Source: Acetohalobium arabaticum DSM 5501
GTDB taxonomy: Bacteria > Bacillota > Halanaerobiia > Halobacteroidales > Acetohalobiaceae
Reading direction: 5' to 3'
NCBI RefSeq assembly: GCF_000144695.1
Contig: NC_014378.1
Location: 186,001-250,000, forward strand
DNA: 64,000 bases
The notes under the pieces are model-generated. The model was not told the DNA's origin, did not search any database, and was given only the letters and a program-made list of their open reading frames with translations. The translations under genes and the position numbers were made by a program. This document shows positions 1 to 64,000 of the stretch, in pieces; the stretch's first letter is position 1; each line of letters starts with the position of its first letter.

Positions 1-2
1 CT

Positions 3-383
3 GTAGAACAACTGAAAGCAATTACAGGACAGAATCCTGTAGTTACTAGAGCTAAAAAGTCTATTGCCAACTTTAAGATCAGAAAGGGAATGCCGGTTGG
101 CTGTAAGGTAACATTACGCGGTGAAGTAATGTACGAATTCTTATATAAATTAGTTAATGTTGCCCTGCCGCGGGTGCGAGACTTTAGAGGTTTATCTACT
201 AAGTCATTTGATGGCCGAGGTAATTATTCATTAGGTCTTGATAATCAGACGGTCTTTCCTGAGATCGATGTTGATGATGTAAATAAGATTCAAGGTATGG
301 ATATTACAATTGTAACTAGTGCCGAGACGGATGAGGAAGCAAGAGAGTTATTATCACTGATGAATATGCCCTTTAAACAGTAA
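3..383 (+). CDS. rplE: 50S ribosomal protein L5 (5' end outside window)
   Basis: C-terminal part of ribosomal protein L5, which binds 5S rRNA in the large-subunit central protuberance. The reading frame is open from the first bases of the window, so the start codon lies upstream; the first whole codon is at base 3. The visible 126 residues include the typical L5 segments [16 protein letters not shown] and PRVRDFRGL and end in MNMPFKQ. It is followed 26 bp later by rpsN, the normal spc-operon order. Confidence 0.96.
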
Positions 384-409
384 AATAATAATCTAAAGGA
401 GGGAAGATA

Positions 410-595
410 GTGGCACGCAAAGCAAAAGTAGAAAAATCCAACAAAGATCAAAAGTATTCCACTCGAGGGGTACTACGTTGTCGTCGATGTGGCCGAGCTA
501 ATGGTGTTTTACAGAAGTTTGAACTCTGTAGAATCTGTTTTAGAGAATTAGCCCATAAAGGCGTTCTTCCAGGCGTTAAGAAATCAAGCTGGTAA
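410..595 (+). CDS. rpsN: 30S ribosomal protein S14, zinc-binding type
   Basis: Short (61 aa) S14 of the type Z class, a small-subunit head protein. Four zinc-ligand cysteines are visible as C24-x2-C27 and C40-x2-C43, so this is the zinc-dependent C+ form. The start is GTG, preceded by a strong AGGAGGG ribosome-binding site at about 397-403. It sits between rplE and rpsH as in other Firmicutes spc operons. Confidence 0.97.
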
Positions 596-623
596 TCGTT
601 GAATATAGAAAGGAGGTTCTGTT

Positions 624-1022
624 ATGTCTGTGACGGATTCAATTGCGGATATGTTAACCCAAACTAGAAATGCTAATATGATGGTGAAAGAGAAAGTCGA
701 TATTCCTGCCTCTAATTTAAAAGAAGAAATGGCCCGGGTTTTAGAAGAGGAAGGATTTATTAAAGACTATAAACGAATTGAAACTGATGCTCAGGGGAAA
801 ATAAGACTTTATTTAAAGTATGGAGCTAATAAAGAAAAAGTAATTACTGGTTTGAAGCGAATCAGTAAGCCAGGACTTAGAGTTTATGTCGACAAAAATG
901 AGATTCCTCAGGTGTTAGGCGGACTTGGAATTGCTATTCTGTCTACATCTCAGGGAGTCATGACTGATAAAGAAGCACGCAGCCGAGGAATCGGTGGAGA
1001 AGTACTCTGTTATGTATGGTAA
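624..1022 (+). CDS. rpsH: 30S ribosomal protein S8
   Basis: S8 (132 aa) binds the central domain of 16S rRNA and in many bacteria is the translational repressor of the spc operon. The N-terminal [17 protein letters not shown] and the C-terminal [11 protein letters not shown] are hallmark S8 segments, and the length is normal. The ATG start follows an AAGGAGG site. Whether S8 autoregulates here cannot be seen from the sequence. Confidence 0.97.
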
Positions 1023-1063
1023 GCTAAACTGGTAAGTTAAATTAGAGCAGGAGGTGGAATAAA

Positions 1064-1600
1064 GTGTCACGGATTGGACATTTACCGATTGAAATTCCGG
1101 ATAAGGTAGATATAACTGTTGATGATAATGTAATTACTGTTAAAGGTCCAAATGGTGAGTTAAGCAATAAGATTGATGAACGATTGGATGTTACTCTTGA
1201 TGAGGATACCATTACCATTAATCGAACTGGAGATTCTAAAGAAGATAGATCAATTCATGGTTTGAATAGAAGTTTAGTTGTTAATATGGTTCAAGGAGTA
1301 ACTGAAGGTTTCAAAAAAGAATTGGAATTGAATGGTGTTGGATATAGGGTGCAGAAGAAAGGCCAGAATCTTGAGCTGCAGGTTGGATACTCTCATCCTG
1401 TCGTAATTGAAGCTCAAGATGGTATTAAATTAGAAATAGAAGGCAATGATAAAATAATAGTTAGTGGTGCTGATAAACAGAAAGTAGGAGAAGTAGCTGC
1501 TAATATTAGGTCGGTTCGCGAACCTGAACCTTACGGTGGAAAAGGAATTAAGTATGTTGATGAGCATATTAGGCGAAAAGAAGGTAAAACTGCTGGTTAA
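1064..1600 (+). CDS. rplF: 50S ribosomal protein L6
   Basis: L6 (178 aa) lies near the factor-binding site of the large subunit. The N-terminal MSRIGHLPIEIPDKV and the C-terminal EPEPYGGKGIKYVDEHIRRK are diagnostic, and the length matches the family. The start is GTG behind AGGAGGTGG. It is part of the continuous rplE-rplO transcription unit, with short gaps on both sides. Confidence 0.97.
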   Translation: MSRIGHLPIEIPDKVDITVDDNVITVKGPNGELSNKIDERLDVTLDEDTITINRTGDSKEDRSIHGLNRSLVVNMVQGVTEGFKKELELNGVGYRVQKKGQNLELQVGYSHPVVIEAQDGIKLEIEGNDKIIVSGADKQKVGEVAANIRSVREPEPYGGKGIKYVDEHIRRKEGKTAG

Positions 1601-1631
1601 TAGTTTTTATAGTTAAGGAGGGAGGATTCAG

Positions 1632-1982
1632 ATGAGCACAAGTAGAAAGAAACGCCATCAAAGGATTCGAAATAAAATTAGTGGAACTCCTTTTAAACCT
1701 CGATTAAGTGTTTATCGTAGTTTAAAGCATATTTATGCCCAATTAATCGATGACTTATCCGGTGAAACATTAGCTGCAGCTTCTACTCAAGATCCTGAAA
1801 TTAGAGATGAGATCGATAATGGTGGAAATGTAGAAGCAGCTCAGATGGTAGGAGAACTAATAGCTGAACGTGCCTTAAAAGAAGATATTAAAGAAGTTGT
1901 CTTTGACCGCGGAGGCAATAAATATCATGGTCGAGTAAAAGCTTTAGCTGAAGCAGCTAGAGAAAACGGTTTGGAATTTTAA
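1632..1982 (+). CDS. rplR: 50S ribosomal protein L18
   Basis: L18 (116 aa) binds 5S rRNA with L5 in the central protuberance. The basic N-terminus ([15 protein letters not shown]), the central [19 protein letters not shown] and the C-terminal [19 protein letters not shown] are typical. The start ATG is preceded by a GGAGGGAGG ribosome-binding site. The gene stops 18 bp before rpsE. Confidence 0.97.
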
Positions 1983-2000
1983 TCAGAAGGAGGGAAGAAA

Positions 2001-2513
2001 GTGGCTATTAAGAAAAATATGATTGATCCCGATGAATTAGAATTAGATGAAAGAGTTGTTAATATTAATCGTGTATCCAAGGTTGTTAAAGGTGGTCGTC
2101 GGTTTAGTTTTAGTTCCTTAGTAATTGTTGGTGATGGTAATGGGCATGTTGGAGCCGGAATTGGTAAAGCCAATGAGGTTCCAGGAGCTATTCAGAAAGG
2201 AATTGCTGCTGCTAAAAAGGAATTAATTGAAGTTCCGTTAGATGATACTACTATTCCTCATGAAGTTACGGGCGTCTTTGGAGCCGGGCGAGTCTTATTT
2301 AAGCCTGCTTCTGAAGGTACCGGAATAATTGCCGGAGGGCCTATTAGAGCAGTAGTTGAATTAGCTGGAATTAAAGATATTTTAACTAAGTCTTTAGGTA
2401 GTGATAATCCGCTTAATATGGTTAATGCTGCTATTCAGGGATTAAAAGAGATCAAGGATGTTGAAAAAGTTGCTGAATTAAGAGGAAAAAGTGTAGAAGA
2501 GCTATTAAACTAA
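2001..2513 (+). CDS. rpsE: 30S ribosomal protein S5
   Basis: S5 (170 aa) shapes the mRNA entry channel and affects decoding accuracy. The S5 double-stranded RNA-binding part ([21 protein letters not shown]) and the C-terminal domain ([19 protein letters not shown]) are both complete. The start is GTG with an AGGAGGG site. The next gene is rplO rather than rpmD, so L30, normally encoded directly after S5, is missing at this position. Confidence 0.97.
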
Positions 2514-2553
2514 CTTCCAATATAGAGTAATTATTTAGAGGGGGGTGACGATA

Positions 2554-2994
2554 ATGAAGCTTCATGATTTACAGCCTGCCGAAGGATCTAAAAAGAAACG
2601 TAAACGTAAAGGACGCGGTGTTGGTTCCGGTAGCGGTAAGACAGCCGGCCGCGGTACTAAGGGACAGAATGCCCGCAGCGGCGGTGGAGTAAGACCGGGA
2701 TTTGAAGGAGGCCAGACTCCTTACTTCAAACGATTCCCTAAATATGGATTCACAAATAAGTTTAGAACAGAGTATGCTGAAGTGAATGTTAAAGATTTAA
2801 ATAGATTTGCTGAAGGAACCGAGGTTACTCCTGAAGTCTTAGTAGAAGCTGGATTGGTATCCAAGATCAAAGATGGAGTCAAGATTCTAGGCGATGGTGA
2901 GCTAGATGTTGAACTGATGGTCAAAGCACACGGTTTTACTAAATCAGCAGCAGAAAAGATTGAAGCAGCTGGCGGTGAAGCTGAGGTGATTTAA
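2554..2994 (+). CDS. rplO: 50S ribosomal protein L15
   Basis: L15 (146 aa) is a large-subunit assembly protein. The N-terminal [18 protein letters not shown] and the glycine/arginine-rich stretch with [22 protein letters not shown] are diagnostic. I chose the ATG at 2554 over the GTG at 2545 because the GTG lies inside the GAGGGGGGTG ribosome-binding site and because family members begin at MKLHDL. It lies 40 bp after rpsE with no room for rpmD between them. Confidence 0.96.
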
Positions 2995-3014
2995 AATAGA
3001 GGTGATTTTAAATA

Positions 3015-4274
3015 ATGTTATCCGCTTTAACTAATTCGCTAAAAGTTAAAGGATTACGGGAAAAGATATTCTTTATATTAGCCATGATTGCTGTGTATAG
3101 AATTGGAGCCCATATTCCAGTTCCCGGTGTTGACCCGTCTAGATTGAGTGAATTATTCCAGCAGGGCGGTCTATTAGGATTTTTAGATATGTTTTCTGGG
3201 GGAGCTCTGCGTAGGTTTACGATTTTTGCTATGAGTATTAACCCCTATATTACCGCCTCGATTATCATGCAGCTGCTGACAGTCGTAATTCCTAGATTGG
3301 AGGAACTGTCTAAACAGGGACAGGAAGGTAAAAAGGTTATAGCCCAATATACTAGATATGCAACGGTAGTATTGGCTTTAATTCAGGGATTTGGAATTAC
3401 ACTCTGGATAAAAAATTTAGGTGCTATTGCTAATCCAACTTACTTTACTCTATTTACAATTATCATTACTTTAACTGCTGGGACTGCCTTTTTAATGTGG
3501 CTTGGTGAGCAGATTACTGATAAGGGAATTGGAAATGGAATTTCCATTATTATCTTTGCTTCAGTTATTTCTCGGGCTCCATCGGCAGTTATAGGTATAG
3601 TTCGTAAATTACAGGTAGGAGCTATCAGTATCTTTAATGTATTTTTCTTCCTGATAATTGCAGTTGTAATAGTAGCAGCAATTATATATATTCAACAGGG
3701 AGAGCGTAAGATTCCGGTACAGTATTCTAAGCGAGTAGTGGGCCGTAAAGTATATGGAGGACAGAGCACCCATATTCCACTGAAGGTTAATCAAGCGGGA
3801 GTAATTCCGGTTATCTTTGCTTCATCAGTGCTTTTATTCCCGGCAACTATTGCTAAAATACTGCCGTATGGTTGGGCGCAGAGCTTAGCTGATGCTTTGA
3901 GTCCAGGTTCAGCACTCTATACGGCTCTTTATGCTTTGTTGATTATCTTCTTTACGTACTTTTATACAGCAATCCAGTTTAATCCGCGTGAAGTTGCTGA
4001 TAATATTAAGCAGAATGGCGGTTTTGTACCGGGGCGCCGTCCAGGTCGACCGACAGCTGAATATCTGGATCGGATTTTGACTAGAATTACTTTAGCAGGA
4101 GCAATCTTTTTAGCAGCGGTAGCAGTTTTGCCGAATTTTGTAATGTCCATTACGGGAATAGAGGTTAGATTTGGCGGAACAGCACTGTTGATTGTAATTG
4201 GTGTTGCTCTGCAGACTATGAAAGAGATTGAAACCCAATTACTGCAGCGCCATTACCAAGGATTTATGGAATAA
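3015..4274 (+). CDS. secY: Protein translocase subunit SecY
   Basis: SecY (419 aa) is the membrane channel of the Sec translocon. About ten hydrophobic segments are visible. The N-terminal region carries the typical RIGAHIPVPGVDP, a plug-region GLLGFLDMFSGGALRRFTIFA, and the later GIGNGISIIIFASVISR, all SecY hallmarks. It is embedded in the spc operon before adk and map, as in Bacillus and clostridia. Confidence 0.97.
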   Translation: MLSALTNSLKVKGLREKIFFILAMIAVYRIGAHIPVPGVDPSRLSELFQQGGLLGFLDMFSGGALRRFTIFAMSINPYITASIIMQLLTVVIPRLEELSKQGQEGKKVIAQYTRYATVVLALIQGFGITLWIKNLGAIANPTYFTLFTIIITLTAGTAFLMWLGEQITDKGIGNGISIIIFASVISRAPSAVIGIVRKLQVGAISIFNVFFFLIIAVVIVAAIIYIQQGERKIPVQYSKRVVGRKVYGGQSTHIPLKVNQAGVIPVIFASSVLLFPATIAKILPYGWAQSLADALSPGSALYTALYALLIIFFTYFYTAIQFNPREVADNIKQNGGFVPGRRPGRPTAEYLDRILTRITLAGAIFLAAVAVLPNFVMSITGIEVRFGGTALLIVIGVALQTMKEIETQLLQRHYQGFME

Positions 4275-4309
4275 TAGTTTGGTAACCATATCTAGAGGAG
4301 TTGATTGAG

Positions 4310-4951
4310 GTGCATATAATCTTAGTAGGACCTCCTGGAGCAGGAAAAGGTACTCAAGCAGCTAGACTTGTTGATGAGTTTGGAATACCACATATTGCTA
4401 CTGGTGATATCTTCAGATCTGCAATTAAGAATGAAACTCCGTTGGGTAAGAAGGCAAAGGAATATATTGACCAGGGGCAGTTAGTGCCTGATGAAGTTAC
4501 TGTTGGAATGGTTGAAAATAGATTGGCCGAAGATGACTGTCAGGAAGGATTTATTCTGGACGGTTTTCCTCGAACTGTTGCTCAGGCTGATGCCTTAAAG
4601 GATATCTTAACTGATTTAGGTATTGAACTTGATGCTGTGTTAAATATTGAAGTAGGTGAAGAAGAAGTTGTTAAAAGATTATCCGCCAGAAGGGTCTGTA
4701 GTGAATGTGGTGCTAGCTATCACTTAGAGTTTGATCCGCCACAAAAGGAAAATACCTGTGATAAATGCAGCGGTGAGCTTTATCAGCGGGATGATGATGA
4801 GCCTGAAACTATTAAAGAACGTCTTGAAGTCTATAAAGAAAAGACAGAACCGCTGATTGATTACTATCAAAAAACAGGAGATTTAAAATCCATTGATGGA
4901 GAAGCGGCTCCTAAAGAAGTCTTTACTAGAATAAAACAGGAGTTATCATAA
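4310..4951 (+). CDS. adk: Adenylate kinase, zinc-lid type
   Basis: Adenylate kinase (213 aa) interconverts ATP, ADP and AMP. The P-loop GPPGAGKGT is at residues 7-15 and the LID domain carries C130-x2-C133 and C150-x2-C153, the zinc site typical of Gram-positive enzymes. I start at GTG 4310 ([10 protein letters not shown]): the GAGGAG site at 4295-4300 is correctly spaced for it, whereas the upstream TTG at 4301 touches that site. The stop codon overlaps the map start by one base. Confidence 0.95.
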
Positions 4952-5697
4952 TGATTGTCCGCAAATCAAACCGAGAGCTGGATTTGATGCGGACTCCTAA
5001 TAAGATAGTAGCCGAAACTCATGAATTTTTAGCCGAAAAGATTGCTCCGGGAATTACAACTGAGGAGATAGATAGATTGGCTGAAGAGTTCATTCGTGAT
5101 TATGATGCTGAACCTGCTTTTAAAGGCTATCGAGGCTTCCCCAGTACAGTCTGTGTAGCAATTAATGAACAGGTTGTACATGGGATTCCTGGCCCAGAGC
5201 GCCTTAAATCAGGTGATATTATAGGATTGGACTTAGGTGCAGTCAAGCGCGGCTACTATGGAGATGCTGCTCGGACTTTAGCTGTAGGAGATATTTCAAA
5301 GCAGGCTCAAAAATTAATCGAAGTAACTAAAAAGGCTTTGGAGCTGGGGATTGAACAGGCAGTAGCTGGAAATAAGTTATCCGACATCTCCCATGCTGTT
5401 CAGACACATGCAGAAGAGGCCGGATTTTCTGTAGTCAGAAGATTTGTAGGCCATGGAATTGGCACTGAAATGCATGAGAGTCCGCAGATTCCTAATTATG
5501 GTCCTTCAGGCCAGGGTCCGACTCTAAAACCAGGTATGACTTTGGCTATAGAACCAATGGTTAATGTTGGGGGTTATGAAGTGGAGACGCTGGATGATGG
5601 CTGGACGGTTGTTACTAAGGATCGTGAATTATCGGCCCATTTTGAAAATACAATTGCTGTGACTGATAGTGAACCGGAAATCTTGACTTTAATTTAG
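4951..5697 (+). CDS. map: Methionine aminopeptidase, type I
   Basis: Removes the N-terminal methionine from new proteins. The 248-aa length and the five metal ligands D94, D105, H168, E201 and E232, with H77 in the substrate pocket, match type Ia enzymes. It is translationally coupled to adk (TAATG overlap). The secY-adk-map-infA order is the common Firmicutes arrangement. Confidence 0.97.
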   Translation: MIVRKSNRELDLMRTPNKIVAETHEFLAEKIAPGITTEEIDRLAEEFIRDYDAEPAFKGYRGFPSTVCVAINEQVVHGIPGPERLKSGDIIGLDLGAVKRGYYGDAARTLAVGDISKQAQKLIEVTKKALELGIEQAVAGNKLSDISHAVQTHAEEAGFSVVRRFVGHGIGTEMHESPQIPNYGPSGQGPTLKPGMTLAIEPMVNVGGYEVETLDDGWTVVTKDRELSAHFENTIAVTDSEPEILTLI

Positions 5698-5698
5698 A

Positions 5699-5728
5699 TT
5701 GCATATTGGTAATGATTTGTGGTATAAT
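5699..5728 (+). promoter_or_regulatory. Putative sigma-A promoter before infA
   Basis: TTGCAT (5699-5704), an 18-bp spacer and TATAAT (5723-5728) lie in the 68-bp gap between map and infA. The -10 box is perfect. This would give infA-rpmJ-rpsM and the alpha operon a promoter independent of spc. Confidence 0.6.
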
Positions 5729-5765
5729 ACAGCATTGAGATTAATAAGGAGGTTGAATCGGTTTA

Positions 5766-5987
5766 ATGTCAAAAGAAGATCCTATTGAAGTGGAAGGTAC
5801 AGTTGTTGAGCCGTTGCCTAATGCTAAATTTCGAGTAGAATTGGATAATGGTCATAAAGTCTTAGCCCATGTATCGGGTAAGATGCGGATGAATTTCATT
5901 AGAATTCTGCCAGGAGATAAAGTGACAGTCGAATTGTCGCCTTATGATTTAGATCGTGGTCGAATCACTTATCGCCATAAATCCTAA
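5766..5987 (+). CDS. infA: Translation initiation factor IF-1
   Basis: IF-1 (73 aa) binds the ribosomal A site during initiation. The whole protein is one S1-like OB fold with the family's signature [14 protein letters not shown]-type stretch (here [14 protein letters not shown]) and [14 protein letters not shown]. Length is normal. It is preceded by its own likely promoter and an AAGGAGG site. Confidence 0.96.
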
Positions 5988-6003
5988 ATGAGGAGGGTAA
6001 AGT

Positions 6004-6117
6004 ATGAAAGTTCGACCATCAGTGAAGCCTATTTGTGATAAATGTAAAGTTGTTCGCAGAAAGGGTAGAGTCTATGTAATCTGTGAAAATCCTAAGCATA
6101 AACAGCGCCAGGGTTAA
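6004..6117 (+). CDS. rpmJ: 50S ribosomal protein L36
   Basis: A 37-residue protein beginning [17 protein letters not shown], the smallest large-subunit protein. The zinc ligands C11, C14, C27 and H32 are present, so it is the zinc-containing form. It has its own GAGGAGG site and lies between infA and rpsM, where rpmJ is always found in this operon. Confidence 0.96.
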
Positions 6118-6151
6118 TTAATTATTAAATTAAGATTTGGAGGTGTAAAAT

Positions 6152-6523
6152 ATGGCCCGAATTGAAGGTGTTGACCTACCGCGGGATAAGAGAGTTGAGA
6201 TTGGATTAACTTATATTTATGGAATTGGACGTTCTACTGCTCAGGATATTATTGAAGAAGCAGGATTAGATCCTGATACTAGAGTGAGGGATTTAACAGA
6301 AGAAGAGGTTGCTAAGTTAAGAAGAGTAATTGATGAAGAATATACTGTTGAAGGTGAATTAAGACGAGAAATTCGCAGCGATATTAAGCGATTAAAAGAT
6401 ATCGGTTGTTACCGAGGAATCAGACATAAAAGAGGACTGCCGGTTCGAGGACAGAGAACAAGAACTAATGCTAGAACTCGTAAAGGACCAAAACAGACAG
6501 TAGGAACTAAACGAGTTACGTAA
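6152..6523 (+). CDS. rpsM: 30S ribosomal protein S13
   Basis: S13 (123 aa) forms bridges between the subunits at the head of the 30S particle. The helix-two-turn-helix segment [15 protein letters not shown] and the basic C-terminal tail [19 protein letters not shown] are diagnostic. It opens the rpsM-rpsK-rpsD-rpoA-rplQ alpha operon. Confidence 0.97.
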
Positions 6524-6561
6524 TTAGAGGTGCGTAATTATTTGAATAAGGAGGGTATTTA

Positions 6562-6942
6562 ATGGCACGCCGAAAAAATGAAAGAAAAGCTAAACATGTG
6601 ACAAAAGGCCAGGCCCATATTTGTTCTACTTTCAATAATACAATTGTAAGTTTGACAGATGATAAGGGTAATGTTATTTCCTGGTCCAGTGCTGGGAATC
6701 TAGGTTTCAAAGGAACTAAAAAGAGTACTCCCTATGCAGCTCAGATGGCTGCTGAGGATGCAGCTAAAGAAGCTATGGAGCATGGTTTAAAGAAAGTAAA
6801 AGTTTTTGTTAAAGGACCAGGAGCGGGTAGAGAAGCTGCAGTAAGAGCTCTGCAGTCTACTGGTTTAGAAATTGATTTAATTAAAGATGTAACACCTATT
6901 CCGCATAATGGCTGCCGGCCGCCGAAGCGCCGCCGCGTCTAA
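6562..6942 (+). CDS. rpsK: 30S ribosomal protein S11
   Basis: S11 (126 aa) lies on the platform of the 30S subunit near the mRNA exit. The segments [31 protein letters not shown] and the basic C-terminus [12 protein letters not shown] are typical. An AAGGAGGG site precedes the ATG. Confidence 0.97.
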
Positions 6943-6978
6943 ATAAAATATTAAAGTAATTGGAGGTGTAATGAAAAA

Positions 6979-7605
6979 ATGGCACGAGATACTAAAGCAG
7001 TTTGTCGTAAGTGTCGCCGTGAAGGAGAAAAGTTATTTTTAAAAGGAGAAAGATGTTTTTCTGATAAATGTGCTATTGAACGACGTCCTTATGCACCAGG
7101 AGAACAGGGTAATAAAAGACAGAAGCTATCTGAATTTGGAGTTCAGTTGAGAGAAAAGCAGAAAGTAAGACAGATTTATGGAGTTTCTGAAAGCCAGTTT
7201 AAAAAGTATTTTGAAATGGCAGATAACAAACCGGGAATTACTGGCGAAAACTTCTTGAAGATTTTAGAATCTAGACTGGATAATATAGTTTATAGATTAG
7301 GATTTGCTGCTTCTAGAAATGAAGCAAGGCAGCTTGTCCGCCATGGACACTTTTTAGTCAATGGAGAGCGGGTAGATATTCCTTCTTATTTAGTAGAAGA
7401 AGGAGATGAAGTTGAAGTTAAAGATTCCAGTAAGGATATGAAGCGAATGCAGGAGATTGTTGAATTTACTGGCCAGCAGAATATTCCAGCTTGGGTAGAA
7501 GCTAATCTGGAAAACAAGACAGGTAAAGTTCTAAAAGAGCCTGAACGAGAAGATATTGATCTTCCGGTCCGAGAACAGTTAATTGTAGAGTTCTACTCTA
7601 GATAA
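6979..7605 (+). CDS. rpsD: 30S ribosomal protein S4, zinc-containing form
   Basis: S4 (208 aa) starts 30S assembly by binding 16S rRNA and in many bacteria represses the alpha operon. The N-terminus carries C9-x2-C12 and C26-x4-C31, the zinc-binding form of S4. The S4 RNA-binding domain begins at about residue 97 ([15 protein letters not shown]). rpsD lies inside the alpha operon here, unlike in Bacillus subtilis, where it is elsewhere. Confidence 0.97.
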
Positions 7606-7722
7606 TTATAGAGAATTTCGTAGACTTTTATGTTACCTCCTTTTTTATTCAGGTAACTTTGATTTAGGCCCTCAATAGCTGTTAGTAAATTTCTGTACTT
7701 TAAGGGAGGGGTTTAATAAATA

Positions 7723-8667
7723 ATGATAGAATTTGAGAAGCCTGCGATTGAAAGAATAGAGTCAACTGATACCTATGGTAAATTTGCAATTACTCCGTTG
7801 GAGCGGGGCTACGGTATCACGCTCGGAAACTCTCTACGCAGAATTATGCTGTCTTCATTACCAGGGACAGCTCCTACATCAGTAAAGATTGAAGGGGTAG
7901 AACATGAATTTTCAACTATATCAGGCGTAGTAGAAGATGTAACTGATATTGTATTAAACCTAAAAGAACTGGTTCTTAGAATGGAATCAGAAGAGCCAGA
8001 AATTTTACGTTTGAATGCTTCTGGAGAAGGAGAGGTTACTGCTGATGAATTTACTGTTAGCGGGAATATAGAAATCCTTAATCCTGACCAGCATATAGCT
8101 ACCTTAAGTGATGATGGACAATTGGATATGGAAGTAACAGTTGAGAATGGTAGAGGTTATGTTTCTGCTGAAGAGAATAAAGATGATGAAGAACATGTTA
8201 TCGGAGTAATTCCTATGGATTCATCTTTTTCCCCAATTAAGCGTGTCAACTTTGATGTAGAGGATGTCTGGGTAGGCAATAGAACTGATTTGGATAAATT
8301 GGTTTTGGAAATTAATACTGATGGGAGCTTAACTCCTGAAGAAGCAATCAGTTTAGCTGCTAAAGTGCTGGATGAACATCTAGATCTTTTAATTAATCTG
8401 AATGAAGAGATTACTGATGTGGATTTAATGGTGGAAAAAGAGGAAGAAGAGAAGGATAAGGTTCTGGAAACAACTATTGAAGAACTGGATCTGTCCGTAC
8501 GTTCATCTAACTGTCTTAAGCGGGCCGGGATTGATAACGTAGAAGAGTTAACTGAACAGACTGAAGATGACTTAATGAAGGTTAGAAACTTAGGCAAGAA
8601 ATCTCTACAGGAGATCAAGGATAAATTAGACGAATTGGATCTTTCCTTAAAAAAGCCTGAGATATAA
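7723..8667 (+). CDS. rpoA: DNA-directed RNA polymerase subunit alpha
   Basis: RNA polymerase alpha (314 aa) nucleates core assembly. The dimerising N-terminal domain contains [21 protein letters not shown] at the family position (split here by one residue from its neighbours), and the C-terminal DNA- and activator-binding domain runs from about residue 245 ([19 protein letters not shown]). The linker is short and strongly acidic. It is preceded by a 117-bp gap and a GGGAGGGG site. Confidence 0.97.
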
Positions 8668-8687
8668 AGCAGTAAAGGAGGGATAGA

Positions 8688-9029
8688 ATGGTACAGAGAA
8701 AGTTAAGCCGCAAAGGAGCAGAACGCAAAGCTTTATTAAGAAGTCTGATGATTTCACTATTTAAAAATGACCGCATTGAAACAACTGAACCTAAAGCAAA
8801 AGAAGCCCAGCGTTCAGCAGAAAAGTTAATTACAACTGCTAAGGATGATACTCGCAATGCCCGTAAAAAAGCAATGAGTATTTTGAATGATAAAGAAGCT
8901 GTAACTAGATTATTTGAAGATGTTGCTCCAAGGTTTATGGAGCGACCTGGAGGATATACAAGAATATTAAAGTTAGGACCACGCCGCGGTGATGGCGCTG
9001 AAATGGCCATTTTGGAGTTAGTAGAATAA
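8688..9029 (+). CDS. rplQ: 50S ribosomal protein L17
   Basis: L17 (113 aa) lies at the exit side of the large subunit. The N-terminal RKLSRKGAERKALLRSLM and the C-terminal GGYTRILKLGPRRGDGAEMA are diagnostic. It closes the alpha operon; a structured terminator-like region follows directly. Confidence 0.97.
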   Translation: MVQRKLSRKGAERKALLRSLMISLFKNDRIETTEPKAKEAQRSAEKLITTAKDDTRNARKKAMSILNDKEAVTRLFEDVAPRFMERPGGYTRILKLGPRRGDGAEMAILELVE

Positions 9030-9052
9030 ATAACTTCATAGTTTCAAATCCT

Positions 9053-9155
9053 AGACAGCCATGATATAATATATCACTTTGTCTGAGATAATAACTGCGG
9101 CCGAAGCTGTGAATTTCGGCCGTAATGTTATTGCTTTCTAAATGGCTGTTTTTTG
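9053..9155 (+). terminator. Branched terminator or leader after rplQ
   Basis: An outer helix pairs 9055-9062 (ACAGCCAT) with 9142-9149 (ATGGCTGT) and is followed by a run of T at 9149-9154. It encloses a strong inner hairpin (9090-9095/9127-9132 and 9097-9105/9115-9123) and a small one around 9064-9078. This could terminate rplQ transcription or attenuate entry into the ECF genes. I do not recognise it as a known riboswitch. Confidence 0.55.
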
Positions 9156-9177
9156 TATGGAGTAAGGGTGAAAATTA

Positions 9178-10014
9178 ATGGAACCGTTAATTGAATTAAA
9201 TAATCTTTATTATAAGTATGAAGACCAGTCTGATGCAGATTGGGCTGTAGATAATATTAATCTGGAGATTGATGCTGGTGAATTTATAGCTGTTGTTGGC
9301 CATAACGGATCTGGCAAGTCTACCTTAGCTAAATTACTAAATGGACTATTGCTTCCTACTAAAGGAGAGGTTATGGTAGGCGGAAAGTCTACTGCTGATG
9401 AAGAAGAGTTATGGGAGATTAGACAGCAGTTAGGTATGGTTTTTCAGAATCCTGATAATCAGTTAGTAGCCAATATCGTAGAAGAAGATGTTGCCTTTGG
9501 CCCGGAGAATTTAGGTCTGCCTTCTAAGGAGATAAAGAAGCGAGTTAAGGAAGCTTTGGAAGTAGTGGGAATGGCTGAGTATGCTCGTCATGCTCCGCAT
9601 AAGCTATCAGGTGGCCAGAAACAGAGAGTGGCTATTGCAGGAGTTATTGCTATGCGGCCTGACTGTCTTGTTTTTGATGAACCAACAGCTATGTTAGATC
9701 CTGTTGGTAGACAAGAGGTAATTGAGACAGTAGAACAGCTTAATCGAGAAGAAAATTTAACAATTATCTATATAACCCACTTTATGGATGAAATCGTTAA
9801 AGCAGACCGTATTCTAGTCTTTGAAGAGGGAGAAGTAGCCTTATCAGGTACTCCTGCTGAAGTCTTTTCCCGGATTGATAGGATTAAAGAACTTGCTTTA
9901 GAAGTACCTCAGGTAACTGAATTGGCTTATGAACTTAAGAAATCAGGACTGGATATTAATGGAGATATATTTAGTATTGACAGGTTGGTGGAAGAAATAT
10001 GTTCATTGAACTAG
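9178..10014 (+). CDS. ecfA1: ECF transporter ATPase A1
   Basis: First ATPase of an energy-coupling-factor vitamin/metal transporter. Walker A GHNGSGKS is at 41-48, a FQNPDNQLVANIVEEDVAFGPE-type Q-loop region follows, and LSGGQKQR and LVFDEPTAMLDP are the signature and Walker B motifs. The 278-aa length is normal. It overlaps ecfA2 by 16 bp. The substrate is set by an S component that is not encoded here, so the module is the shared group II type. Confidence 0.95.
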   Translation: MEPLIELNNLYYKYEDQSDADWAVDNINLEIDAGEFIAVVGHNGSGKSTLAKLLNGLLLPTKGEVMVGGKSTADEEELWEIRQQLGMVFQNPDNQLVANIVEEDVAFGPENLGLPSKEIKKRVKEALEVVGMAEYARHAPHKLSGGQKQRVAIAGVIAMRPDCLVFDEPTAMLDPVGRQEVIETVEQLNREENLTIIYITHFMDEIVKADRILVFEEGEVALSGTPAEVFSRIDRIKELALEVPQVTELAYELKKSGLDINGDIFSIDRLVEEICSLN

Positions 10015-10841
10015 AATCAGTAGCCCATTCTTATGATGATACTGACGAAAAGGTGTTACGGGATATCAATTTTTCTATTTCCGAAGGTGAATTTATTAGT
10101 CTGATCGGCCATACTGGATCAGGTAAATCAACTTTAGTCCAGCTACTTAATGGGTTGATAACACCAACTGAGGGAAGAGTAATTATTGATGGAGACGATA
10201 TAACTACTGAAAATGTAGATTTAAAATCAATTAGGCGTCAAGTAGGGTTGGTCTTTCAGTATCCAGAGCATCAGTTGTTTGAAGAGACAGTCGGTAAGGA
10301 TATTGCCTTTGGACCCAAGAATCTGAACCTGTCGGATAAGGAAGTGAATAGGCGGGTAAAAGAGGCATTGGATTCAGTAGGTCTGGATTATGACAGCTTC
10401 AAAGACCGTTCACCTTTCAATTTAAGCGGTGGACAGCAGCGGAGAGTAGCTATTGCTGGTGTTTTGGCTATGCGTCCGAAGGTTTTAATTCTTGATGAGC
10501 CGACAGCAGGGCTAGACCCTAAAACTAGATCAGAATTAATGGATGAGATAATCAAGTTTAAAGATGAATTCGGTTTAACCATTATTTTAGTTTCTCATCG
10601 AATGGAGGAAGTATTCCAGCTAGCTGATAGGATTTTAGTTCTTCATCAAGGAAGATTGGCTTTTGATGAAGCACCAGAAGAATTAGCTAATAAATATCAG
10701 CAGTTAGAAGAGATAGATTTAGGAGTTCCTAAAGTTACAGAGGTTTTAGTTGCTCTGCAGAAATGTGATTATGATCTGGATTCTACTTTATTTAATGTCC
10801 AGGCTGCTAAGGAAGAAATTATTAAGGCATTGAGGGGTTAG
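9999..10841 (+). CDS. ecfA2: ECF transporter ATPase A2
   Basis: Second ATPase (280 aa), paired with EcfA1 to drive the EcfT scaffold. Walker A GHTGSGKST, the Q-loop FQYPEHQLFEETV, signature LSGGQQRR and Walker B LILDEPTAGLDP are all present. FQYPEHQLF is typical of EcfA2. The start ATG lies inside the end of ecfA1, suggesting coupled translation. Confidence 0.95.
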   Translation: MFIELESVAHSYDDTDEKVLRDINFSISEGEFISLIGHTGSGKSTLVQLLNGLITPTEGRVIIDGDDITTENVDLKSIRRQVGLVFQYPEHQLFEETVGKDIAFGPKNLNLSDKEVNRRVKEALDSVGLDYDSFKDRSPFNLSGGQQRRVAIAGVLAMRPKVLILDEPTAGLDPKTRSELMDEIIKFKDEFGLTIILVSHRMEEVFQLADRILVLHQGRLAFDEAPEELANKYQQLEEIDLGVPKVTEVLVALQKCDYDLDSTLFNVQAAKEEIIKALRG

Positions 10842-10845
10842 AACT

Positions 10846-11640
10846 ATGCTAAAGGATATTATGCTGGGACAGTATTTAGAACGAGACTCTATAATTCATA
10901 AATTAGACCCCCGAGTTAAGATTCTGTTAGTTATTTTTTATATTGTTATTCTCTTTGTTAGTGAAACTTTTTTTGGTTATTTAGCATTGGGAGTCTTTAT
11001 AGCTGTTAGTACTCTGGTATCTAAGATTGAGTTTAAATATATTCTAAAGAGCTTAAAGCCGCTATTATTTATTATCAGCCTAACATTGATTATTCATCTT
11101 TTCTTAACTAAAGGAGGAGAAGTCCTCTGGCAGTGGAAGTTTCTATCGATAGAGAAGAAAGGATTAGAGTTGGGGCTCTTTATGGCAGCCCGTTTAATAT
11201 TTTTAATTACCTTTACTTCATTATTGACGTTAACTACTTCACCGATAGAATTAACTGATGGATTAGAGCGGTTGTTAGAACCTTTTAAGAGATTTGGGGT
11301 TCCTGCTCATGAACTGGCAATGATGATGACGATTGCATTAAGATTCATCCCTACTCTGCTAGAAGAGGCGGAAAAGATATTAAAGGCCCAAAAAGCCAGA
11401 GGAGCTGATTTTGAAAGCGGTAACTTGATACAGAAAGCTAAGAACTTAATTCCCCTGCTGGTTCCTCTCTTTGTTAGTGCCTTTAGACGGGCGGATGAAC
11501 TGGCTTTAGCTATGGAAGCACGCTGCTATCGGGGAGGCGAAGGAAGAAGCCGAATGAATCAGTTAAAGTTATCAACTAGCGATTATTTAACGGGAGTTAT
11601 AGTTTCTGGTTTTTTAATTATCGTTGCAATTTGGGCCTAG
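10846..11640 (+). CDS. ecfT: ECF transporter transmembrane protein EcfT
   Basis: Membrane scaffold (264 aa) joining the two ATPases to interchangeable substrate-binding proteins. The N-terminal GQYLERDSIIHKLDPRVK and the two Ala-Arg-Gly-type coupling motifs (KAQKARGADF and AMEARCYRGG) are visible, with several hydrophobic segments between. It starts 4 bp after ecfA2, and truA follows, the usual Firmicutes order. Confidence 0.95.
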   Translation: MLKDIMLGQYLERDSIIHKLDPRVKILLVIFYIVILFVSETFFGYLALGVFIAVSTLVSKIEFKYILKSLKPLLFIISLTLIIHLFLTKGGEVLWQWKFLSIEKKGLELGLFMAARLIFLITFTSLLTLTTSPIELTDGLERLLEPFKRFGVPAHELAMMMTIALRFIPTLLEEAEKILKAQKARGADFESGNLIQKAKNLIPLLVPLFVSAFRRADELALAMEARCYRGGEGRSRMNQLKLSTSDYLTGVIVSGFLIIVAIWA

Positions 11641-11675
11641 ATTGAAGAAGGATTTAAAGTTTTCGGAGTGATTAG

Positions 11676-12410
11676 ATGCGCTATTTGAAAGCAATTATAG
11701 CTTATGATGGAACCAATTATTACGGTTTTCAGCATCAACCTGATGTACCGACAATTCAGGATGAGCTAGAAGAGAGTCTACGGATATTGACTAAAGAAAA
11801 GAATAAAGTAATTGTAGCAGGCCGGACTGATAGGGGTGTCCATGCTCAAAATCAGGTAATTAATTTTAAGACTGAATCACCGATACCGCTGGAGAATATT
11901 CGGTTCGCTTGGAATAACTGTCTTCCGAATGATATTCTAATTAAAGAAGTAGAAGATGTTAATGCTGATTTTCATGCCCGCTATGATGCTGAAGGGAAGA
12001 TTTATGAATATCGTATTTTAAATCAGCCTCTGCCTTCAGTATTTAAACGGAATTATACTTATCATATTAAAGAAGAGTTAGATTCTGCGGCAATGGCAGA
12101 GGCAGCTGAGTGCTTGATTGGGACTTATGATTTTTCTTCCTTTCAGGCTTCAGGCAGCAATGTACAGACTACTGTTAGGACTATTCAGCAGGCTGAAGTT
12201 ACACAACAGGATAGATTGGTTATCTTTAGAATAGAAGGCGATGGTTTTCTGTATAATATGGTTAGAATTATTGTTGGTACTTTAATTAAAGTAGGTACCG
12301 GAGAATGGGAAGTGCCGAGAATGTCTAGAATAATAGAAGCAGAAGATAGACTGGCTGCTGGACCAACAGCTCCAGCCCAGGGATTAAGGTTGATAAAGGT
12401 TAAATATTGA
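11676..12410 (+). CDS. truA: tRNA pseudouridine synthase A
   Basis: TruA (244 aa) makes pseudouridine at positions 38-40 of tRNA anticodon stems. The catalytic aspartate is D52 in AGRTDRGVHAQ, and YDGTNYYGFQHQP near the N-terminus and FLYNMVRIIVGTLI near the C-terminus are family motifs. It follows ecfT, as in many Firmicutes. Confidence 0.96.
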   Translation: MRYLKAIIAYDGTNYYGFQHQPDVPTIQDELEESLRILTKEKNKVIVAGRTDRGVHAQNQVINFKTESPIPLENIRFAWNNCLPNDILIKEVEDVNADFHARYDAEGKIYEYRILNQPLPSVFKRNYTYHIKEELDSAAMAEAAECLIGTYDFSSFQASGSNVQTTVRTIQQAEVTQQDRLVIFRIEGDGFLYNMVRIIVGTLIKVGTGEWEVPRMSRIIEAEDRLAAGPTAPAQGLRLIKVKY

Positions 12411-12416
12411 TATAAC

Positions 12417-12445
12417 TTGACAGTCTATTATTCATGTAATAAAAT
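12417..12445 (+). promoter_or_regulatory. Putative promoter before rplM
   Basis: TTGACA (12417-12422), 17-bp spacer and TAAAAT (12440-12445), directly after truA. It leaves a leader of roughly 80 nt before rplM, which could hold an L13-type autoregulatory leader, but I cannot identify that structure. Confidence 0.65.
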
Positions 12446-12534
12446 TAACTTATGAAGTCTTATTTTAGCTCTGTTAATAGGCCCCGAACTAATATTAATA
12501 TAGATATTACTCTGTTAGAAGGAGGGAAAGAAAG

Positions 12535-12963
12535 ATGACTACTTATATGGCGAAACCAGAAGAAATCGAAAGAGATTGGTTTGTAGTGGATGCTGCCGGT
12601 GAGAGATTAGGTAGATTAGCCAGCAAGATTGCAAATGTTTTGCGCGGTAAACATAAGCCGACTTATACTCCTCATGTTGATACAGGGGATTATGTAATTG
12701 TTGTTAATGCTGGTGAAGTTGTGTTGACGGGAAATAAGTTAGACCAGAAGATGCATCATACACATTCTGAGTATCCTGGAGGTCTAAAGTCTACTAGTTA
12801 TCGCGAATTATTAGAAGAGAAACCAGAGAAGGTAATTGAGCTAGCTGTCAAAGGTATGGTACCTAAGAATAAATTAGGCCGTAAAATGATGAAGAAGTTA
12901 AAGATTTATGCTGCTAGTGAGCATCCTCATGAAGCTCAGCAGCCGGAAGAATTAGAAATATAA
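12535..12963 (+). CDS. rplM: 50S ribosomal protein L13
   Basis: L13 (142 aa) is an early assembly protein of the large subunit. The segments [35 protein letters not shown] and [19 protein letters not shown] are diagnostic. It has its own promoter and an AGAAGGAGGG site and forms a two-gene unit with rpsI. Confidence 0.97.
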
Positions 12964-12994
12964 CCGAAAATATAGTTAAGAGAGGAGGATAATC

Positions 12995-13387
12995 ATGGCA
13001 GAGGTAGAATATTTAGGAACAGGACGCCGCAAAACTGCAACGGCTAGAGTTAGACTGCGGCCTGGTAGTGGTGAAATTGTAGTTAATGACAAGCCTTTAA
13101 ATGAATATTTCAGCCGTAAAGTATCTGAAGAAAAAGTTAAGCAGCCTTTACGGGCTACTGATACTTTAGGAGAGTTTGATATATTAGTTAATGTTAACGG
13201 CGGCGGTCTATCCGGTCAAGCAGGAGCGATTCGTCATGCTGTTGCTCGTGCTTTACTGGAAGTAGATAAAGATTACCGTTCTACACTTAAAGAACGCGGA
13301 TTCTTAACTCGAGACCCAAGAATGAAAGAACGCAAAAAGTATGGACGCAAGAAAGCCAGAAAGTCACCTCAATTCTCTAAAAGATAA
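12995..13387 (+). CDS. rpsI: 30S ribosomal protein S9
   Basis: S9 (130 aa) reaches the P-site tRNA with its basic C-terminal tail. The [16 protein letters not shown] start and the tail [18 protein letters not shown], ending in the invariant Lys-Arg, are complete. An intrinsic terminator follows 15 bp after the stop. Confidence 0.97.
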
Positions 13388-13402
13388 TCAAGCTAATCAC
13401 CG

Positions 13403-13432
13403 GGAAGAGTATATGCTCTTCCTTTTTCTTTT
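13403..13432 (+). terminator. Intrinsic terminator of rplM-rpsI
   Basis: GGAAGAG...CTCTTCC hairpin at 13403-13422, followed by TTTTTCTTTT. It closes the ribosomal region. Confidence 0.9.
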
Positions 13433-13493
13433 ATTTACTTATTTTCACAGTTAATTTGCTTAAAACATAATTGATATAATGTTGCAGTTTAGA

Positions 13494-13640
13494 GTTGATA
13501 TCTTGCAAACGCTCCAGAAATCAGTCCTAGTCACTTAGCAGTAAATAAATCTTAGTATTATGATTTAAAGATTCCGCTTTATATGTTAACTATTCTCTCT
13601 TGTGGGACTGCTTTAAAGTCGCTTTTTGCAAGATATCAAC
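13494..13640 (+). repeat. 147-bp inverted-repeat element, copy A
   Basis: Non-coding element with perfect 16-bp terminal inverted repeats (GTTGATATCTTGCAAA at 13494-13509 and its complement at 13625-13640). An inner pair CAGTCC/GGACTG lies near 13522 and 13606. The reverse complement of 37332-37477 aligns along the whole length at roughly three-quarters identity by eye, with both helices kept complementary although their sequences differ. Similarity extends about 25 bp upstream to a TATAAT at about 13475-13480. It could be a MITE-like element or a structured RNA gene. Confidence 0.8.
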
Positions 13641-13782
13641 TAAATTGTGCAAAATTATCTGAGGGAAAGCGTTAAAACCCAAACCAATGAAATTTCTGTT
13701 CTGTAATACCATAAATAGTCAATATATGCTTTCAATAACTCTCATTGGTGATAATCACAGCAATATATTTTATTATCAATAG
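13641..13782. other. Gene-free spacer between two repeat elements
   Basis: No credible gene. An ATAGTCAATAT sequence occurs twice (about 13715 and 13780), and CCAATGA at about 13684 is complementary to TCATTGG at about 13741. A 71-codon frame from 13745 to 13960 crosses the structured element that follows and is not believable as a protein. Confidence 0.5.
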
Positions 13783-13902
13783 TCAATATGTGTCCAGAGC
13801 GACTCTTAAAACTGGCCCGGAATCACGGACGATGGAGGGCCAGTTTTTGACAGTGAGTGAGACAGGATGTCGAACGAACGGCAAGCGGCGGATACATATT
13901 GA
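13783..13902 (+). ncRNA. Putative structured RNA, copy 1
   Basis: An outer helix pairs 13783-13795 with 13890-13902 (13 bp, one G-U). An inner helix pairs 13808-13818 with 13837-13847 (11 bp). Between them lie CGACTCTTAAA (13800-13810) and a 31-nt block at 13855-13885. Both blocks recur at 55162-55283, where the helices have different sequences but equal pairing. After the outer helix, ATATTG (13896-13901) can instead pair with CAATAT (13912-13917). I do not recognise the family. Confidence 0.75.
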
Positions 13903-14120
13903 TTATTCCCGCAATATCATGAATGAGATTATACCGATTATGATAGAAAATTACAAATAAAGGGTATATACGGAAACATTGTAGAGTGACACAATATATC
14001 AATAAAGCTGTAGATTTCCTCCTAAATTAACTCCTTGAAAATATTAAAATCAATTTAAGAATAATATTAATTAAATAACAGCAAATAATATAAGAAATAG
14101 ATTACTTAGGAGGATTAGCA
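13903..14120. other. AT-rich leader region before arginase
   Basis: About 220 bp without a recognisable gene. The last 100 bp are very AT-rich and probably hold the arginase promoter, but no clear -35/-10 pair stands out. AGGAGG at about 14109 is the arginase ribosome-binding site. Confidence 0.5.
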
Positions 14121-15011
14121 TTGAAGATTGGAATTATTGGCGTTCCTATGGACTTAGGTGCTAGTCGACGAGGAGTAGATATGGGACCTAGTGCTGTTAG
14201 ATATGCTCATCTAGCTGCTAGAATTGAGGAGCTTGGATTAGAGGTAACTGATTTTGGTGATATAGATGTTCCGGTGATTAGGAGTGAGCTGGAGAATATA
14301 GACAGAAGTAACTTTATTCCTGAAATTAGAGATGTCTGTACTTCTTTAAGTAAGAAGGTACAGGAAATAATGATAAAAGGCTTCATTCCTTTAGTTATTG
14401 GTGGGGATCACAGTATTGCTATTGGTACTTTTGGTGGTGTAGCTAATGCTGGTAAGAATGTAGGATTACTCTGGTTTGATGCTCATGGAGATTTTAATAA
14501 TTTGACTACTAGTCAAACGGGTAATCCTCACGGAATGCCGCTGGCTGTTATTAATAGTGATGGTCCTGAAGATTTAGTTTCTATAACTGAGGGTTATGAT
14601 TTATGTGAAGATAATATAGCCTTGGTTGGAATTAGGGATCTGGATTATAAGGAAAGGCAGAGACTAAAGGATACTGATATAGATGTATATACAATCAGTG
14701 ATATAGACCGGCAGGGTATAGAGGAGATACTGGAGAAGGCAATTCAGTCTGCTGGCTGTGGTACGGAAGGAGTCCATGTCAGCTTTGATGTAGATGTCTT
14801 GGATCCATTGACTGCACCGGGAGTAGGTACAGCAGTGCCGGGCGGGCTTGATTATCGAGAGGCACATCTAGCCTTAGAGATGATTGCCGAGGCTGGAGTT
14901 TTGGCTTCACTGGAATTAGTAGAGGTTAATCCTATTTTGGATGAACGAAACAGGACGGCAGAGTTAGCTGTAGAATTAATTTTATCCTGTTTAGGAAAGA
15001 ATATTCTATAA
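14121..15011 (+). CDS. rocF: Arginase
   Basis: Ureohydrolase (296 aa) predicted to split arginine to ornithine and urea. Mn ligands of the family are visible: H97 in GGDHS, D120/H122/D124 in WFDAHGDFN, and D223/D225 in [17 protein letters not shown] and [11 protein letters not shown] favour arginase over agmatinase. The start is TTG with AGGAGG 6 bp upstream. An ornithine-generating arginase could link to amino-acid fermentation, but no other arginine gene is nearby. Confidence 0.88.
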
Positions 15012-15029
15012 AGAAAGGGGATAGCTGAA

Positions 15030-16457
15030 ATGAGTGGAATTGTATTTGCTGGTTTAAGTCCTCATCCTCCTGTAGCAGTACCGGAGATTGGACGCAGCAG
15101 ATTAAATGAGATTGAAGATACAAGGACAGCCATGAAAGAACTGGCCAGTAAAGTTAAGGAATCAAATCCGGATTTAGTAATTACTATCAGCCCACATGGT
15201 CCGGTCTTTTCTGATGCGATCAGTATTCTGAATCTTGAGGAGTTGAAGGGAGACTTTGGACAGTTCGGGCTGCCGGAAATAGAGCTTAGTTATGGACTCC
15301 AGGAGGATGTTGTTGAAGAATTAGTTAGGGTTACAAAGCTGGAGGATTCGACTGGCGGCAGAATTGAAGTAGCTAGAATTGATGAACAGACAGCTAGAAA
15401 GTTTGAGATTGATCCTAAGCTTGACCATGGTGCTTTGGTACCGCTGTATTATCTGGCGGAGGCCAGCCTAGAAAATTTACCGTTAGTTCCTATTACTATG
15501 GGAATGCTGCCTTATGAGGATCTGTATGAATTTGGTAAGATAATTCAGCTAATAGCAGTAAAACTGGATTATGATATAGCAGTAATTGCCAGTGGTGATT
15601 TATCACATCGTTTGACTCCTGATGCACCAGCTGGTTTTAATCCGCAGGCTGAAGAGTTTGATCAGCAGTTAATTAAAGCATTAGAAAAAGATAGAGTAGA
15701 GGATATCTTTGAGTTGGATCAGGATTTGATTGAAAAAGCAGGAGAATGCGGTCTGCGGCCAATTATTATTATGTTAGGGGCCTTAGACGGCTTAGCTGTT
15801 GAACCTGAGTTACTATCCTATGAAGGCCCTTTTGGAGTAGGGTATGGGGTAGTCAGCTATAAAATTAATGGTGAAGATAAAAGCAGAAAACGGCTGGATG
15901 ATCTATTGGATAAACGCCAGGCTAGACTGGAAAAGCAGAAGGCTGAAGAAAGCGAGTTAGTCAAGTTAGCCAGAAAAACAATAGAGGAGTATGCTCTCAA
16001 CAGAGAAGTGATCGATTCGCCCCAAGAATTGCCACCGGAAATGGAGGCTAAAAGAGGCGTTTTTGTTTCTATCAAAAAACATGGACAGCTTAGAGGCTGT
16101 ATCGGGACTACGGCTCCGACCGAGGATAATGTAGCGGAAGAGATAATTAGAAATGCTCTTCATGCTGGATTCAAAGATCCTCGCTTTGAAGAGATTGATA
16201 TCAATGAGCTTGAGGATTTAACCTATTCAGTAGATGTCTTAGAAGAACCTAAGCCAGTCGATACTTTAGATGAGTTAGACCCGCAGGAGTACGGTGTTAT
16301 AGTCCAGAAAGGACAGCAAACTGGATTACTGCTGCCTAATTTAGAAGGAGTTGAAACTGTAGAAAAACAGTTAGAGATTGCTAAACGCAAGGCTGGTTTG
16401 TCGCCGACAGAAGAGGATGTAGAGCTTAAACGGTTTAAAGTAACCCGCTATAAATAG
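15030..16457 (+). CDS. Memo-like / AMMECR1 fusion (AmmeMemoRadiSam B+A)
   Basis: Two domains in one 475-aa chain. Residues 1 to about 280 are a Memo-like, class III extradiol-dioxygenase-fold domain with conserved histidines at H12, H56, H133 and H193. Residues about 305-475 are an AMMECR1 domain with the hallmark LRGCIGT at 354-360 and FKDPRFEEI at 381-389. The two families are known to co-occur with a radical SAM enzyme as the AmmeMemoRadiSam set, and that partner follows 12 bp downstream. The reaction is unknown to me; the fusion suggests that the two domains act together. Confidence 0.9.
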
Positions 16458-16469
16458 AGGTGACAGATA

Positions 16470-17459
16470 ATGAAGGAAGCCCGATGGTATGAAAGGTTAG
16501 ATGAGGAAGAGATACGCTGCAATCTATGTCCCCACAGCTGTCTTATAACTGCTGGCCAGACAGGTATCTGTCAGGCAAGGGAGAATCAAGAAGGAAGATT
16601 AGTCAGTAAGACTTATGGCCAGGTCAGTGCAGTGGCAGTTGATCCTATTGAGAAGAAGCCGTTATTTCATTTCTATCCCGGTAGTGAGATTCTATCCTTA
16701 GGGACTGTAGGCTGTAATTTAAGATGCCAATTCTGCCAGAATTATCATATTGCTCATAACCAGGAGGCTGAGACAAGAAGATTAGAGCCTGAAGAGATAG
16801 TTACTCTAGTTAAAAAACATAATTCTATCGGTGCAGCCTATACCTATTCGGAGCCATTGATCTGGTATGAGTATATTCTGGATACAGCTCAGTTAATACA
16901 TCAGACGGGATTAAAGAATGTATTAGTAACCAATGGTCTGATTAATCCTGAGCCCTTGGCTGGATTATTGTCCTATATTGATGGTTTAAATATTGATTTA
17001 AAAGCATTCAGTGAAGAGTTTTATCGTGATATCTGTCAGGGCTATTTAGAGCCGGTTAAAGAGAGCATTAGACTGGCTAATCAGGAGGCTTTAGTGGAGG
17101 TAACTACTCTATTGATACCAGGATTGAATGATTCAAGGGAAGAGATTGAAGAATTAACAGCCTGGCTGGCCGATATTAATCCTGATATTCCGCTCCACTT
17201 TACTCGCTACTTTCCTAAGTATAAATTACAGGCTGAGCAGACATCGATGGAGACTTTGCTGCAGGCCAAGGAGATAGCTGAAGAAAAGTTGAACTTTGTT
17301 TATCTAGGTAATGTAAGGGAGCCGGAGTATAGTAATACTTATTGTTATGAATGTGGTCAACTGCTTATCAAGCGAAGTTGGTCTCAGCCGGAAATATACT
17401 TGCAAGATGATATATGTCCAGAGTGTGGAGCTGAGATTAATATTCTGCTGGCGGATTAA
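16470..17459 (+). CDS. AmmeMemoRadiSam-type radical SAM enzyme
   Basis: Radical SAM protein (329 aa) of the pyruvate-formate-lyase-activase-like group. The SAM cluster motif is C82-x3-C86-x2-C89. An N-terminal four-cysteine set (C17, C20, C24, C34) and a C-terminal zinc-ribbon-like pair of CxxC motifs (CYECG and CPECG) frame the core. It lies 12 bp after the Memo-AMMECR1 fusion, so both are surely co-transcribed. The substrate is not known; activase-like chemistry on a protein or a small-molecule reaction are both possible. Confidence 0.9.
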   Translation: MKEARWYERLDEEEIRCNLCPHSCLITAGQTGICQARENQEGRLVSKTYGQVSAVAVDPIEKKPLFHFYPGSEILSLGTVGCNLRCQFCQNYHIAHNQEAETRRLEPEEIVTLVKKHNSIGAAYTYSEPLIWYEYILDTAQLIHQTGLKNVLVTNGLINPEPLAGLLSYIDGLNIDLKAFSEEFYRDICQGYLEPVKESIRLANQEALVEVTTLLIPGLNDSREEIEELTAWLADINPDIPLHFTRYFPKYKLQAEQTSMETLLQAKEIAEEKLNFVYLGNVREPEYSNTYCYECGQLLIKRSWSQPEIYLQDDICPECGAEINILLAD

Positions 17460-17478
17460 TATATTATCTCAGTTGAGA

Positions 17479-17563
17479 GTTTATATATTTCAAACGCTGC
17501 CAAAATCAGCCCTTATCAATTAGCAATAAATTATATTTAGGATTATAACTTAAAACTTCTACG
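17479..17563 (+). repeat. Decayed copy B of the inverted-repeat element
   Basis: The left half matches copies A and C: a TTATATATTTCAAACGCTGCC start, AATCAGCCC, and a tail to about 17563. The upstream similarity (TATATTATCTCAGTTGAGAG) also fits the flank of copy A. The right half and the closing inverted repeat are not recognisable, so this copy is truncated or decayed. It lies between the radical SAM gene and hsp20. Confidence 0.6.
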
Positions 17564-17696
17564 AATATCCCCGGCTGGATAATGCACTGTAATAACTTGC
17601 AGTATTGTGTTTAGGTTCACATCTGTAAACCAGCTAATAAAAAGAACAAATTTGGATACACTAGGTGATGAATAAATGAAGAAAGGAGTGTCCGGC

Positions 17697-18128
17697 ATGA
17701 GACCGACTACTTGGAATCCCTTTAGCGAAATAAAGACGCTGCGTGATCAGATGAATAAGTTTTTGGATGAAACTTTTCATTCGCCTGAAGGAATTGAACT
17801 GCAGCCTTCAGTTGATATCTTTGAAGAAGGTGAAGAAATAGTAGCCAAAGTAAATATTCCCGGTATTGATCCTGAGAAAGTAGAGATTATGATCAGTGAA
17901 GATACCTTGATTGTTCAGGGAGAAGTAACAGAAGAACGACAGATGGATGAAGAGGGTTATCATAAGCTTGAACGTCAGACTGGTAGATTCAAAAGAACGA
18001 TATCACTCCCCTTTAAGGTAGAGCGTGAAGCAGCCAGTGCTTCTGCTGAACATGGTGTTTTGGAGATTAGAATGCCTAAGAGTGAAGAAGAGATTGAAAA
18101 GATAACTCGGCTTGAAATCAATGATTAA
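17697..18128 (+). CDS. Small heat-shock protein, Hsp20/alpha-crystallin family
   Basis: ATP-independent holdase chaperone (143 aa). The N-terminal WNPFSEIKTLRDQMNKF and an alpha-crystallin domain (PSVDIFEEGEEIVAKVNIPG to GVLEIRMPK) are typical. I start at ATG 17697 because AAAGGAGT at 17682-17689 is correctly spaced; an upstream in-frame ATG at 17676 lacks a site. No CIRCE or other heat-shock operator was recognised upstream. Confidence 0.93.
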   Translation: MRPTTWNPFSEIKTLRDQMNKFLDETFHSPEGIELQPSVDIFEEGEEIVAKVNIPGIDPEKVEIMISEDTLIVQGEVTEERQMDEEGYHKLERQTGRFKRTISLPFKVEREAASASAEHGVLEIRMPKSEEEIEKITRLEIND

Positions 18129-18143
18129 ATTTTGAATAATGGC

Positions 18144-18172
18144 TTGACAATTAGCTAAAAGTATTATATAAT
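18144..18172 (+). promoter_or_regulatory. Sigma-A promoter of the alanine T-box leader
   Basis: Perfect TTGACA (18144-18149), 17-bp spacer, perfect TATAAT (18167-18172), placed just upstream of the T-box. Confidence 0.85.
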
Positions 18173-18184
18173 ATTTCTTAAATT

Positions 18185-18450
18185 AATCTATGAGCATAGA
18201 AACACAGAGAAAGGGTTAAGAATTAATCTGACTATCAGAGAGGAGTTTCCAGAGGCTGAAAGGAATTCCAGTCATTATTAATTCATTCTGCCGCCCTGGA
18301 GTGGTGAGGTCGAATCAGCAGTAGGCCTTGACCGTAGCAGCTGCGTTAAAGTTGAGAGAGGTTAAGGAAGTTTTTCCTTAATAATTAGGGTGGTACCGCG
18401 AGATAACAACTCTCGTCTCTAAAGTTTACTTTAGAGACGAGAGTTTTTTT
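18185..18450 (+). promoter_or_regulatory. T-box leader, alanine specifier (GCC)
   Basis: Complete T-box. In stem I the helix GAATTAAT..GACT/AGTC..ATTAATTC lies above the specifier loop. AGGG at about 18213 pairs with CCCT (18294-18297), which places the specifier codon GCC at 18290-18292. The antiterminator AGGGTGGTACCGCG is at 18387-18400; its TGGT fits an acceptor with discriminator A. A 17-bp terminator helix (18408-18424/18429-18445) is followed by seven Ts. Uncharged tRNA-Ala should therefore allow read-through into the aminotransferase. Confidence 0.88.
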
Positions 18451-18495
18451 GATTCTTATAGAATTTATTAAAAATTAAGAAGGGAGTAGATTAGT

Positions 18496-19728
18496 ATGTT
18501 TGAAGAGTATTTTTCTGATAATGCCAAACAGATGCGTAGTTCGGAGATTAGAGAATTTTTTAAATTAACAGAAAAACCGGAGGTTATCTCTTTTGCCGGC
18601 GGCTTTCCCAGCAAAGACTGTCTTCCGATTGATCAGGTACAGGAGGTAAATAAAAGATTATTGTTGGAAGCTGAAGAGGAGATGCTGCAGTATAGTCCTA
18701 CTGAAGGTCAAGAAGATTTAAGAAAGTATATTGTTGATTTTATGGCTCAGAAAGGAATAGATGTAGGAGTAGATAATATTCTGGTTACTAGCGGTTCCCA
18801 ACAGGGGCTGGATTTAGTCAGTAAGATCTTTATTAATCCTGGAGACAAGGTAATAACAGAATCTCCAAGTTATGTAGGTGGATTAGGTGCTATTAGAAAT
18901 TATCGGGGTGATATACTCAGTATTAAGGTAGATAATAAAGGCTTGCGGCTTGATCTTTTAGAAGCAGAATTAGAAAGGCTAACTAACAATGGACAGCAGA
19001 TAAAGTTTATTTATCTTGTTGCAGACTTCAATAATCCAACCGGCTTAAGCTTAGCTGTTGAGCGTCGTGAAAAATTAGTAGAGTTGGCTGAAAAGTATGA
19101 ATTCTTAATTTTAGAGGATGATCCTTATAGTAAATTAAAATACGATGGTCCTGAAAGACCGGCTATTAAGAATTTTGATAAGCAAGGTCGTGTAATTTAT
19201 CTGGGTTCCTTTTCTAAGATATTCATTCCCGGTATTAGAGTTGGCTGGGTAGTAGCAGCTGAGGAAGTAATTCAGAAGTTAATTTTAGCCAAACAGTCGA
19301 CTGATCTCTGTTCCAATTCTATGGGGCAGCGGTTGATTGCTGCCTGTGGAAGAGAAGGAATAATAGATAATCAGATTAAGAAACTATGTCGACTATATCG
19401 CCGCCGTAGAGATAAAACAATGGAATCACTGAATAAATACTTTCCTCCAGAAGTAAATTGGACTGAACCGGAAGGTGGATTCTATACCTGGGTAGAATTA
19501 CCGCCCTATTTGAATAGCAAGGACTTATTATTTAAAGCAATTGAGCAGAATGTTGCTTATGTCAGTGGGGAGGCCTTTAGCAGCAGTGGACAGAAGCAGA
19601 ATGCTTTTCGCCTTTCTTTTAGTCAGCCGACATTGGAGGAAATAGAGGAAGGAATCTATAGATTAAGCGAGGTAATTAAAACAGAATTAAATTCTTTTGA
19701 AGCTAGAAACCAAAGATGTATAAAATAG
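18496..19728 (+). CDS. PLP-dependent aminotransferase, class I/II, possibly alanine-forming
   Basis: Fold-type I aminotransferase (410 aa) resembling the 2-aminoadipate/MocR-related group. The PLP lysine is K241 in LGSFSKIFIPGIRVGW. N180-P181 and D208 sit in the usual cofactor positions. The family alone does not fix the substrate; the T-box with an alanine specifier directly upstream suggests a role in alanine formation (inference). Its 3' end overlaps the opposing CPBP gene by 26 bp. Confidence 0.85.
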   Translation: MFEEYFSDNAKQMRSSEIREFFKLTEKPEVISFAGGFPSKDCLPIDQVQEVNKRLLLEAEEEMLQYSPTEGQEDLRKYIVDFMAQKGIDVGVDNILVTSGSQQGLDLVSKIFINPGDKVITESPSYVGGLGAIRNYRGDILSIKVDNKGLRLDLLEAELERLTNNGQQIKFIYLVADFNNPTGLSLAVERREKLVELAEKYEFLILEDDPYSKLKYDGPERPAIKNFDKQGRVIYLGSFSKIFIPGIRVGWVVAAEEVIQKLILAKQSTDLCSNSMGQRLIAACGREGIIDNQIKKLCRLYRRRRDKTMESLNKYFPPEVNWTEPEGGFYTWVELPPYLNSKDLLFKAIEQNVAYVSGEAFSSSGQKQNAFRLSFSQPTLEEIEEGIYRLSEVIKTELNSFEARNQRCIK

Positions 19729-20431
19729 TTGTAGCTTGGTAGAAACTCTGCCAGATAATTGAGGAGAATAGATTATTATTTCGTTCATAGAGATAAATAG
19801 AGATACCTCCAACTATAAAATTGCTCAGCATAAGACCAAAACTGAACTGTAATGAAGCTAAGGAGTAATAGACACTGCTGAGTAAAGCACCAAACATGAG
19901 TCCTAATCTTTCTTTAAAGAAATTATAGATAATGGTTCGATAAAATAATTCTTTAGCTGTAGCTGGAATTAAGGCTATTGAAACTAAGACTATAAAGTAC
20001 AGAAAGCTGGTAATTAATTCATTAAATGAAGTAATCTTAATTAATGGTTCGAAGAGCTGATTAAAATCTAAATGATGATGCTGTAGATTAATTAGAATGA
20101 TAGTCAAAATTGGCAGCGGCAGACTTACTTTGATACCTAATGTAAAATCAGCAAAGTAATTATTCGATGTTAATCCTATCTGGTTTAAAGTAAAGCTTTT
20201 TTTAAAAAGCAGTATATAGATTAAATAAGCAATCATCAATAATTTAATAGGAATTCCAAATAGATAATGGAATAGCGAATCTATTTGGGGTAGATTAGGA
20301 AAATTATATCTCTGAGTTAGAGAAAATAGAAATAGGCTTAGATACCAGAGTAGTTGATATTTAATTAATTCATAGTTTGTCCAGGTATACTGTTTATCTT
20401 TTTTATTTATTAATTCTATTATATGTTTCAT
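19703..20431 (-). CDS. CPBP-family membrane protein with missing catalytic residues
   Basis: Hydrophobic 242-aa protein with about six to seven membrane segments. Residues 158-240 resemble the CPBP (CAAX protease / bacteriocin-processing) domain. The first motif EExxxR appears as K160-E161-L-F-Y-R165, so the first glutamate is lost. The later conserved histidines are also absent (YYSLASL and IIWQSFYQ occupy these places). It is probably not an active protease; a binding or chaperone-like role is possible. It faces the aminotransferase, and an AAGGTGGG site precedes its ATG. Confidence 0.7.
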   Translation of the reverse strand: MKHIIELINKKDKQYTWTNYELIKYQLLWYLSLFLFSLTQRYNFPNLPQIDSLFHYLFGIPIKLLMIAYLIYILLFKKSFTLNQIGLTSNNYFADFTLGIKVSLPLPILTIILINLQHHHLDFNQLFEPLIKITSFNELITSFLYFIVLVSIALIPATAKELFYRTIIYNFFKERLGLMFGALLSSVYYSLASLQFSFGLMLSNFIVGGISIYLYERNNNLFSSIIWQSFYQATTILYIFGF

Positions 20432-20526
20432 ATAAGTCCCACCTTTTTATTATTTAATTCTTACTGTAAAAGTTATTTCCTCCAACTGTTTGGAAATAAA
20501 TTGAAAAAATATAACTTGTAGTCTGG

Positions 20527-20555
20527 TTGTAGAAATAAAAACCATGTGTTATAAT
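20527..20555 (+). promoter_or_regulatory. Putative promoter before the FAD/Fe-S oxidoreductase
   Basis: TTGTAG (20527-20532), 17-bp spacer, TATAAT (20550-20555). The -10 is perfect and the -35 weak. Confidence 0.55.
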
Positions 20556-20603
20556 TACTTAAAATTAAAAATTTAGGAGCAGCCAGTAGTAAGGAGGAAT
20601 TAT

Positions 20604-23474
20604 ATGACCAATTTAAAATTAGAAGAGCAGATGGATGAACTGAATTCGTTAATTGATGGTGAGGTGCTGACTGATGAAACAAATCGTATTCTGTATAGTA
20701 CCGATGCCAGTATTTATCAGATTGAGCCGTTAGGAGTAGTCTTACCTAAGAATAAATCTGATGTACAGAAGGCTGTAGAGTATGCTTCTAATAATGGTTT
20801 ATCGATTATACCTAGAGGAGCCGGCTCTGGTTTATCAGGTCAAACTTTGGGTCAAGGAATTGTAATAGATTTTACTAAGTATATGGATAGAATTAAAGAG
20901 ATTAATATAGAAGAATCCTATGTTCGACTAGAACCGGGCGTTACTTTAGGTGTTTTGAATCAGACTTTAAGTCAAGATAATAAATTCTTGCCGCCTGATC
21001 CTTCCAGTGGTAATTACTGTACTTTAGGCGGTATGCTGGGTAATAATGCTTCAGGCGGACATTCAGTTAAGTACGGCAGTACTATTGATTATGTTCTGGA
21101 ATTAGAAGTAGTGCTGGCTGATGGAGAAGAAATTAAAGTGGAGAACTTGGAGATAGGAAGCCAGCAGTTTAAAGCGAAACTGAATCAGTCCAATAAAGTG
21201 GGGGATATTTACCAGCAGATCCTTGAATTGGTTAAAAATAATAAAGAATTAATTGCTGAACATACTCCAGATGCTAGAAAGAACTGTAGCGGCTATAGAT
21301 TGGATGAGGTTTTGGCTGATCAGCAGTTTAATTTAGCAAAGTTATTGGTTGGTTCGGAAGGGACTTTAGCTGTGATTACTGAAGCTAAATTAAGAATTGC
21401 TGAACTGCCTTCAGAGCAGGCAATAGCTCTGTTATACTTTGATGATCTGGATAAGGCAGGTAGAGCTGTAGATAAGGTTTTAGAACTGGATCCCAGTGCT
21501 ATTGAGATTATGAATTATGGCTTTTTGGAACTGGTACGCAAGAATCATGCTGATATCGACCAGCGGCTGCCGGATGATCTCAAGACAGCATTATTAATAG
21601 AGTTTGACGGTGATAGCCAGTCTGAAATTGAAGAGAAAATTCTACAGACAGAAGAGCTAATCTGTGATGAATTGGGTTTAGCCTTTGAAATAGATACTGC
21701 TCATGAGGAAGCTGAACAGAAGAAATTATGGTCTGTTAGAAAGTCAGCAGTTCCGATTTTAAATAAGTTAGAAGGCCCGAAGCGGATTACAGGCTTTGTT
21801 GAAGATGTGGCAGTTGCTCCTGCAAAATTACCTGACTATATCCGCCGGTTTAAAGAAATTATGGATAAGTATGAAGTTGAAGCAATTATCTACGGACATG
21901 CCGGCCATGGAAATACTCATCCCCGTCCGTTATTGAATCTGAAGCAAGAAGAAGATATCGAAAAGATGGAGGCCATTGCTCAGGATGTTTATGAGTTAGT
22001 CAATGAGTTGAATGGAACTATCAGTGGAGAACACGGTGATGGTCTGCTGCGGACAGACTTTATAGAAGAGATTTATGGTTCGATGTATGATCTGTTTCAG
22101 AAAACAAAGGAGATCTTTGATCCTGAATATATTCTGAATCCGGGAAAGATAGTTGTTGATACCACCGATTTATTAACGGAAAATCTTAGATATGGTGCTG
22201 ATTATGAAACTATTGGAGTTGAATCTGATTTAGAATTTGCTACTGAATACCAAAAAGAAGTGGAGAAATGTCACGGCTGTTCGAAGTGCCGCTCAGTAGT
22301 AGGTACAGATATGTGTCCTGTCTTTAAAGCTTTAGGAGAGGAAAAAGCGGCTCCAAGGGCGAAGGCTAATATACTGCGGGGGCTTATTTCAGGCAGACTG
22401 GATTATAATGAATATTTAAAGTCACGGGCCTTCCAAGAGGTCTTTGACCTCTGTCTTAACTGTAAAAACTGTTATTTAGAATGTTCATCAGAAGTTAATA
22501 TTCCTAAATTGATAATGGAAGCCAGGATTCAGCATTATAGACAGACTGGGCAGCCGTTAGTTAATAGATTCTTAGGAGCAAGTGAAGTATTGGGTAAGCT
22601 GGGTAGTATTACTCCTAAACTGACTAATACCTTTCTTGATGCTGCTCCTTTAAGAGGGATGATGGAAAAGATGACCGGAATTGCTAAAAAACGCAGCTTA
22701 CCTGAATTTACCGATAATACCTTTAAGGAATGGTTTGCAGGTAGAGAGAATAAAGCAGACAAGAAGGTAGCTTACTTTGTGGGCTGTTCAACAAATTATT
22801 ACCATCCGGAAGTAGGAAAAGGTTTAGTACAGCTGTTAGAAGCAAATGGCTATCAAGTAATCATTCCAGACCAGAAATGTTGCAGTGTAGCCAACTTAAA
22901 TTATGGTAATCTAGAAGGTGTCCAAGAGAATATCAATTATAATCTGGAATCTTTAGTTGAAGTAGTAAAGGAAGGCTATGATATTGTAGCTGACTGTCCT
23001 AGCTGTAGTCTAATGTTAAAAGAAGAACAGCTGGATGTAGTTGATACCAAAGAAGCCAGATTAGTAGCCGAGAATACTTATCATATAAATGAGTATCTGT
23101 TAAACTTAAAAGAAAAGGATGAACTGAAACTGGACTTTAATCCTAATGAAATTGACTTTTTATACCACACTCCCTGTCATCTTAAGGCCCAGGGCTTAGC
23201 GAGCTCTACTGAAGAGTTGTTAGGTTTTATTCCTGAACTGGAGATTAAAGAATTGGATGCTGGCTGCTGTGGTATAGCCGGAACCTTTGGGTTAAAAAAG
23301 GATAAGTATGACCTATCAATGGAGATAGGTGAGAATCTATTTAAGAAGATAGAGAGCAGTAATTTAGAAAAGGTATTGACTGATTGTGATGCCTGTCGAA
23401 TGCAATTAGAAGAAGGAACTGGTAAAGCAGTAAGACATCCGATAGAGATTTTAGCTGAAAATCTTAGTGATTAG
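20604..23474 (+). CDS. FAD-linked oxidase / Fe-S / CCG-domain fusion oxidoreductase
   Basis: Large 956-aa fusion. Residues ~35-470 are a GlcD-type FAD-binding and C-terminal oxidase module (PRGAGSGLSGQTLG; GHAGHGNTHPRP; ISGEHGDGL). Residues ~555-650 carry two 4Fe-4S motifs (CHGCSKCRSV...CPV and CLNCKNCYLEC). Residues ~715-950 hold two CCG domains (CCSVANLNYG, CPSCSLML, CCGIAGTFGL). The plan matches D-2-hydroxyacid dehydrogenases such as D-lactate or glycolate oxidase with GlcD and GlcF joined. ilvD follows after 12 bp. The exact hydroxyacid cannot be told. Confidence 0.85.
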   Translation: MTNLKLEEQMDELNSLIDGEVLTDETNRILYSTDASIYQIEPLGVVLPKNKSDVQKAVEYASNNGLSIIPRGAGSGLSGQTLGQGIVIDFTKYMDRIKEINIEESYVRLEPGVTLGVLNQTLSQDNKFLPPDPSSGNYCTLGGMLGNNASGGHSVKYGSTIDYVLELEVVLADGEEIKVENLEIGSQQFKAKLNQSNKVGDIYQQILELVKNNKELIAEHTPDARKNCSGYRLDEVLADQQFNLAKLLVGSEGTLAVITEAKLRIAELPSEQAIALLYFDDLDKAGRAVDKVLELDPSAIEIMNYGFLELVRKNHADIDQRLPDDLKTALLIEFDGDSQSEIEEKILQTEELICDELGLAFEIDTAHEEAEQKKLWSVRKSAVPILNKLEGPKRITGFVEDVAVAPAKLPDYIRRFKEIMDKYEVEAIIYGHAGHGNTHPRPLLNLKQEEDIEKMEAIAQDVYELVNELNGTISGEHGDGLLRTDFIEEIYGSMYDLFQKTKEIFDPEYILNPGKIVVDTTDLLTENLRYGADYETIGVESDLEFATEYQKEVEKCHGCSKCRSVVGTDMCPVFKALGEEKAAPRAKANILRGLISGRLDYNEYLKSRAFQEVFDLCLNCKNCYLECSSEVNIPKLIMEARIQHYRQTGQPLVNRFLGASEVLGKLGSITPKLTNTFLDAAPLRGMMEKMTGIAKKRSLPEFTDNTFKEWFAGRENKADKKVAYFVGCSTNYYHPEVGKGLVQLLEANGYQVIIPDQKCCSVANLNYGNLEGVQENINYNLESLVEVVKEGYDIVADCPSCSLMLKEEQLDVVDTKEARLVAENTYHINEYLLNLKEKDELKLDFNPNEIDFLYHTPCHLKAQGLASSTEELLGFIPELEIKELDAGCCGIAGTFGLKKDKYDLSMEIGENLFKKIESSNLEKVLTDCDACRMQLEEGTGKAVRHPIEILAENLSD

Positions 23475-23486
23475 AGGGGGAGAATT

Positions 23487-25145
23487 ATGAGAAGTGATCA
23501 AGCAACTAAAGGAGTTAATAAAGCACCACACCGTTCATTATTTAAGGCTATGGGATATACTGACAAGGAGATTGAAAGACCATTAATCGGGATTGCCAAT
23601 GCTCAAAATGAAGTAATTCCCGGCCATGATCATTTAGACCAGATTGCTGAAGCAGTTAAGGCTGGAGTGAGAATGGAAGGGGGAACCCCTATTGAGTTCG
23701 GCGGCATCGGCGTCTGTGATGGAATTGCTATGGGCCATCAGGGAATGCATTATTCGTTAGCCAGCAGAGAAGTGATTGCTGATTCAATTGAGATTATGGC
23801 CCAGGCCCATGCTCTGGATGCTTTGGTTTTGATTCCTAACTGTGATAAGATTGTGCCGGGCATGTTGATGGCAGCAGCCAGAATTAATATTCCTACAGTA
23901 GTAGTCAGCGGCGGACCGATGTTGGCCGGTAGACATCAAGGGGAAAATATAGATTTAAAGACGGTATTTGAGAGTGTAGCTGCTGTTCAGACCGGAAAGC
24001 TGGCTGAGGAAGAGCTGTTAGAGGTCGAAAATAATGCCTGTCCAGGATGTGGTTCCTGTTCGGGGATGTTTACAGCTAATTCTATGAACTGTCTTACTGA
24101 GGTATTAGGCTTAGGTCTGCCTGGAAATGGAACTATTCCGGCTGTCTATGCTCAACGGAGAAGATTAGCCAAAAGGGCCGGTATGCAGATAATGGAGATG
24201 CTGGATAAAGATATTAAGCCCTTGGATATTTTAACCGAAAAGTCCTTTGAGAATGCTCTGGCAGTGGATATGGCTTTAGGATGTTCGACGAATACTGCTC
24301 TACATTTGCCTGCTATTGCCCATGAAGCAGGAATAGATCTTGATCTGGAGTTGATTAATGAGATCAGTGCTGAAGTGCCGCATTTATGTAGTTTAAGTCC
24401 AGCCGGAAAGCATCATATTGAGGATCTCAATGAAGCCGGCGGAATACCAGCAGTGATGAAGGTATTAAGCAGTGAAGGAATTCTGAATGAAGGCTTAAGA
24501 ACTGTAACTGGAGTGACAATTGAGGAAAACTTAGCGGAAGCAGAAGTCTTAAATGAAGATGTAATTCGTAATTTTGAAACTGCTTATCATCAGACTGGCG
24601 GTCTGGCTGTCTTGAAGGGTAATCTTGCTCCTGATGGTGCAGTTGTTAAACAGGCAGCAGTAGCTGATGAGATGTTGGTTCATGAAGGGCCGGCTCGGAT
24701 ATTTAATTCAGAAGAAGAGACTGTTGAAGCTATTCACAATGGTGAGATTAAAGCAGGTGATGTGGTAATTATTAAGTATGAAGGACCTAAAGGCGGTCCC
24801 GGTATGCGGGAGATGTTGACACCTACTTCGGCTGTAGCAGGGGCTGGACTTGATAAAGAGGTAGCCTTAATTACAGATGGACGCTTCTCTGGAGCTACGC
24901 GAGGAGCTTCTATCGGCCATGCTTCTCCGGAAGCTATGGAAGGAGGACCGATTGCTGTTGTTGAGGAAGGAGATATAGTTGAGATCGATATTCCTAATCG
25001 TCAGTTGAATGTTAAATTAAGTCAGAAAGAGATTGAAAATAGACTGGAGGACTGGTCTCAGCCGGAGCCTAAGATTAAGACAGGATATCTGTCCCGTTAT
25101 GCTAAGTTAGTTAGTTCTGCCAGCACCGGTGCAGTCTTTAAGTAA
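23487..25145 (+). CDS. ilvD: Dihydroxy-acid dehydratase
   Basis: Third step of valine/isoleucine synthesis (552 aa). Fe-S ligand motifs [20 protein letters not shown] and the later GCSTNTALH are present, and the C-terminal part has [14 protein letters not shown]. It starts 12 bp after the FAD oxidoreductase, so it is likely co-transcribed with it and lies upstream of, not within, the T-box-controlled ilv-leu operon. Confidence 0.96.
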
Positions 25146-25172
25146 CAATTAGATTAAATCCTGATATAATGC

Positions 25173-25201
25173 TTGACAAAGTATTCTAAGTGACATATAC
25201 T
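25173..25201 (+). promoter_or_regulatory. Promoter P1 of the ilv-leu leader
   Basis: TTGACA (25173-25178), 17-bp spacer, TATACT (25196-25201). It lies upstream of the orphan leucine stem I. Confidence 0.75.
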
Positions 25202-25224
25202 GTGTATTAACAAAATTTAATAAT

Positions 25225-25345
25225 TCGAAAGTAGTGATGGAGACTGAAGTAATTAATTAGGACTACAGAGAATCGGGGTAGCTGAGAACCGAAGTCTGAG
25301 TGGTTATTTCTCTCACTCCTGAACTGTTATCTGAACGGAATTATT
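25225..25345 (+). promoter_or_regulatory. Orphan T-box stem I, leucine specifier (CTC)
   Basis: This stretch looks like T-box stem I: GGAG (about 25239) pairs with CTCC (25316-25319), an AGTA element lies on the 5' side, and the distal part has CGGGGTAGCTGAGAACCG. The specifier codon would be CTC at 25312-25314. No TGGN antiterminator bulge and no terminator follow before promoter P2, so it is a stem I without its own expression platform: a remnant, or an extra tRNA-Leu sensor in the P1 transcript. Confidence 0.7.
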
Positions 25346-25355
25346 TAAAAAGCTC

Positions 25356-25384
25356 TTGACAAACTTTAAAAAATTAGTTATAAT
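25356..25384 (+). promoter_or_regulatory. Promoter P2 of the ilv-leu operon
   Basis: Perfect TTGACA (25356-25361), 17-bp spacer, perfect TATAAT (25379-25384), between the orphan stem I and the complete T-box. Confidence 0.88.
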
Positions 25385-25399
25385 TTGGGATAAATGATT

Positions 25400-25755
25400 T
25401 TTGAATAGCAAGTAGATCTGAGAATAATCAATAAAATTTAGTAGTCAAAAGTGTTGAAAGGGGCAAGTAAGTTATTTAATTCTATCTTTAGCGAGCTGGG
25501 ATTGGTGAAAGCCAGCGATAGAAGGAATAATTGAAATCCCCCTGGAGCTGCAGATTGAACGGTGATTCCAAGTAGGTTGTGCCGGCTAGTATCCGTTATC
25601 CAGTACTGGAGTATGGAGCATATCTGAACTTTAGATATGTGAGTACTTACTAAGGCTATTGCTGTAAGGCAATGGCAAATTTGGGTGGTACCACGTGAGC
25701 TTAAACCTCTCGTCCCGATTAATGGAGTACATTAGTCAGGATGAGAGGTTTTTTT
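25400..25755 (+). promoter_or_regulatory. T-box leader, isoleucine specifier (ATC)
   Basis: Complete T-box. AGGG before GCA-AGTA pairs with CCCT, placing the specifier codon ATC at 25536-25538. A distal TTCTATC/GATAGAA helix and AGCTGGG..CCAGC follow. The antiterminator GGGTGGTACCACG is at 25683-25695. The terminator helix pairs AACCTCTC (from 25704) with GAGAGGTT (25743-25750) and ends in a T run. Low charged tRNA-Ile should open the ilvB-cimA operon. Confidence 0.88.
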
Positions 25756-25808
25756 GATTTTAAAAACAACAAGATGAGTAGTTAGCAGCCGGGGATTATA
25801 TAATTGAT

Positions 25809-25904
25809 GTTAATTATAAGGGGGAGTATACCTTACATTACTTATAATTGACTTTTATTGAAAATAATGGCTCTGGAGCTAACTAATTAGTTTCAGAGCC
25901 TTTT
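25809..25904 (+). terminator. Second hairpin pair and terminator-like element before ilvB
   Basis: After the T-box terminator, 25809-25820 pairs with 25841-25852 (12 bp, one G-U). GGCTCTG (25869-25875) then pairs with CAGAGCC (25894-25900), followed by TTTTC. This looks like a second attenuation point between the T-box and ilvB, or an mRNA-stabilising structure. No leader peptide was found. Confidence 0.55.
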
Positions 25905-25927
25905 CTAAAGAGGGGTGAGAATTTAGT

Positions 25928-27664
25928 ATGGAATTTACTGGGGCAGAAATTTTTGTTAAAGCATTGTTGGAAGAAGGGGTTGACAAGATATTTGGTTATC
26001 CAGGTGGTGCTGTGATACCTATTTATGATGCCTTATATGAGGCTGATATTGAGTGTGTTCTGGCTAGACATGAGCAGGGTTCAGCTCATGCTGCTGACGG
26101 TTATGCGCGGAGTACCGGCAGGCCTGGTGTCTGTCTTGCTACTTCTGGACCGGGAGCAACCAATTTAGTTACAGGGCTGGCTACTGCTCATATGGATTCA
26201 ATTCCGTTAGTAGCCTTTACCGGGCAGGTACCAACAGGAATGCTTGGTACGGATGCTTTTCAGGAGGCAGATATCACGGGAGCTACTCTACCGATGACTA
26301 AACATAATTATTTAGTCCAACAGGTAGAAGATCTACCTAGAATCATCAAGGAGGCCTTTCATATTGCGACTACAGGCAGACCGGGTCCTGTTTTAATTGA
26401 TATACCTAAGGATGTTCAGATGGATAAAACAGTTTTTGAATATCCAACTGAAGTAAATCTGCCCGGTTATGATCCTACTTATAACGGTCACGGCTTACAG
26501 GTGAAGAAGGCAGCAGACGCAATCAAGCGAGCTGAAAAGCCGGTAATCTATGCTGGAGGGGGAGTAGTAGCCAGCGGTGCTGCCGAAGAACTGCGGGAGC
26601 TAGCCAGAAAGGCTGAAATCCCTGTAACTACAACTTTAATGGGATTAGGAAGTTTTCCAGAAACTGATGATTTAGCCTTAGAGATGTTGGGTATGCATGG
26701 TACTGAGTATGCTAATTATGCTGTGTCAGAGACTGATTTATTGATTGCAGTTGGAGCGAGATTTGATGATCGAGTAACAGGAGATCTGGAGACTTTTGCT
26801 AAGGGAGCAGAGATTATTCATATAGATATTGATCCAGCAGAAGTTTCAAAACGGGTTACAGTTGATATTCCGATAGTTGGTGATGTTAAGAATGTATTAC
26901 AGGATTTAAATCAGCAGGTTAAAGAACAAGAACATAGTGAATGGTGTAAAAGGATTCAAGAATGGAAGGAAGAGTCAATTATATCCAGTGATAAGGGCTC
27001 TGAAGCCTTGACTCCGAAGCTTGTGATTGAAACCATCGATGAGGTAACTGGTGATGATGTATTGCTTGCTACTGAAGTGGGGCAGAACCAGATGTGGGCT
27101 GCTCAGTATTATAAATATACTAAGCCCCGAAGTTTTGTTTCTTCGGGAGGTTTGGGAACTATGGGCTATGGTTTTCCGGCCAGTTTAGGTATTCAGATCG
27201 GAAATCCGGAGGCAACAGTCTTCTGTATAGCTGGTGATGGAAGTCTACAGATGAATTCCCAGGAATTGGCCACTGCTGTTCAGCATGAACTGCCGGTTAA
27301 TGTGGCAATACTGAATAACAGTTACCTGGGAATGGTTAGACAGTGGCAGGAAATATTCAATGAAAAACGTTATGCGTCTACTTGTTTAAAGAAGCGCCAA
27401 AGCTGTCCAACTGAGTGTTCTGGACCTGATTCTGACAGAAGCTGTCCAGAGATGACGCCTGACTTTGTTAAACTGGCTGAAGCCTATGGTGCTTTGGGAA
27501 TCAGAGTTACTGAGCCGGAGGAAGTAAAACCGGCGCTAGAAAAGGCAGTTGCTAGTTCCAAATCGGTAGTAATAGACTTTGTGATTGAACGGGAAGAAAA
27601 TGTATTCCCAATGGTTCCAGCCGGAGGAAGTCTGGATAATATGTTAGTAGGAGAGGATAATTAA
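25928..27664 (+). CDS. ilvB: Acetolactate synthase large subunit with a Cys-rich insertion
   Basis: ThDP enzyme (578 aa) making acetolactate or acetohydroxybutyrate. [14 protein letters not shown], the ThDP glutamate in [16 protein letters not shown] and the Mg/ThDP motif [15 protein letters not shown] followed by [13 protein letters not shown] are complete. At about 484-507, between EKRYAST and [12 protein letters not shown], there is an unusual insertion with cysteines C486, C493, C497 and C506; the usual enzyme has only a short loop there. It could bind a metal or respond to redox. Translation couples to ilvN. Confidence 0.95.
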
Positions 27665-28146
27665 TGAAGCATACAGTTTCTGTATTAGTAGCAAATAAGT
27701 CTGGAGTTTTGGCCCGGATTGCAAGCCTCTTTAGCAGAAGGGGATTTAATATCGATAGTTTATCAGTAGGAACTACAGAGAATCCTACAGTCTCCCGGAT
27801 TACTATTGTAGTAGAAGGTGATGAACATGTTTTAGAACAGGTTACTAAGCAGTTAAATAAATTAATAGATGTTCATAAGGTTAGTGATATTACTAATGAT
27901 TCTTCTGTAGATAGAGATCTGGCTTTAATTAAGGTAAAAGCAACTCCCAAAGATAGATCAGAAATCATGCAGGTTGTAGATATCTTCAGGGGCAAGATAG
28001 TAGATGTTGCTTCAGATTCATTAATGATTGAGATTACTGGTGATGAAGAAAAGGTGAATGCTTTAGAAGAGTTATTAAGACCTTTCGGTATTGTAGAGTT
28101 AGTGAGAACAGGAAAGATTGCTATGGTACGCGGCGATAAGGAATAG
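27664..28146 (+). CDS. ilvN: Acetolactate synthase small (regulatory) subunit
   Basis: ACT-domain regulatory subunit (160 aa) that activates IlvB and carries valine feedback. The N-terminal ACT part (VSVLVANKSGVLARIASLFSRRGFNID) and the C-terminal domain ending FGIVELVRTGKIAMVRG are typical. The ATG overlaps the ilvB stop. Confidence 0.96.
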   Translation: MKHTVSVLVANKSGVLARIASLFSRRGFNIDSLSVGTTENPTVSRITIVVEGDEHVLEQVTKQLNKLIDVHKVSDITNDSSVDRDLALIKVKATPKDRSEIMQVVDIFRGKIVDVASDSLMIEITGDEEKVNALEELLRPFGIVELVRTGKIAMVRGDKE

Positions 28147-28193
28147 AGAATTAATTTAATTCAAAATATAAATCATATAAGGAGCTGATTTTA

Positions 28194-29183
28194 ATGAAAA
28201 TGTATTATGATGAGGATGCTAATCTGGAGTATTTAGAAGGAAGAACAGTTGCAGTTATAGGTTATGGTAGCCAGGGCCATGCCCAGTCACAGAACTTAAG
28301 GGATTCTGGTATAGATGTTATTGTATCTGAATTGGAAGGAACAGAGAATTATGAGTTGGCAGTCGAGGATGGATTTGATCCTGTAGGTGCTGAAGAGGCT
28401 GCTAAAGAAGCAGATGTAATTCAGATTTTATTACCTGATGAGGTACAGAAGAAGGTCTATTATAATGATATTGAACCTCATTTAGAAGAAGGAAATGCAC
28501 TTGTCTTTTCTCACGGATTTAATATTCACTATAAGCAGATTGTGCCGCCAGAGAATGTAGATGTCTATATGGTAGCTCCAAAAGGACCGGGACACTTAGT
28601 TAGAAGAGTCTATAAAGAAGGCGAAGGAGTTCCTAGCTTAATTGCTATCTATCAGGATGCTACAGGTAAAGCTAAAGATCTTGCACTGGCCCATGCTAAA
28701 GGCGTTGGCGGTACTCGTGCTGGCGTAATTGAGACTACATTTAAGGAAGAAACTGAGACTGATCTCTTTGGAGAACAGGCAGTACTCTGCGGCGGAGTAA
28801 CTGAATTGGTTAAAGCCGGTTTTGAAACTCTGACGGATGCAGGCTATCAGCCGGGAATTGCTTACTTTGAATGCTTACATGAATTGAAATTAATTGTTGA
28901 TTTGATGTATGAAGGCGGTCTAGCCAAGATGAGAAATTCTATTTCTGATACTGCTGAGTATGGAGACTTAATTGCTGGTGAGAAGGTAATTAATGATAAG
29001 TCCAGAGAGGCAATGCAGGAGCTTTTAGATAATGTTAAGAATGGAGAATTTGCTAAGCGCTGGTTGCTTGAGAATCAGGTAGGCCGTCCAGCTTATTTGA
29101 AGCGTAAAGAGATTGATGCTAATCATCAGATTGAAGAGGTTGGTAAGGAGTTAAGAGAGATGATGGACTGGATTGAAGACTAA
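28194..29183 (+). CDS. ilvC: Ketol-acid reductoisomerase (class I)
   Basis: Second common step of branched-chain synthesis (329 aa, class I length). The Rossmann motif [17 protein letters not shown] is near residue 23, and the metal-site region with [17 protein letters not shown] and [17 protein letters not shown] is intact. It follows ilvN after 47 bp. Confidence 0.97.
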
Positions 29184-29228
29184 GCAGGAATTCTTTGTAG
29201 ATTTTAAATGCTTTGGAGGGATTAGTAA

Positions 29229-30773
29229 ATGAGCGAAAGTGAAATTAAGATTTTTGATACTACCTTAAGGGATGGTGAGCAGTCGCCGGGAGTTAGCTTA
29301 AATATTGAAGAAAAACTGGAGATTGCTCATCAATTGGCCAACTTAGATGTAGATGTAATTGAAGCCGGGTTTCCTATTGCTTCTGAAGGGGACTTTGAGG
29401 CTGTTAAGCAGATTGCTAAGGAAGTCCAGGGGCCAGTGATTGCTGGCCTGGCCCGGACTACTAAAGGAGATATCGACCGGGCTTGGGAGGCTTTAAAGTA
29501 TTCTGATAAGCCCCGGATTCATACATTTATTGCTACTTCTCCAGTTCATATGGAGTATAAATTACAGAAGTCTCCTAACGAAGTACTAGAAAGTGTTACT
29601 GAGGCTGTTGAATATGCTAAAAGTTATACTGATGATGTAGAATTTTCAGCCGAAGATGCCTTCCGCAGCGATAAAGACTTTCTCTGTCAGGTAGTGGAAA
29701 AGGCAGTTGCAGCAGGAGCAACTACAGTTAATATTCCTGATACTGTCGGTTATGCAACTCCAGCAGAGTTTGGAGGCTTAATCGAATATATCTGTAATAA
29801 TGTTCCTAATATTGAGGAGACGATCATCAGTGTTCATTGTCATAATGACCTTGGTTTAGCGGTAGCAAATTCCTTAGCGGCTATAGAAAAGGGAGCCCAA
29901 CAGATAGAATGTGCTGTTAATGGAATTGGTGAACGGGCTGGTAATACTGCCTTAGAAGAAGTAGTGATGGCTTTGAATACCCGGTGTGATTACTTTGATC
30001 AAACACCGGAGGTTACTTTAGATCAGATCTATAAAACCAGTAAATTAGTTAGTTCATTGACCGGAATGTCGGTTCAGGCTAATAAGGCTATTGTAGGGAA
30101 GAATGCTTTTGCTCATGAGTCCGGCATTCATCAGGATGGTGTAATCAAAGAACGAACTACTTATGAGATTATGGATGCCAAGACTATCGGGCTAAGTGAG
30201 AATCAAATTGTGTTAGGCAAGCATTCAGGCCGTCATGCCTTCAAGGAGCGATTAGCAGAATTAGGTTATGAACTGGAAGGAGATAACTTAGAAAAGGCCT
30301 TTAAGCGGTTTAAAGAATTAGCCGACCGAAAGAAATCGATTACTGATAGAGATTTAGAAGCATTAGTAGAAGATGAACTGAAAACAATACCCCAGGTTTA
30401 TGAATTGATGGAGACTCAGGTTACCAGCGGCAATGAAGTACTGCCGACGGCTACTTTGAAGCTAAAGTTTGATGAGGAAGTAATTATTGATTCTGCCTGC
30501 TGTGAAGGCGGACCTATCGATGCTGTCTATGAAACTATTAATCGGATTACTGGCCTGGGCTGTGAGTTAGAGAGTTATGCAATTGATGCTATTACTAGCG
30601 GTAAGGATGCTTTAGGAGAAGTAACAGTTAAATTAAATTATAATGAAGAATTATTTATTGGGCGTGGAGTCAGTATTGATGTAATTGAAGCCAGTGCTAA
30701 AGCTTATTTGAATGCAGTTAATAAAATATTATATAAAAATGAAGAGTTAATTGGAGATAAGGAGGACAATTAA
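29229..30773 (+). CDS. leuA: 2-Isopropylmalate synthase
   Basis: Condenses ketoisovalerate with acetyl-CoA (514 aa). DRE-TIM motifs [16 protein letters not shown] and the metal HxH in [16 protein letters not shown] are present. The C-terminal regulatory LeuA dimer domain (about 390-514) is complete, so leucine feedback is likely. The stop is 1 bp before the leuC start. Confidence 0.96.
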
Positions 30774-30774
30774 G

Positions 30775-32037
30775 ATGGGAATGACAATGGTAGAAAAGAT
30801 TTTAGCTGACCATGCTGGAAGAGAAGAGGTTCAGCCTGGAGAATTAATTAATGCCAGGCTGGATATTGTTCTCGGTAATGATGTAACTACTCCTGTGGCC
30901 ATCAAGGAATTTGATAAGATAGGTGTAGATGAGGTATTCGATAAAGAACGGGTAGTAATTGTACCTGATCATTTTGCTCCTAATAAGGATATTAATTCAG
31001 CTGAGCAGTGTAAGTTTATTAGAGGCTTTGCTGAGGAGAAAGAATTAGTTAATTACTTTGAAATCGGTGAGATGGGAATTGAACACTGTCTTTTACCGGA
31101 ACAGGGTTTAGTTCTGCCGGGGGATGCAGTTATTGGAGCTGACTCCCATACCTGCACTTATGGTGCTCTAGGAGCCTTTGCTACTGGTGTAGGAAGTACA
31201 GATATGGCCGCCGGTATGGCTACTGGTGAAGCCTGGTTTAAAGTACCGGAGACAATTAAGTTTGTCTATAATGGTGAACTGAATGACTGGGTCGGCGGTA
31301 AAGACTTGATTCTATATACTATCGGTGATATCGGAGTCGACGGCGCATTATATAAGGCAATGGAGTTTACCGGTGAAGTGATTGAGAATTTACCGATGGA
31401 TCACCGCTTTACTATGTCCAATATGGCTATTGAGGCCGGCGGTAAGTGCGGTTTGATTGAGCCGGATCAGACGACTATAGATTATGTAGAGGATAGAGCC
31501 CAGCGTGATTATAAACTCTATCAGAGCGATGAAGATGCAGAGTATGATGAGATAATTGAGTATGATGTCAGCCAGATAGAGCCACAGGTGGCCTTCCCTC
31601 ATTTACCTGAAAACACAAGAGGTATCAGTGAAGTAGGCGAGGTAGAGATCGATCAGGCGGTAATCGGTTCCTGTACCAATGGACGGCTTGGTGATCTGCG
31701 TTTGGCTGCTAAGGTACTGGAAGGAAAGAAAGCAGCTGATAATGTTAGGTTGATTGTCTTCCCTGGTACGCAGGAGATCTATAAGCAGGCTATGAAAGAA
31801 GGCTTAATCGAGACCTTGATTGATGCTGGCGCTGCTGTCAGTACACCAACCTGCGGCCCTTGTTTAGGCGGACATATGGGAATTTTAGCTGAAGGTGAAC
31901 GGGCAATTGCGACTACTAACCGTAACTTTGTGGGCCGGATGGGCCATCCAGAAAGCGAAGTCTATCTGTCCAATCCAGCAGTGGCTGCGGCATCGGCTAT
32001 CAAAGGAAAAATTGTCAGTCCGAAGGAGGTAATATAG
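30775..32037 (+). CDS. leuC: 3-Isopropylmalate dehydratase large subunit
   Basis: Aconitase-family Fe-S subunit (420 aa) isomerising isopropylmalate. [20 protein letters not shown], the cysteine motif IGSCTNGR and [12 protein letters not shown] hold the 4Fe-4S ligands. The start is ATG 30775, behind AAGGAGG inside the leuA end; the earlier in-frame ATG overlaps leuA by 23 bp. The 420-aa length is that of the shorter, homoaconitase-like LeuC class. Confidence 0.95.
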
Positions 32038-32532
32038 ATGGAATTAAAAGGCCAAGCTTGGAAGTACGGTGATGATGTAGATACTGATGTGATTATTCCG
32101 GCCCGTTATTTGAATACTTCAAAGCCTGAAGAACTGGCAAAGCATTGTCTTGAAGATTTAGATGAAGACTTTGTAGATAAGATGAAGCAAGGAGATATGA
32201 TAGTTGCTGAGAAGAACTTCGGCTGCGGCAGTTCAAGGGAGCATGCTCCTTTGGCTATCAAAGCAGCAGGTGTCTCTTGTGTTATAGCTAAATCTTTTGC
32301 TCGTATTTTTTATCGGAATGCTATCAATATCGGACTGCCTATTCTGGAGTCTGAAGCAGCAGTAGACGGTATTGGTATCGAGGATGAAGTAGAGGTTGAT
32401 GTTGAATCGGGAGAGATTAAGAATTTAACTAAAGATGAAGTCTATCAGGCGGAACCATTTCCTGAATTTATGCAGAATATCATTCAAGCAGGCGGTTTAA
32501 TTAATTATGTAGCAGGGAAGGTGAATAATTAA
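32038..32532 (+). CDS. leuD: 3-Isopropylmalate dehydratase small subunit
   Basis: Swivelling-domain partner of LeuC (164 aa). [13 protein letters not shown] and [18 protein letters not shown] are diagnostic. It starts on the base after the leuC stop and overlaps leuB by one base. Confidence 0.96.
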
Positions 32533-33578
32533 TGTATAAAATAGCAGTAATTCCAGGTGACGGTATCGGACCAGAAGTAACTGAGGAAGGAATTAAAGTA
32601 CTGGAAGCTCTAGCAGCTGATTCAGAACTGGAGTTTGAATTTGAGTATTTCAATTTAGGTGCTGATCATTATTTAGAGACAGGTGAATTAGTAACTGATG
32701 AAGTTAAAGAAGAATTAGCTCAGTTTGATGCTATCTATCTTGGAGCAGTTGGTGATCCTAGAGTTGAACCGGGCGTTTTGGAGAAGGGCATTCTACTGGA
32801 TCTGCGGTTTACTTTTGATCAGTATATCAATCTACGTCCGATTAAGCTATTGAATGAAGACTTTACTCCGCTTAAGGATAAGGCAGGAGGAGATATTGAC
32901 TTTACTGTTGTCCGCGAGAATACTGAAGGACTATATGCTGGCTTTGGAGGAGTCTTAAAGAAGGATACTCCTGATGAAGTTGCTACTCAGGAGATGGTCA
33001 ATACCCGTAAAGGTGTAGAGAGAGTAATCAGGTATGCTTTTGATTATGTTCAGGATAGGGATGAGGTTGATAAAGTAACTGTCTGTGATAAGCGGAATGT
33101 TCTAACCTATGCCCATGGTCTCTGGCAGCGTGCCTTTGATGATGTGGCTAAAGACTATCCTGAAGTAGAAGAGGATCATATGCTAGTGGATGCTATGACA
33201 ATGAAGATGGTGCGGAATCCGGAGGATTTTGATGTAGTTGTTACCTGTAATATGTTCGGTGATATTATTACTGACTTAGGTGCTGAAATACAGGGCGGTA
33301 TGGGTCTGGCTGTATCCGGTAATATCAATCCGGACGGTGTTTCTATGTTTGAACCGGTCCACGGCTCGGCTCCGGATATTGCTGGCGAAGATATAGCCAA
33401 TCCGACGGCTGCTATTTTAGCAGCAGCAATGATGGTTGAAGTCTTGGGTCATGCTGAAGAAGCAGACAGAATTGAAACAGCAGTTCAGCAGGCTTTAACT
33501 GATAATAAAACAACGTCTGATATGGGCGGAGATTTATCGACTGCAGAAGCTGGAGATTATATCAGTAGTTTATTATAA
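32532..33578 (+). CDS. leuB: 3-Isopropylmalate dehydrogenase
   Basis: NAD-dependent oxidative decarboxylase (348 aa). The N-terminal IPGDGIGPEVTEEG, the catalytic part VRENTEGLYAG, and the C-terminal EPVHGSAPDIAGEDIANP are complete. It starts by a TAATG overlap with leuD. Confidence 0.95.
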   Translation: MYKIAVIPGDGIGPEVTEEGIKVLEALAADSELEFEFEYFNLGADHYLETGELVTDEVKEELAQFDAIYLGAVGDPRVEPGVLEKGILLDLRFTFDQYINLRPIKLLNEDFTPLKDKAGGDIDFTVVRENTEGLYAGFGGVLKKDTPDEVATQEMVNTRKGVERVIRYAFDYVQDRDEVDKVTVCDKRNVLTYAHGLWQRAFDDVAKDYPEVEEDHMLVDAMTMKMVRNPEDFDVVVTCNMFGDIITDLGAEIQGGMGLAVSGNINPDGVSMFEPVHGSAPDIAGEDIANPTAAILAAAMMVEVLGHAEEADRIETAVQQALTDNKTTSDMGGDLSTAEAGDYISSLL

Positions 33579-33617
33579 GTAGTTAGTAGAGAGTTAAGAA
33601 GTGGGGTGTGTTTAAAA

Positions 33618-35183
33618 ATGGTTGAATTATATGATACAACGCTGCGTGATGGGACACAGCGGGAAGGAATCTCTTATTCAACTGAAGATAAATTAAGAAT
33701 AACTAAAAAATTAGATAAGTTGGGTATTGATTATATAGAAGGCGGCTGGCCGGGGTCGAATCCTAAGGACATTGAGTATTTTCAACAGGTACAGAAGCTG
33801 TCCTTAACTAATGCTACAGTAGCTGCCTTCGGTAGCACCCGCCGGCCCGGAATAGAAGCTAAAGAGGATAGTAATTTGGAAGAGATTATTACCTCTGGAG
33901 TAGAGATAGCTACTATAGTTGGGAAGAGTTGGGACTTTCATGTGATTGAGGCTTTAGAGACGGAGCTAGAGGAAAATTTGGCTATGATTGAAGAGACTAT
34001 CAGTTATCTCAAAAGTAATGGATTACAGGTTTTTTATGATGCGGAGCATTTCTTTGATGCTTATAAGTCCAATACTGAATATGCTATAGAGACGATCCAA
34101 GCGGCCGATAGGGCTGGAGCAGATAGAATTATTCTCTGTGATACTAATGGTGGGACTTTACCGCTAGAGCTTAGAGAGATAATTGAGAAGGTTAAAGATA
34201 AGGTAGATACATCTTTAGGAATCCATGCCCATAATGATTCGGAAGTAGCAGTAGCTAACTCCCTTCTGGCAGTTAAGTCGGGAGTAGTTCAGGTACAGGG
34301 AACGATTAATGGCTATGGAGAACGGTGTGGAAATGCCAATTTGAGTTCTATAATTCCTAATCTGAAGCTGAAGCAGGGAATCGATTCTGTTACAGAAGAG
34401 CAGCTGAAGCGGCTAACAGGAGTGTCTCGGTTTGTCAGTGAAGTAGCTAATCTAACTCCCCCGACACATAAGCCGTATGTAGGGGATAGTGCTTTTGCCC
34501 ATAAAGGTGGAATCCATGTTAGTGCTTTGATGAAGGATCCGGAAACATATGAACATTTAGCACCGGAAACAGTAGGCAATCGTCGAAAAGTATTGGTCTC
34601 TGAATTATCCGGCAAAAGCAATTTAATGTATAAAGCAGAAGAATATGGTATTGAAATTGATAAAGAAAATGGAGATTTAAAACAGGCGTTAGAGAAGATT
34701 AAGGAGCTGGAGCATCAAGGTTATCAGTTTGAAGGGGCCAAGGCTTCTTTTGAAATCTTAATGAAGAAAGCAACTAATAGTTATGAGAAGTTATTTGAGT
34801 TAGAAGGCTGCCGGATTATTACTGAAAAGGCTTCTGGATTAACTCCACTTTCTGAAGCTACAATTAAAGTGAAGGTTAATGGCCAGATTGTTCACACAGC
34901 TGCCGAAGGAGAAGGACCGGTTAATGCTTTGGATAATGCGCTGCGGAAGGCATTACTTGAATTCTATCCTGCTCTAGAAGAGATCTATCTAATTGATTAT
35001 AAGGTCCGAGTTTTAGACGGCAATGATGGAACATCAGCTAAAGTCAGAGTCTTAATTGAATCCGGTAACGGTCATGAGAGTTGGGGGACTGTAGGTGCTT
35101 CAACGAATATAATTGAAGCCAGCTGGCAGGCCTTGGTGGATAGTATAGAATACGGGATAAAACTAAGCCAGGATAAAGAGTAG
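33618..35183 (+). CDS. cimA: (R)-citramalate synthase
   Basis: DRE-TIM metallolyase (521 aa) that condenses pyruvate with acetyl-CoA, opening an isoleucine route without threonine. [26 protein letters not shown] and [14 protein letters not shown] match CimA rather than LeuA, and a C-terminal regulatory domain is present. I use ATG 33618; an in-frame GTG at 33606 lies in the ribosome-binding region. Its place in the ilv-leu operon lets LeuCDB also act on the citramalate branch. Confidence 0.92.
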
Positions 35184-35272
35184 CTAGATAAATCTAAGTA
35201 GTTAATCACTTTTTCACGTCAGCCTGCTGATTTATGCAGGATATAAATGGATAGTAGAGAAATTAATTATTA

Positions 35273-35305
35273 TGGAAGCAGAGTTAATTCTGCTTCCAAT
35301 TTTTG
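35273..35305 (+). terminator. Intrinsic terminator of the ilv-leu-cimA operon
   Basis: TGGAAGCAGA (35273-35282) pairs with TCTGCTTCCA (35289-35298), followed by ATTTTTG. Confidence 0.88.
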
Positions 35306-35356
35306 TGAATAAATTTGTTAGATAGAAACAGAAGAGTTGGAAGGGGGACTTTAGAT

Positions 35357-36748
35357 ATGTTCGGACAGCTAAAGAAGTTAATTGCTGCTTTTGGTATTCT
35401 GATTTTTACTGTTATTCTACTACTACCGTCTCCGGAAGGACTATCGACAGCCGGTAAGAATTCTTTTGCTGTCTTTTTTCTCTGCTTGGGTTTATGGGTC
35501 AGCCAGATGCTTCCGCTGTCTGTTACAGGATTGCTGGGGATAGCTTTGATGCCGCTGTTGAATATCCTGGGTCCGGAAGAGACCTTTGCTTTATTCGGTA
35601 ATAAGGCGATCTTTTTTATTTTGGGTGCTTTAATTCTGGCAGCCGGACTCTACCAGACAGGCTTGGGAACCAGAATTGCTGCCAAGATTATCGGTGCCTT
35701 CGGGAAGAGTCCGAGACATCTGTTAGTTGGTGTTCTGCTGTCTTCAGGACTTTTATCCTGTATTATGCCTGAACATGCTGTAGCTGCGTTATTATTTCCG
35801 ATTGTACTGGAAATAGCTACTATTTTGGAGTTGGAGCCGCTTAAGAGTAATTATGGTAAGCTGCTCTTTTTCGCTATGGCCTGGGGGGCTATTGCCGGTG
35901 GAATTACGACTTTTTTAGGCGGAGCCCGTAATTTACTGGCTGTCGGCTTGTTGGAGAAGCAGTATAATATCTCTATCGGTTTCTTTGAATGGATTAAGTA
36001 CTCCTGGCCGATACCTGCTTTACTTCTGGCAGTTGTTGCTTTTATGATGACGAAAGTATTTGAAATTGATATATCCAATATAGATAAGGCGAATGAAGAA
36101 TTAAAAAAACGCCTACAGGAAGCAGGAAAAATGTCTGTTAGAGAGAAAAAGTTAAGTATGGTTTTAGTTTTAGTTATCTGTAGTTGGTTATTTCTATCCC
36201 AGGTAATTGATATCTCTGTGACTGCTATTTTGGGCGGCGTTTTAACCTTTGTTGTCGGGGTAGTAGAGTGGCAGGATATTGAGGAATATATTAACTGGAG
36301 TGTGCTGTTGATGTACGGAGGAGCAATAGTTGTTGCTACCTCCCTAGTTAAGACCGGCGCTACAGACTGGTTATCCCAGGCTGTTTTTGCTCGGGTGGAG
36401 CTGCCTCCATTTATCTTTTTAGTCTGTCTAGTGATCTTTACTAATCTGCTTACGGAAGGGGTCAGTAATGTAGCAGCAGTAGCTATTGTTCTGCCTCTGG
36501 CCTATAGTGTAGGAGAGGCTTATAGCCTGAATCCGATTATAATTACTCTGTCAGTAGCTCTGCCGGGTGGACTAGCCTTTATGTTGCCGATGGGAACACC
36601 GCCTAATGCAATTGCCTTTTCTTCCGGTTTTTACCGGGTGCAGGATGCTGTTAAGCTGGGGATTATGCTGGATGTTATTGCTTGGTTGATCTATATACTG
36701 GTAGCTAGATTCTACTGGCCGTTGATCGGTTTGAAGATTACTTTATAA
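35357..36748 (+). CDS. SLC13/DASS-family anion:sodium symporter
   Basis: Membrane transporter (463 aa) with about eleven hydrophobic segments. The family motif near the end, LPMGTPPNAIAFSSG, and the earlier ITTFLGGARNLLAVGLL are the paired substrate/sodium-site loops of the divalent anion symporters. Likely substrates are dicarboxylates, though the exact anion cannot be told. I start at ATG 35357 behind AAGGGGGAC; the frame is open further upstream without a site. A small gene follows 17 bp later. Confidence 0.87.
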   Translation: MFGQLKKLIAAFGILIFTVILLLPSPEGLSTAGKNSFAVFFLCLGLWVSQMLPLSVTGLLGIALMPLLNILGPEETFALFGNKAIFFILGALILAAGLYQTGLGTRIAAKIIGAFGKSPRHLLVGVLLSSGLLSCIMPEHAVAALLFPIVLEIATILELEPLKSNYGKLLFFAMAWGAIAGGITTFLGGARNLLAVGLLEKQYNISIGFFEWIKYSWPIPALLLAVVAFMMTKVFEIDISNIDKANEELKKRLQEAGKMSVREKKLSMVLVLVICSWLFLSQVIDISVTAILGGVLTFVVGVVEWQDIEEYINWSVLLMYGGAIVVATSLVKTGATDWLSQAVFARVELPPFIFLVCLVIFTNLLTEGVSNVAAVAIVLPLAYSVGEAYSLNPIIITLSVALPGGLAFMLPMGTPPNAIAFSSGFYRVQDAVKLGIMLDVIAWLIYILVARFYWPLIGLKITL

Positions 36749-36765
36749 ATTCAGGAGGATATGTA

Positions 36766-37257
36766 ATGAAGAGAATAATGCTTATCTTATTCAGTTTTGC
36801 AAAAGCAGAGAAAGTAATCTCCCGGAGTTTTGAACTATTGGGAGAAGAGGATGAATTATATGTAGCCGGCTTTGTAGACCACAAACTTCCTGAATCTTTA
36901 TCTGATTTGATCTCAGATGTAGGATTTTTAGGCGATAAGGTGACTGAAGATGTGGAATCAGCAGTTATTGCTGAGTATAAGAAGCGGGCTGAAGGAAAGC
37001 TTGATTTAATCATAGAGCAGGGAGAAGAGTATTCTGGAACAGTCAAAGCAGAGATGTTATCTAAGGATGAACTGGCTGATCTAAAGTCCCGGATTGAGCA
37101 GGGAAAGGCAGACTATTTACTTATCAATTATACCGATGATCACTTTTTAGCTGAAGAGGTGTTGGATTATCCTTTGGATGAGATTTTAGCCAGAATAGAT
37201 ATTCCATATGAAGTCTATTATGATGGTGAATTAAGCAGACAACAGGATGAAATTTAA
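36766..37257 (+). CDS. Small protein with a possible UspA-like fold
   Basis: A 163-aa acidic soluble protein that I do not firmly recognise. It opens with a hydrophobic strand (IMLILFSFAKAEK) followed by alternating helices and strands, and has ADYLLINYTDDHF near the place where universal stress proteins have a conserved strand. It lacks an obvious ATP-binding motif. It is 17 bp after the SLC13 transporter with its own AGGAGG site, so it probably serves that transporter. Confidence 0.6.
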   Translation: MKRIMLILFSFAKAEKVISRSFELLGEEDELYVAGFVDHKLPESLSDLISDVGFLGDKVTEDVESAVIAEYKKRAEGKLDLIIEQGEEYSGTVKAEMLSKDELADLKSRIEQGKADYLLINYTDDHFLAEEVLDYPLDEILARIDIPYEVYYDGELSRQQDEI

Positions 37258-37331
37258 AGTTAATGGATGAGGTGTTGCAGTGCATTATCAAGTCGGGGAA
37301 GTTTCGCCGTTCCAGATCTTTTTTCTATTTT
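37258..37331. other. Short gap before repeat copy C
   Basis: No gene. A TTTTTTCTATTTT stretch near 37319-37331 could help end transcription of the transporter unit, but no clean hairpin precedes it. Confidence 0.4.
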
Positions 37332-37477
37332 GTTGATATATTTCAAAAAGCAACTTAAAGCAGCCCCAAAAGAAAGAATGATTAAAATATAAAGCAGAAT
37401 TTTTACGCTATAGCTCTAAGTATGGTTTAATGCTAGTTGACTAGGGCTGATTTTGGCAGCGTTTGAAATATATCAAC
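37332..37477 (-). repeat. 146-bp inverted-repeat element, copy C
   Basis: Opposite orientation to copy A. It has perfect 16-bp terminal inverted repeats (GTTGATATATTTCAAA and its complement at 37462-37477). The inner pair is CAGCCC/GGGCTG where copy A has CAGTCC/GGACTG, and the terminal arms differ from copy A at the same paired positions. Similarity extends beyond the arm toward TATATTC at about 37493-37499 (TATAAT on the reverse strand). Confidence 0.8.
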
Positions 37478-37582
37478 TCTTAATTGCAGCATTATATTCA
37501 TAAAAATTGACCTACTCCCCGCCCGTTCCTATCGTCACAAACGAGGATTCTTATTAGATATAATCCAACTTCCTAACCAATG

Positions 37583-38818
37583 TTACGCTGGGATACCCTG
37601 CCCAAATGGGCTAGTATTCCAATTAGTTAGGCAACTGATGGAGTTTGAATCATATTTAACTCCATAGGACGAGGTCAAAACGCCTTCTAACCTAGAGGAC
37701 TTATCTAAGCTGCCCCTAGTATACTTCTTGTATATGTTAAAAGCTCCTACAAAATCTCGGTGAAAACTAACATTACAATTTGGGCAATCAAAATTTCTAT
37801 CACTTGGTTTGTGTTGATAACCGCATTGAGGACAGGTTTGACTAGTGTAGCTTTCATCTATAAATTTAACTTTAATACCTATTGCTTTAGCTTGATACTT
37901 TATTATATCTATCAATTGCCCAAATAACCATTGATGCATTTTTTGATTATCTTTAGTACCGAAATTAATTTTTTCTCTAATACCTTTTAGATCACCGATA
38001 ACTATTGTAGAAATTTCTCTCTTTAGGCAAAAACTAATAAGATGGCTTGCGTATTTTTTCAACACATCCATAATTTTGTTTTTGCTTTTAGAGAGCAACT
38101 TCTTTTTAGCTCGGTTTAACTTTTTCCAGCGGTTAGAGTATTTTTGACACCTAGACATCTTTTCTTGCAGTTTAGCTAACTCTTTATTTCTAAAGCGAAT
38201 AAAAGAATTTAATCTACCGCCATTATAAATAATACTTTCTTTAGTTTGGTTATTATAAGTTACCATAGGATGCTTTTGGCCTAGATCAATTGCTAAAACC
38301 TTATCGTTATCATAATCAATCTTTTTATTTTTAACTTCAACTGTTATATGAAGTTTATATTTATCTTCGTTATGATGATAGATCAATTCTGCATATTTAG
38401 GTTTTTTAGTTAAACTAGGAGCTTTAACCTTAATTGCTTTACCTTTTCTACCATTAGATAATCTTAATACACCATTATCTTTTAGCTTGATTGCTGACCT
38501 TTTATATATAACTTTATTATACTTTCTAGTCTTATAAGGTGGTTTGGCATTTTCTTGGTTTTCTTTAGCATTAAAGAAAGATTTAAGATTATTATAATAT
38601 TGTTGAACTATACCTTGTTTAGTCTGTGAATGAAGCCTAAATTCACTAGCATATAACTTAATTAGTTTCTCCATACCATTTTTGCTTAACCATATATTTT
38701 TATTTTGCTTTAACTTAAATATTGTACTAACTACTTTAGAATAGATTCTACCACTTTGTCTGGATAGTTGTTTAGCTAGTTCTTGTTGATTGATAGGTAG
38801 TATATAGGTTTTATTCAC
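37583..38818 (-). CDS. tnpB: RNA-guided endonuclease TnpB (IS605/IS1341 family)
   Basis: TnpB (411 aa), ancestor-like relative of Cas12. RuvC-I aspartate D178 in LAIDLGQKHP, a zinc finger C329-x2-C332 and C345-x2-C348, and the RuvC-III aspartate D355 in HRDFVGAFN are present. At the RuvC-II position the sequence is IGDLKG, with Gly instead of the usual Glu; E322 in FIDESYTSQ may supply the acid, as proposed for TnpBs with a rearranged site. I start at GTG 38818 because AGGAGG is correctly spaced; the TTG at 38836 lies in that site. Confidence 0.9.
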   Translation of the reverse strand: MNKTYILPINQQELAKQLSRQSGRIYSKVVSTIFKLKQNKNIWLSKNGMEKLIKLYASEFRLHSQTKQGIVQQYYNNLKSFFNAKENQENAKPPYKTRKYNKVIYKRSAIKLKDNGVLRLSNGRKGKAIKVKAPSLTKKPKYAELIYHHNEDKYKLHITVEVKNKKIDYDNDKVLAIDLGQKHPMVTYNNQTKESIIYNGGRLNSFIRFRNKELAKLQEKMSRCQKYSNRWKKLNRAKKKLLSKSKNKIMDVLKKYASHLISFCLKREISTIVIGDLKGIREKINFGTKDNQKMHQWLFGQLIDIIKYQAKAIGIKVKFIDESYTSQTCPQCGYQHKPSDRNFDCPNCNVSFHRDFVGAFNIYKKYTRGSLDKSSRLEGVLTSSYGVKYDSNSISCLTNWNTSPFGQGIPA

Positions 38819-38845
38819 TTGTTTCACCTCCTCCAACTCATTTTT

Positions 38846-38897
38846 ATTATATCATACACTTCTAGAACTTGCAAGTTTATTCTATAAATGATATACT
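38846..38897. promoter_or_regulatory. Divergent tnpB/RHH promoters sharing one -35 box and operator
   Basis: TTGCAA at 38869-38874 is its own complement and sits exactly 17 bp from a -10 on each side: TATACT (38892-38897, + strand) and TATAAT (38846-38851 read on the - strand). It forms the centre of the 12-bp perfect palindrome AACTTGCAAGTT (38866-38877). A repressor bound there would block both promoters; the adjacent RHH protein is the obvious candidate. Confidence 0.75.
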
Positions 38898-38915
38898 AAC
38901 TTTGGAGGTGTTAAC

Positions 38916-39086
38916 ATGTCCTTAAAAAATAGAACTAAAATAGGCACTACTTTAGATAATGATGTTAATGAGAAACTGGAAAAATTACATCAGGCAACTA
39001 ATATCCCTAAGTCTAAATTGTTTGATGAAGCAATTGAAGATTTATACAAAAAGTATAGAGAGAATTTTAATTTTCAGATTGACTAA
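38916..39086 (+). CDS. Ribbon-helix-helix DNA-binding protein of the tnpB element
   Basis: A 56-aa protein with an RHH pattern: strand TKIGTTLD, then two helices (NDVNEKLEKLHQATN and PKSKLFDEAIEDLYKKY). ATG 38916 follows GGAGGTG at about 38904-38910. It is divergent from tnpB inside the element, and the shared promoter contains a 12-bp palindrome. Such proteins usually act as dimeric repressors. It could also be a solitary antitoxin-like protein; no toxin gene is beside it. Confidence 0.85.
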   Translation: MSLKNRTKIGTTLDNDVNEKLEKLHQATNIPKSKLFDEAIEDLYKKYRENFNFQID

Positions 39087-39168
39087 AGAATTAAAATAGC
39101 CAATTCATCCCCGCCCTAATTCAAGGGGGAGGCTTTCTTGGCTACAATTTGGTAACTGATGGAGCTAT

Positions 39169-40218
39169 TTAAAATGTAATTTCATCAATCTTTGTTTCAG
39201 CAATTCCATCAGCTGCCAATCGAGCTGCAAATTTATCTATATCAGAAACAATATATATCCGCAGCACTTCTATCTCGCCCTCAAGCTGATAACTATCTAG
39301 GCAGGCTGGAATTAATACTGTCTCTCCTCTGCTTACTTTAAGTGTACCTTGGTTATAATTAATTATAGCCTGTCCAGCTAAAGGGAGCAGAACTTCAAAC
39401 CGCTTCTTGACTGGCTCTGCTGTGAAGCTGTCCTTAACCTTTATCTTTTCAGTAATAAAGTGTTCAGAGATAGATAGAATCTCTCGCTGGTAATTATCTT
39501 CTTTAAGCTTAATACTCTGACACTTAGCATGACTCTTTCGGCTGAAATCAATTGCTTTTAGTGCTTCTTTGATATTGAGCTTTCTCGGCTGACCGTTATT
39601 GTCTACACGATTCCAGTCATAGATGCGGTAGGTAGTATCGGAATTCTGCTGAATCTCTGCCAGTAGGATGCCCTCTTTAATGGAATGGACGGTACCAGCA
39701 GGAATAAAGATTACGTCCCCGGATTCAACAGGAATGCTCTTTAATTTATCTATCACCTGGCCTGTCTCAATGCTAGCAGCCAGCTCTTCTTTAGTTACCT
39801 CCGGCTGTAAGTCGTAGATCAGCTCTGCCTTCGGCTTAGCATCGATGATATACCATAACTCATTCTTTCCGGAGTCTCCTATCCTATATTTAGCAGCATA
39901 TTCATCATCGGGATGGACCTGTACCGACAGTTTATCATTTGCATCCAGCAATTTAATCAACAGCGGAAATTTATCATAATCACTTCGTTTAATCTTCTGT
40001 CCCATAATTTCAGTCCAGTACTTATCAATCAATTCAGGTAGACTTTCTCCTTTAAAGTAGCCATTGCTGATAATACTGGTTCCATTCTTATGAGCGGCTA
40101 ACTCCCAGCTTTCTCCGATTCTATCTGCTGGTAGATTACGGTCGAATTGTGCAGCTAATCGATTACCGCCCCAGATCTTTTCTTTATAGATTGGTTTAAA
40201 CTTTAGCGGATAAAACAT
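39169..40218 (-). CDS. manA: Mannose-6-phosphate isomerase, class I
   Basis: Zinc phosphomannose isomerase (349 aa) of the short Firmicutes class, linking fructose-6-P to mannose-6-P for glycans. Metal ligands are in VQVHPDDEYA and KNELWYII, and IPAGTVHSI is the cupin core motif. EKIWGGNRL near the N-terminus is typical. It is monocistronic on the minus strand, 24 bp from the tnpB element's estimated end. Confidence 0.92.
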   Translation of the reverse strand: MFYPLKFKPIYKEKIWGGNRLAAQFDRNLPADRIGESWELAAHKNGTSIISNGYFKGESLPELIDKYWTEIMGQKIKRSDYDKFPLLIKLLDANDKLSVQVHPDDEYAAKYRIGDSGKNELWYIIDAKPKAELIYDLQPEVTKEELAASIETGQVIDKLKSIPVESGDVIFIPAGTVHSIKEGILLAEIQQNSDTTYRIYDWNRVDNNGQPRKLNIKEALKAIDFSRKSHAKCQSIKLKEDNYQREILSISEHFITEKIKVKDSFTAEPVKKRFEVLLPLAGQAIINYNQGTLKVSRGETVLIPACLDSYQLEGEIEVLRIYIVSDIDKFAARLAADGIAETKIDEITF

Positions 40219-40332
40219 CTTGATTCCTACCTTTCATTTTGACTCTCGTATGTATTGTATCATTTTTAAGGAATTAGTCAATTTCCATATTGGCTTTCCC
40301 TGCAATTACTTTAATTTTACATATTTATACTA

Positions 40333-40361
40333 TTGTTAATTACAGCTTAATCCTATATAAT
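40333..40361 (+). promoter_or_regulatory. Putative promoter before the TPR-SpoIID gene
   Basis: TTGTTA (40333-40338), 17-bp spacer, TATAAT (40356-40361). Confidence 0.6.
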
Positions 40362-40391
40362 TTAAGTAGATGAAATTTTGGAGGGATCAGC

Positions 40392-42518
40392 TTGACAAAA
40401 GATAAAAAGAAATTATATTTATTAGTTATAGGAGTAGTCTTCTGTTTAGTAACTTTTACTGTAACCTTTGTTTTTAAAGCTGAAAACCACGATATTACCA
40501 CAGCTAAACAGCATAACTTAGATAAGTTAGAAGAAAAGGCTAGAACAGAGTATTATAACGGAGCATACCGGGAAAGTATTAAACTCTATCAGGAAGTGCT
40601 GGAAAAGAGCAGTGCCAGAATAGATACTCGTAAGAATCTGGCTGTAGTCTATGAAACAGTAGGTGATTATAAATCAGCAGTTAATCAGTATGAAGCAGTA
40701 CTTTCTACAGATTCTGATGAGCATTCAGTCTATTATGACTTAGGTGAGCTTTATTATAGCTTAGGAAAGTATAATCAGGCCCTGAAGAATACCAAACAAG
40801 CCGTTGAGTATATAGAGAATGAAGCTATTTTGAAGCTGGCTTATTTAAAGTTAGCTCAGATTCATAAAGAGCGCAGTGATTACCATCTGGCTTTATCTGC
40901 AGTTAAGCAAGCGTTAAAGCTGGATCCTGATTCAGCAGTAGCTTATTATTATTCCGGTCAGATAAAGGACAGGTTGGATCAGCTTCAGGAAGCTGTAGCT
41001 GATTATAAACAGGCTCTTAATAAGGACGGCAGTTTTGTTGAGGCCCAGCTGGATTTAGCTGATGACTACTTCAAGTTAGAGAAGTACAAAGAGGCTAAAA
41101 AGCTTTATAAGAAGATTCTGGAGCGTAATGGTGAGTTTAAGATAGCCCAGACAAGGTTAGATAGGATAGAAGAAATCAAGCCTGATCTATTTAAAACAGA
41201 AGCAGGGGAAGAAAGAAGTAAAGAGGAAACAAGGGAGGAGCTGTTAAATAAAGAAGTAACCTTTGCCCAAATAGAGCCGATTGAAGCTAAAGACAGTCTA
41301 TCTCAAGTAAGAATCGGTCTGGCTGATGGTAGGGAGTATTTAGCTTTTAGAGCAGCTTCTGAGTTTGTAATTAAAGATAAGGCTAGCAAGAAGGTTTTAT
41401 TTACAGGAGCTGCCCAAATTCCCTGGCAGTTAGAAATTATGGATACAGGAGAAATCGGTCTATTCAATAAATCCGGCCAGCTGAAAGAGAAACTAACAGC
41501 TCCGGTGGCTATTGAGACTAAACAGGATGAGGCTCCTATCTTACTCCATAATATCGATTATGGACAGGGCTATTACTGGGCCGGTAAAGAGGATCGGCAG
41601 TATCGAGGACAGATTGAGATTAACCCCAATCAGGATACATTTACTGTGGTTAATCCAGTTAATCTGGAGGCCTATCTCTATTCAGTAGTACCTTCGGAGA
41701 TGTCAGCTTCCTGGCCGATAGAAGCCTTAAAAGTCCAGGCAGTGGCTGCTAGAAGCTATACCCTATTCCATTTAGGAAAGCATGGATATGAAGGTTATGA
41801 TCTCTGTTCTACTGTCCACTGTGCTGCCTACGGTGGAATTACCAAAGAGCATCCTCGGACTATTCAGGCAGTTGATGAGACTCGTGGTGAAATCTTAACT
41901 TATAACGGCCGGCCGATCAATGCCGTTTATAGTGCAAATTCCGGCGGACGGACAGAAAGCAGTGCTGCTGTCTGGGGGGGCGAGGTTCCTTATCTGCAGG
42001 GAGCTTCGACAGCATTAGCTTCGCTAGGAGAAGAAAACTTACAGCAGAAGTTCCCGTTTGAGCCTTATCAGCTCCAGAAGTGGTTATCGACTGCCCCTAA
42101 ATCTTACTCTGATCACTTGGAGTACGGGCGGGCTAATCGCTACCGCTGGCAGCGGGTAATTAGAGCCGATGAAATTGCTGCTAAGCTGGATATCGGTAAA
42201 GTTAAGAAGCTAGTACCGACAGCTAGAGCAGAAGGCGGTACTGTTGAAGCTATCAAAGTAGTAGGTGCTACCGGAGAGGAGATTATTGATCGCGGACTCC
42301 GTTCCTTCTTTGGCGGCCTGCGCAGCAGCAGATTCATAGTTCAAACTGAATATGGTTCCGACGGTCTGGCGGATAATTTCATCTTTTACGGTAGCGGCTG
42401 GGGACATAATGTCGGTATGGACCAGGTAGCAACAGCCAATATGGCTCATTCTGGCTACAGCTATGATGAGATACTGCTCCACTTCTATACAGGGGTTAAC
42501 TTAACTTCTAAATATTAA
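40392..42518 (+). CDS. TPR-repeat SpoIID/LytB-domain protein
   Basis: A 708-aa envelope protein. A membrane segment lies at about 9-28, at least five TPR repeats at about 45-255 (e.g. AVAYYYSGQIKDRLDQLQEA), a linker domain, and a SpoIID domain at about 400-708 with VVPSEMSASWPIEALKVQAVAARSY. SpoIID proteins are lytic transglycosylases of peptidoglycan. The TPR fusion and lack of neighbouring sporulation genes suggest a vegetative LytB-like role. The start is TTG behind GGAGGG. Confidence 0.87.
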   Translation: MTKDKKKLYLLVIGVVFCLVTFTVTFVFKAENHDITTAKQHNLDKLEEKARTEYYNGAYRESIKLYQEVLEKSSARIDTRKNLAVVYETVGDYKSAVNQYEAVLSTDSDEHSVYYDLGELYYSLGKYNQALKNTKQAVEYIENEAILKLAYLKLAQIHKERSDYHLALSAVKQALKLDPDSAVAYYYSGQIKDRLDQLQEAVADYKQALNKDGSFVEAQLDLADDYFKLEKYKEAKKLYKKILERNGEFKIAQTRLDRIEEIKPDLFKTEAGEERSKEETREELLNKEVTFAQIEPIEAKDSLSQVRIGLADGREYLAFRAASEFVIKDKASKKVLFTGAAQIPWQLEIMDTGEIGLFNKSGQLKEKLTAPVAIETKQDEAPILLHNIDYGQGYYWAGKEDRQYRGQIEINPNQDTFTVVNPVNLEAYLYSVVPSEMSASWPIEALKVQAVAARSYTLFHLGKHGYEGYDLCSTVHCAAYGGITKEHPRTIQAVDETRGEILTYNGRPINAVYSANSGGRTESSAAVWGGEVPYLQGASTALASLGEENLQQKFPFEPYQLQKWLSTAPKSYSDHLEYGRANRYRWQRVIRADEIAAKLDIGKVKKLVPTARAEGGTVEAIKVVGATGEEIIDRGLRSFFGGLRSSRFIVQTEYGSDGLADNFIFYGSGWGHNVGMDQVATANMAHSGYSYDEILLHFYTGVNLTSKY

Positions 42519-42526
42519 ATCTAACT

Positions 42527-42560
42527 AACCGGCAGTCTCAAGGAGGCTGCCGGTTTTCTT
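42527..42560 (+). terminator. Intrinsic terminator after the SpoIID gene
   Basis: AACCGGCAG (42527-42535) pairs with CTGCCGGTT (42547-42555), followed by TTCTTT. Confidence 0.88.
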
Positions 42561-42563
42561 TAA

Positions 42564-42592
42564 TTGACAACTATTATGCTGACTGGTATAAT
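42564..42592 (+). promoter_or_regulatory. Promoter of the PHP / HD-GYP / heptose gene cluster
   Basis: Perfect TTGACA (42564-42569), 17-bp spacer, perfect TATAAT (42587-42592). Confidence 0.85.
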
Positions 42593-42674
42593 ATTCAAAG
42601 ACATAGGTAAAAAATTGTAGAGAATATTATGACATATGGATAGATTACATTTCATAGGCGGAGGTTATTAGCAA

Positions 42675-44030
42675 ATGAGGAATGTGGATTTACATTTACA
42701 TACGACAGCTTCTGATGGTTCCTATACTCCAGAGGAGCTGGTAGAAAAAGCAGTAGGGATGGGATTAGAGACAATAGCAGTTACCGACCATGATACAGTT
42801 GGCGGTGTGGCTCCGGCTTTAACTGCTGCTAAAGAAGTGGATCTAGAAGTCATTCCCGGCGTCGAATTTACTACTTACGTCGGTCAAGAAGAGGTCCATA
42901 TTTTAGGTTATTACTTTGATTATCTTGATCAGAATTTTTTAATGGAATTAACTAAGCTGAAAGAAGCCCGCGAAAATCGGGGTAAGAAGATAGTTGAGAA
43001 GTTGAATAAATTAGGCTTAGAGCTTGAGTGGAAATCAGTAATAGAGGTGGCCGGTTCAGGTGCTGTAGGTAGGCCGCATATTGCCCGGGCTTTAGTCAAT
43101 GAAGGCTATGTAGCGGATGTATCTGCTGCCTTTGAGGATTATCTCGGTGACCGCGGACCGGCTTATGTCCCCAAGACACAGCTTACGCCCCAGGATGCAA
43201 TTGAGGCTATCAATGAAGCAGGCGGTGTTGCCGTTTTGGCCCATCCTGGCCATCTATCGACTAATGAGTTAATAGTTGAGATTATAGAAGCCGGCATTGA
43301 TGGTATCGAAGCTTATTATTCCGGCCATGATGAAGAGGAAACTAAACAGTATATCAAGTTAGCAAATCGGTATGATCTAATAATCACCGGAGGCTCTGAC
43401 TGCCATGGTCCCAAGATTAAGGAAGGTATTCTGCTGGGGACTGTTGATATTCCGGATAATGTTATCGATAACTTAAAGGTAGCCTATAGGAATAGATATA
43501 ATATTGAGTCGATAGATTTTAAAAAGTACTTAAAGGTATATCCTGAGACTTCAGGTCTATATCCTGAGAAGCTGCAGGAAATAGGGGAGAAGTATCATGA
43601 TAAAGGATATTTAACTAAAGAAGAATTATATGAACTGGCTTATCTGAATTCTACCCGCAGTTCTTATCATGTCAAGAAGAATTCTCCGGATCGCGTAAAG
43701 AAAATAACCGAGATTGTCTATAACTTAGCTGATGAATTTTCTCAGCTGACACTCTTAACCGGGTTACTGGGAGTAGGAATTCCAACAGCTTCAGCAATCT
43801 TAACCAGTCTAGATGAGGCCAGCCATACAGTAATAGATACCAGAGTCTGGGCGACTCTCTATCAAATGGGTTATTTCGATACCAAAAAGGAATCTTTTAG
43901 TGCCGATGATTATATCAGAATTATCAATATTGTAAGAAGATTAGCTAATGAGACGGACTTAACCACAGCTGAGATCGGTTATGCTCTTTTTGCTTATGAT
44001 GTAGAACACCGCGAAGGAACTCTCCATTAA
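42675..44030 (+). CDS. PHP phosphoesterase fused to a helix-hairpin-helix domain
   Basis: Residues 1 to about 280 are a PHP domain: metal motifs DLHLHTTASDGS, VTDHDTVGG, GVEFTT, AHPGHLS and GGSDCHGP resemble the RNase AM/YciV type acting on nucleoside bisphosphates or short RNAs. Residues about 295-451 form a second domain with TGLLGVGIPTASAILTSL and VIDTRVWATLYQMGYF, resembling an HhH DNA-glycosylase fold. The pairing is unusual and may point to nucleic-acid repair or turnover (inference). Confidence 0.83.
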   Translation: MRNVDLHLHTTASDGSYTPEELVEKAVGMGLETIAVTDHDTVGGVAPALTAAKEVDLEVIPGVEFTTYVGQEEVHILGYYFDYLDQNFLMELTKLKEARENRGKKIVEKLNKLGLELEWKSVIEVAGSGAVGRPHIARALVNEGYVADVSAAFEDYLGDRGPAYVPKTQLTPQDAIEAINEAGGVAVLAHPGHLSTNELIVEIIEAGIDGIEAYYSGHDEEETKQYIKLANRYDLIITGGSDCHGPKIKEGILLGTVDIPDNVIDNLKVAYRNRYNIESIDFKKYLKVYPETSGLYPEKLQEIGEKYHDKGYLTKEELYELAYLNSTRSSYHVKKNSPDRVKKITEIVYNLADEFSQLTLLTGLLGVGIPTASAILTSLDEASHTVIDTRVWATLYQMGYFDTKKESFSADDYIRIINIVRRLANETDLTTAEIGYALFAYDVEHREGTLH

Positions 44031-44101
44031 GCGGACTGAAGGGAACTGCAAAAGAGTGATCGATAAACGAGAAGAAATAAGCTAGAATTGGAGGTCCAGT
44101 T

Positions 44102-45184
44102 ATGAGAAAAGTTTTGACTGAAGATCTAAAGGCGGGAATGAAAGTAGCTAAACCACTGTATTTAGCAGACGGAACCGTATTACTTAATGCTGGAGTTACA
44201 TTGAAGGAAAGCTATATTCAACAGTTAAAAGAAAGGAATATTCCGGCTCTTTTTATTATTGATGAAGATCTGCCGGACGTAGAAGTTCCAGAGATGATTT
44301 CTGATCAAACAAGGCTGCAGGCGACACAGACACTGCAGGAATGTATGAATGATATCAGTTTAGGTAATCAATTCAATGCCCGTAAAGTAAAGAAAGCAGT
44401 TAATAATATTGTTGATGAATTGACATCAAAGCGTCATGTTGTAGTTCATTTGAATGATATTAGATCCTATGATGATTATACCTTTGGCCATTCAGTAAAT
44501 GTGACTTCTTTGGCGATTTTGACCGGCATGAGTATGGGCTATAATAAATTAGAACTGCGTGATCTCGGAATTGGAGCTTTATTACATGATGTAGGTAAGA
44601 TTACAGTTGATGAAGATATTCTATTGAAATCAGAGGGGTTGACTGATGAGGAGTTTGCAGAAGTTCAGAAGCATGCTCGGCGGGGCTATGAAATTGTCAG
44701 AGAGACAGATGGTATTAGTTCCTGCTCAGCCCATATAGCCTTTCAGCATCATGAGCGCATCAACGGTTCAGGTTATCCCCGCGGGCTGACAGGGGATGAG
44801 ATGCTGGAGTTTGCCCAGATTGTAGCTGTAGTCGATGTCTATGATGCAATCACTTGTGACCGGGTCTATCGTGATGCACTTGAGCCCCATGAAGCTTTAG
44901 AGATTCTAGAAGATATGATGCAGGCTAAACTGAACCATGAGATTGTGCAGGTCTTCTTTGAAAATGTAGCAATCTATCCAATCGGTACTCTAGTTGAATT
45001 AAGTACCGGCCAGATAGGAATAGTGGTAGATGTCAATAAAGAAGATCTATCATCTCCAGTAGTTAGATTAATTAAAGAAGATGATGATGTTGAGATTGAA
45101 GAGATTGATTTAATGCATAATGAAGGAATAGAGATTGCCGATGTAATTACTGATAGCAAAAGGGATGAATATATAAATACTTAA
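44102..45184 (+). CDS. HD-GYP domain cyclic-di-GMP phosphodiesterase
   Basis: A 360-aa cytoplasmic protein. The HD pair is H162-D163 in GALLHDVGK, and the GYP motif is G224-Y225-P226 in NGSGYPRG; the intervening HHERI is intact, so it should degrade c-di-GMP. The N-terminal ~100 residues (LKAGMKVAKPLYLADGTVLL) are the DUF3391-like region common before HD-GYP. It is in line with the PHP and heptose genes. A c-di-GMP riboswitch lies 8 kb downstream. Confidence 0.93.
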   Translation: MRKVLTEDLKAGMKVAKPLYLADGTVLLNAGVTLKESYIQQLKERNIPALFIIDEDLPDVEVPEMISDQTRLQATQTLQECMNDISLGNQFNARKVKKAVNNIVDELTSKRHVVVHLNDIRSYDDYTFGHSVNVTSLAILTGMSMGYNKLELRDLGIGALLHDVGKITVDEDILLKSEGLTDEEFAEVQKHARRGYEIVRETDGISSCSAHIAFQHHERINGSGYPRGLTGDEMLEFAQIVAVVDVYDAITCDRVYRDALEPHEALEILEDMMQAKLNHEIVQVFFENVAIYPIGTLVELSTGQIGIVVDVNKEDLSSPVVRLIKEDDDVEIEEIDLMHNEGIEIADVITDSKRDEYINT

Positions 45185-45211
45185 CTACTGAGCGGAAGGG
45201 AGAAAGAGATT

Positions 45212-45808
45212 ATGAAGGATTTAGCTGATATAGCAGTCTTTATGGATCGTGATGGGACAGTAAGTAAGGAGATAGGCTATGTTAATCATGGTGATCGGTT
45301 TGAATTACTGCCGCGGACCAGTGCTGCTGTTAAACTGTTGAATAATGTAGGAATCAAGGCTATTCTGGCTACTAATCAGGCTGGGGTAGCTCGGGGATAT
45401 TTTCCGGAAGAGAGGATTAATGAGGTACATGATAAACTAAAGCAGCTTTTAGCAGAGGATGAGGCTTATCTGGATGCTATCTATTACTGCAAGCATCATC
45501 CTGATGTCGGTGAAGGCGAGTACAATAAAGACTGCAACTGCCGGAAGCCTAAACCCGGTATGTTAAAGGAAGCAGCTAAAGATTTTGATTTAGACCTGGA
45601 AGAATCTTATATGATTGGTGATAAGATCAGCGATATAGAGATGGCTAAACGGGTGGGAGCAACAGGGATTCTAGTTCTGACCGGTTACGGTCAGGGAGTC
45701 TATGAGTATGAGCAGCAGGACTGGCCGGTAGAGCCGGATTATATAGCAGATGATCTATTTGATGCTGTAGACTGGATCTTAAAGGAGCAAGGTATATGGA
45801 AGAGATAG
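45212..45808 (+). CDS. gmhB: D-glycero-D-manno-heptose 1,7-bisphosphate 7-phosphatase
   Basis: HAD phosphatase (198 aa) of ADP-heptose synthesis. The HAD motif MDRDGTV gives D12 and D14, and the inserted zinc site shows CKHHPD followed by CNCRKPKPGM, both typical of GmhB. It overlaps the next gene by 13 bp, indicating one operon with the kinase and adenylyltransferase. Confidence 0.93.
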   Translation: MKDLADIAVFMDRDGTVSKEIGYVNHGDRFELLPRTSAAVKLLNNVGIKAILATNQAGVARGYFPEERINEVHDKLKQLLAEDEAYLDAIYYCKHHPDVGEGEYNKDCNCRKPKPGMLKEAAKDFDLDLEESYMIGDKISDIEMAKRVGATGILVLTGYGQGVYEYEQQDWPVEPDYIADDLFDAVDWILKEQGIWKR

Positions 45809-46782
45809 TATCTTATCTATCCAGATTTTCTCAACAGAAGATTTTAGTAGTTGGTGATATTATTGCTGATGAGTTCATTGAAGGAGAGCCGGAGCGTATT
45901 TCGCGTGAAGCACCGGTTTTAATTTTAAACCAGAATGATCGGTCGGTTCTACCCGGCGGCGGGACCAATGCTGCTAATAATGTTGCTGCTTTGGAAGGAC
46001 AGGTTTATCTGGCAGGTGTTATCGGAGATGATGACTTAGGAATTCAACTGAAGGAATATTTAACCGGACAGAATATTAAGACAGATGGCTTAATAGTAGA
46101 CCAGACTAGACCCACTTCGGTTAAGACTAGAATCTTAGCCGGCGGCGGTCAGACAGTAAAACAGCAGGTGGTCAGAGTTGATAGGCTGAAGAGATCCAAT
46201 ATTGATTCTGAAATTGAAGATAAACTGCTGGAGTATATTGAAGAGATACTGCCCAAGATGGATGCTGTTATTCTCTCTGACTACGGGAATGGAGTCTTAA
46301 CCCCGCGGGTAAAGAGGGAAGTGATCAGATTAGGCAATGAAGCCGGTAAGATCATAGCTGTTGATTCTCGATATGAACTATTAAGCTTTAAGAATATAAC
46401 AGTTGCTACTCCTAACAAAGAAGAGACCGAAGAGGCTTTAGGAATTAAGCTGGATAGTAAAGAGAAGATAGATGAAGCCGGTCGGCGGCTGTTAGAAGAG
46501 ATGGAAGCCGATTCAATGTTGATTACTCTAGGCGGCGAGGGAATGGCTTTCTTTAATCAAGCAGGATTAAAGAAACATATTCCGGCTGTAAACTATACCG
46601 AAGTCTTTGATGTAACCGGTGCTGGTGATACAGTGATTGGGACTTTAGTCTTGGCCTTGGCTAGTGATGCAGATTCGGTATCAGCTATGCGTTTGGCCAA
46701 TCATGCTGCTGGGATAGTGATCAGAAAAGCAGGAGTAGCTACTACTAGCTGTGAAGAAATGAAGAAGTATTTAACAGAATAG
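45796..46782 (+). CDS. rfaE1: D-glycero-beta-D-manno-heptose-7-phosphate kinase
   Basis: PfkB/ribokinase-family kinase (328 aa), the separated N-terminal half of HldE. PGGGTNAANNVAAL and the catalytic DVTGAGDTVIGT are present. Together with gmhB and the downstream adenylyltransferase it makes ADP-heptose for lipopolysaccharide core or S-layer glycans. Separate rfaE1 and rfaE2 genes are common outside Proteobacteria. Confidence 0.93.
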   Translation: MEEIVSYLSRFSQQKILVVGDIIADEFIEGEPERISREAPVLILNQNDRSVLPGGGTNAANNVAALEGQVYLAGVIGDDDLGIQLKEYLTGQNIKTDGLIVDQTRPTSVKTRILAGGGQTVKQQVVRVDRLKRSNIDSEIEDKLLEYIEEILPKMDAVILSDYGNGVLTPRVKREVIRLGNEAGKIIAVDSRYELLSFKNITVATPNKEETEEALGIKLDSKEKIDEAGRRLLEEMEADSMLITLGGEGMAFFNQAGLKKHIPAVNYTEVFDVTGAGDTVIGTLVLALASDADSVSAMRLANHAAGIVIRKAGVATTSCEEMKKYLTE

Positions 46783-46797
46783 AGAAAGGATGCTGTT

Positions 46798-47268
46798 ATG
46801 TTAAAGAAAGTAACTGCACTATCAGACTTAAAGGAAATTCTACAGGATAAGACAGATGAAGAGATAGTATTTACCAACGGCTGTTTTGATATTCTCCATG
46901 TCGGCCATATTAGATATCTACAGGAGGCCAAAGCTAAGGGTGACTTCTTGGTTGTAGGGATTAATAGTGATAAGTCGGTCCAACAGTTAAAGGGAAAAAA
47001 GCGTCCAATAGTACCGGAAATGGAACGGGCTGAGATGTTAGCTGCTTTAGAGATGATAGATTATGTAGTTATCTTTGCTGAAGTGACAGCTAAAAGTATA
47101 ATTAGTGAGCTTAAGCCTGATATTTATGTCAAAGGCGGCGATTATAAGATTGATGAACTACCTGAAGCTGAGGTAGTAGCCGAATACGGCGGCAGGATAG
47201 AATTAGTTAAGGAGGTCAAAGGTGCTTCAACTACCAATATTGTAGCTGAAATTTCAGAAAGATATTAA
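46798..47268 (+). CDS. rfaE2: D-glycero-beta-D-manno-heptose 1-phosphate adenylyltransferase
   Basis: Cytidylyltransferase-fold enzyme (156 aa), the separated C-terminal half of HldE. The HxGH nucleotidyl-transfer motif is in TNGCFDILHVGHIRYL, and the C-terminus has GASTTNIVAEI. It lies 15 bp after rfaE1 and ends the cluster at a palindromic terminator. The sugar epimerase that finishes the pathway is not in the window. Confidence 0.92.
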   Translation: MLKKVTALSDLKEILQDKTDEEIVFTNGCFDILHVGHIRYLQEAKAKGDFLVVGINSDKSVQQLKGKKRPIVPEMERAEMLAALEMIDYVVIFAEVTAKSIISELKPDIYVKGGDYKIDELPEAEVVAEYGGRIELVKEVKGASTTNIVAEISERY

Positions 47269-47271
47269 GTG

Positions 47272-47299
47272 AAAAACAGCCGCAATTGCGGCTGTTTTT
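47272..47299. terminator. 28-bp perfect palindrome, bidirectional terminator
   Basis: AAAAACAGCCGCAA followed by its exact complement, with T runs on both outgoing strands. It separates the convergent rfaE2 (+) and YkuS-type (-) genes. Confidence 0.88.
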
Positions 47300-47309
47300 A
47301 TAATTAAAT

Positions 47310-47585
47310 TTATTTAACTTTGTTTTTAACTTCTTCTTTTACTTGATTAGGTGATAAGTTTTTAGCATTGATTACTTTACCTTGAATTTCATTAGCTGTT
47401 TTTACTGCCTCTTGGTTCTGTCCATTGACAATTACTGCATCTGCCTTTTGAGTAGTATCAGTGTCACCTTTAGCAGTTGCATTAGCTCCTAAAGTAGCTA
47501 CTTCAAAACCTGACTTTTTTAATTCCTGAGCAACCTCGGATAATCCTTCTTCGACAGCTACTTTCTTCTTACCTTTATTTTTCAT
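47310..47585 (-). CDS. UPF0180 / YkuS-family small protein
   Basis: A 91-aa protein matching the YkuS (UPF0180) pattern: VAVEEGLSEVAQELKKSGFEV at the start, a central DAVIVNGQNQE and VINAKNLSPNQVKEEV near the end. Function unknown. Family members are often shorter in the middle; here a Thr/Asp-rich KGDTDTTQKAD replaces the Cys-containing stretch of the Bacillus protein. It is transcribed away from the chemoreceptor gene. Confidence 0.8.
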   Translation of the reverse strand: MKNKGKKKVAVEEGLSEVAQELKKSGFEVATLGANATAKGDTDTTQKADAVIVNGQNQEAVKTANEIQGKVINAKNLSPNQVKEEVKNKVK

Positions 47586-47673
47586 TAATAGATTCCTCCT
47601 TAGATAAATATCTTATTTCCACTACTATTATGGTCATTAAAATAAGTTATGATACATTTAAATTTTAATTAAT

Positions 47674-47703
47674 TTGGAATTCTTATAAACATGATGATAT
47701 AAT
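47674..47703 (+). promoter_or_regulatory. Putative promoter of the chemoreceptor gene
   Basis: TTGGAA (47674-47679), 18-bp spacer, TATAAT (47698-47703). No sigma-28-type motility promoter was seen. Confidence 0.5.
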
Positions 47704-47758
47704 AAACATGATTACATCAGTTGGATTTTTAACAAAAATATTAAGAGGAGGAGATTCT

Positions 47759-49705
47759 ATGGGGAAGATATGCCAATTTTTTAACAACAGTATTAGAAAT
47801 AGATTAATTATATTATTATTGGTTATTGGATTAGTTCCTGTCGCTGTAATGAGTTACTTTCAAGTTACAGAGACTAAAGAGACATTAGAAGATAACTTTG
47901 TTGATTCAACTACGAAGGAGATTAAACAGGTTGATAATGCTATTAATCTTTACTTTGACACAGTAAAGAGAAACTGTGAGATGTTGGCGGCCGATTCTAC
48001 TGTACAGCAGGCTGATGAAAGTATTACTTCTTATCTGAATAAAACTAAGGAAGAAAATTTGAATTTAACTCCGGTTGAAAACGGCGGGGTTGAGACTGAA
48101 ATTTATAAGGAGTATCTCCATTTTGCTGAGACTCATCCCAATGCTGCCTATGTATATATGGCGACTACTGATGGAGGATATATTCAGTGGCCGGCTAATT
48201 CAGTTCCCAAAAATTATAATCCTGCTGAGCGTTCTTATTATAAGGAAGCTATGCAGAACAAAGATCAGGTTATAAGAACTAGCCCCTATTACTGGTCGGC
48301 AGATGATGCAGTGATAGTAAGTACAGCTACTACAATCGAGGATGATACTGGAGAAATTATAGGAGTTCAGGGACTTGATGTTAGCTTAAAAGGATTGACA
48401 GAAATGGTGAAGAATATAAGTGTTGGAGATACAGGCTACATAATTATGACCACTGCCGATGGTACTATTCTGGCCCATCCTAAAAAGCCGGAGTTGAATT
48501 TTAAAAATATTGAGAAACTTGGCATTAATAAGTTAAATAATATATCTCAGATAGAAGATAAAGAATTTACAACAGCAATGGACGGTAGAGAGTATCTGAT
48601 GAATCTATACACTTCATCTGAGACCGGTTGGAAGTTTATAGCAGTGATAGAGAAGTCAGAGATAGACAGCCAGATTGGTGCCCTGTATAGAAAAATAGGA
48701 CTGATAGCCTTAATCTGTGTAGTTATAATTATAATTGCTGCTGGAATTATCTCTAAACGGTTTACCCAGCCGATAACTGCAGCTACTAGATTTGCTAAAG
48801 AGATTGCTAAGGGGAACTTAAATGCAGCACCACTGGAGAGTAATTCACAGGATGAAGTGGCAGACTTAATTCAGGCCTTAGAGAAGATGCGGCATAAATT
48901 AAAGGATATGCTTACTAGTTTAGTCGATACCATCGAAGATTTATCGGCCTACAGTCAGGAATTATCGGCTTCCTCTCAGGAAGGTAATGCAGTAATTGAG
49001 CAGAATACAGAGAATATTGAAGAGATGGCATCAAGTATTCAGGAAATTTCAGCCAGTAGTCAAGAAGTAACCGGTTTGGCTCAAGAGACAGACTCTCAAG
49101 CAGAGGAAGGGAAAGAAAAGATAGATGAATTAACTAATGTAGAAAAGGTTAACAGGGTAGTAAATAATGCAGTAGAGAGTATTCAAGAGCTGAATGCTAA
49201 TTCCAAGGAGATCGGAAAGATAGTAGAGCTGATTTCTGATATAGCTGAACAGACTAATCTGTTAGCGTTAAATGCTGCTATTGAAGCAGCTAGAGCTGGA
49301 GAAGATGGTCGGGGATTTGCAGTAGTGGCTGAAGAGATTCGTGAATTGGCTGAAGAAACCAATCAAGCTACTGCAGAAATAGCTGAATTAATTCAGGATA
49401 CTCAGAATAAATCACAAGTCAGTCTCGAAGCTGTACAGCAGATGGAGAATAAGGTCCAGGATAGAAAAGAATTTTTAAGAGAGACTAATGAAGCTTTTAC
49501 TAAAATTAAACAGAAAATTGAAGATACATCAGCCCATATCCAGCAGACTGCTGCTTCAGCCCAGAACTTAGCTGAAAATAGCGAACAAATGCAGCAGGCT
49601 TCTGAAGATATGAGGAATATGTCTCAGGAAGTAACTAACTCTTCTCAAGAACTGGCCAAAATGGCCCAGGAACTTCAGGAAGTAGTAGAACAGTTTAATA
49701 TATAA
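47759..49705 (+). CDS. Methyl-accepting chemotaxis protein with dCache sensor
   Basis: Chemoreceptor (648 aa). TM1 lies at about 16-34, a periplasmic double-Cache sensor at about 37-285 ([37 protein letters not shown]), TM2 at about 290-310, HAMP, then a signalling domain with the conserved tip [20 protein letters not shown] start at ATG 47759 because GAGGAGG is correctly spaced; the frame is open upstream. Cache domains usually bind small organic acids or amino acids; no CheA/CheW is nearby. Confidence 0.93.
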
Positions 49706-49712
49706 TAATCAT

Positions 49713-49747
49713 AAAAGCAATCGCAATTGCGATTGCTTTTTTCTATT
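49713..49747. terminator. 28-bp perfect palindrome terminator after the chemoreceptor
   Basis: AAAAGCAATCGCAA followed by its exact complement (49713-49740), then TTCTATTTT. It shares its CGCAATTGCG centre with the terminator at 47272-47299. Confidence 0.85.
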
Positions 49748-49801
49748 TTAAGTTTAATAAATCCTAGAATCTTCGCGGGCTTGCCCCGAGGAAAGTCAAT
49801 A

Positions 49802-49830
49802 TTGACAAACAAATAAATTTATAATATAAT
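49802..49830 (+). promoter_or_regulatory. Promoter of the hydrogenase operon
   Basis: Perfect TTGACA (49802-49807), 17-bp spacer, perfect TATAAT (49825-49830). It leaves a leader of about 165 nt before the first gene; the leader has a strong AGGAGGTG at 49920-49927 not used by a long gene. Confidence 0.85.
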
Positions 49831-50001
49831 CTCTTTGAAGGAATATAATGAATGATATAAGTTTCCAAAATTGTTTGAAAATTCATACGAGCCAAAAAAT
49901 TAAAATTTTATAAAATATAGGAGGTGAAATTTAATTCTTTAAGGGCTGGTTAGGAAAGTAATAGTCAGAAAATAAAGTAAATAAACGGGAGGTATTAGCT
50001 G

Positions 50002-50472
50002 ATGGGAAAAACTGAAGAAAGAGGTTCTATTGTAGAAGAGATCCCCGAGGAATTACTGCTAGATAAGCTGCATCGAATTCAAAATGAATTTGGCTATCTA
50101 CCGGAGGAAGAGATTGCTAAGCTGGCTGAAGAAGAAGAGATGCCTAAAGCTCACCTATACGGAATTATTTCTTTCTATTCTAGATTCTATACAGAGCCAG
50201 TGGGAGAATATATAATTCGGGTCTGTAAGTCTGTATCCTGTGGAATAGAAGGTGGAAAAGAAATTCTGCAGGCGATTTCTAATTTAATAGGAATTGAATC
50301 TGGAGAAACGACCGATGATGGCTTATTTACTTTAGAGGCTGTCGAGTGTTTAGGACACTGTGAGGAAGGCCCTGTAATTACAGTTAATGATAAGATATAT
50401 GGAGAAATGACTAAGGCCAAGGCCTTAGAAATCATAGATGATTATAGAAAAAGAGGTGAGCAATGTGAGTGA
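50002..50472 (+). CDS. NAD-linked [FeFe] hydrogenase, NuoE-like subunit
   Basis: Thioredoxin-fold [2Fe-2S] subunit (156 aa). Ligands are C75-x4-C80 in VCKSVSC and C116-x3-C120 in ECLGHC, as in NuoE/HydC. Its N-terminal helical region (YLPEEEIAKLAEEEEMPKAHLYG) is typical. It passes electrons within a NuoE-NuoF-HydA complex. It overlaps the next gene by 8 bp. Confidence 0.94.
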   Translation: MGKTEERGSIVEEIPEELLLDKLHRIQNEFGYLPEEEIAKLAEEEEMPKAHLYGIISFYSRFYTEPVGEYIIRVCKSVSCGIEGGKEILQAISNLIGIESGETTDDGLFTLEAVECLGHCEEGPVITVNDKIYGEMTKAKALEIIDDYRKRGEQCE

Positions 50473-51673
50473 GAAAAGATATCTAAAAGAACTTGTTGAA
50501 GCTGATATAACAGCAGGTTGGGATTATGAATTTTTGAAGCAGGCTATCTCTGTTGGTAAAGACAAGGCAGCCGAGGAAATGGAAGCATCGGGCTTAGTCG
50601 GTCGCGGAGGTGCAGCTTTTCCTACTCCTTTGAAGTGGTCATTTACTAAAGATGAAGAGGTAATCTTAATCTGTAACGCTGATGAGGGAGAACCAGGAAC
50701 CTTTAAAGACCGTTATATAATGGAAAATAACCCTTATTTATTAATCGAAGGAATCTTGATTTCAGCCTTTATTTTAAGAGCCCAGCAGGCCTTTATCTAT
50801 ATTAGAGGAGAATATAGAGAGTCAATTGAAAAGGTACGCCAGGCTATTGAAGATAGTCAGGAAGCTTTGGATTTATGCCGCGAAAATATAACTCAGGACT
50901 TTGAGTTAAAAATAGTTGAAGGAGCTGGAGCCTATATCTGTGGTGATGAAACTTCATTGATCAATTCTGTTGAGGGAGTTAGACCGGCTTCACGGATTAA
51001 GCCTCCTTATCCGGCCCAGGACGGATTATTCGGCCATCCTACTATCGTCAATAATGTCGAAACTCTAACTAACCTTCCCTTCATTATCAGAGACGGCGGT
51101 GAGAAGTATGCTGAGATGGGGGTTGAAAATAGCTGTGGAACTAAGCTGATTGCCATCAGCGGTAAAGTTAATCAGCCCGGTGTTTATGAGATTGAAATGG
51201 GTCAAGTAACGATGAATGAATTGATTTATGATTTAGCCGGTGGAATTAAGCATGGTAATGACTTGAAGTTTGTAATTCCTGGTGGAGTTTCTACTCAGAT
51301 CTTAACTAAGGATGAACTTGATGTACCGCTGGATTATCCGAGTCTCTATGAACAGGGTTCTTCTTTAGGTTCAGGAGCAGTTATTGTAGCTGATGAAACA
51401 GTGGATATAGTAGAAGTAGCCCAGGAAGCAGCTGACTTCTTTAAAGACGAAACTTGTGGAACCTGCTTTCCCTGCCGGGAAGGAAATAGACAGATTCATT
51501 ATCTGCTAAAGAAGATAGCTAATGGCGAAGGTAAAAGAGATTATTTCGAATTAATTAAAAAGATTTCAAATGCCACTAGTAAATCAGCTCGCTGTGGATT
51601 AGGAGAGACGGCTGGAAATCTGGTTGTGAGCAGTATCGAAAAGTTGAAAGGCGAATACCTGCAATATTTATAA
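50465..51673 (+). CDS. NAD-linked [FeFe] hydrogenase, NuoF-like flavoprotein subunit
   Basis: FMN- and NAD(H)-binding subunit (402 aa). GRGGAAFPTPLKW and CNADEGEPGTFKDR form the FMN/NADH site, GAGAYICGDETSLINSVEG follows, and a 4Fe-4S site is CGTCFPCREG with a later Cys (about 376). It has only the NuoF core: the extra N- and C-terminal ferredoxin parts seen in many HydB proteins are absent. I use GTG 50465 (GTGAGTGA overlap with the first gene), spaced to AGAGGTG. Confidence 0.92.
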   Translation: MSEKRYLKELVEADITAGWDYEFLKQAISVGKDKAAEEMEASGLVGRGGAAFPTPLKWSFTKDEEVILICNADEGEPGTFKDRYIMENNPYLLIEGILISAFILRAQQAFIYIRGEYRESIEKVRQAIEDSQEALDLCRENITQDFELKIVEGAGAYICGDETSLINSVEGVRPASRIKPPYPAQDGLFGHPTIVNNVETLTNLPFIIRDGGEKYAEMGVENSCGTKLIAISGKVNQPGVYEIEMGQVTMNELIYDLAGGIKHGNDLKFVIPGGVSTQILTKDELDVPLDYPSLYEQGSSLGSGAVIVADETVDIVEVAQEAADFFKDETCGTCFPCREGNRQIHYLLKKIANGEGKRDYFELIKKISNATSKSARCGLGETAGNLVVSSIEKLKGEYLQYL

Positions 51674-51691
51674 ATAAGGAGGGAAGGCTAG

Positions 51692-53407
51692 ATGATAAAG
51701 CTAAAAATCAATAATGAAGAGATAGAAGTAGAAGAGGGAACGACGATCTTGAAGGCGGCTGAAGAGTTAGGGTATAAGATACCTACTCTCTGCTATCAAG
51801 AAGATTTAAGCATTACCGGCAGCTGTCGGATCTGTGTCGTTGAGATCAAAGGTCAACAGAAGCTGGTTCCATCCTGTGCTACGGCTGTAGAAGAGGGAAT
51901 GGAGATTATAACTAATTCGGAGGAAGTCAAGCAAGTTAGACGGGATATCTTTGAGTTAATCATTGCTAATCATCCCTTTGACTGTAAATTAAACTGTCTT
52001 ACCTGTGCTAGACACGGAGACTGTGAACTACAGGAGGTAGCCCAGGTAATCGGGGTAGAGGAAATCGAGTATGAATTCATCGAAAAGGAATGGGATACAG
52101 ATACTACTTCTCCTAGTGTAATGCGGGAGAATACAAAATGTATTACCTGCGGTAGATGTGTCAAAACCTGTGAAGAGATTCAGCATGCTGGAGTATTGAC
52201 TTTAACTAATCGAGGTCCAGCAACTGAAGTATCTACCTTTATGGACAAAGGAATGGGTAATGTAGACTGTACCAACTGTGGTCAGTGCTTGACAGCCTGT
52301 CCAACCGGTGCAATTCATGAAGTGTATCGAATTAATGAAGTTATTTCTGCTTTACATGATCCAGATAAGCATGTAGTAGTCCAGACGGCACCGGCGGTTA
52401 GAGTTGCCTTAGGCGAAGAATTCGATATGGAATCTGGAATTAATACTGAGGGTAAGATGGTTACCGCAATGAAGAAGATGGGCTTTGATAAAGTCTTTGA
52501 TACTAACTTTACCGCAGACTTAACGATTATGGAAGAAGGCTTTGAATTTATCGATAGATTAAAGAATGACGGTCCACTACCATTAATTACTTCCTGTTCT
52601 CCCGGCTGGATTAAGTTTGCCGAGCATAATTATTCTGATTTGTTGGATAATATCTCCAGCTGCAAATCACCACAGCAGATGTTCGGAGCTTTAACTAAAA
52701 GCTTCTATCCGGAGAAGGTAGATGTTGATCCGGCTGATGTAGTCTCGGTTTCCATTATGCCCTGTACGGCTAAGAAGTTTGAGGCTGAACGGGAAGAAAT
52801 GACTGATACAGGATATCAGGATGTTGATCATGTCTTAACTACTCGAGAATTAGCTGAGATGATTAAAGAATACGGCCTTAATTTTGTTAACCTAAAAGAA
52901 GAAGAATATGATGATCCGTTTGGTATTTCTACTGGAGCAGCAGTTATCTTTGGTGCTACAGGAGGAGTTATGGAAGCTGCTCTGAGAACTGCTTATGAAG
53001 TATTGACCGAAGAAGAATTAGGTAATGTAGATTTAGAAATGGTGAGAGGCTTTGAAGGAATCAAAGAAGCAGAAGTAGATATTAATGGGCAGACAGTTAA
53101 GGTAGCAGTAGCCAGTGGTTTGGAGAATGCTCACCAGCTGCTGAAGCACAAAGATGACTATCACTTTATAGAGATTATGGCCTGTCCCGGCGGCTGTCTC
53201 AACGGCGGTGGTCAGCCGATTTCTAATGATTCCGATGTTTTAGAGAAGAGAAGAGAAGGACTATATAATACTGATAAAGAGCGAGAATTTAGAAAGTCGC
53301 ACGAAAATCCGGCTATTCAAAAGCTTTATGATGATTATCTAGAAGAGCCGTTAAGTGAAGTTTCGCATAAATATCTCCACACTCACTATCATAAAAGAGA
53401 GGAATAA
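51692..53407 (+). CDS. [FeFe] hydrogenase catalytic subunit
   Basis: H2-forming or H2-oxidising subunit (571 aa). Order: a [2Fe-2S] plant-type domain (about 1-75), a His/Cys 4Fe-4S motif (HGDCELQ region), two 4Fe-4S ferredoxin motifs (CITCGRCVKTC; CTNCGQCLTACPTGA), then the H-cluster domain. L1 is TSCSPGW at 300-306, L2 contains C358 (MPCTAKKFEA), and L3 has C498/C502 (MACPGGCLNGGG). L1 normally reads TSCCPGW, so S303 is notable. With the NuoE/NuoF-like subunits it could be NAD-linked or electron-bifurcating. Confidence 0.95.
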   Translation: MIKLKINNEEIEVEEGTTILKAAEELGYKIPTLCYQEDLSITGSCRICVVEIKGQQKLVPSCATAVEEGMEIITNSEEVKQVRRDIFELIIANHPFDCKLNCLTCARHGDCELQEVAQVIGVEEIEYEFIEKEWDTDTTSPSVMRENTKCITCGRCVKTCEEIQHAGVLTLTNRGPATEVSTFMDKGMGNVDCTNCGQCLTACPTGAIHEVYRINEVISALHDPDKHVVVQTAPAVRVALGEEFDMESGINTEGKMVTAMKKMGFDKVFDTNFTADLTIMEEGFEFIDRLKNDGPLPLITSCSPGWIKFAEHNYSDLLDNISSCKSPQQMFGALTKSFYPEKVDVDPADVVSVSIMPCTAKKFEAEREEMTDTGYQDVDHVLTTRELAEMIKEYGLNFVNLKEEEYDDPFGISTGAAVIFGATGGVMEAALRTAYEVLTEEELGNVDLEMVRGFEGIKEAEVDINGQTVKVAVASGLENAHQLLKHKDDYHFIEIMACPGGCLNGGGQPISNDSDVLEKRREGLYNTDKEREFRKSHENPAIQKLYDDYLEEPLSEVSHKYLHTHYHKREE

Positions 53408-53421
53408 AGGTTAGTAAACGG

Positions 53422-53448
53422 GCACCCTATTAATAGGGTGCTTTTTTC
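53422..53448 (+). terminator. Intrinsic terminator of the hydrogenase operon
   Basis: Perfect 20-bp palindrome GCACCCTATT/AATAGGGTGC (53422-53441), followed by TTTTTTC. Confidence 0.9.
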
Positions 53449-53481
53449 TTATACTTTATTCACGATAATTATAAAAACTGG

Positions 53482-53510
53482 TTGACATAATTTAAAAGAG
53501 ACGATATAAT
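53482..53510 (+). promoter_or_regulatory. Promoter of the c-di-GMP riboswitch / Tad operon
   Basis: Perfect TTGACA (53482-53487), 17-bp spacer, perfect TATAAT (53505-53510), about 50 bp before the aptamer. Confidence 0.88.
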
Positions 53511-53560
53511 GTGAACAAGAAAAGTGCTAGAAAATTAAACTACATAATATTCATCCCCTC

Positions 53561-53700
53561 AAAAAAGGCACACTTGCTGAAAAGTAAGGTCGCAAAGTCT
53601 TGAGTCTAAAGCATAAAGCCATGACTGTCGGACTGCTGAACTGGGAAGAAGTATGGCTAATTTCCCTATTTCTCATGCCTTGCTGAGGAATAGGGTTTAT
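53561..53700 (+). promoter_or_regulatory. Cyclic-di-GMP-I (GEMM-I) riboswitch with terminator
   Basis: Aptamer 53561-53638. Outer GGCA (53567-53570) pairs with TGCT (53634-53637). The first hairpin CTTGCT-GAAA-AGTAAG has the GNRA tetraloop typical of the class, followed by the conserved GGTCGCAAAG (53588-53597) and a second arm ending CATGACTGTCGGACTGC. A 12-bp terminator-like helix (53664-53675/53684-53695) with TTTATTTATTTT follows. This predicts c-di-GMP control of the kinase and pilus genes; direction (on or off) is not certain. Confidence 0.85.
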
Positions 53701-53759
53701 TTATTTTGGGAATAAATTGCTTAGAAGTTACATAATTCAAAATTAATTGAGGGAAAATT

Positions 53760-54899
53760 ATGACAGAAGAGTTGAGTGTTGATTCGCTGGATCAAGTAGT
53801 GGAAAAGATATTGATTAAAATTGAAAATAGTCAGAATGAAGTCTTTGAGATTGCTGAAACTGCCCGGCAGGAGTATGAAGCAACTAAGCAGGATCTACAG
53901 GAAATCAGAGATGAAACAGCAGAGACAATTCAGAAAGTAGACCAGCTTAGGCTAAAAAACCAGCGGACTAGAAGAGAACTAATGGAAGTAAGCCGGGATT
54001 TGAATAATTATGATGAAGAGACGATTAAAGAGGCCTATGAAGAGGCCAAGGAGGTTCAAGTAGAGCTGTCGCTGCTGCAGGAAAAAGAGAAGCGGCTGCG
54101 TAAGAAAAGGGATGAATTAGAACGGAGACTCCAGGAATTAGAACAGACAGTAGAGAGAGCAGAAGATTTGGTTTCCCAGATCGGAATTGTCAAGGATTAT
54201 TTAACCAATGACTTACAGAAGTTCAGCACTCAAGTAGAAGAACTGAAGCAGAAAGAAGAATTGGGGATTAGAATCATTGAAGCCCAGGAGGAAGAGCGCA
54301 AACGGGTTGCTCGCGAGATTCATGACGGTCCGGCCCAATCGATGGCCAATGTAGTCTTTAAATTGGAATATTCAGAGAAATTGTTAGAAAAGGATCTTGA
54401 TCAGGCTAAAGAAGAATTAAATGAATTGAAGGGTTTAGTAAAACAGAGCCTGCAGGATGTAAGAAAGATAATCTTTGATCTGCGGCCTATGTCGCTGGAT
54501 GATCTAGGCCTGGTTCCTACTTTAAAGCAGTATATTGAAGACTTTATAGATAAGACTGGTTTAGAAGTTGAGCTGACTGTGATAGCCAATGAGGCAGACT
54601 TGAAGTCTTCTTATGAAGTAGCAATCTATCGGATAATCCAGGAAGCATTGAATAATGTTCATCAGCATGCCCAGGCAAAGCAGGTTGATGTTAAACTGGA
54701 GTTAAGGTCTGAAGTGGTTAATGTAGTAGTTAGTGATGACGGCTGCGGTTTCAATGTTGAAGAGGTGCTTAATACAGCTGATGATGATTCTTACGGCTTA
54801 TTGAGCATGAAGGAGAGAGCAGAATTACTGCAGGGCAGCGTAGAGTTTAGTTCTCAATCCGGCCGGGGGACTAAAGTGAAGTTAAGAATTCAATTATGA
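53760..54899 (+). CDS. DegS-like sensor histidine kinase (cytoplasmic)
   Basis: A 379-aa soluble kinase. Residues ~1-175 are a long coiled coil without membrane segments. The HisKA_3 dimerisation/phosphotransfer motif EEERKRVAREIHDG places the phosphorylated histidine at H188. An HATPase domain closes the protein (DDGCGFNVEEVL, GLLSMKERAELLQG). The architecture is that of DegS. No DegU-type regulator is adjacent; the only receiver domain in the operon is in the CpaE protein downstream. It lies 12 bp before flp, directly after the riboswitch. Confidence 0.92.
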   Translation: MTEELSVDSLDQVVEKILIKIENSQNEVFEIAETARQEYEATKQDLQEIRDETAETIQKVDQLRLKNQRTRRELMEVSRDLNNYDEETIKEAYEEAKEVQVELSLLQEKEKRLRKKRDELERRLQELEQTVERAEDLVSQIGIVKDYLTNDLQKFSTQVEELKQKEELGIRIIEAQEEERKRVAREIHDGPAQSMANVVFKLEYSEKLLEKDLDQAKEELNELKGLVKQSLQDVRKIIFDLRPMSLDDLGLVPTLKQYIEDFIDKTGLEVELTVIANEADLKSSYEVAIYRIIQEALNNVHQHAQAKQVDVKLELRSEVVNVVVSDDGCGFNVEEVLNTADDDSYGLLSMKERAELLQGSVEFSSQSGRGTKVKLRIQL

Positions 54900-54911
54900 G
54901 GAGGAATAATA

Positions 54912-55100
54912 ATGCTTAATATCTTAAAGCGTTTACTCACAGAAGAAGATGGACAAGGTATGGTGGAGTATGGTTTGATTCTGGCTTTGATTGCTGTGGC
55001 AGTGGTTGCAGCATTAACTACTATGGGAGAGGATTTAACGACACTCTTTGAAAATATCACTGATGATTTAGGTGTTGGTGGTGGAGGTAGTGACGGTTAA
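54912..55100 (+). CDS. flp: Flp-type pilin
   Basis: Major pilin of a Tad pilus (62 aa). The prepilin motif is G14 followed by QGMVEYG, giving the required Glu at +5 (E19) and Tyr at +6, then a hydrophobic helix (LILALIAVAVVAALTTM). The C-terminus is Gly-rich (GVGGGGSDG). A large gap with structured elements follows, which may let pilin be made in excess of the machinery. Confidence 0.93.
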   Translation: MLNILKRLLTEEDGQGMVEYGLILALIAVAVVAALTTMGEDLTTLFENITDDLGVGGGGSDG

Positions 55101-55161
55101 TAAAATTAAATTAATAACGTGAAGAAGTAAGATGGGATTACAAGAAAAAATTAACTGAATT

Positions 55162-55283
55162 AATCAAAAGGTTTCAAAGACGACTCTTAAATTAGCCCGA
55201 AAACAGGATGTTGAGAGGGCTAATTTTGAGAATGAGTGAGACAGGAAGTCGAACGAATGGCAAGGGCTTGAAACCTTTTGATT
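55162..55283 (+). ncRNA. Putative structured RNA, copy 2
   Basis: The outer helix pairs 55162-55177 with 55268-55283 (16 bp, perfect), and the inner helix pairs 55189-55198 with 55217-55226 (10 bp). CGACTCTTAAA (55181-55191) and a 31-nt block (55234-55264) match copy 1 at 13783-13902, the block in 29 of 31 positions, while both helices have different sequences. CTTGAAA (55267-55273) can instead pair with TTTCAAG (55282-55288), a possible switch. It lies between flp and tadV. Confidence 0.75.
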
Positions 55284-55327
55284 TCAAGTTGCTCAGAAGT
55301 TTCTTAAAATTAATCTGCTGGAAGAAC

Positions 55328-55365
55328 TAAAGCCCTACTTGATATTAATATCAAGTAGGGCTTTA
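55328..55365. terminator. 38-bp perfect palindrome between flp and tadV
   Basis: TAAAGCCCTACTTGATATT is followed directly by its exact complement. Only three Ts follow, so termination would be partial. It may instead protect the flp transcript end or act as a processing site, giving more pilin than machinery. Confidence 0.7.
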
Positions 55366-55402
55366 ATACATCACAGAATTTTGCAGAAGTGAGGTAGGAG
55401 CC

Positions 55403-55888
55403 ATGATGAATATATTATTGGGTATCATTTTAGCAGTAGCAATGTGGATTGATATTAAAGACAAGATTATTCCTAATTGGCTGACCTTTTCGTTGATGCT
55501 GTTGGGACTTATAATTAATCTATCTATAGACGGCTGGTCCGGATTATTATTTAGTCTGCAGGGCTTAGGAGTAGGTCTAGCTATCTTCTTAATTCCGTTT
55601 GTTCTCGGCGGTTTAGGGGCTGGTGATGTTAAATTAGTAGCGGGAATCGGAGCAGTCAAAGGAGTTAAGTTTGTGTTACTCGACTCGCTGGTAATTGCTA
55701 TAGTAGGAGGAATTATTTCGCTCTTTATTTTGATTCAAGAGAAGAAACTAGGTAGAATGATAAAAAAAGTAATCTATCGACTGCCGTTTAAAAGTCTATC
55801 CGACCGAGAAGACCAGGAGGGAAATGATGCTTTTCCTTATGGAGTAGCAGTAGCCTTCGGTACCTGGTATACATTATTTTTGCATTAG
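55403..55888 (+). CDS. tadV: Flp prepilin peptidase TadV/CpaA
   Basis: A24-family aspartic peptidase (161 aa) that processes Flp prepilin in the membrane. The two catalytic aspartates are in WIDIKDKIIPN near residue 17 and in the GxGD-type GAGDVKLVAG. It has four to five hydrophobic segments and lacks the methylase domain of PilD, as is normal for TadV. Confidence 0.92.
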   Translation: MMNILLGIILAVAMWIDIKDKIIPNWLTFSLMLLGLIINLSIDGWSGLLFSLQGLGVGLAIFLIPFVLGGLGAGDVKLVAGIGAVKGVKFVLLDSLVIAIVGGIISLFILIQEKKLGRMIKKVIYRLPFKSLSDREDQEGNDAFPYGVAVAFGTWYTLFLH

Positions 55889-55916
55889 TGAATCTCTAAT
55901 AAGGTGGTGGATAAGA

Positions 55917-56315
55917 TTGGTTATGCAGTTAATACGGCGCCGGCGGGGACAAGCTCTAGTGGAGTTAGCTTTGGTGTTACCGGTTCTGCTGTTAATTCTG
56001 TTTGGAATTGTGGAGTTCGGCCGCATCTTTCATGCCTATTTGGTAATTGCTAATGCTGCCCGGGTAGGTGCCCGGGAAGGGGCAATTACTAATGATGATA
56101 CTGATATTAAAGATGCAGTTAGAACAGCAGCAGACCACAGCCTTGATCTGAATAGATTAAGTATTGCTATCTCGCCTGATCCGGCTAATAGAAATAAAGG
56201 GGATTCGCTGACAGTGGAAGTGGATTATGATGTGGAGGTATTTGCTCCTATTATTGCTCAGTTAGTCCCTGATCCTTTTCCTATTAATAGCACTATGGTA
56301 ATGAGAATTGAGTGA
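55917..56315 (+). CDS. tadE: TadE-like pseudopilin
   Basis: TadE family (132 aa). The N-terminal RRRGQALVELALVLPVLLLILFG-type helix (shown in part: GQALVELALVLPVLLLI) and EFGRIFHAYL are hallmarks of TadE/TadF pseudopilins. I keep TTG 55917 as start because AAGGTGGTGG is correctly spaced; ATG 55923 is an alternative. Confidence 0.9.
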   Translation: MVMQLIRRRRGQALVELALVLPVLLLILFGIVEFGRIFHAYLVIANAARVGAREGAITNDDTDIKDAVRTAADHSLDLNRLSIAISPDPANRNKGDSLTVEVDYDVEVFAPIIAQLVPDPFPINSTMVMRIE

Positions 56316-56336
56316 TATTCAAAAGAGGTGACAGCT

Positions 56337-57260
56337 ATGTCTTTGATTAACTCTCAGAAGGGAACGGTAATTGTAGTAGTGGCCTTGATGATGACTGTGT
56401 TTATCTCTTTTTTAGCTCTAGTAATTGATATAGGGAGTCTGTATCTAGAGCGGATTAGGTTAGTAAATACTCTAGACGCGGCAGCCCTTGCTGGAGTTCA
56501 GGATCTGCCGGATGATTCCCAGCAGGCAGAGACTGTGGCTCTGGATTATGCGTCCCGGAATGGGCTAGATAATAATGTAACAGTGGAGATAACAGATGAT
56601 GATCACCAGATCGGCCTATCCGGCAGTAAACAGGTAGGAATGAACTTTGCTGTTATCTTCGGTATTGATCAGGTAGAAGTAGCAGCTTCTTCCAAAGCGA
56701 GAGTAGGCCATGTAACAGCGGTTACAGGGGCGGTTCCTTTTGGAGTAGTCAGTCAGAATTTTGTCTATGGCGATAAGTATTATCTCAAATATGGTGCCGG
56801 AGGCGATGAGGTAGCTAGTGGGCGGAATGGAAACTTTGGTGCTCTGGCTTTAGGCGGTACTGGAGCCAATAATTATGAGGATAATATCAAGTATGGATAT
56901 GACAGCAGCCTGGAGGTAGGCCAGGATGTCACTACTGAACCGGGAAATATGGCGGGGCCAACAACAAGAGGCGTTGAATATAGAATGGATCAGTCTAGGA
57001 CAGTACCGGCTTGCAGTTATGATTCAGTTGAAGCAGACTGTCCTAGGTTAGTCATGGTACCGGTGATTGATGAATTGGGTAAAGGAAGAAGTACTTCAAC
57101 TATTGTAGGCTTTGCTGCTTTTTTTTTAGAGGGATTAACGAATGAGCAGGGGAATAATGCTTATGTCGAAGGTAGATTCATAAGCTGGCTGACTGAATCT
57201 GGTAAGTTAGGTTCGGAAGGCGAAGATTTCAATTTAAGAACAGTTGAATTAATTGAGTAG
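56337..57260 (+). CDS. TadG-like pilus assembly protein
   Basis: A 307-aa protein with the Tad N-terminal segment: QKGTVIVVVALMMTVFISFL, then IDIGSLYLERIRLVNTLDAA and ALAGVQDLPDD, as in TadG/Flp-anchoring proteins. The rest is extracytoplasmic and of unknown detail. I use ATG 56337, since the GTG at 56328 is part of the AGAGGTG ribosome-binding site. Confidence 0.85.
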   Translation: MSLINSQKGTVIVVVALMMTVFISFLALVIDIGSLYLERIRLVNTLDAAALAGVQDLPDDSQQAETVALDYASRNGLDNNVTVEITDDDHQIGLSGSKQVGMNFAVIFGIDQVEVAASSKARVGHVTAVTGAVPFGVVSQNFVYGDKYYLKYGAGGDEVASGRNGNFGALALGGTGANNYEDNIKYGYDSSLEVGQDVTTEPGNMAGPTTRGVEYRMDQSRTVPACSYDSVEADCPRLVMVPVIDELGKGRSTSTIVGFAAFFLEGLTNEQGNNAYVEGRFISWLTESGKLGSEGEDFNLRTVELIE

Positions 57261-57283
57261 GCAGTTCAAGGAGGTGAAGTTAT

Positions 57284-58120
57284 GTGAATTTTAAAGTAGT
57301 CATAGTTATAGCTGTGATTTTAGGATTAATTACTTCCGGAGCAGTTTACTTTATGATGGATAATATGCAGCAGGAGGCTGTTAAGGAGCAGCCTAAGGCT
57401 TCCGTGGTAGTGGCTAAACAGAATATTGAGCCTCGGGAACAGATAACAAGGAGTAAGGTCCAGCTTAAACAGGTGCCCCAGGAAACAGTTCATTCACAGG
57501 CTGTAACTTCCATTTCTCAGGCAGTAGAAAAGTTTGCCCTGAAGGATATTATTAGCGGAGAACAGCTTCTAAAGCCGCGGCTGTTGGGTAAAGAAGAAGT
57601 AAGTTCAGGGCTGGCCTTTAATTTAGCAGATGATAAGCGGGCTGTAACAGTGCCAGTAACTGAAGTATCAGGAGTAGCCGGGTTTTTGACTCCGGGTGAT
57701 TATGTCGATGTAGTCAGTGTTTTCAGTACCTACGAAGCTCAACAGACAGTGGCCAAAACAGTACTACAGAAGGTGAAGGTTTTAGCTGTAGCCCAGGATA
57801 TGGTGCGTGAGAGGGACCAGAAGCCTAAGGTAACTAAAAGTGTTACTCTTGGTGTTGGTTTAGCTGAGGCAGAAAAACTGGTTTTAGCAGATAGAAAAGG
57901 CGAAATCAGATTAGTTCTCCGTTCGGCCCAGAATGAAAGCTTTTCTATGAGCAATGGAGTTAAGTTTGAGGAATTAGTAGGAAACTTAGAGGAAGAAGGA
58001 ACAGATAATAAAGAGCAAATAGCAGATAAAGATATTAACCAGAAATCAAGCAGTCAGGATCAAGAAGGAATAGAGGTTATTCGAGGCAGTGAAAGGAGTT
58101 ATCAGAAAGTATCGCCGTAG
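57284..58120 (+). CDS. cpaB: Pilus assembly protein CpaB/RcpC
   Basis: A 278-aa protein with an N-terminal membrane anchor (VVIVIAVILGLITSGAVYF) and a SAF domain (VVVAKQNIEPREQITRSKVQ), then DKRAVTVPVTEVSGVAGFLTP and GDYVDVVSVF, typical of CpaB. It probably links the inner membrane and secretin. The start is GTG 57284 after GGAGGTG. Confidence 0.92.
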   Translation: MNFKVVIVIAVILGLITSGAVYFMMDNMQQEAVKEQPKASVVVAKQNIEPREQITRSKVQLKQVPQETVHSQAVTSISQAVEKFALKDIISGEQLLKPRLLGKEEVSSGLAFNLADDKRAVTVPVTEVSGVAGFLTPGDYVDVVSVFSTYEAQQTVAKTVLQKVKVLAVAQDMVRERDQKPKVTKSVTLGVGLAEAEKLVLADRKGEIRLVLRSAQNESFSMSNGVKFEELVGNLEEEGTDNKEQIADKDINQKSSSQDQEGIEVIRGSERSYQKVSP

Positions 58121-58140
58121 TAAGAAGGGAGTGATTAGGA

Positions 58141-59385
58141 TTGCAGCTAAAGAAGAAAATAATTATTTCTATTATAGTTATCTGTTCTTTATTATTTATT
58201 AGCTCCGGCTTACTGGCCCATAAGAGCCAACAGAAGATATTACAGCTGGGAACCGGTAAATCAGAATTATTAAAGGTGGTTGATTTAGAGCGGGCAGCAG
58301 TAGCCGACCCTGAGGTTGCGGATATAGTTACAATTTCGCAAGAAGAATTACTGATTAATGGTAAAAGCGAAGGAACTACTACCCTTCACCTCTGGGACCA
58401 GAAAGGACATCGGAGTTATCAGGTGGAAGTCTACAAAGAAGAAGCAAGGGTGATTAAACAGATAAAAGAGCTGATTGGAACTGATACTGTTAAGGTGGCC
58501 AAAGTAGAAGAGAATATCATTCTAAGCGGTAAAGTCAGAGATCAGACTCAGCTGCAGAGGGTTAAAAAGATAGCAGGAGTCTTTGGCGAAAAAGTAATTA
58601 ATGAACTGCAGGTTACTAATTCACTACAGGTGTTGTTAGCAGCCCAGGTGTTTGAAATTGATAAGGCTGTCAGTGAGGAACTAGGATTTGATTGGTATAG
58701 TACTAATTCTGGAGGTGTAGAGTCAGGTACAGCAACTTTAGGAGAGACTACTACTTCGCGGTTTGGAATAGGCCATTATGAGCGGTTGTATCAGCTCCGG
58801 ACCAAATTGAAGGCATTGATAGAAGATGGTAAGGCCAAACTGCTGGCTAAACCTAAATTAGTAACTAAGAGTGGCCAGAAAGCCAGCTTTAATGTCGGCG
58901 GTGAGATTCCGGTGGTAACTGCTGATAGCTCCGGTGAGCAGACTGTAGTCTGGAAGAATTATGGGGTTCAATTTGAGGTAGAACCGACGGTTACGCCAAC
59001 CGGCAAGCTGGAGACTTACTTACATCCCAAGGTCAGCCAGCTGGACTGGGCGAATGCTGTTGATTACGGTAATAGCGGCCAGCTGCCGGCAATTAAGAGC
59101 AGCGAAGTAAAGACACAGGTGGTTATCAAGGATGGAGCTGCTTTAGCCATCGGCGGACTGCTCCAGCAGTATCGTTCTGAGGATATTAAACGGATTCCTC
59201 TTTTAAGCCAGCTGCCTATTTTGGGCGAATTATTTAAGAGTAAGTCCTTTAGAGAAGAGAAATCAGAGTTAATTATTTTAGTAACACCCAAGATTATAGC
59301 TTCTGAATCGGACAGCAGAGAAGCGATGGAGATGGAAGAAACTCTAGAGAAGAAAGAAAATGAAGGTTCGAAGCGGGGTGAGTAG
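58141..59385 (+). CDS. cpaC: Tad pilus secretin CpaC/RcpA
   Basis: Outer-membrane secretin (414 aa). A signal peptide (IIISIIVICSLLFISSGLLA), an N-terminal pilus/secretin domain (AAVADPEVADIVTISQEELL), a BON-like module, and the C-terminal secretin core with LPILGELFKSKSFREEKSELIILVTP. A secretin requires an outer membrane, matching the heptose genes. The start is TTG behind AAGGGAGTG. Confidence 0.93.
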   Translation: MQLKKKIIISIIVICSLLFISSGLLAHKSQQKILQLGTGKSELLKVVDLERAAVADPEVADIVTISQEELLINGKSEGTTTLHLWDQKGHRSYQVEVYKEEARVIKQIKELIGTDTVKVAKVEENIILSGKVRDQTQLQRVKKIAGVFGEKVINELQVTNSLQVLLAAQVFEIDKAVSEELGFDWYSTNSGGVESGTATLGETTTSRFGIGHYERLYQLRTKLKALIEDGKAKLLAKPKLVTKSGQKASFNVGGEIPVVTADSSGEQTVVWKNYGVQFEVEPTVTPTGKLETYLHPKVSQLDWANAVDYGNSGQLPAIKSSEVKTQVVIKDGAALAIGGLLQQYRSEDIKRIPLLSQLPILGELFKSKSFREEKSELIILVTPKIIASESDSREAMEMEETLEKKENEGSKRGE

Positions 59386-59387
59386 AG

Positions 59388-60605
59388 ATGGAGGACCAAA
59401 TTGAGATCTTACTGGCCGATGATATTGCGGAGACCAGGGCTAATATTAAAAAGTTAATTAATCTAGAAAAGAACCTCGAAGTAGTGGCCGAAGCTGTAGA
59501 CGGTAAAGATGTAATTGAGCAGGCTAAAGAGATCAAACCGGATATTATTCTAATGGATATCAATATGCCCAAGATTAAAGGAATTAAGGCTACGGAGATA
59601 ATTACCCGGGAAGTGCCGGAAACATCGATTATTATGATGTCAGTCCAGGAAGAACAGGATTATCTCCGCAAGGCAATGGTAGCGGGAGCCAGAGAGTACT
59701 TGATTAAGCCTTTTAGTGATGATGAATTAATTACTGCTATTAATCAGGTGTATGATCTGGAAGTAGAACGCAAAAGCAGTTTAAAACAGAGTAGAGAAGA
59801 GACTGAAGAAGCTGTAGAGGAGAAAACAATATCCATCTTTAGCAGCAAAGGCGGAGTGGGCAAGACTCTACTGGCTACCAATTTGGCTGTTTATCTCCAG
59901 CAGAACAAAAAAGGAGATGTTGTCTTAGTTGATCTTGATCTCCAGTTTGGGGATCTGGATGTCTTGTTGGACTTGACGCCGCGGATTACTATTGCTGATG
60001 CTGTTGATGAGCTGGATAATCTCAATGTGCAGAATATTGATGATTACTTACTAAGTTATGAGAATGGTCTGCAGGTTCTTGCTTCTCCCCTGCGGCCGGA
60101 GGAAGCAGAGATGATTAACGGCGAGCAGATTAAGAAACTGCTTAGTATTTTAAGCGAGAAGTTTAATTATGTTATTATCGATACAGCCCAGTCCTTCTCT
60201 GAACATATTCTGGCTGCCCTTGATAATTCGGAGCTGATTCTGTTGATTGCCATGTTGGATTTATCGACTATCAGGAATGTCAGGCTCTGTCTGGAGGTTA
60301 TGGAGGAGCTGGAGTATCCTGAAGAGAGTATTAAGTTAATCTTAAACCGCTATTCTAAGGATATAGGAATTAGCATTGAAGATTTGGAGGAAAATCTCAA
60401 TTATTCTGTTGATATTAAGATTCCCAGTAATGGCAGTTTAACAATAGATTCTATTAATCAAGGAGTGCCCTTTATTCTGGAAGAACCGCGAGCCAAGATT
60501 TCAAAACAGCTTATTAAACTGACCGACCTGGTAACAGGAGAAGAACTAAAACCGGAAGATAAAGAAGGATGGTTCAATAAGATAACTGATTTCTTGAATA
60601 ATTAA
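59388..60605 (+). CDS. cpaE: CpaE/TadZ-like protein: receiver domain plus ParA-type ATPase
   Basis: A 405-aa localisation factor for pilus assembly. Residues 1 to about 122 are a true receiver domain with the phospho-acceptor D57 in LMDINMP and K in YLIKPF. Its sequence is of the NarL type. Residues ~145-390 are a deviant Walker ATPase (S152-S-K154-G-G-V-G-K159-T). CpaE proteins often have degenerate receivers; this one looks phosphorylatable, so it may be the target of the DegS-like kinase. Confidence 0.9.
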   Translation: MEDQIEILLADDIAETRANIKKLINLEKNLEVVAEAVDGKDVIEQAKEIKPDIILMDINMPKIKGIKATEIITREVPETSIIMMSVQEEQDYLRKAMVAGAREYLIKPFSDDELITAINQVYDLEVERKSSLKQSREETEEAVEEKTISIFSSKGGVGKTLLATNLAVYLQQNKKGDVVLVDLDLQFGDLDVLLDLTPRITIADAVDELDNLNVQNIDDYLLSYENGLQVLASPLRPEEAEMINGEQIKKLLSILSEKFNYVIIDTAQSFSEHILAALDNSELILLIAMLDLSTIRNVRLCLEVMEELEYPEESIKLILNRYSKDIGISIEDLEENLNYSVDIKIPSNGSLTIDSINQGVPFILEEPRAKISKQLIKLTDLVTGEELKPEDKEGWFNKITDFLNN

Positions 60606-60618
60606 AGGAGGTCGCGGA

Positions 60619-61995
60619 ATGTCACTTAAAGAACGGCTTTCCCAGCAGAAAGAGCAGGAGATAGAACCAGGTTCTGAAACAGAAGCTGCTAATACTAAAA
60701 CTTCTGCTTCTACTCTGGAAGAGGATCCTTACCGGGGATTAAAGACCAAGATTCATAATCATCTGCTGAATGAACTGGAGCTAGAGGTCTTATCTGAGGA
60801 TAAGAAGGAGGCCGAGGATCAGCAATTAAAGCAGGATATTAAGGATTTAACCCAGGAGGTAATAGAAGCTGAGGAGGTCCATATTTCTCCCGGGGATAGA
60901 CGGAAAGTGATTCAGGATATTATCGATGAAATCATAGGTTTTGGCCCCATCAATGGTTTGCTGGAGGATCCAGAAGTAACAGAGGTAATGGTTAATGGTC
61001 CAGACCAGGTCTATGTAGAACGGGACGGCAAGCTGGTCTTGACTGATGTAAGGTTTCGTGATGATGAGCATGTGATTCATATTATCGAAAAGATTGTAGC
61101 TCCCTTAGGCCGAAGAATTGATGAAAGCAGTCCGATGGTTGATGCCCGGCTGCCTGATGGTTCTCGAGTGAATGCAATTATTCCTCCGTTGGCTTTGAAT
61201 GGTCCGACAATTACAATTCGTAAGTTTGCCGAAGATCCCTTTACCGTCGAAGATTTAATTGGTTTCGGGACTATGACTGAAGAGATGGCCCAGTTTTTAG
61301 AGGCCTGTGTTGAAGTCAGGCTGAATATAGTGGTGGCTGGAGGTACCGGTTCCGGTAAGACCACAACCTTGAATGTGCTGTCTTCTTTTATTCCGGAAGA
61401 GGAGCGAATTGTAACGATTGAGGATGCGGCTGAATTACAGTTAGTCCAGGACCATGTTGTTTCCCTGGAGACTAGGCCTCCGAATGTGGAGGGGAAAGGG
61501 GCTGTGACAATGCGGGAGTTAGTTAAGAATTCACTTAGAATGCGGCCGGATAGAATAGTAGTCGGCGAGGTGCGGGGCGGTGAAGCTTTAGATATGCTGC
61601 AGGCGATGAATACCGGCCATGATGGTTCTTTAACTACTGGCCATGCCAATAGCCCGCGGGATATGTTATCCCGACTGGAGACAATGGTGATGATGGCAGG
61701 AATGGAGCTGCCGGTGAAGGCGATCCGTGATCAGATAGCTTCGGCAGTTGATCTGATTGTTCATCAGTCGCGGCTTAGAGACGGCAGCCGGAAGATAGTT
61801 AAGGTCACAGAGGTGCAGGGTATGGAAGGAGAGATAATTACTCTCCAGGATATTTTCAGCTTTGAACAGGAGGGCTTTGATAATGCCGGCAATGTTCAAG
61901 GAGAGCTTAAAGCAACCGGAATTAGACCTAAATTCTTTGATCGCTTTAAGGCGGAAGGGATCGATCTACCGTCTGATATCTTTATGGCTTATTAG
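60619..61995 (+). CDS. cpaF: Tad pilus ATPase CpaF/TadA
   Basis: Hexameric secretion ATPase (458 aa) powering pilus assembly. Walker A GGTGSGKTTT begins at residue 241, the Asp box TIEDAAELQL and Walker B-like VGEVRGGEALDMLQAMNTGH are complete. An N-terminal acidic, helical region precedes the ATPase core. Confidence 0.95.
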   Translation: MSLKERLSQQKEQEIEPGSETEAANTKTSASTLEEDPYRGLKTKIHNHLLNELELEVLSEDKKEAEDQQLKQDIKDLTQEVIEAEEVHISPGDRRKVIQDIIDEIIGFGPINGLLEDPEVTEVMVNGPDQVYVERDGKLVLTDVRFRDDEHVIHIIEKIVAPLGRRIDESSPMVDARLPDGSRVNAIIPPLALNGPTITIRKFAEDPFTVEDLIGFGTMTEEMAQFLEACVEVRLNIVVAGGTGSGKTTTLNVLSSFIPEEERIVTIEDAAELQLVQDHVVSLETRPPNVEGKGAVTMRELVKNSLRMRPDRIVVGEVRGGEALDMLQAMNTGHDGSLTTGHANSPRDMLSRLETMVMMAGMELPVKAIRDQIASAVDLIVHQSRLRDGSRKIVKVTEVQGMEGEIITLQDIFSFEQEGFDNAGNVQGELKATGIRPKFFDRFKAEGIDLPSDIFMAY

Positions 61996-62014
61996 ATAGA
62001 AGGGAGGGGAGCTG

Positions 62015-62998
62015 ATGGAGATAATAATTCTGCCGGCAGTTTTTTTGGTTGTTACTACTGCAGTAGTAGTTAGTTATAAGTTATTAACTGCCAGAGAGGC
62101 CAAAGTTAAAGAGAGGCTGGATAAGTATTCGGCTATAGAAGAGGGGAGGATAGGACAGAATACTGCTTTAGATAGAGAAGAAGATGTAGGCGAGAGGAAA
62201 AGCCTAAAGAAGAGGCTATTGGAGAAGTTTAATCAGTTTTTAACTTCTTTTTCGCTGGTAGCTAGCCTGGAAGCTGAACTGCAGAAGACAGATCTGCCGC
62301 TTAAGGTTTCAGAATTTATTATTATCAATCTAGTTTCCTGTGTTATTTTAGGCTTAATAGGAATCTTAGTCAGCAATAATTTATTAGTTCCAGTTCTACT
62401 GTTGTCGTTAGGCTTGATAATTCCTTACTTTTATCTAAAGTACAGCCAGAAAAAGAGGCTGGATAAATTCAATGAACAGATTAATGATTCGCTGACGATT
62501 ATTTCTAACTCCTTAAAAGCAGGATATAGCTTCTTTCAGGCTCTGGAGATGGTAGCTAAAGAGATGCCCCCTCCAATTTCAGAAGAGATCACCAGGGTTC
62601 TAAAGGAGATGAATCTAGGTGCTTCGCCGCAGGATGCTCTAACGGCTTTGACTGACCGGGTAGAAAGTGATGATCTTGAGTTGGTAGTTACAGCGGTTTT
62701 GATTCAGCGGCAGGTAGGGGGTAATCTATCCGAGATACTGGATAATATCTCTGATACGATTAGAGAACGGATTAAGATTAAAGGTGAGATTCAGACCTTG
62801 ACAGCCCAGGGGCGAATGTCAGGGCTGATTATCGGTCTGCTGCCGGTCGGTCTAGGCGGAATGTTATTTCTGATCAGTCCTGATTATATGGCTCCTTTGT
62901 TTGGCCATCCCCTAGGGCAGACAATGATTGGAGTAGGGATTATCTCTCAGATTTTGGGAGCAGTATTGATCAAAAAGATTATTGATATCGAGGTATAA
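62015..62998 (+). CDS. tadB: Tad pilus inner-membrane protein TadB
   Basis: T2SF-domain membrane protein (327 aa). One helix at the N-terminus, two in the middle (VSCVILGLIGILVSNNLLV; VLLLSLGLIIPYFYL) and two at the end frame a GspF-like cytoplasmic domain (NSLKAGYSFFQALEMVAKE). It partners TadC, which follows after 13 bp. Confidence 0.92.
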   Translation: MEIIILPAVFLVVTTAVVVSYKLLTAREAKVKERLDKYSAIEEGRIGQNTALDREEDVGERKSLKKRLLEKFNQFLTSFSLVASLEAELQKTDLPLKVSEFIIINLVSCVILGLIGILVSNNLLVPVLLLSLGLIIPYFYLKYSQKKRLDKFNEQINDSLTIISNSLKAGYSFFQALEMVAKEMPPPISEEITRVLKEMNLGASPQDALTALTDRVESDDLELVVTAVLIQRQVGGNLSEILDNISDTIRERIKIKGEIQTLTAQGRMSGLIIGLLPVGLGGMLFLISPDYMAPLFGHPLGQTMIGVGIISQILGAVLIKKIIDIEV

Positions 62999-63011
62999 GG
63001 AAGGGATTTAG

Positions 63012-63932
63012 ATGTTATTAATAGCTGCTGTCTTTATAGCTGTAGCTGGTTTAACTCTGGTGGTAGGCTATTATCTTAGTCAGCCCTCAAAGCGAGTACA
63101 GAACCGTTTACAGAAGTATGCCCAACTGCAGCGGGAGGTACTGCCCCGCAGAGAAGAGTTAGAGCTTTCGTTTTGGGAGCGGGTAATAAGGCCAGGACTG
63201 CAGAAGATGGCTGTCCTATTTGTCAAGCTTACTCCGCTGGGAGTTAAAGACAGTATCAGAAAGAGACTGATCTTAGCCGGCCGGCCTTTTGATCTGGAGG
63301 CTAAAGAATTTCTTGCTCTGCAGGGGAATTTGATGGCTGTACTGCCTGGAATTATTCTGGGCGGATTGATGATAGCAGGAGTCAGTTTGAATACAGCTTT
63401 AATGTATAGTTTGATCTTCGGTTTTGCTGGTTTTGTAATTCCGAGATTCTTACTCAGTAAGAAGATTTCTGAACGACAGAAGAAGATGCAGCAGGCACTG
63501 CCGGATGTGCTGGATTTATTGACGGTTAGTGTGGAAGCAGGATTGGGATTTGATTCTGCTCTAGTAAGAGTGGTAGATAAGATTGCTGGTCCTATCAGCG
63601 AAGAGTTTGAGCGGTTATTACAGGAGATTAGAATGGGCAAACCCCGCCGTGATGCCATGCGTGATCTAGGCGAGCGGACTAATGTGGAGGATCTGACTAA
63701 CTTCATTACGGCTATAGTTCAGGCCGATAAGCTCGGTGTCAGTATCGGTAAGGTGCTGCGCGTTCAGTCAAAACAGATTCGACAGAAGCGCCGCCAGCGG
63801 GCTGAAGCCCAGGCCATGAAGGCGCCGATCAAGATGTTATTACCGCTGGTCTTCTTTATCTTTCCAACGCTGTTTATTATTCTGTTAGGTCCGGCGGCAA
63901 TTAAGGTTATGAATTCACTGATGGGATTATAA
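63012..63932 (+). CDS. tadC: Tad pilus inner-membrane protein TadC
   Basis: Second T2SF-domain platform protein (306 aa), the paralogue of TadB. DVLDLLTVSVEAGLGFDSAL and QADKLGVSIGKVLRVQS are characteristic of TadC, and the basic QIRQKRRQRAEAQAMKAP precedes the last membrane segment. Confidence 0.92.
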   Translation: MLLIAAVFIAVAGLTLVVGYYLSQPSKRVQNRLQKYAQLQREVLPRREELELSFWERVIRPGLQKMAVLFVKLTPLGVKDSIRKRLILAGRPFDLEAKEFLALQGNLMAVLPGIILGGLMIAGVSLNTALMYSLIFGFAGFVIPRFLLSKKISERQKKMQQALPDVLDLLTVSVEAGLGFDSALVRVVDKIAGPISEEFERLLQEIRMGKPRRDAMRDLGERTNVEDLTNFITAIVQADKLGVSIGKVLRVQSKQIRQKRRQRAEAQAMKAPIKMLLPLVFFIFPTLFIILLGPAAIKVMNSLMGL

Positions 63933-63936
63933 ATAA

Positions 63937-64000
63937 ATGAAATTAATCAATCGATCTAAAGATATAGAGATAATAGGAAAGTTATCTAAAGCAACAACAT
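63937..64000 (+). CDS. Possible start of the next Tad-operon gene (truncated)
   Basis: An ATG 4 bp after the tadC stop opens a frame (MKLINRSKDIEIIGKLSKAT) that runs off the window. There is no clear ribosome-binding site, so it may be coupled to tadC or may not be real. No family can be assigned from 21 residues. Confidence 0.35.
   Translation, partial: MKLINRSKDIEIIGKLSKATT

Follow-up and report, generated by a model that had tools for sequence, protein, structure and literature searches.

The window analyzed here, a 64,000-nucleotide stretch within the single 2,469,596-bp contig of Acetohalobium arabaticum DSM 5501, contains a Tad pilus operon in which a structured RNA lies in the gap between the Flp pilin gene and a prepilin peptidase gene. 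The first-pass annotation had placed this RNA between the pilin and the machinery, and the siting was confirmed, with flp (PF04964) on one side and a leader peptidase gene (PF01478) on the other. The features of the gap, in window coordinates, are as follows.

54912 to 55100, + strand: flp pilin gene (PF04964, E 2.3e-12)
55101 to 55109, unstranded: left copy of the candidate target-site duplication, TAAAATTAA, an exact 9-bp match directly 3' of the flp stop codon
55110 to 55304, + strand: putative inserted unit of 195 bp with the RNA; 9-bp direct repeats at its bounds, and missing from the gap in three relatives (G001, G002, and G004)
55162 to 55283, + strand: structured RNA core, a three-way junction of P1, P2, and P3 (covariance model R1, 117.1 bits and E 1.4e-29 when this genome was searched; covariation in 41 homologues)
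55305 to 55313, unstranded: right copy of the candidate target-site duplication, TAAAATTAA, an exact 9-bp match
55329 to 55364, + strand: terminator-like hairpin 3' of the RNA and 5' of the prepilin peptidase gene, also in G001, G002, and G004
55403 to 55888, + strand: tadV-like prepilin peptidase gene (type IV leader peptidase; PF01478, E 4.8e-16)

A c-di-GMP-I riboswitch (53557 to 53640; 68.8 bits) precedes both a DegS-like kinase gene and the Tad operon. If transcribed, the RNA at this locus (copy 2) would probably be part of the flp message, with the Tad operon lying behind that riboswitch. The window also holds a T-box leader, at 25445 to 25720 (111.5 bits).

We regard it as near certain that the RNA structure is real. 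In copy 2 it comprises the following parts.

55162 to 55177, + strand: 5' arm of P1, AATCAAAAGGTTTCAA, pairing with 55268 to 55283 at a mean probability of 0.94
55268 to 55283, + strand: 3' arm of P1, TTGAAACCTTTTGATT, the partner of 55162 to 55177
55181 to 55190, + strand: conserved junction, CGACTCTTAA, near-invariant in the 41 homologues
55189 to 55226, + strand: P2 hairpin with a covarying stem and an apical C-AGGAU-G at 55204 to 55210
55232 to 55258, + strand: P3 hairpin with two tandem GA steps and an apical C-AGGAA-G at 55242 to 55248
55234 to 55235 with 55255 to 55256, and 55238 to 55239 with 55251 to 55252, + strand: the GA steps of P3, GA with GA in each case, in nearly invariant columns
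55259 to 55264, + strand: conserved GGCAAG 3' of P3 (first G and CAA in 41/41 homologues, second G in 34/41)

The perfect 16-bp outer helix described at the outset was thus borne out as P1, and the 141-nt fold has a z score of -4.0 that was equaled by no shuffle. In the alignment of 41 homologues, which was fitted to a model and whose counts therefore lean towards that model, 25 of 37 pairs carry changes on both sides, and the covariation score is 0.458 versus 0.196 in shuffles (0 of 500 shuffles reached 0.458). Cells were paired in 96% of cases, compared with 82.5% in shuffles and 32 to 43% when the partner was slid, and sliding also brought the covariation score down to 0.04 to 0.09. Sequences that are kin can beat shuffles without having any structure, but the slid controls keep this relatedness and nevertheless fall. 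G-U cells outnumber A-C cells (42 versus 6), which points to an RNA on this (+) strand.

Conservation within the RNA is concentrated in discrete parts. P3 follows the pattern AU-GA-GU-GA-GAC-loop-GUC-GA-AC-GA-AU, in which the Watson-Crick pairs flanking the GA steps covary (6 of 7 canonical P3 pairs are altered on both sides) and GA is almost fixed in alignment columns 80-81 and 84-85 and in the facing columns 98-99 and 102-103 (at column 85, 33/41 have A and 8/41 have G). The apical part of both P2 and P3 reads C-A(N)GGA-N-G; all 41 homologues have the loop A, the GA, and the closing C-G, the first G of GGA is present in 39/41 for P2 and in 40/41 for P3, and A may be separated from GGA by one N or adjoin it directly, giving 5- and 6-nt loop versions. 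The sequence of P1, on the other hand, is nearly free to vary across homologues as long as pairing is kept. The outer helix of copy 2, described earlier as unrelated to that of copy 1, therefore belongs to a feature that the whole family shares, as a further compensated version of it.

The first-pass annotation treated two copies; copies 1 (window 13779 to 13906) and 2 turn out to be 2 of 92 strong matches in this genome. A nucleotide search recovered at least 40 own-genome matches, and a covariance model made from 13 copies recovered 107 at E < 1, of which the strongest 92 (all with E below 1e-9, ca. 65 of them full length) were used for copy counts and analyses. By motif, 61 of these 92 retain both hairpins. 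Copy 2 groups with another copy in the same genome, L002 (97/95), and is hence one of the resident set. In four other Halobacteroidaceae genomes there are 28 further matches (1, 4, 16, and 7), and eight genomes of the sister family gave none in the same covariance-model search. Across a sample of the phylum, the RNA was found in 12 of 299 genomes, several distant ones included. A pattern scan of viral contigs returned a single match, in a GC-rich contig, which we took as chance. Relative to the downstream gene, 45 copies are codirected and 43 opposed; on the basis of this lack of preference, a role as a leader or cis element for neighboring genes was rejected.

Most other copies, copy 1 included, lie within non-coding repeats of 393 to 590 bp that start with TTGATATATTGT and finish with ACAATATATCAA. 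The repeat around copy 1 (window 13471 to 14002; ca. 532 bp, non-coding, with inverted ends) has four near-identical copies in the genome, at 199,779, 341,133, 1,597,762, and 1,628,127. Within 46 of these larger repeats, likeness was 0.84 in the RNA core versus 0.74 in the rest, with the outermost ends highest; with composition uncontrolled, this difference suggests that something favors retention of the core. Some larger repeats (e.g., L022) carry a second long stem, GTTGATATCTTGCAAA/TTTGCAAGATATCAAC, in their left part, and some hold two opposed RNA copies, such as those at 613,063 (-) and 613,254 (+).

How copy 2 came to lie behind flp is best seen in relatives, a comparison that the first-pass annotation had itself proposed. 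The RNA is missing from the flp-to-peptidase gap of G001 (same genus), G002, and G004, where we found no palindrome either, only the terminator-like hairpin. Once the 195-bp unit and one copy of TAAAATTAA are taken out, the A. arabaticum gap aligns with that of G001. A direct repeat of at least 9 bp arises in ca. 2.8% of shuffles of this AT-rich DNA. Between the flanks of copy 2 outside P1 there was no inverted match of at least 7 nt that could serve as terminal inverted repeats, and no repeat of the flanks outside the RNA was found elsewhere in the genome. RNAs of this kind are also seen in the distant genome G283, where they sit in discrete repeats of ca. 194 bp with inverted ends (ATGACTAT..., compared with ATTGATATATTGT for the ends of the copy 2 unit), and at several sites these are bounded by 9-bp duplications (their exact length of 9 bp was read off by eye), which the 9-bp repeat at copy 2 fits. 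Judged from these alignments, copy 2 is very probably an insertion at flp-tadV, and that it duplicated 9 bp of target immediately 3' of the flp stop codon is a well-supported reading. The first-pass annotation had also entertained an element that entered a palindrome already present at the locus, such that the arms of P1 would be host sequence. Of that proposal the insertion stands and the palindrome does not: the arms of copies 1 and 2 do differ, in line with a host origin, but arms are common within subfamilies, covary across the 41 homologues, and so belong to the element, and with the relatives' gap free of any palindrome we find this origin hardly credible.

As claimed earlier, CTTGAAA (55267 to 55273) and TTTCAAG (55282 to 55288) are exact complements. 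When the local 40 nt are shuffled, a 7-nt complement of this kind arises ca. 1% of the time. The equivalent alternative ascribed to copy 1 proved to be partly similar (ATATTG/CAATAT), differing in sequence and length, and partly similar matches recur in many other copies, at other sequences and lengths. From such pairing, and from the position of the RNA between flp and the prepilin peptidase gene, it had been proposed that P1 and the 55267-55288 hairpin are mutually exclusive states of a cis-acting Tad switch setting the ratio of pilin to machinery. The 7-bp alternative does exist, but its ensemble probability is 7e-6, and when forced it folds at -36.0 versus -43.4 kcal/mol; moreover, P1 would be complete before transcription reaches TTTCAAG. 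A thermodynamic switch was rejected on two grounds, namely, that the alternative is 7.4 kcal/mol worse and that the RNA is absent from the relatives' gap. The latter also speaks against any built-in control of pilin relative to machinery, as the gap lacks the RNA in three relatives and the terminator-like hairpin is kept in four of four species (A. arabaticum, G001, G002, and G004). This hairpin (55329 to 55364), which shows a compensatory change near its base, is a plain candidate for raising pilin over machinery, and a better one than the RNA, whose copies elsewhere have no preferred orientation. We consider a cis-acting switch very improbable on this evidence. A kinetic or protein-driven version is conceivable, and nothing points to one.

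What kind of RNA this is can be approached by comparison with known systems. At the gathering threshold, Rfam offered no family for it, and a permissive Rfam search around copy 2 gave chance matches only, mostly of miRNA models on the downstream hairpin. The closest resemblance is to TwoAYGGAY (RF01731), which has two tandem GAs in one stem and two matches to a CsrA-site model and was proposed as a CsrA-binding RNA, a prediction awaiting validation when published (PMC4333381). Searched with RF01731, the whole genome gave its best match in one of the present elements, at 26.1 bits over the full model, short of the 43-bit gathering score; no match to copy 2 emerged at E values up to 10, and L170 and L171 match both our model and RF01731, the latter below its cutoff. 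Both RNAs have a long variable outer stem, two inner hairpins, C-G-closed GGA-type apical loops, two tandem GA steps in one stem (here P3), and a conserved CGG...CAAG after the last hairpin. Unlike in TwoAYGGAY, the loops of copy 2 (AGGAU and AGGAA) are not AYGGAY, the P3 stem and junction sequences differ, and the RNA is borne by mobile repeats in dozens of copies. Loop sequences vary within the family: the P2 loops of many copies read AUGGAC or ACGGAY, the P3 loops are mostly AGGAN, and G283 has AUGGAU in both. Given the shared features and a best match of 26.1 bits under the cutoff of 43, we call the RNA TwoAYGGAY-like and not a member of that family.

CsrA-decoy RNAs are established in Gammaproteobacteria, and the known CsrA antagonist in Bacillota is a protein, FliW. 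Like the decoy RNAs CsrB, CsrC, and RsmX/Y/Z, the present RNA has repeated GGA hairpins of the CAGGA(U/A/C)G or ANGGAN type and probably would titrate CsrA; unlike them, it sets two hairpins in a fixed, covarying junction, exists as many dispersed copies with no single dedicated gene and no known promoter or terminator, and resides in a host of the Bacillota. With bacterial MITEs it shares small size, non-coding content, high copy number, inverted-repeat ends, and target duplications (9 bp in G283), but its body is a covarying RNA with loops resembling protein sites, and within the larger repeats this body is better conserved than what surrounds it.

The CsrA/RsmE site has been described as ANGGAN hexaloops and CAGGA(U/A/C)G repeats (PMC7652899), and the RNA presents GGA hairpin loops closed by C-G, in pairs, of the ANGGAN or CAGGA(U/A/C)G type. 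The genome encodes one CsrA, at 262,089, with L4 and R44. From reading their sequences, we take the open reading frames before and after csrA to be FliW and flagellin, respectively. CsrA is present in all 13 genomes of the order and in 10 of the 12 RNA-bearing genomes of the phylum sample; since ca. 70% of all sampled genomes have CsrA anyway, the latter figure amounts to no association. Strong RNA matches also occur in G051 and G093, two genomes of one family in which CsrA is absent and the weak CsrA hits lie in what is presumably an S1-domain-like protein. Several loops of G284, a genome that does have CsrA, carry no GGA and read CACGATG. It is mainly these observations that speak against CsrA as a universal partner. 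Our literature search turned up no relevant papers joining CsrA and MITEs.

On motif and resemblance, we lean slightly towards a CsrA-type function. Alternatively, the fold may be real and mobile and not act via CsrA, its core serving the element itself, for example, through a transposition protein that recognizes the folded strand or RNA or through protection of the transcript, with the GGA loops a feature of that role. In favor of this are the RNA without CsrA in G051 and G093, the GGA-less loops of G284, the higher conservation of the core than of the repeat flanks in mobile copies, and the fact that the conserved junction (CGACTCTTAA and GGCAAG) exceeds what CsrA binding needs. Against it, two separate loops share C-A(N)GGA-N-G, in the 5- and 6-nt forms that CsrA tolerates, on stems that change freely, and the combination of tandem GA and GGA loops is common to TwoAYGGAY, itself a proposed CsrA binder (PMC4333381). 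We rate an element-serving core as unlikely, though far from negligible.

Our preferred reading, to which we assign a probability of roughly 0.6, is that copy 2 is an inserted, MITE-like mobile unit of ca. 195 bp encoding a three-way-junction RNA with a CsrA-type decoy role. Accepting this, insertion of the unit would have duplicated 9 bp of target just past the flp stop codon, and its RNA would be transcribed within the 3' region of the flp message, ahead of the terminator-like hairpin that the relatives share. With C-A(N)GGA-N-G in each of its two apical loops, the RNA would offer CsrA two sites so placed that a single dimer could occupy both, and would thereby bring CsrA to the pilin transcript. 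Together, the dozens of copies that by chance come under transcription would form a distributed CsrA sink, acting as a decoy of the CsrB/RsmZ type and not as a switch. More tentatively, it is possible that a transposable repeat spreads CsrA decoys in this manner, each insertion placing a two-site CsrA trap into the transcript that it enters, that mobile DNA, by supplying more than a hundred binding hairpins, has rewired or buffered the CsrA-FliW circuit in this genome, and that related mobile decoys arose or traveled across Bacillota. The findings suggest that mobile elements can hand out regulator-binding sites. With covarying two-hairpin RNAs on mobile repeats, dozens of them intact, in a genome that has a CsrA-FliW locus, the CsrA question is directly testable.

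Several stand-alone RNA copies cluster within 19 kb of G000 (2,276,888 to 2,295,852), some with compensated P1 arms of their own (AUGCCUCU/AGAGGCAU and AUACCUCU/AGAGGUAU). Finally, in ca. 20 RNA copies (e.g., L016 and L018, and L078 and L080 in G004), the apical loop of P2 is split by an insert of ca. 120 nt. These inserts end in a hairpin like CATAGCCAGTATTGGTCTTTATGCTGGCTATG. Their occurrence across subfamilies, and in a further genus as well, gives the impression of a second element that targets the P2 hairpin loop.
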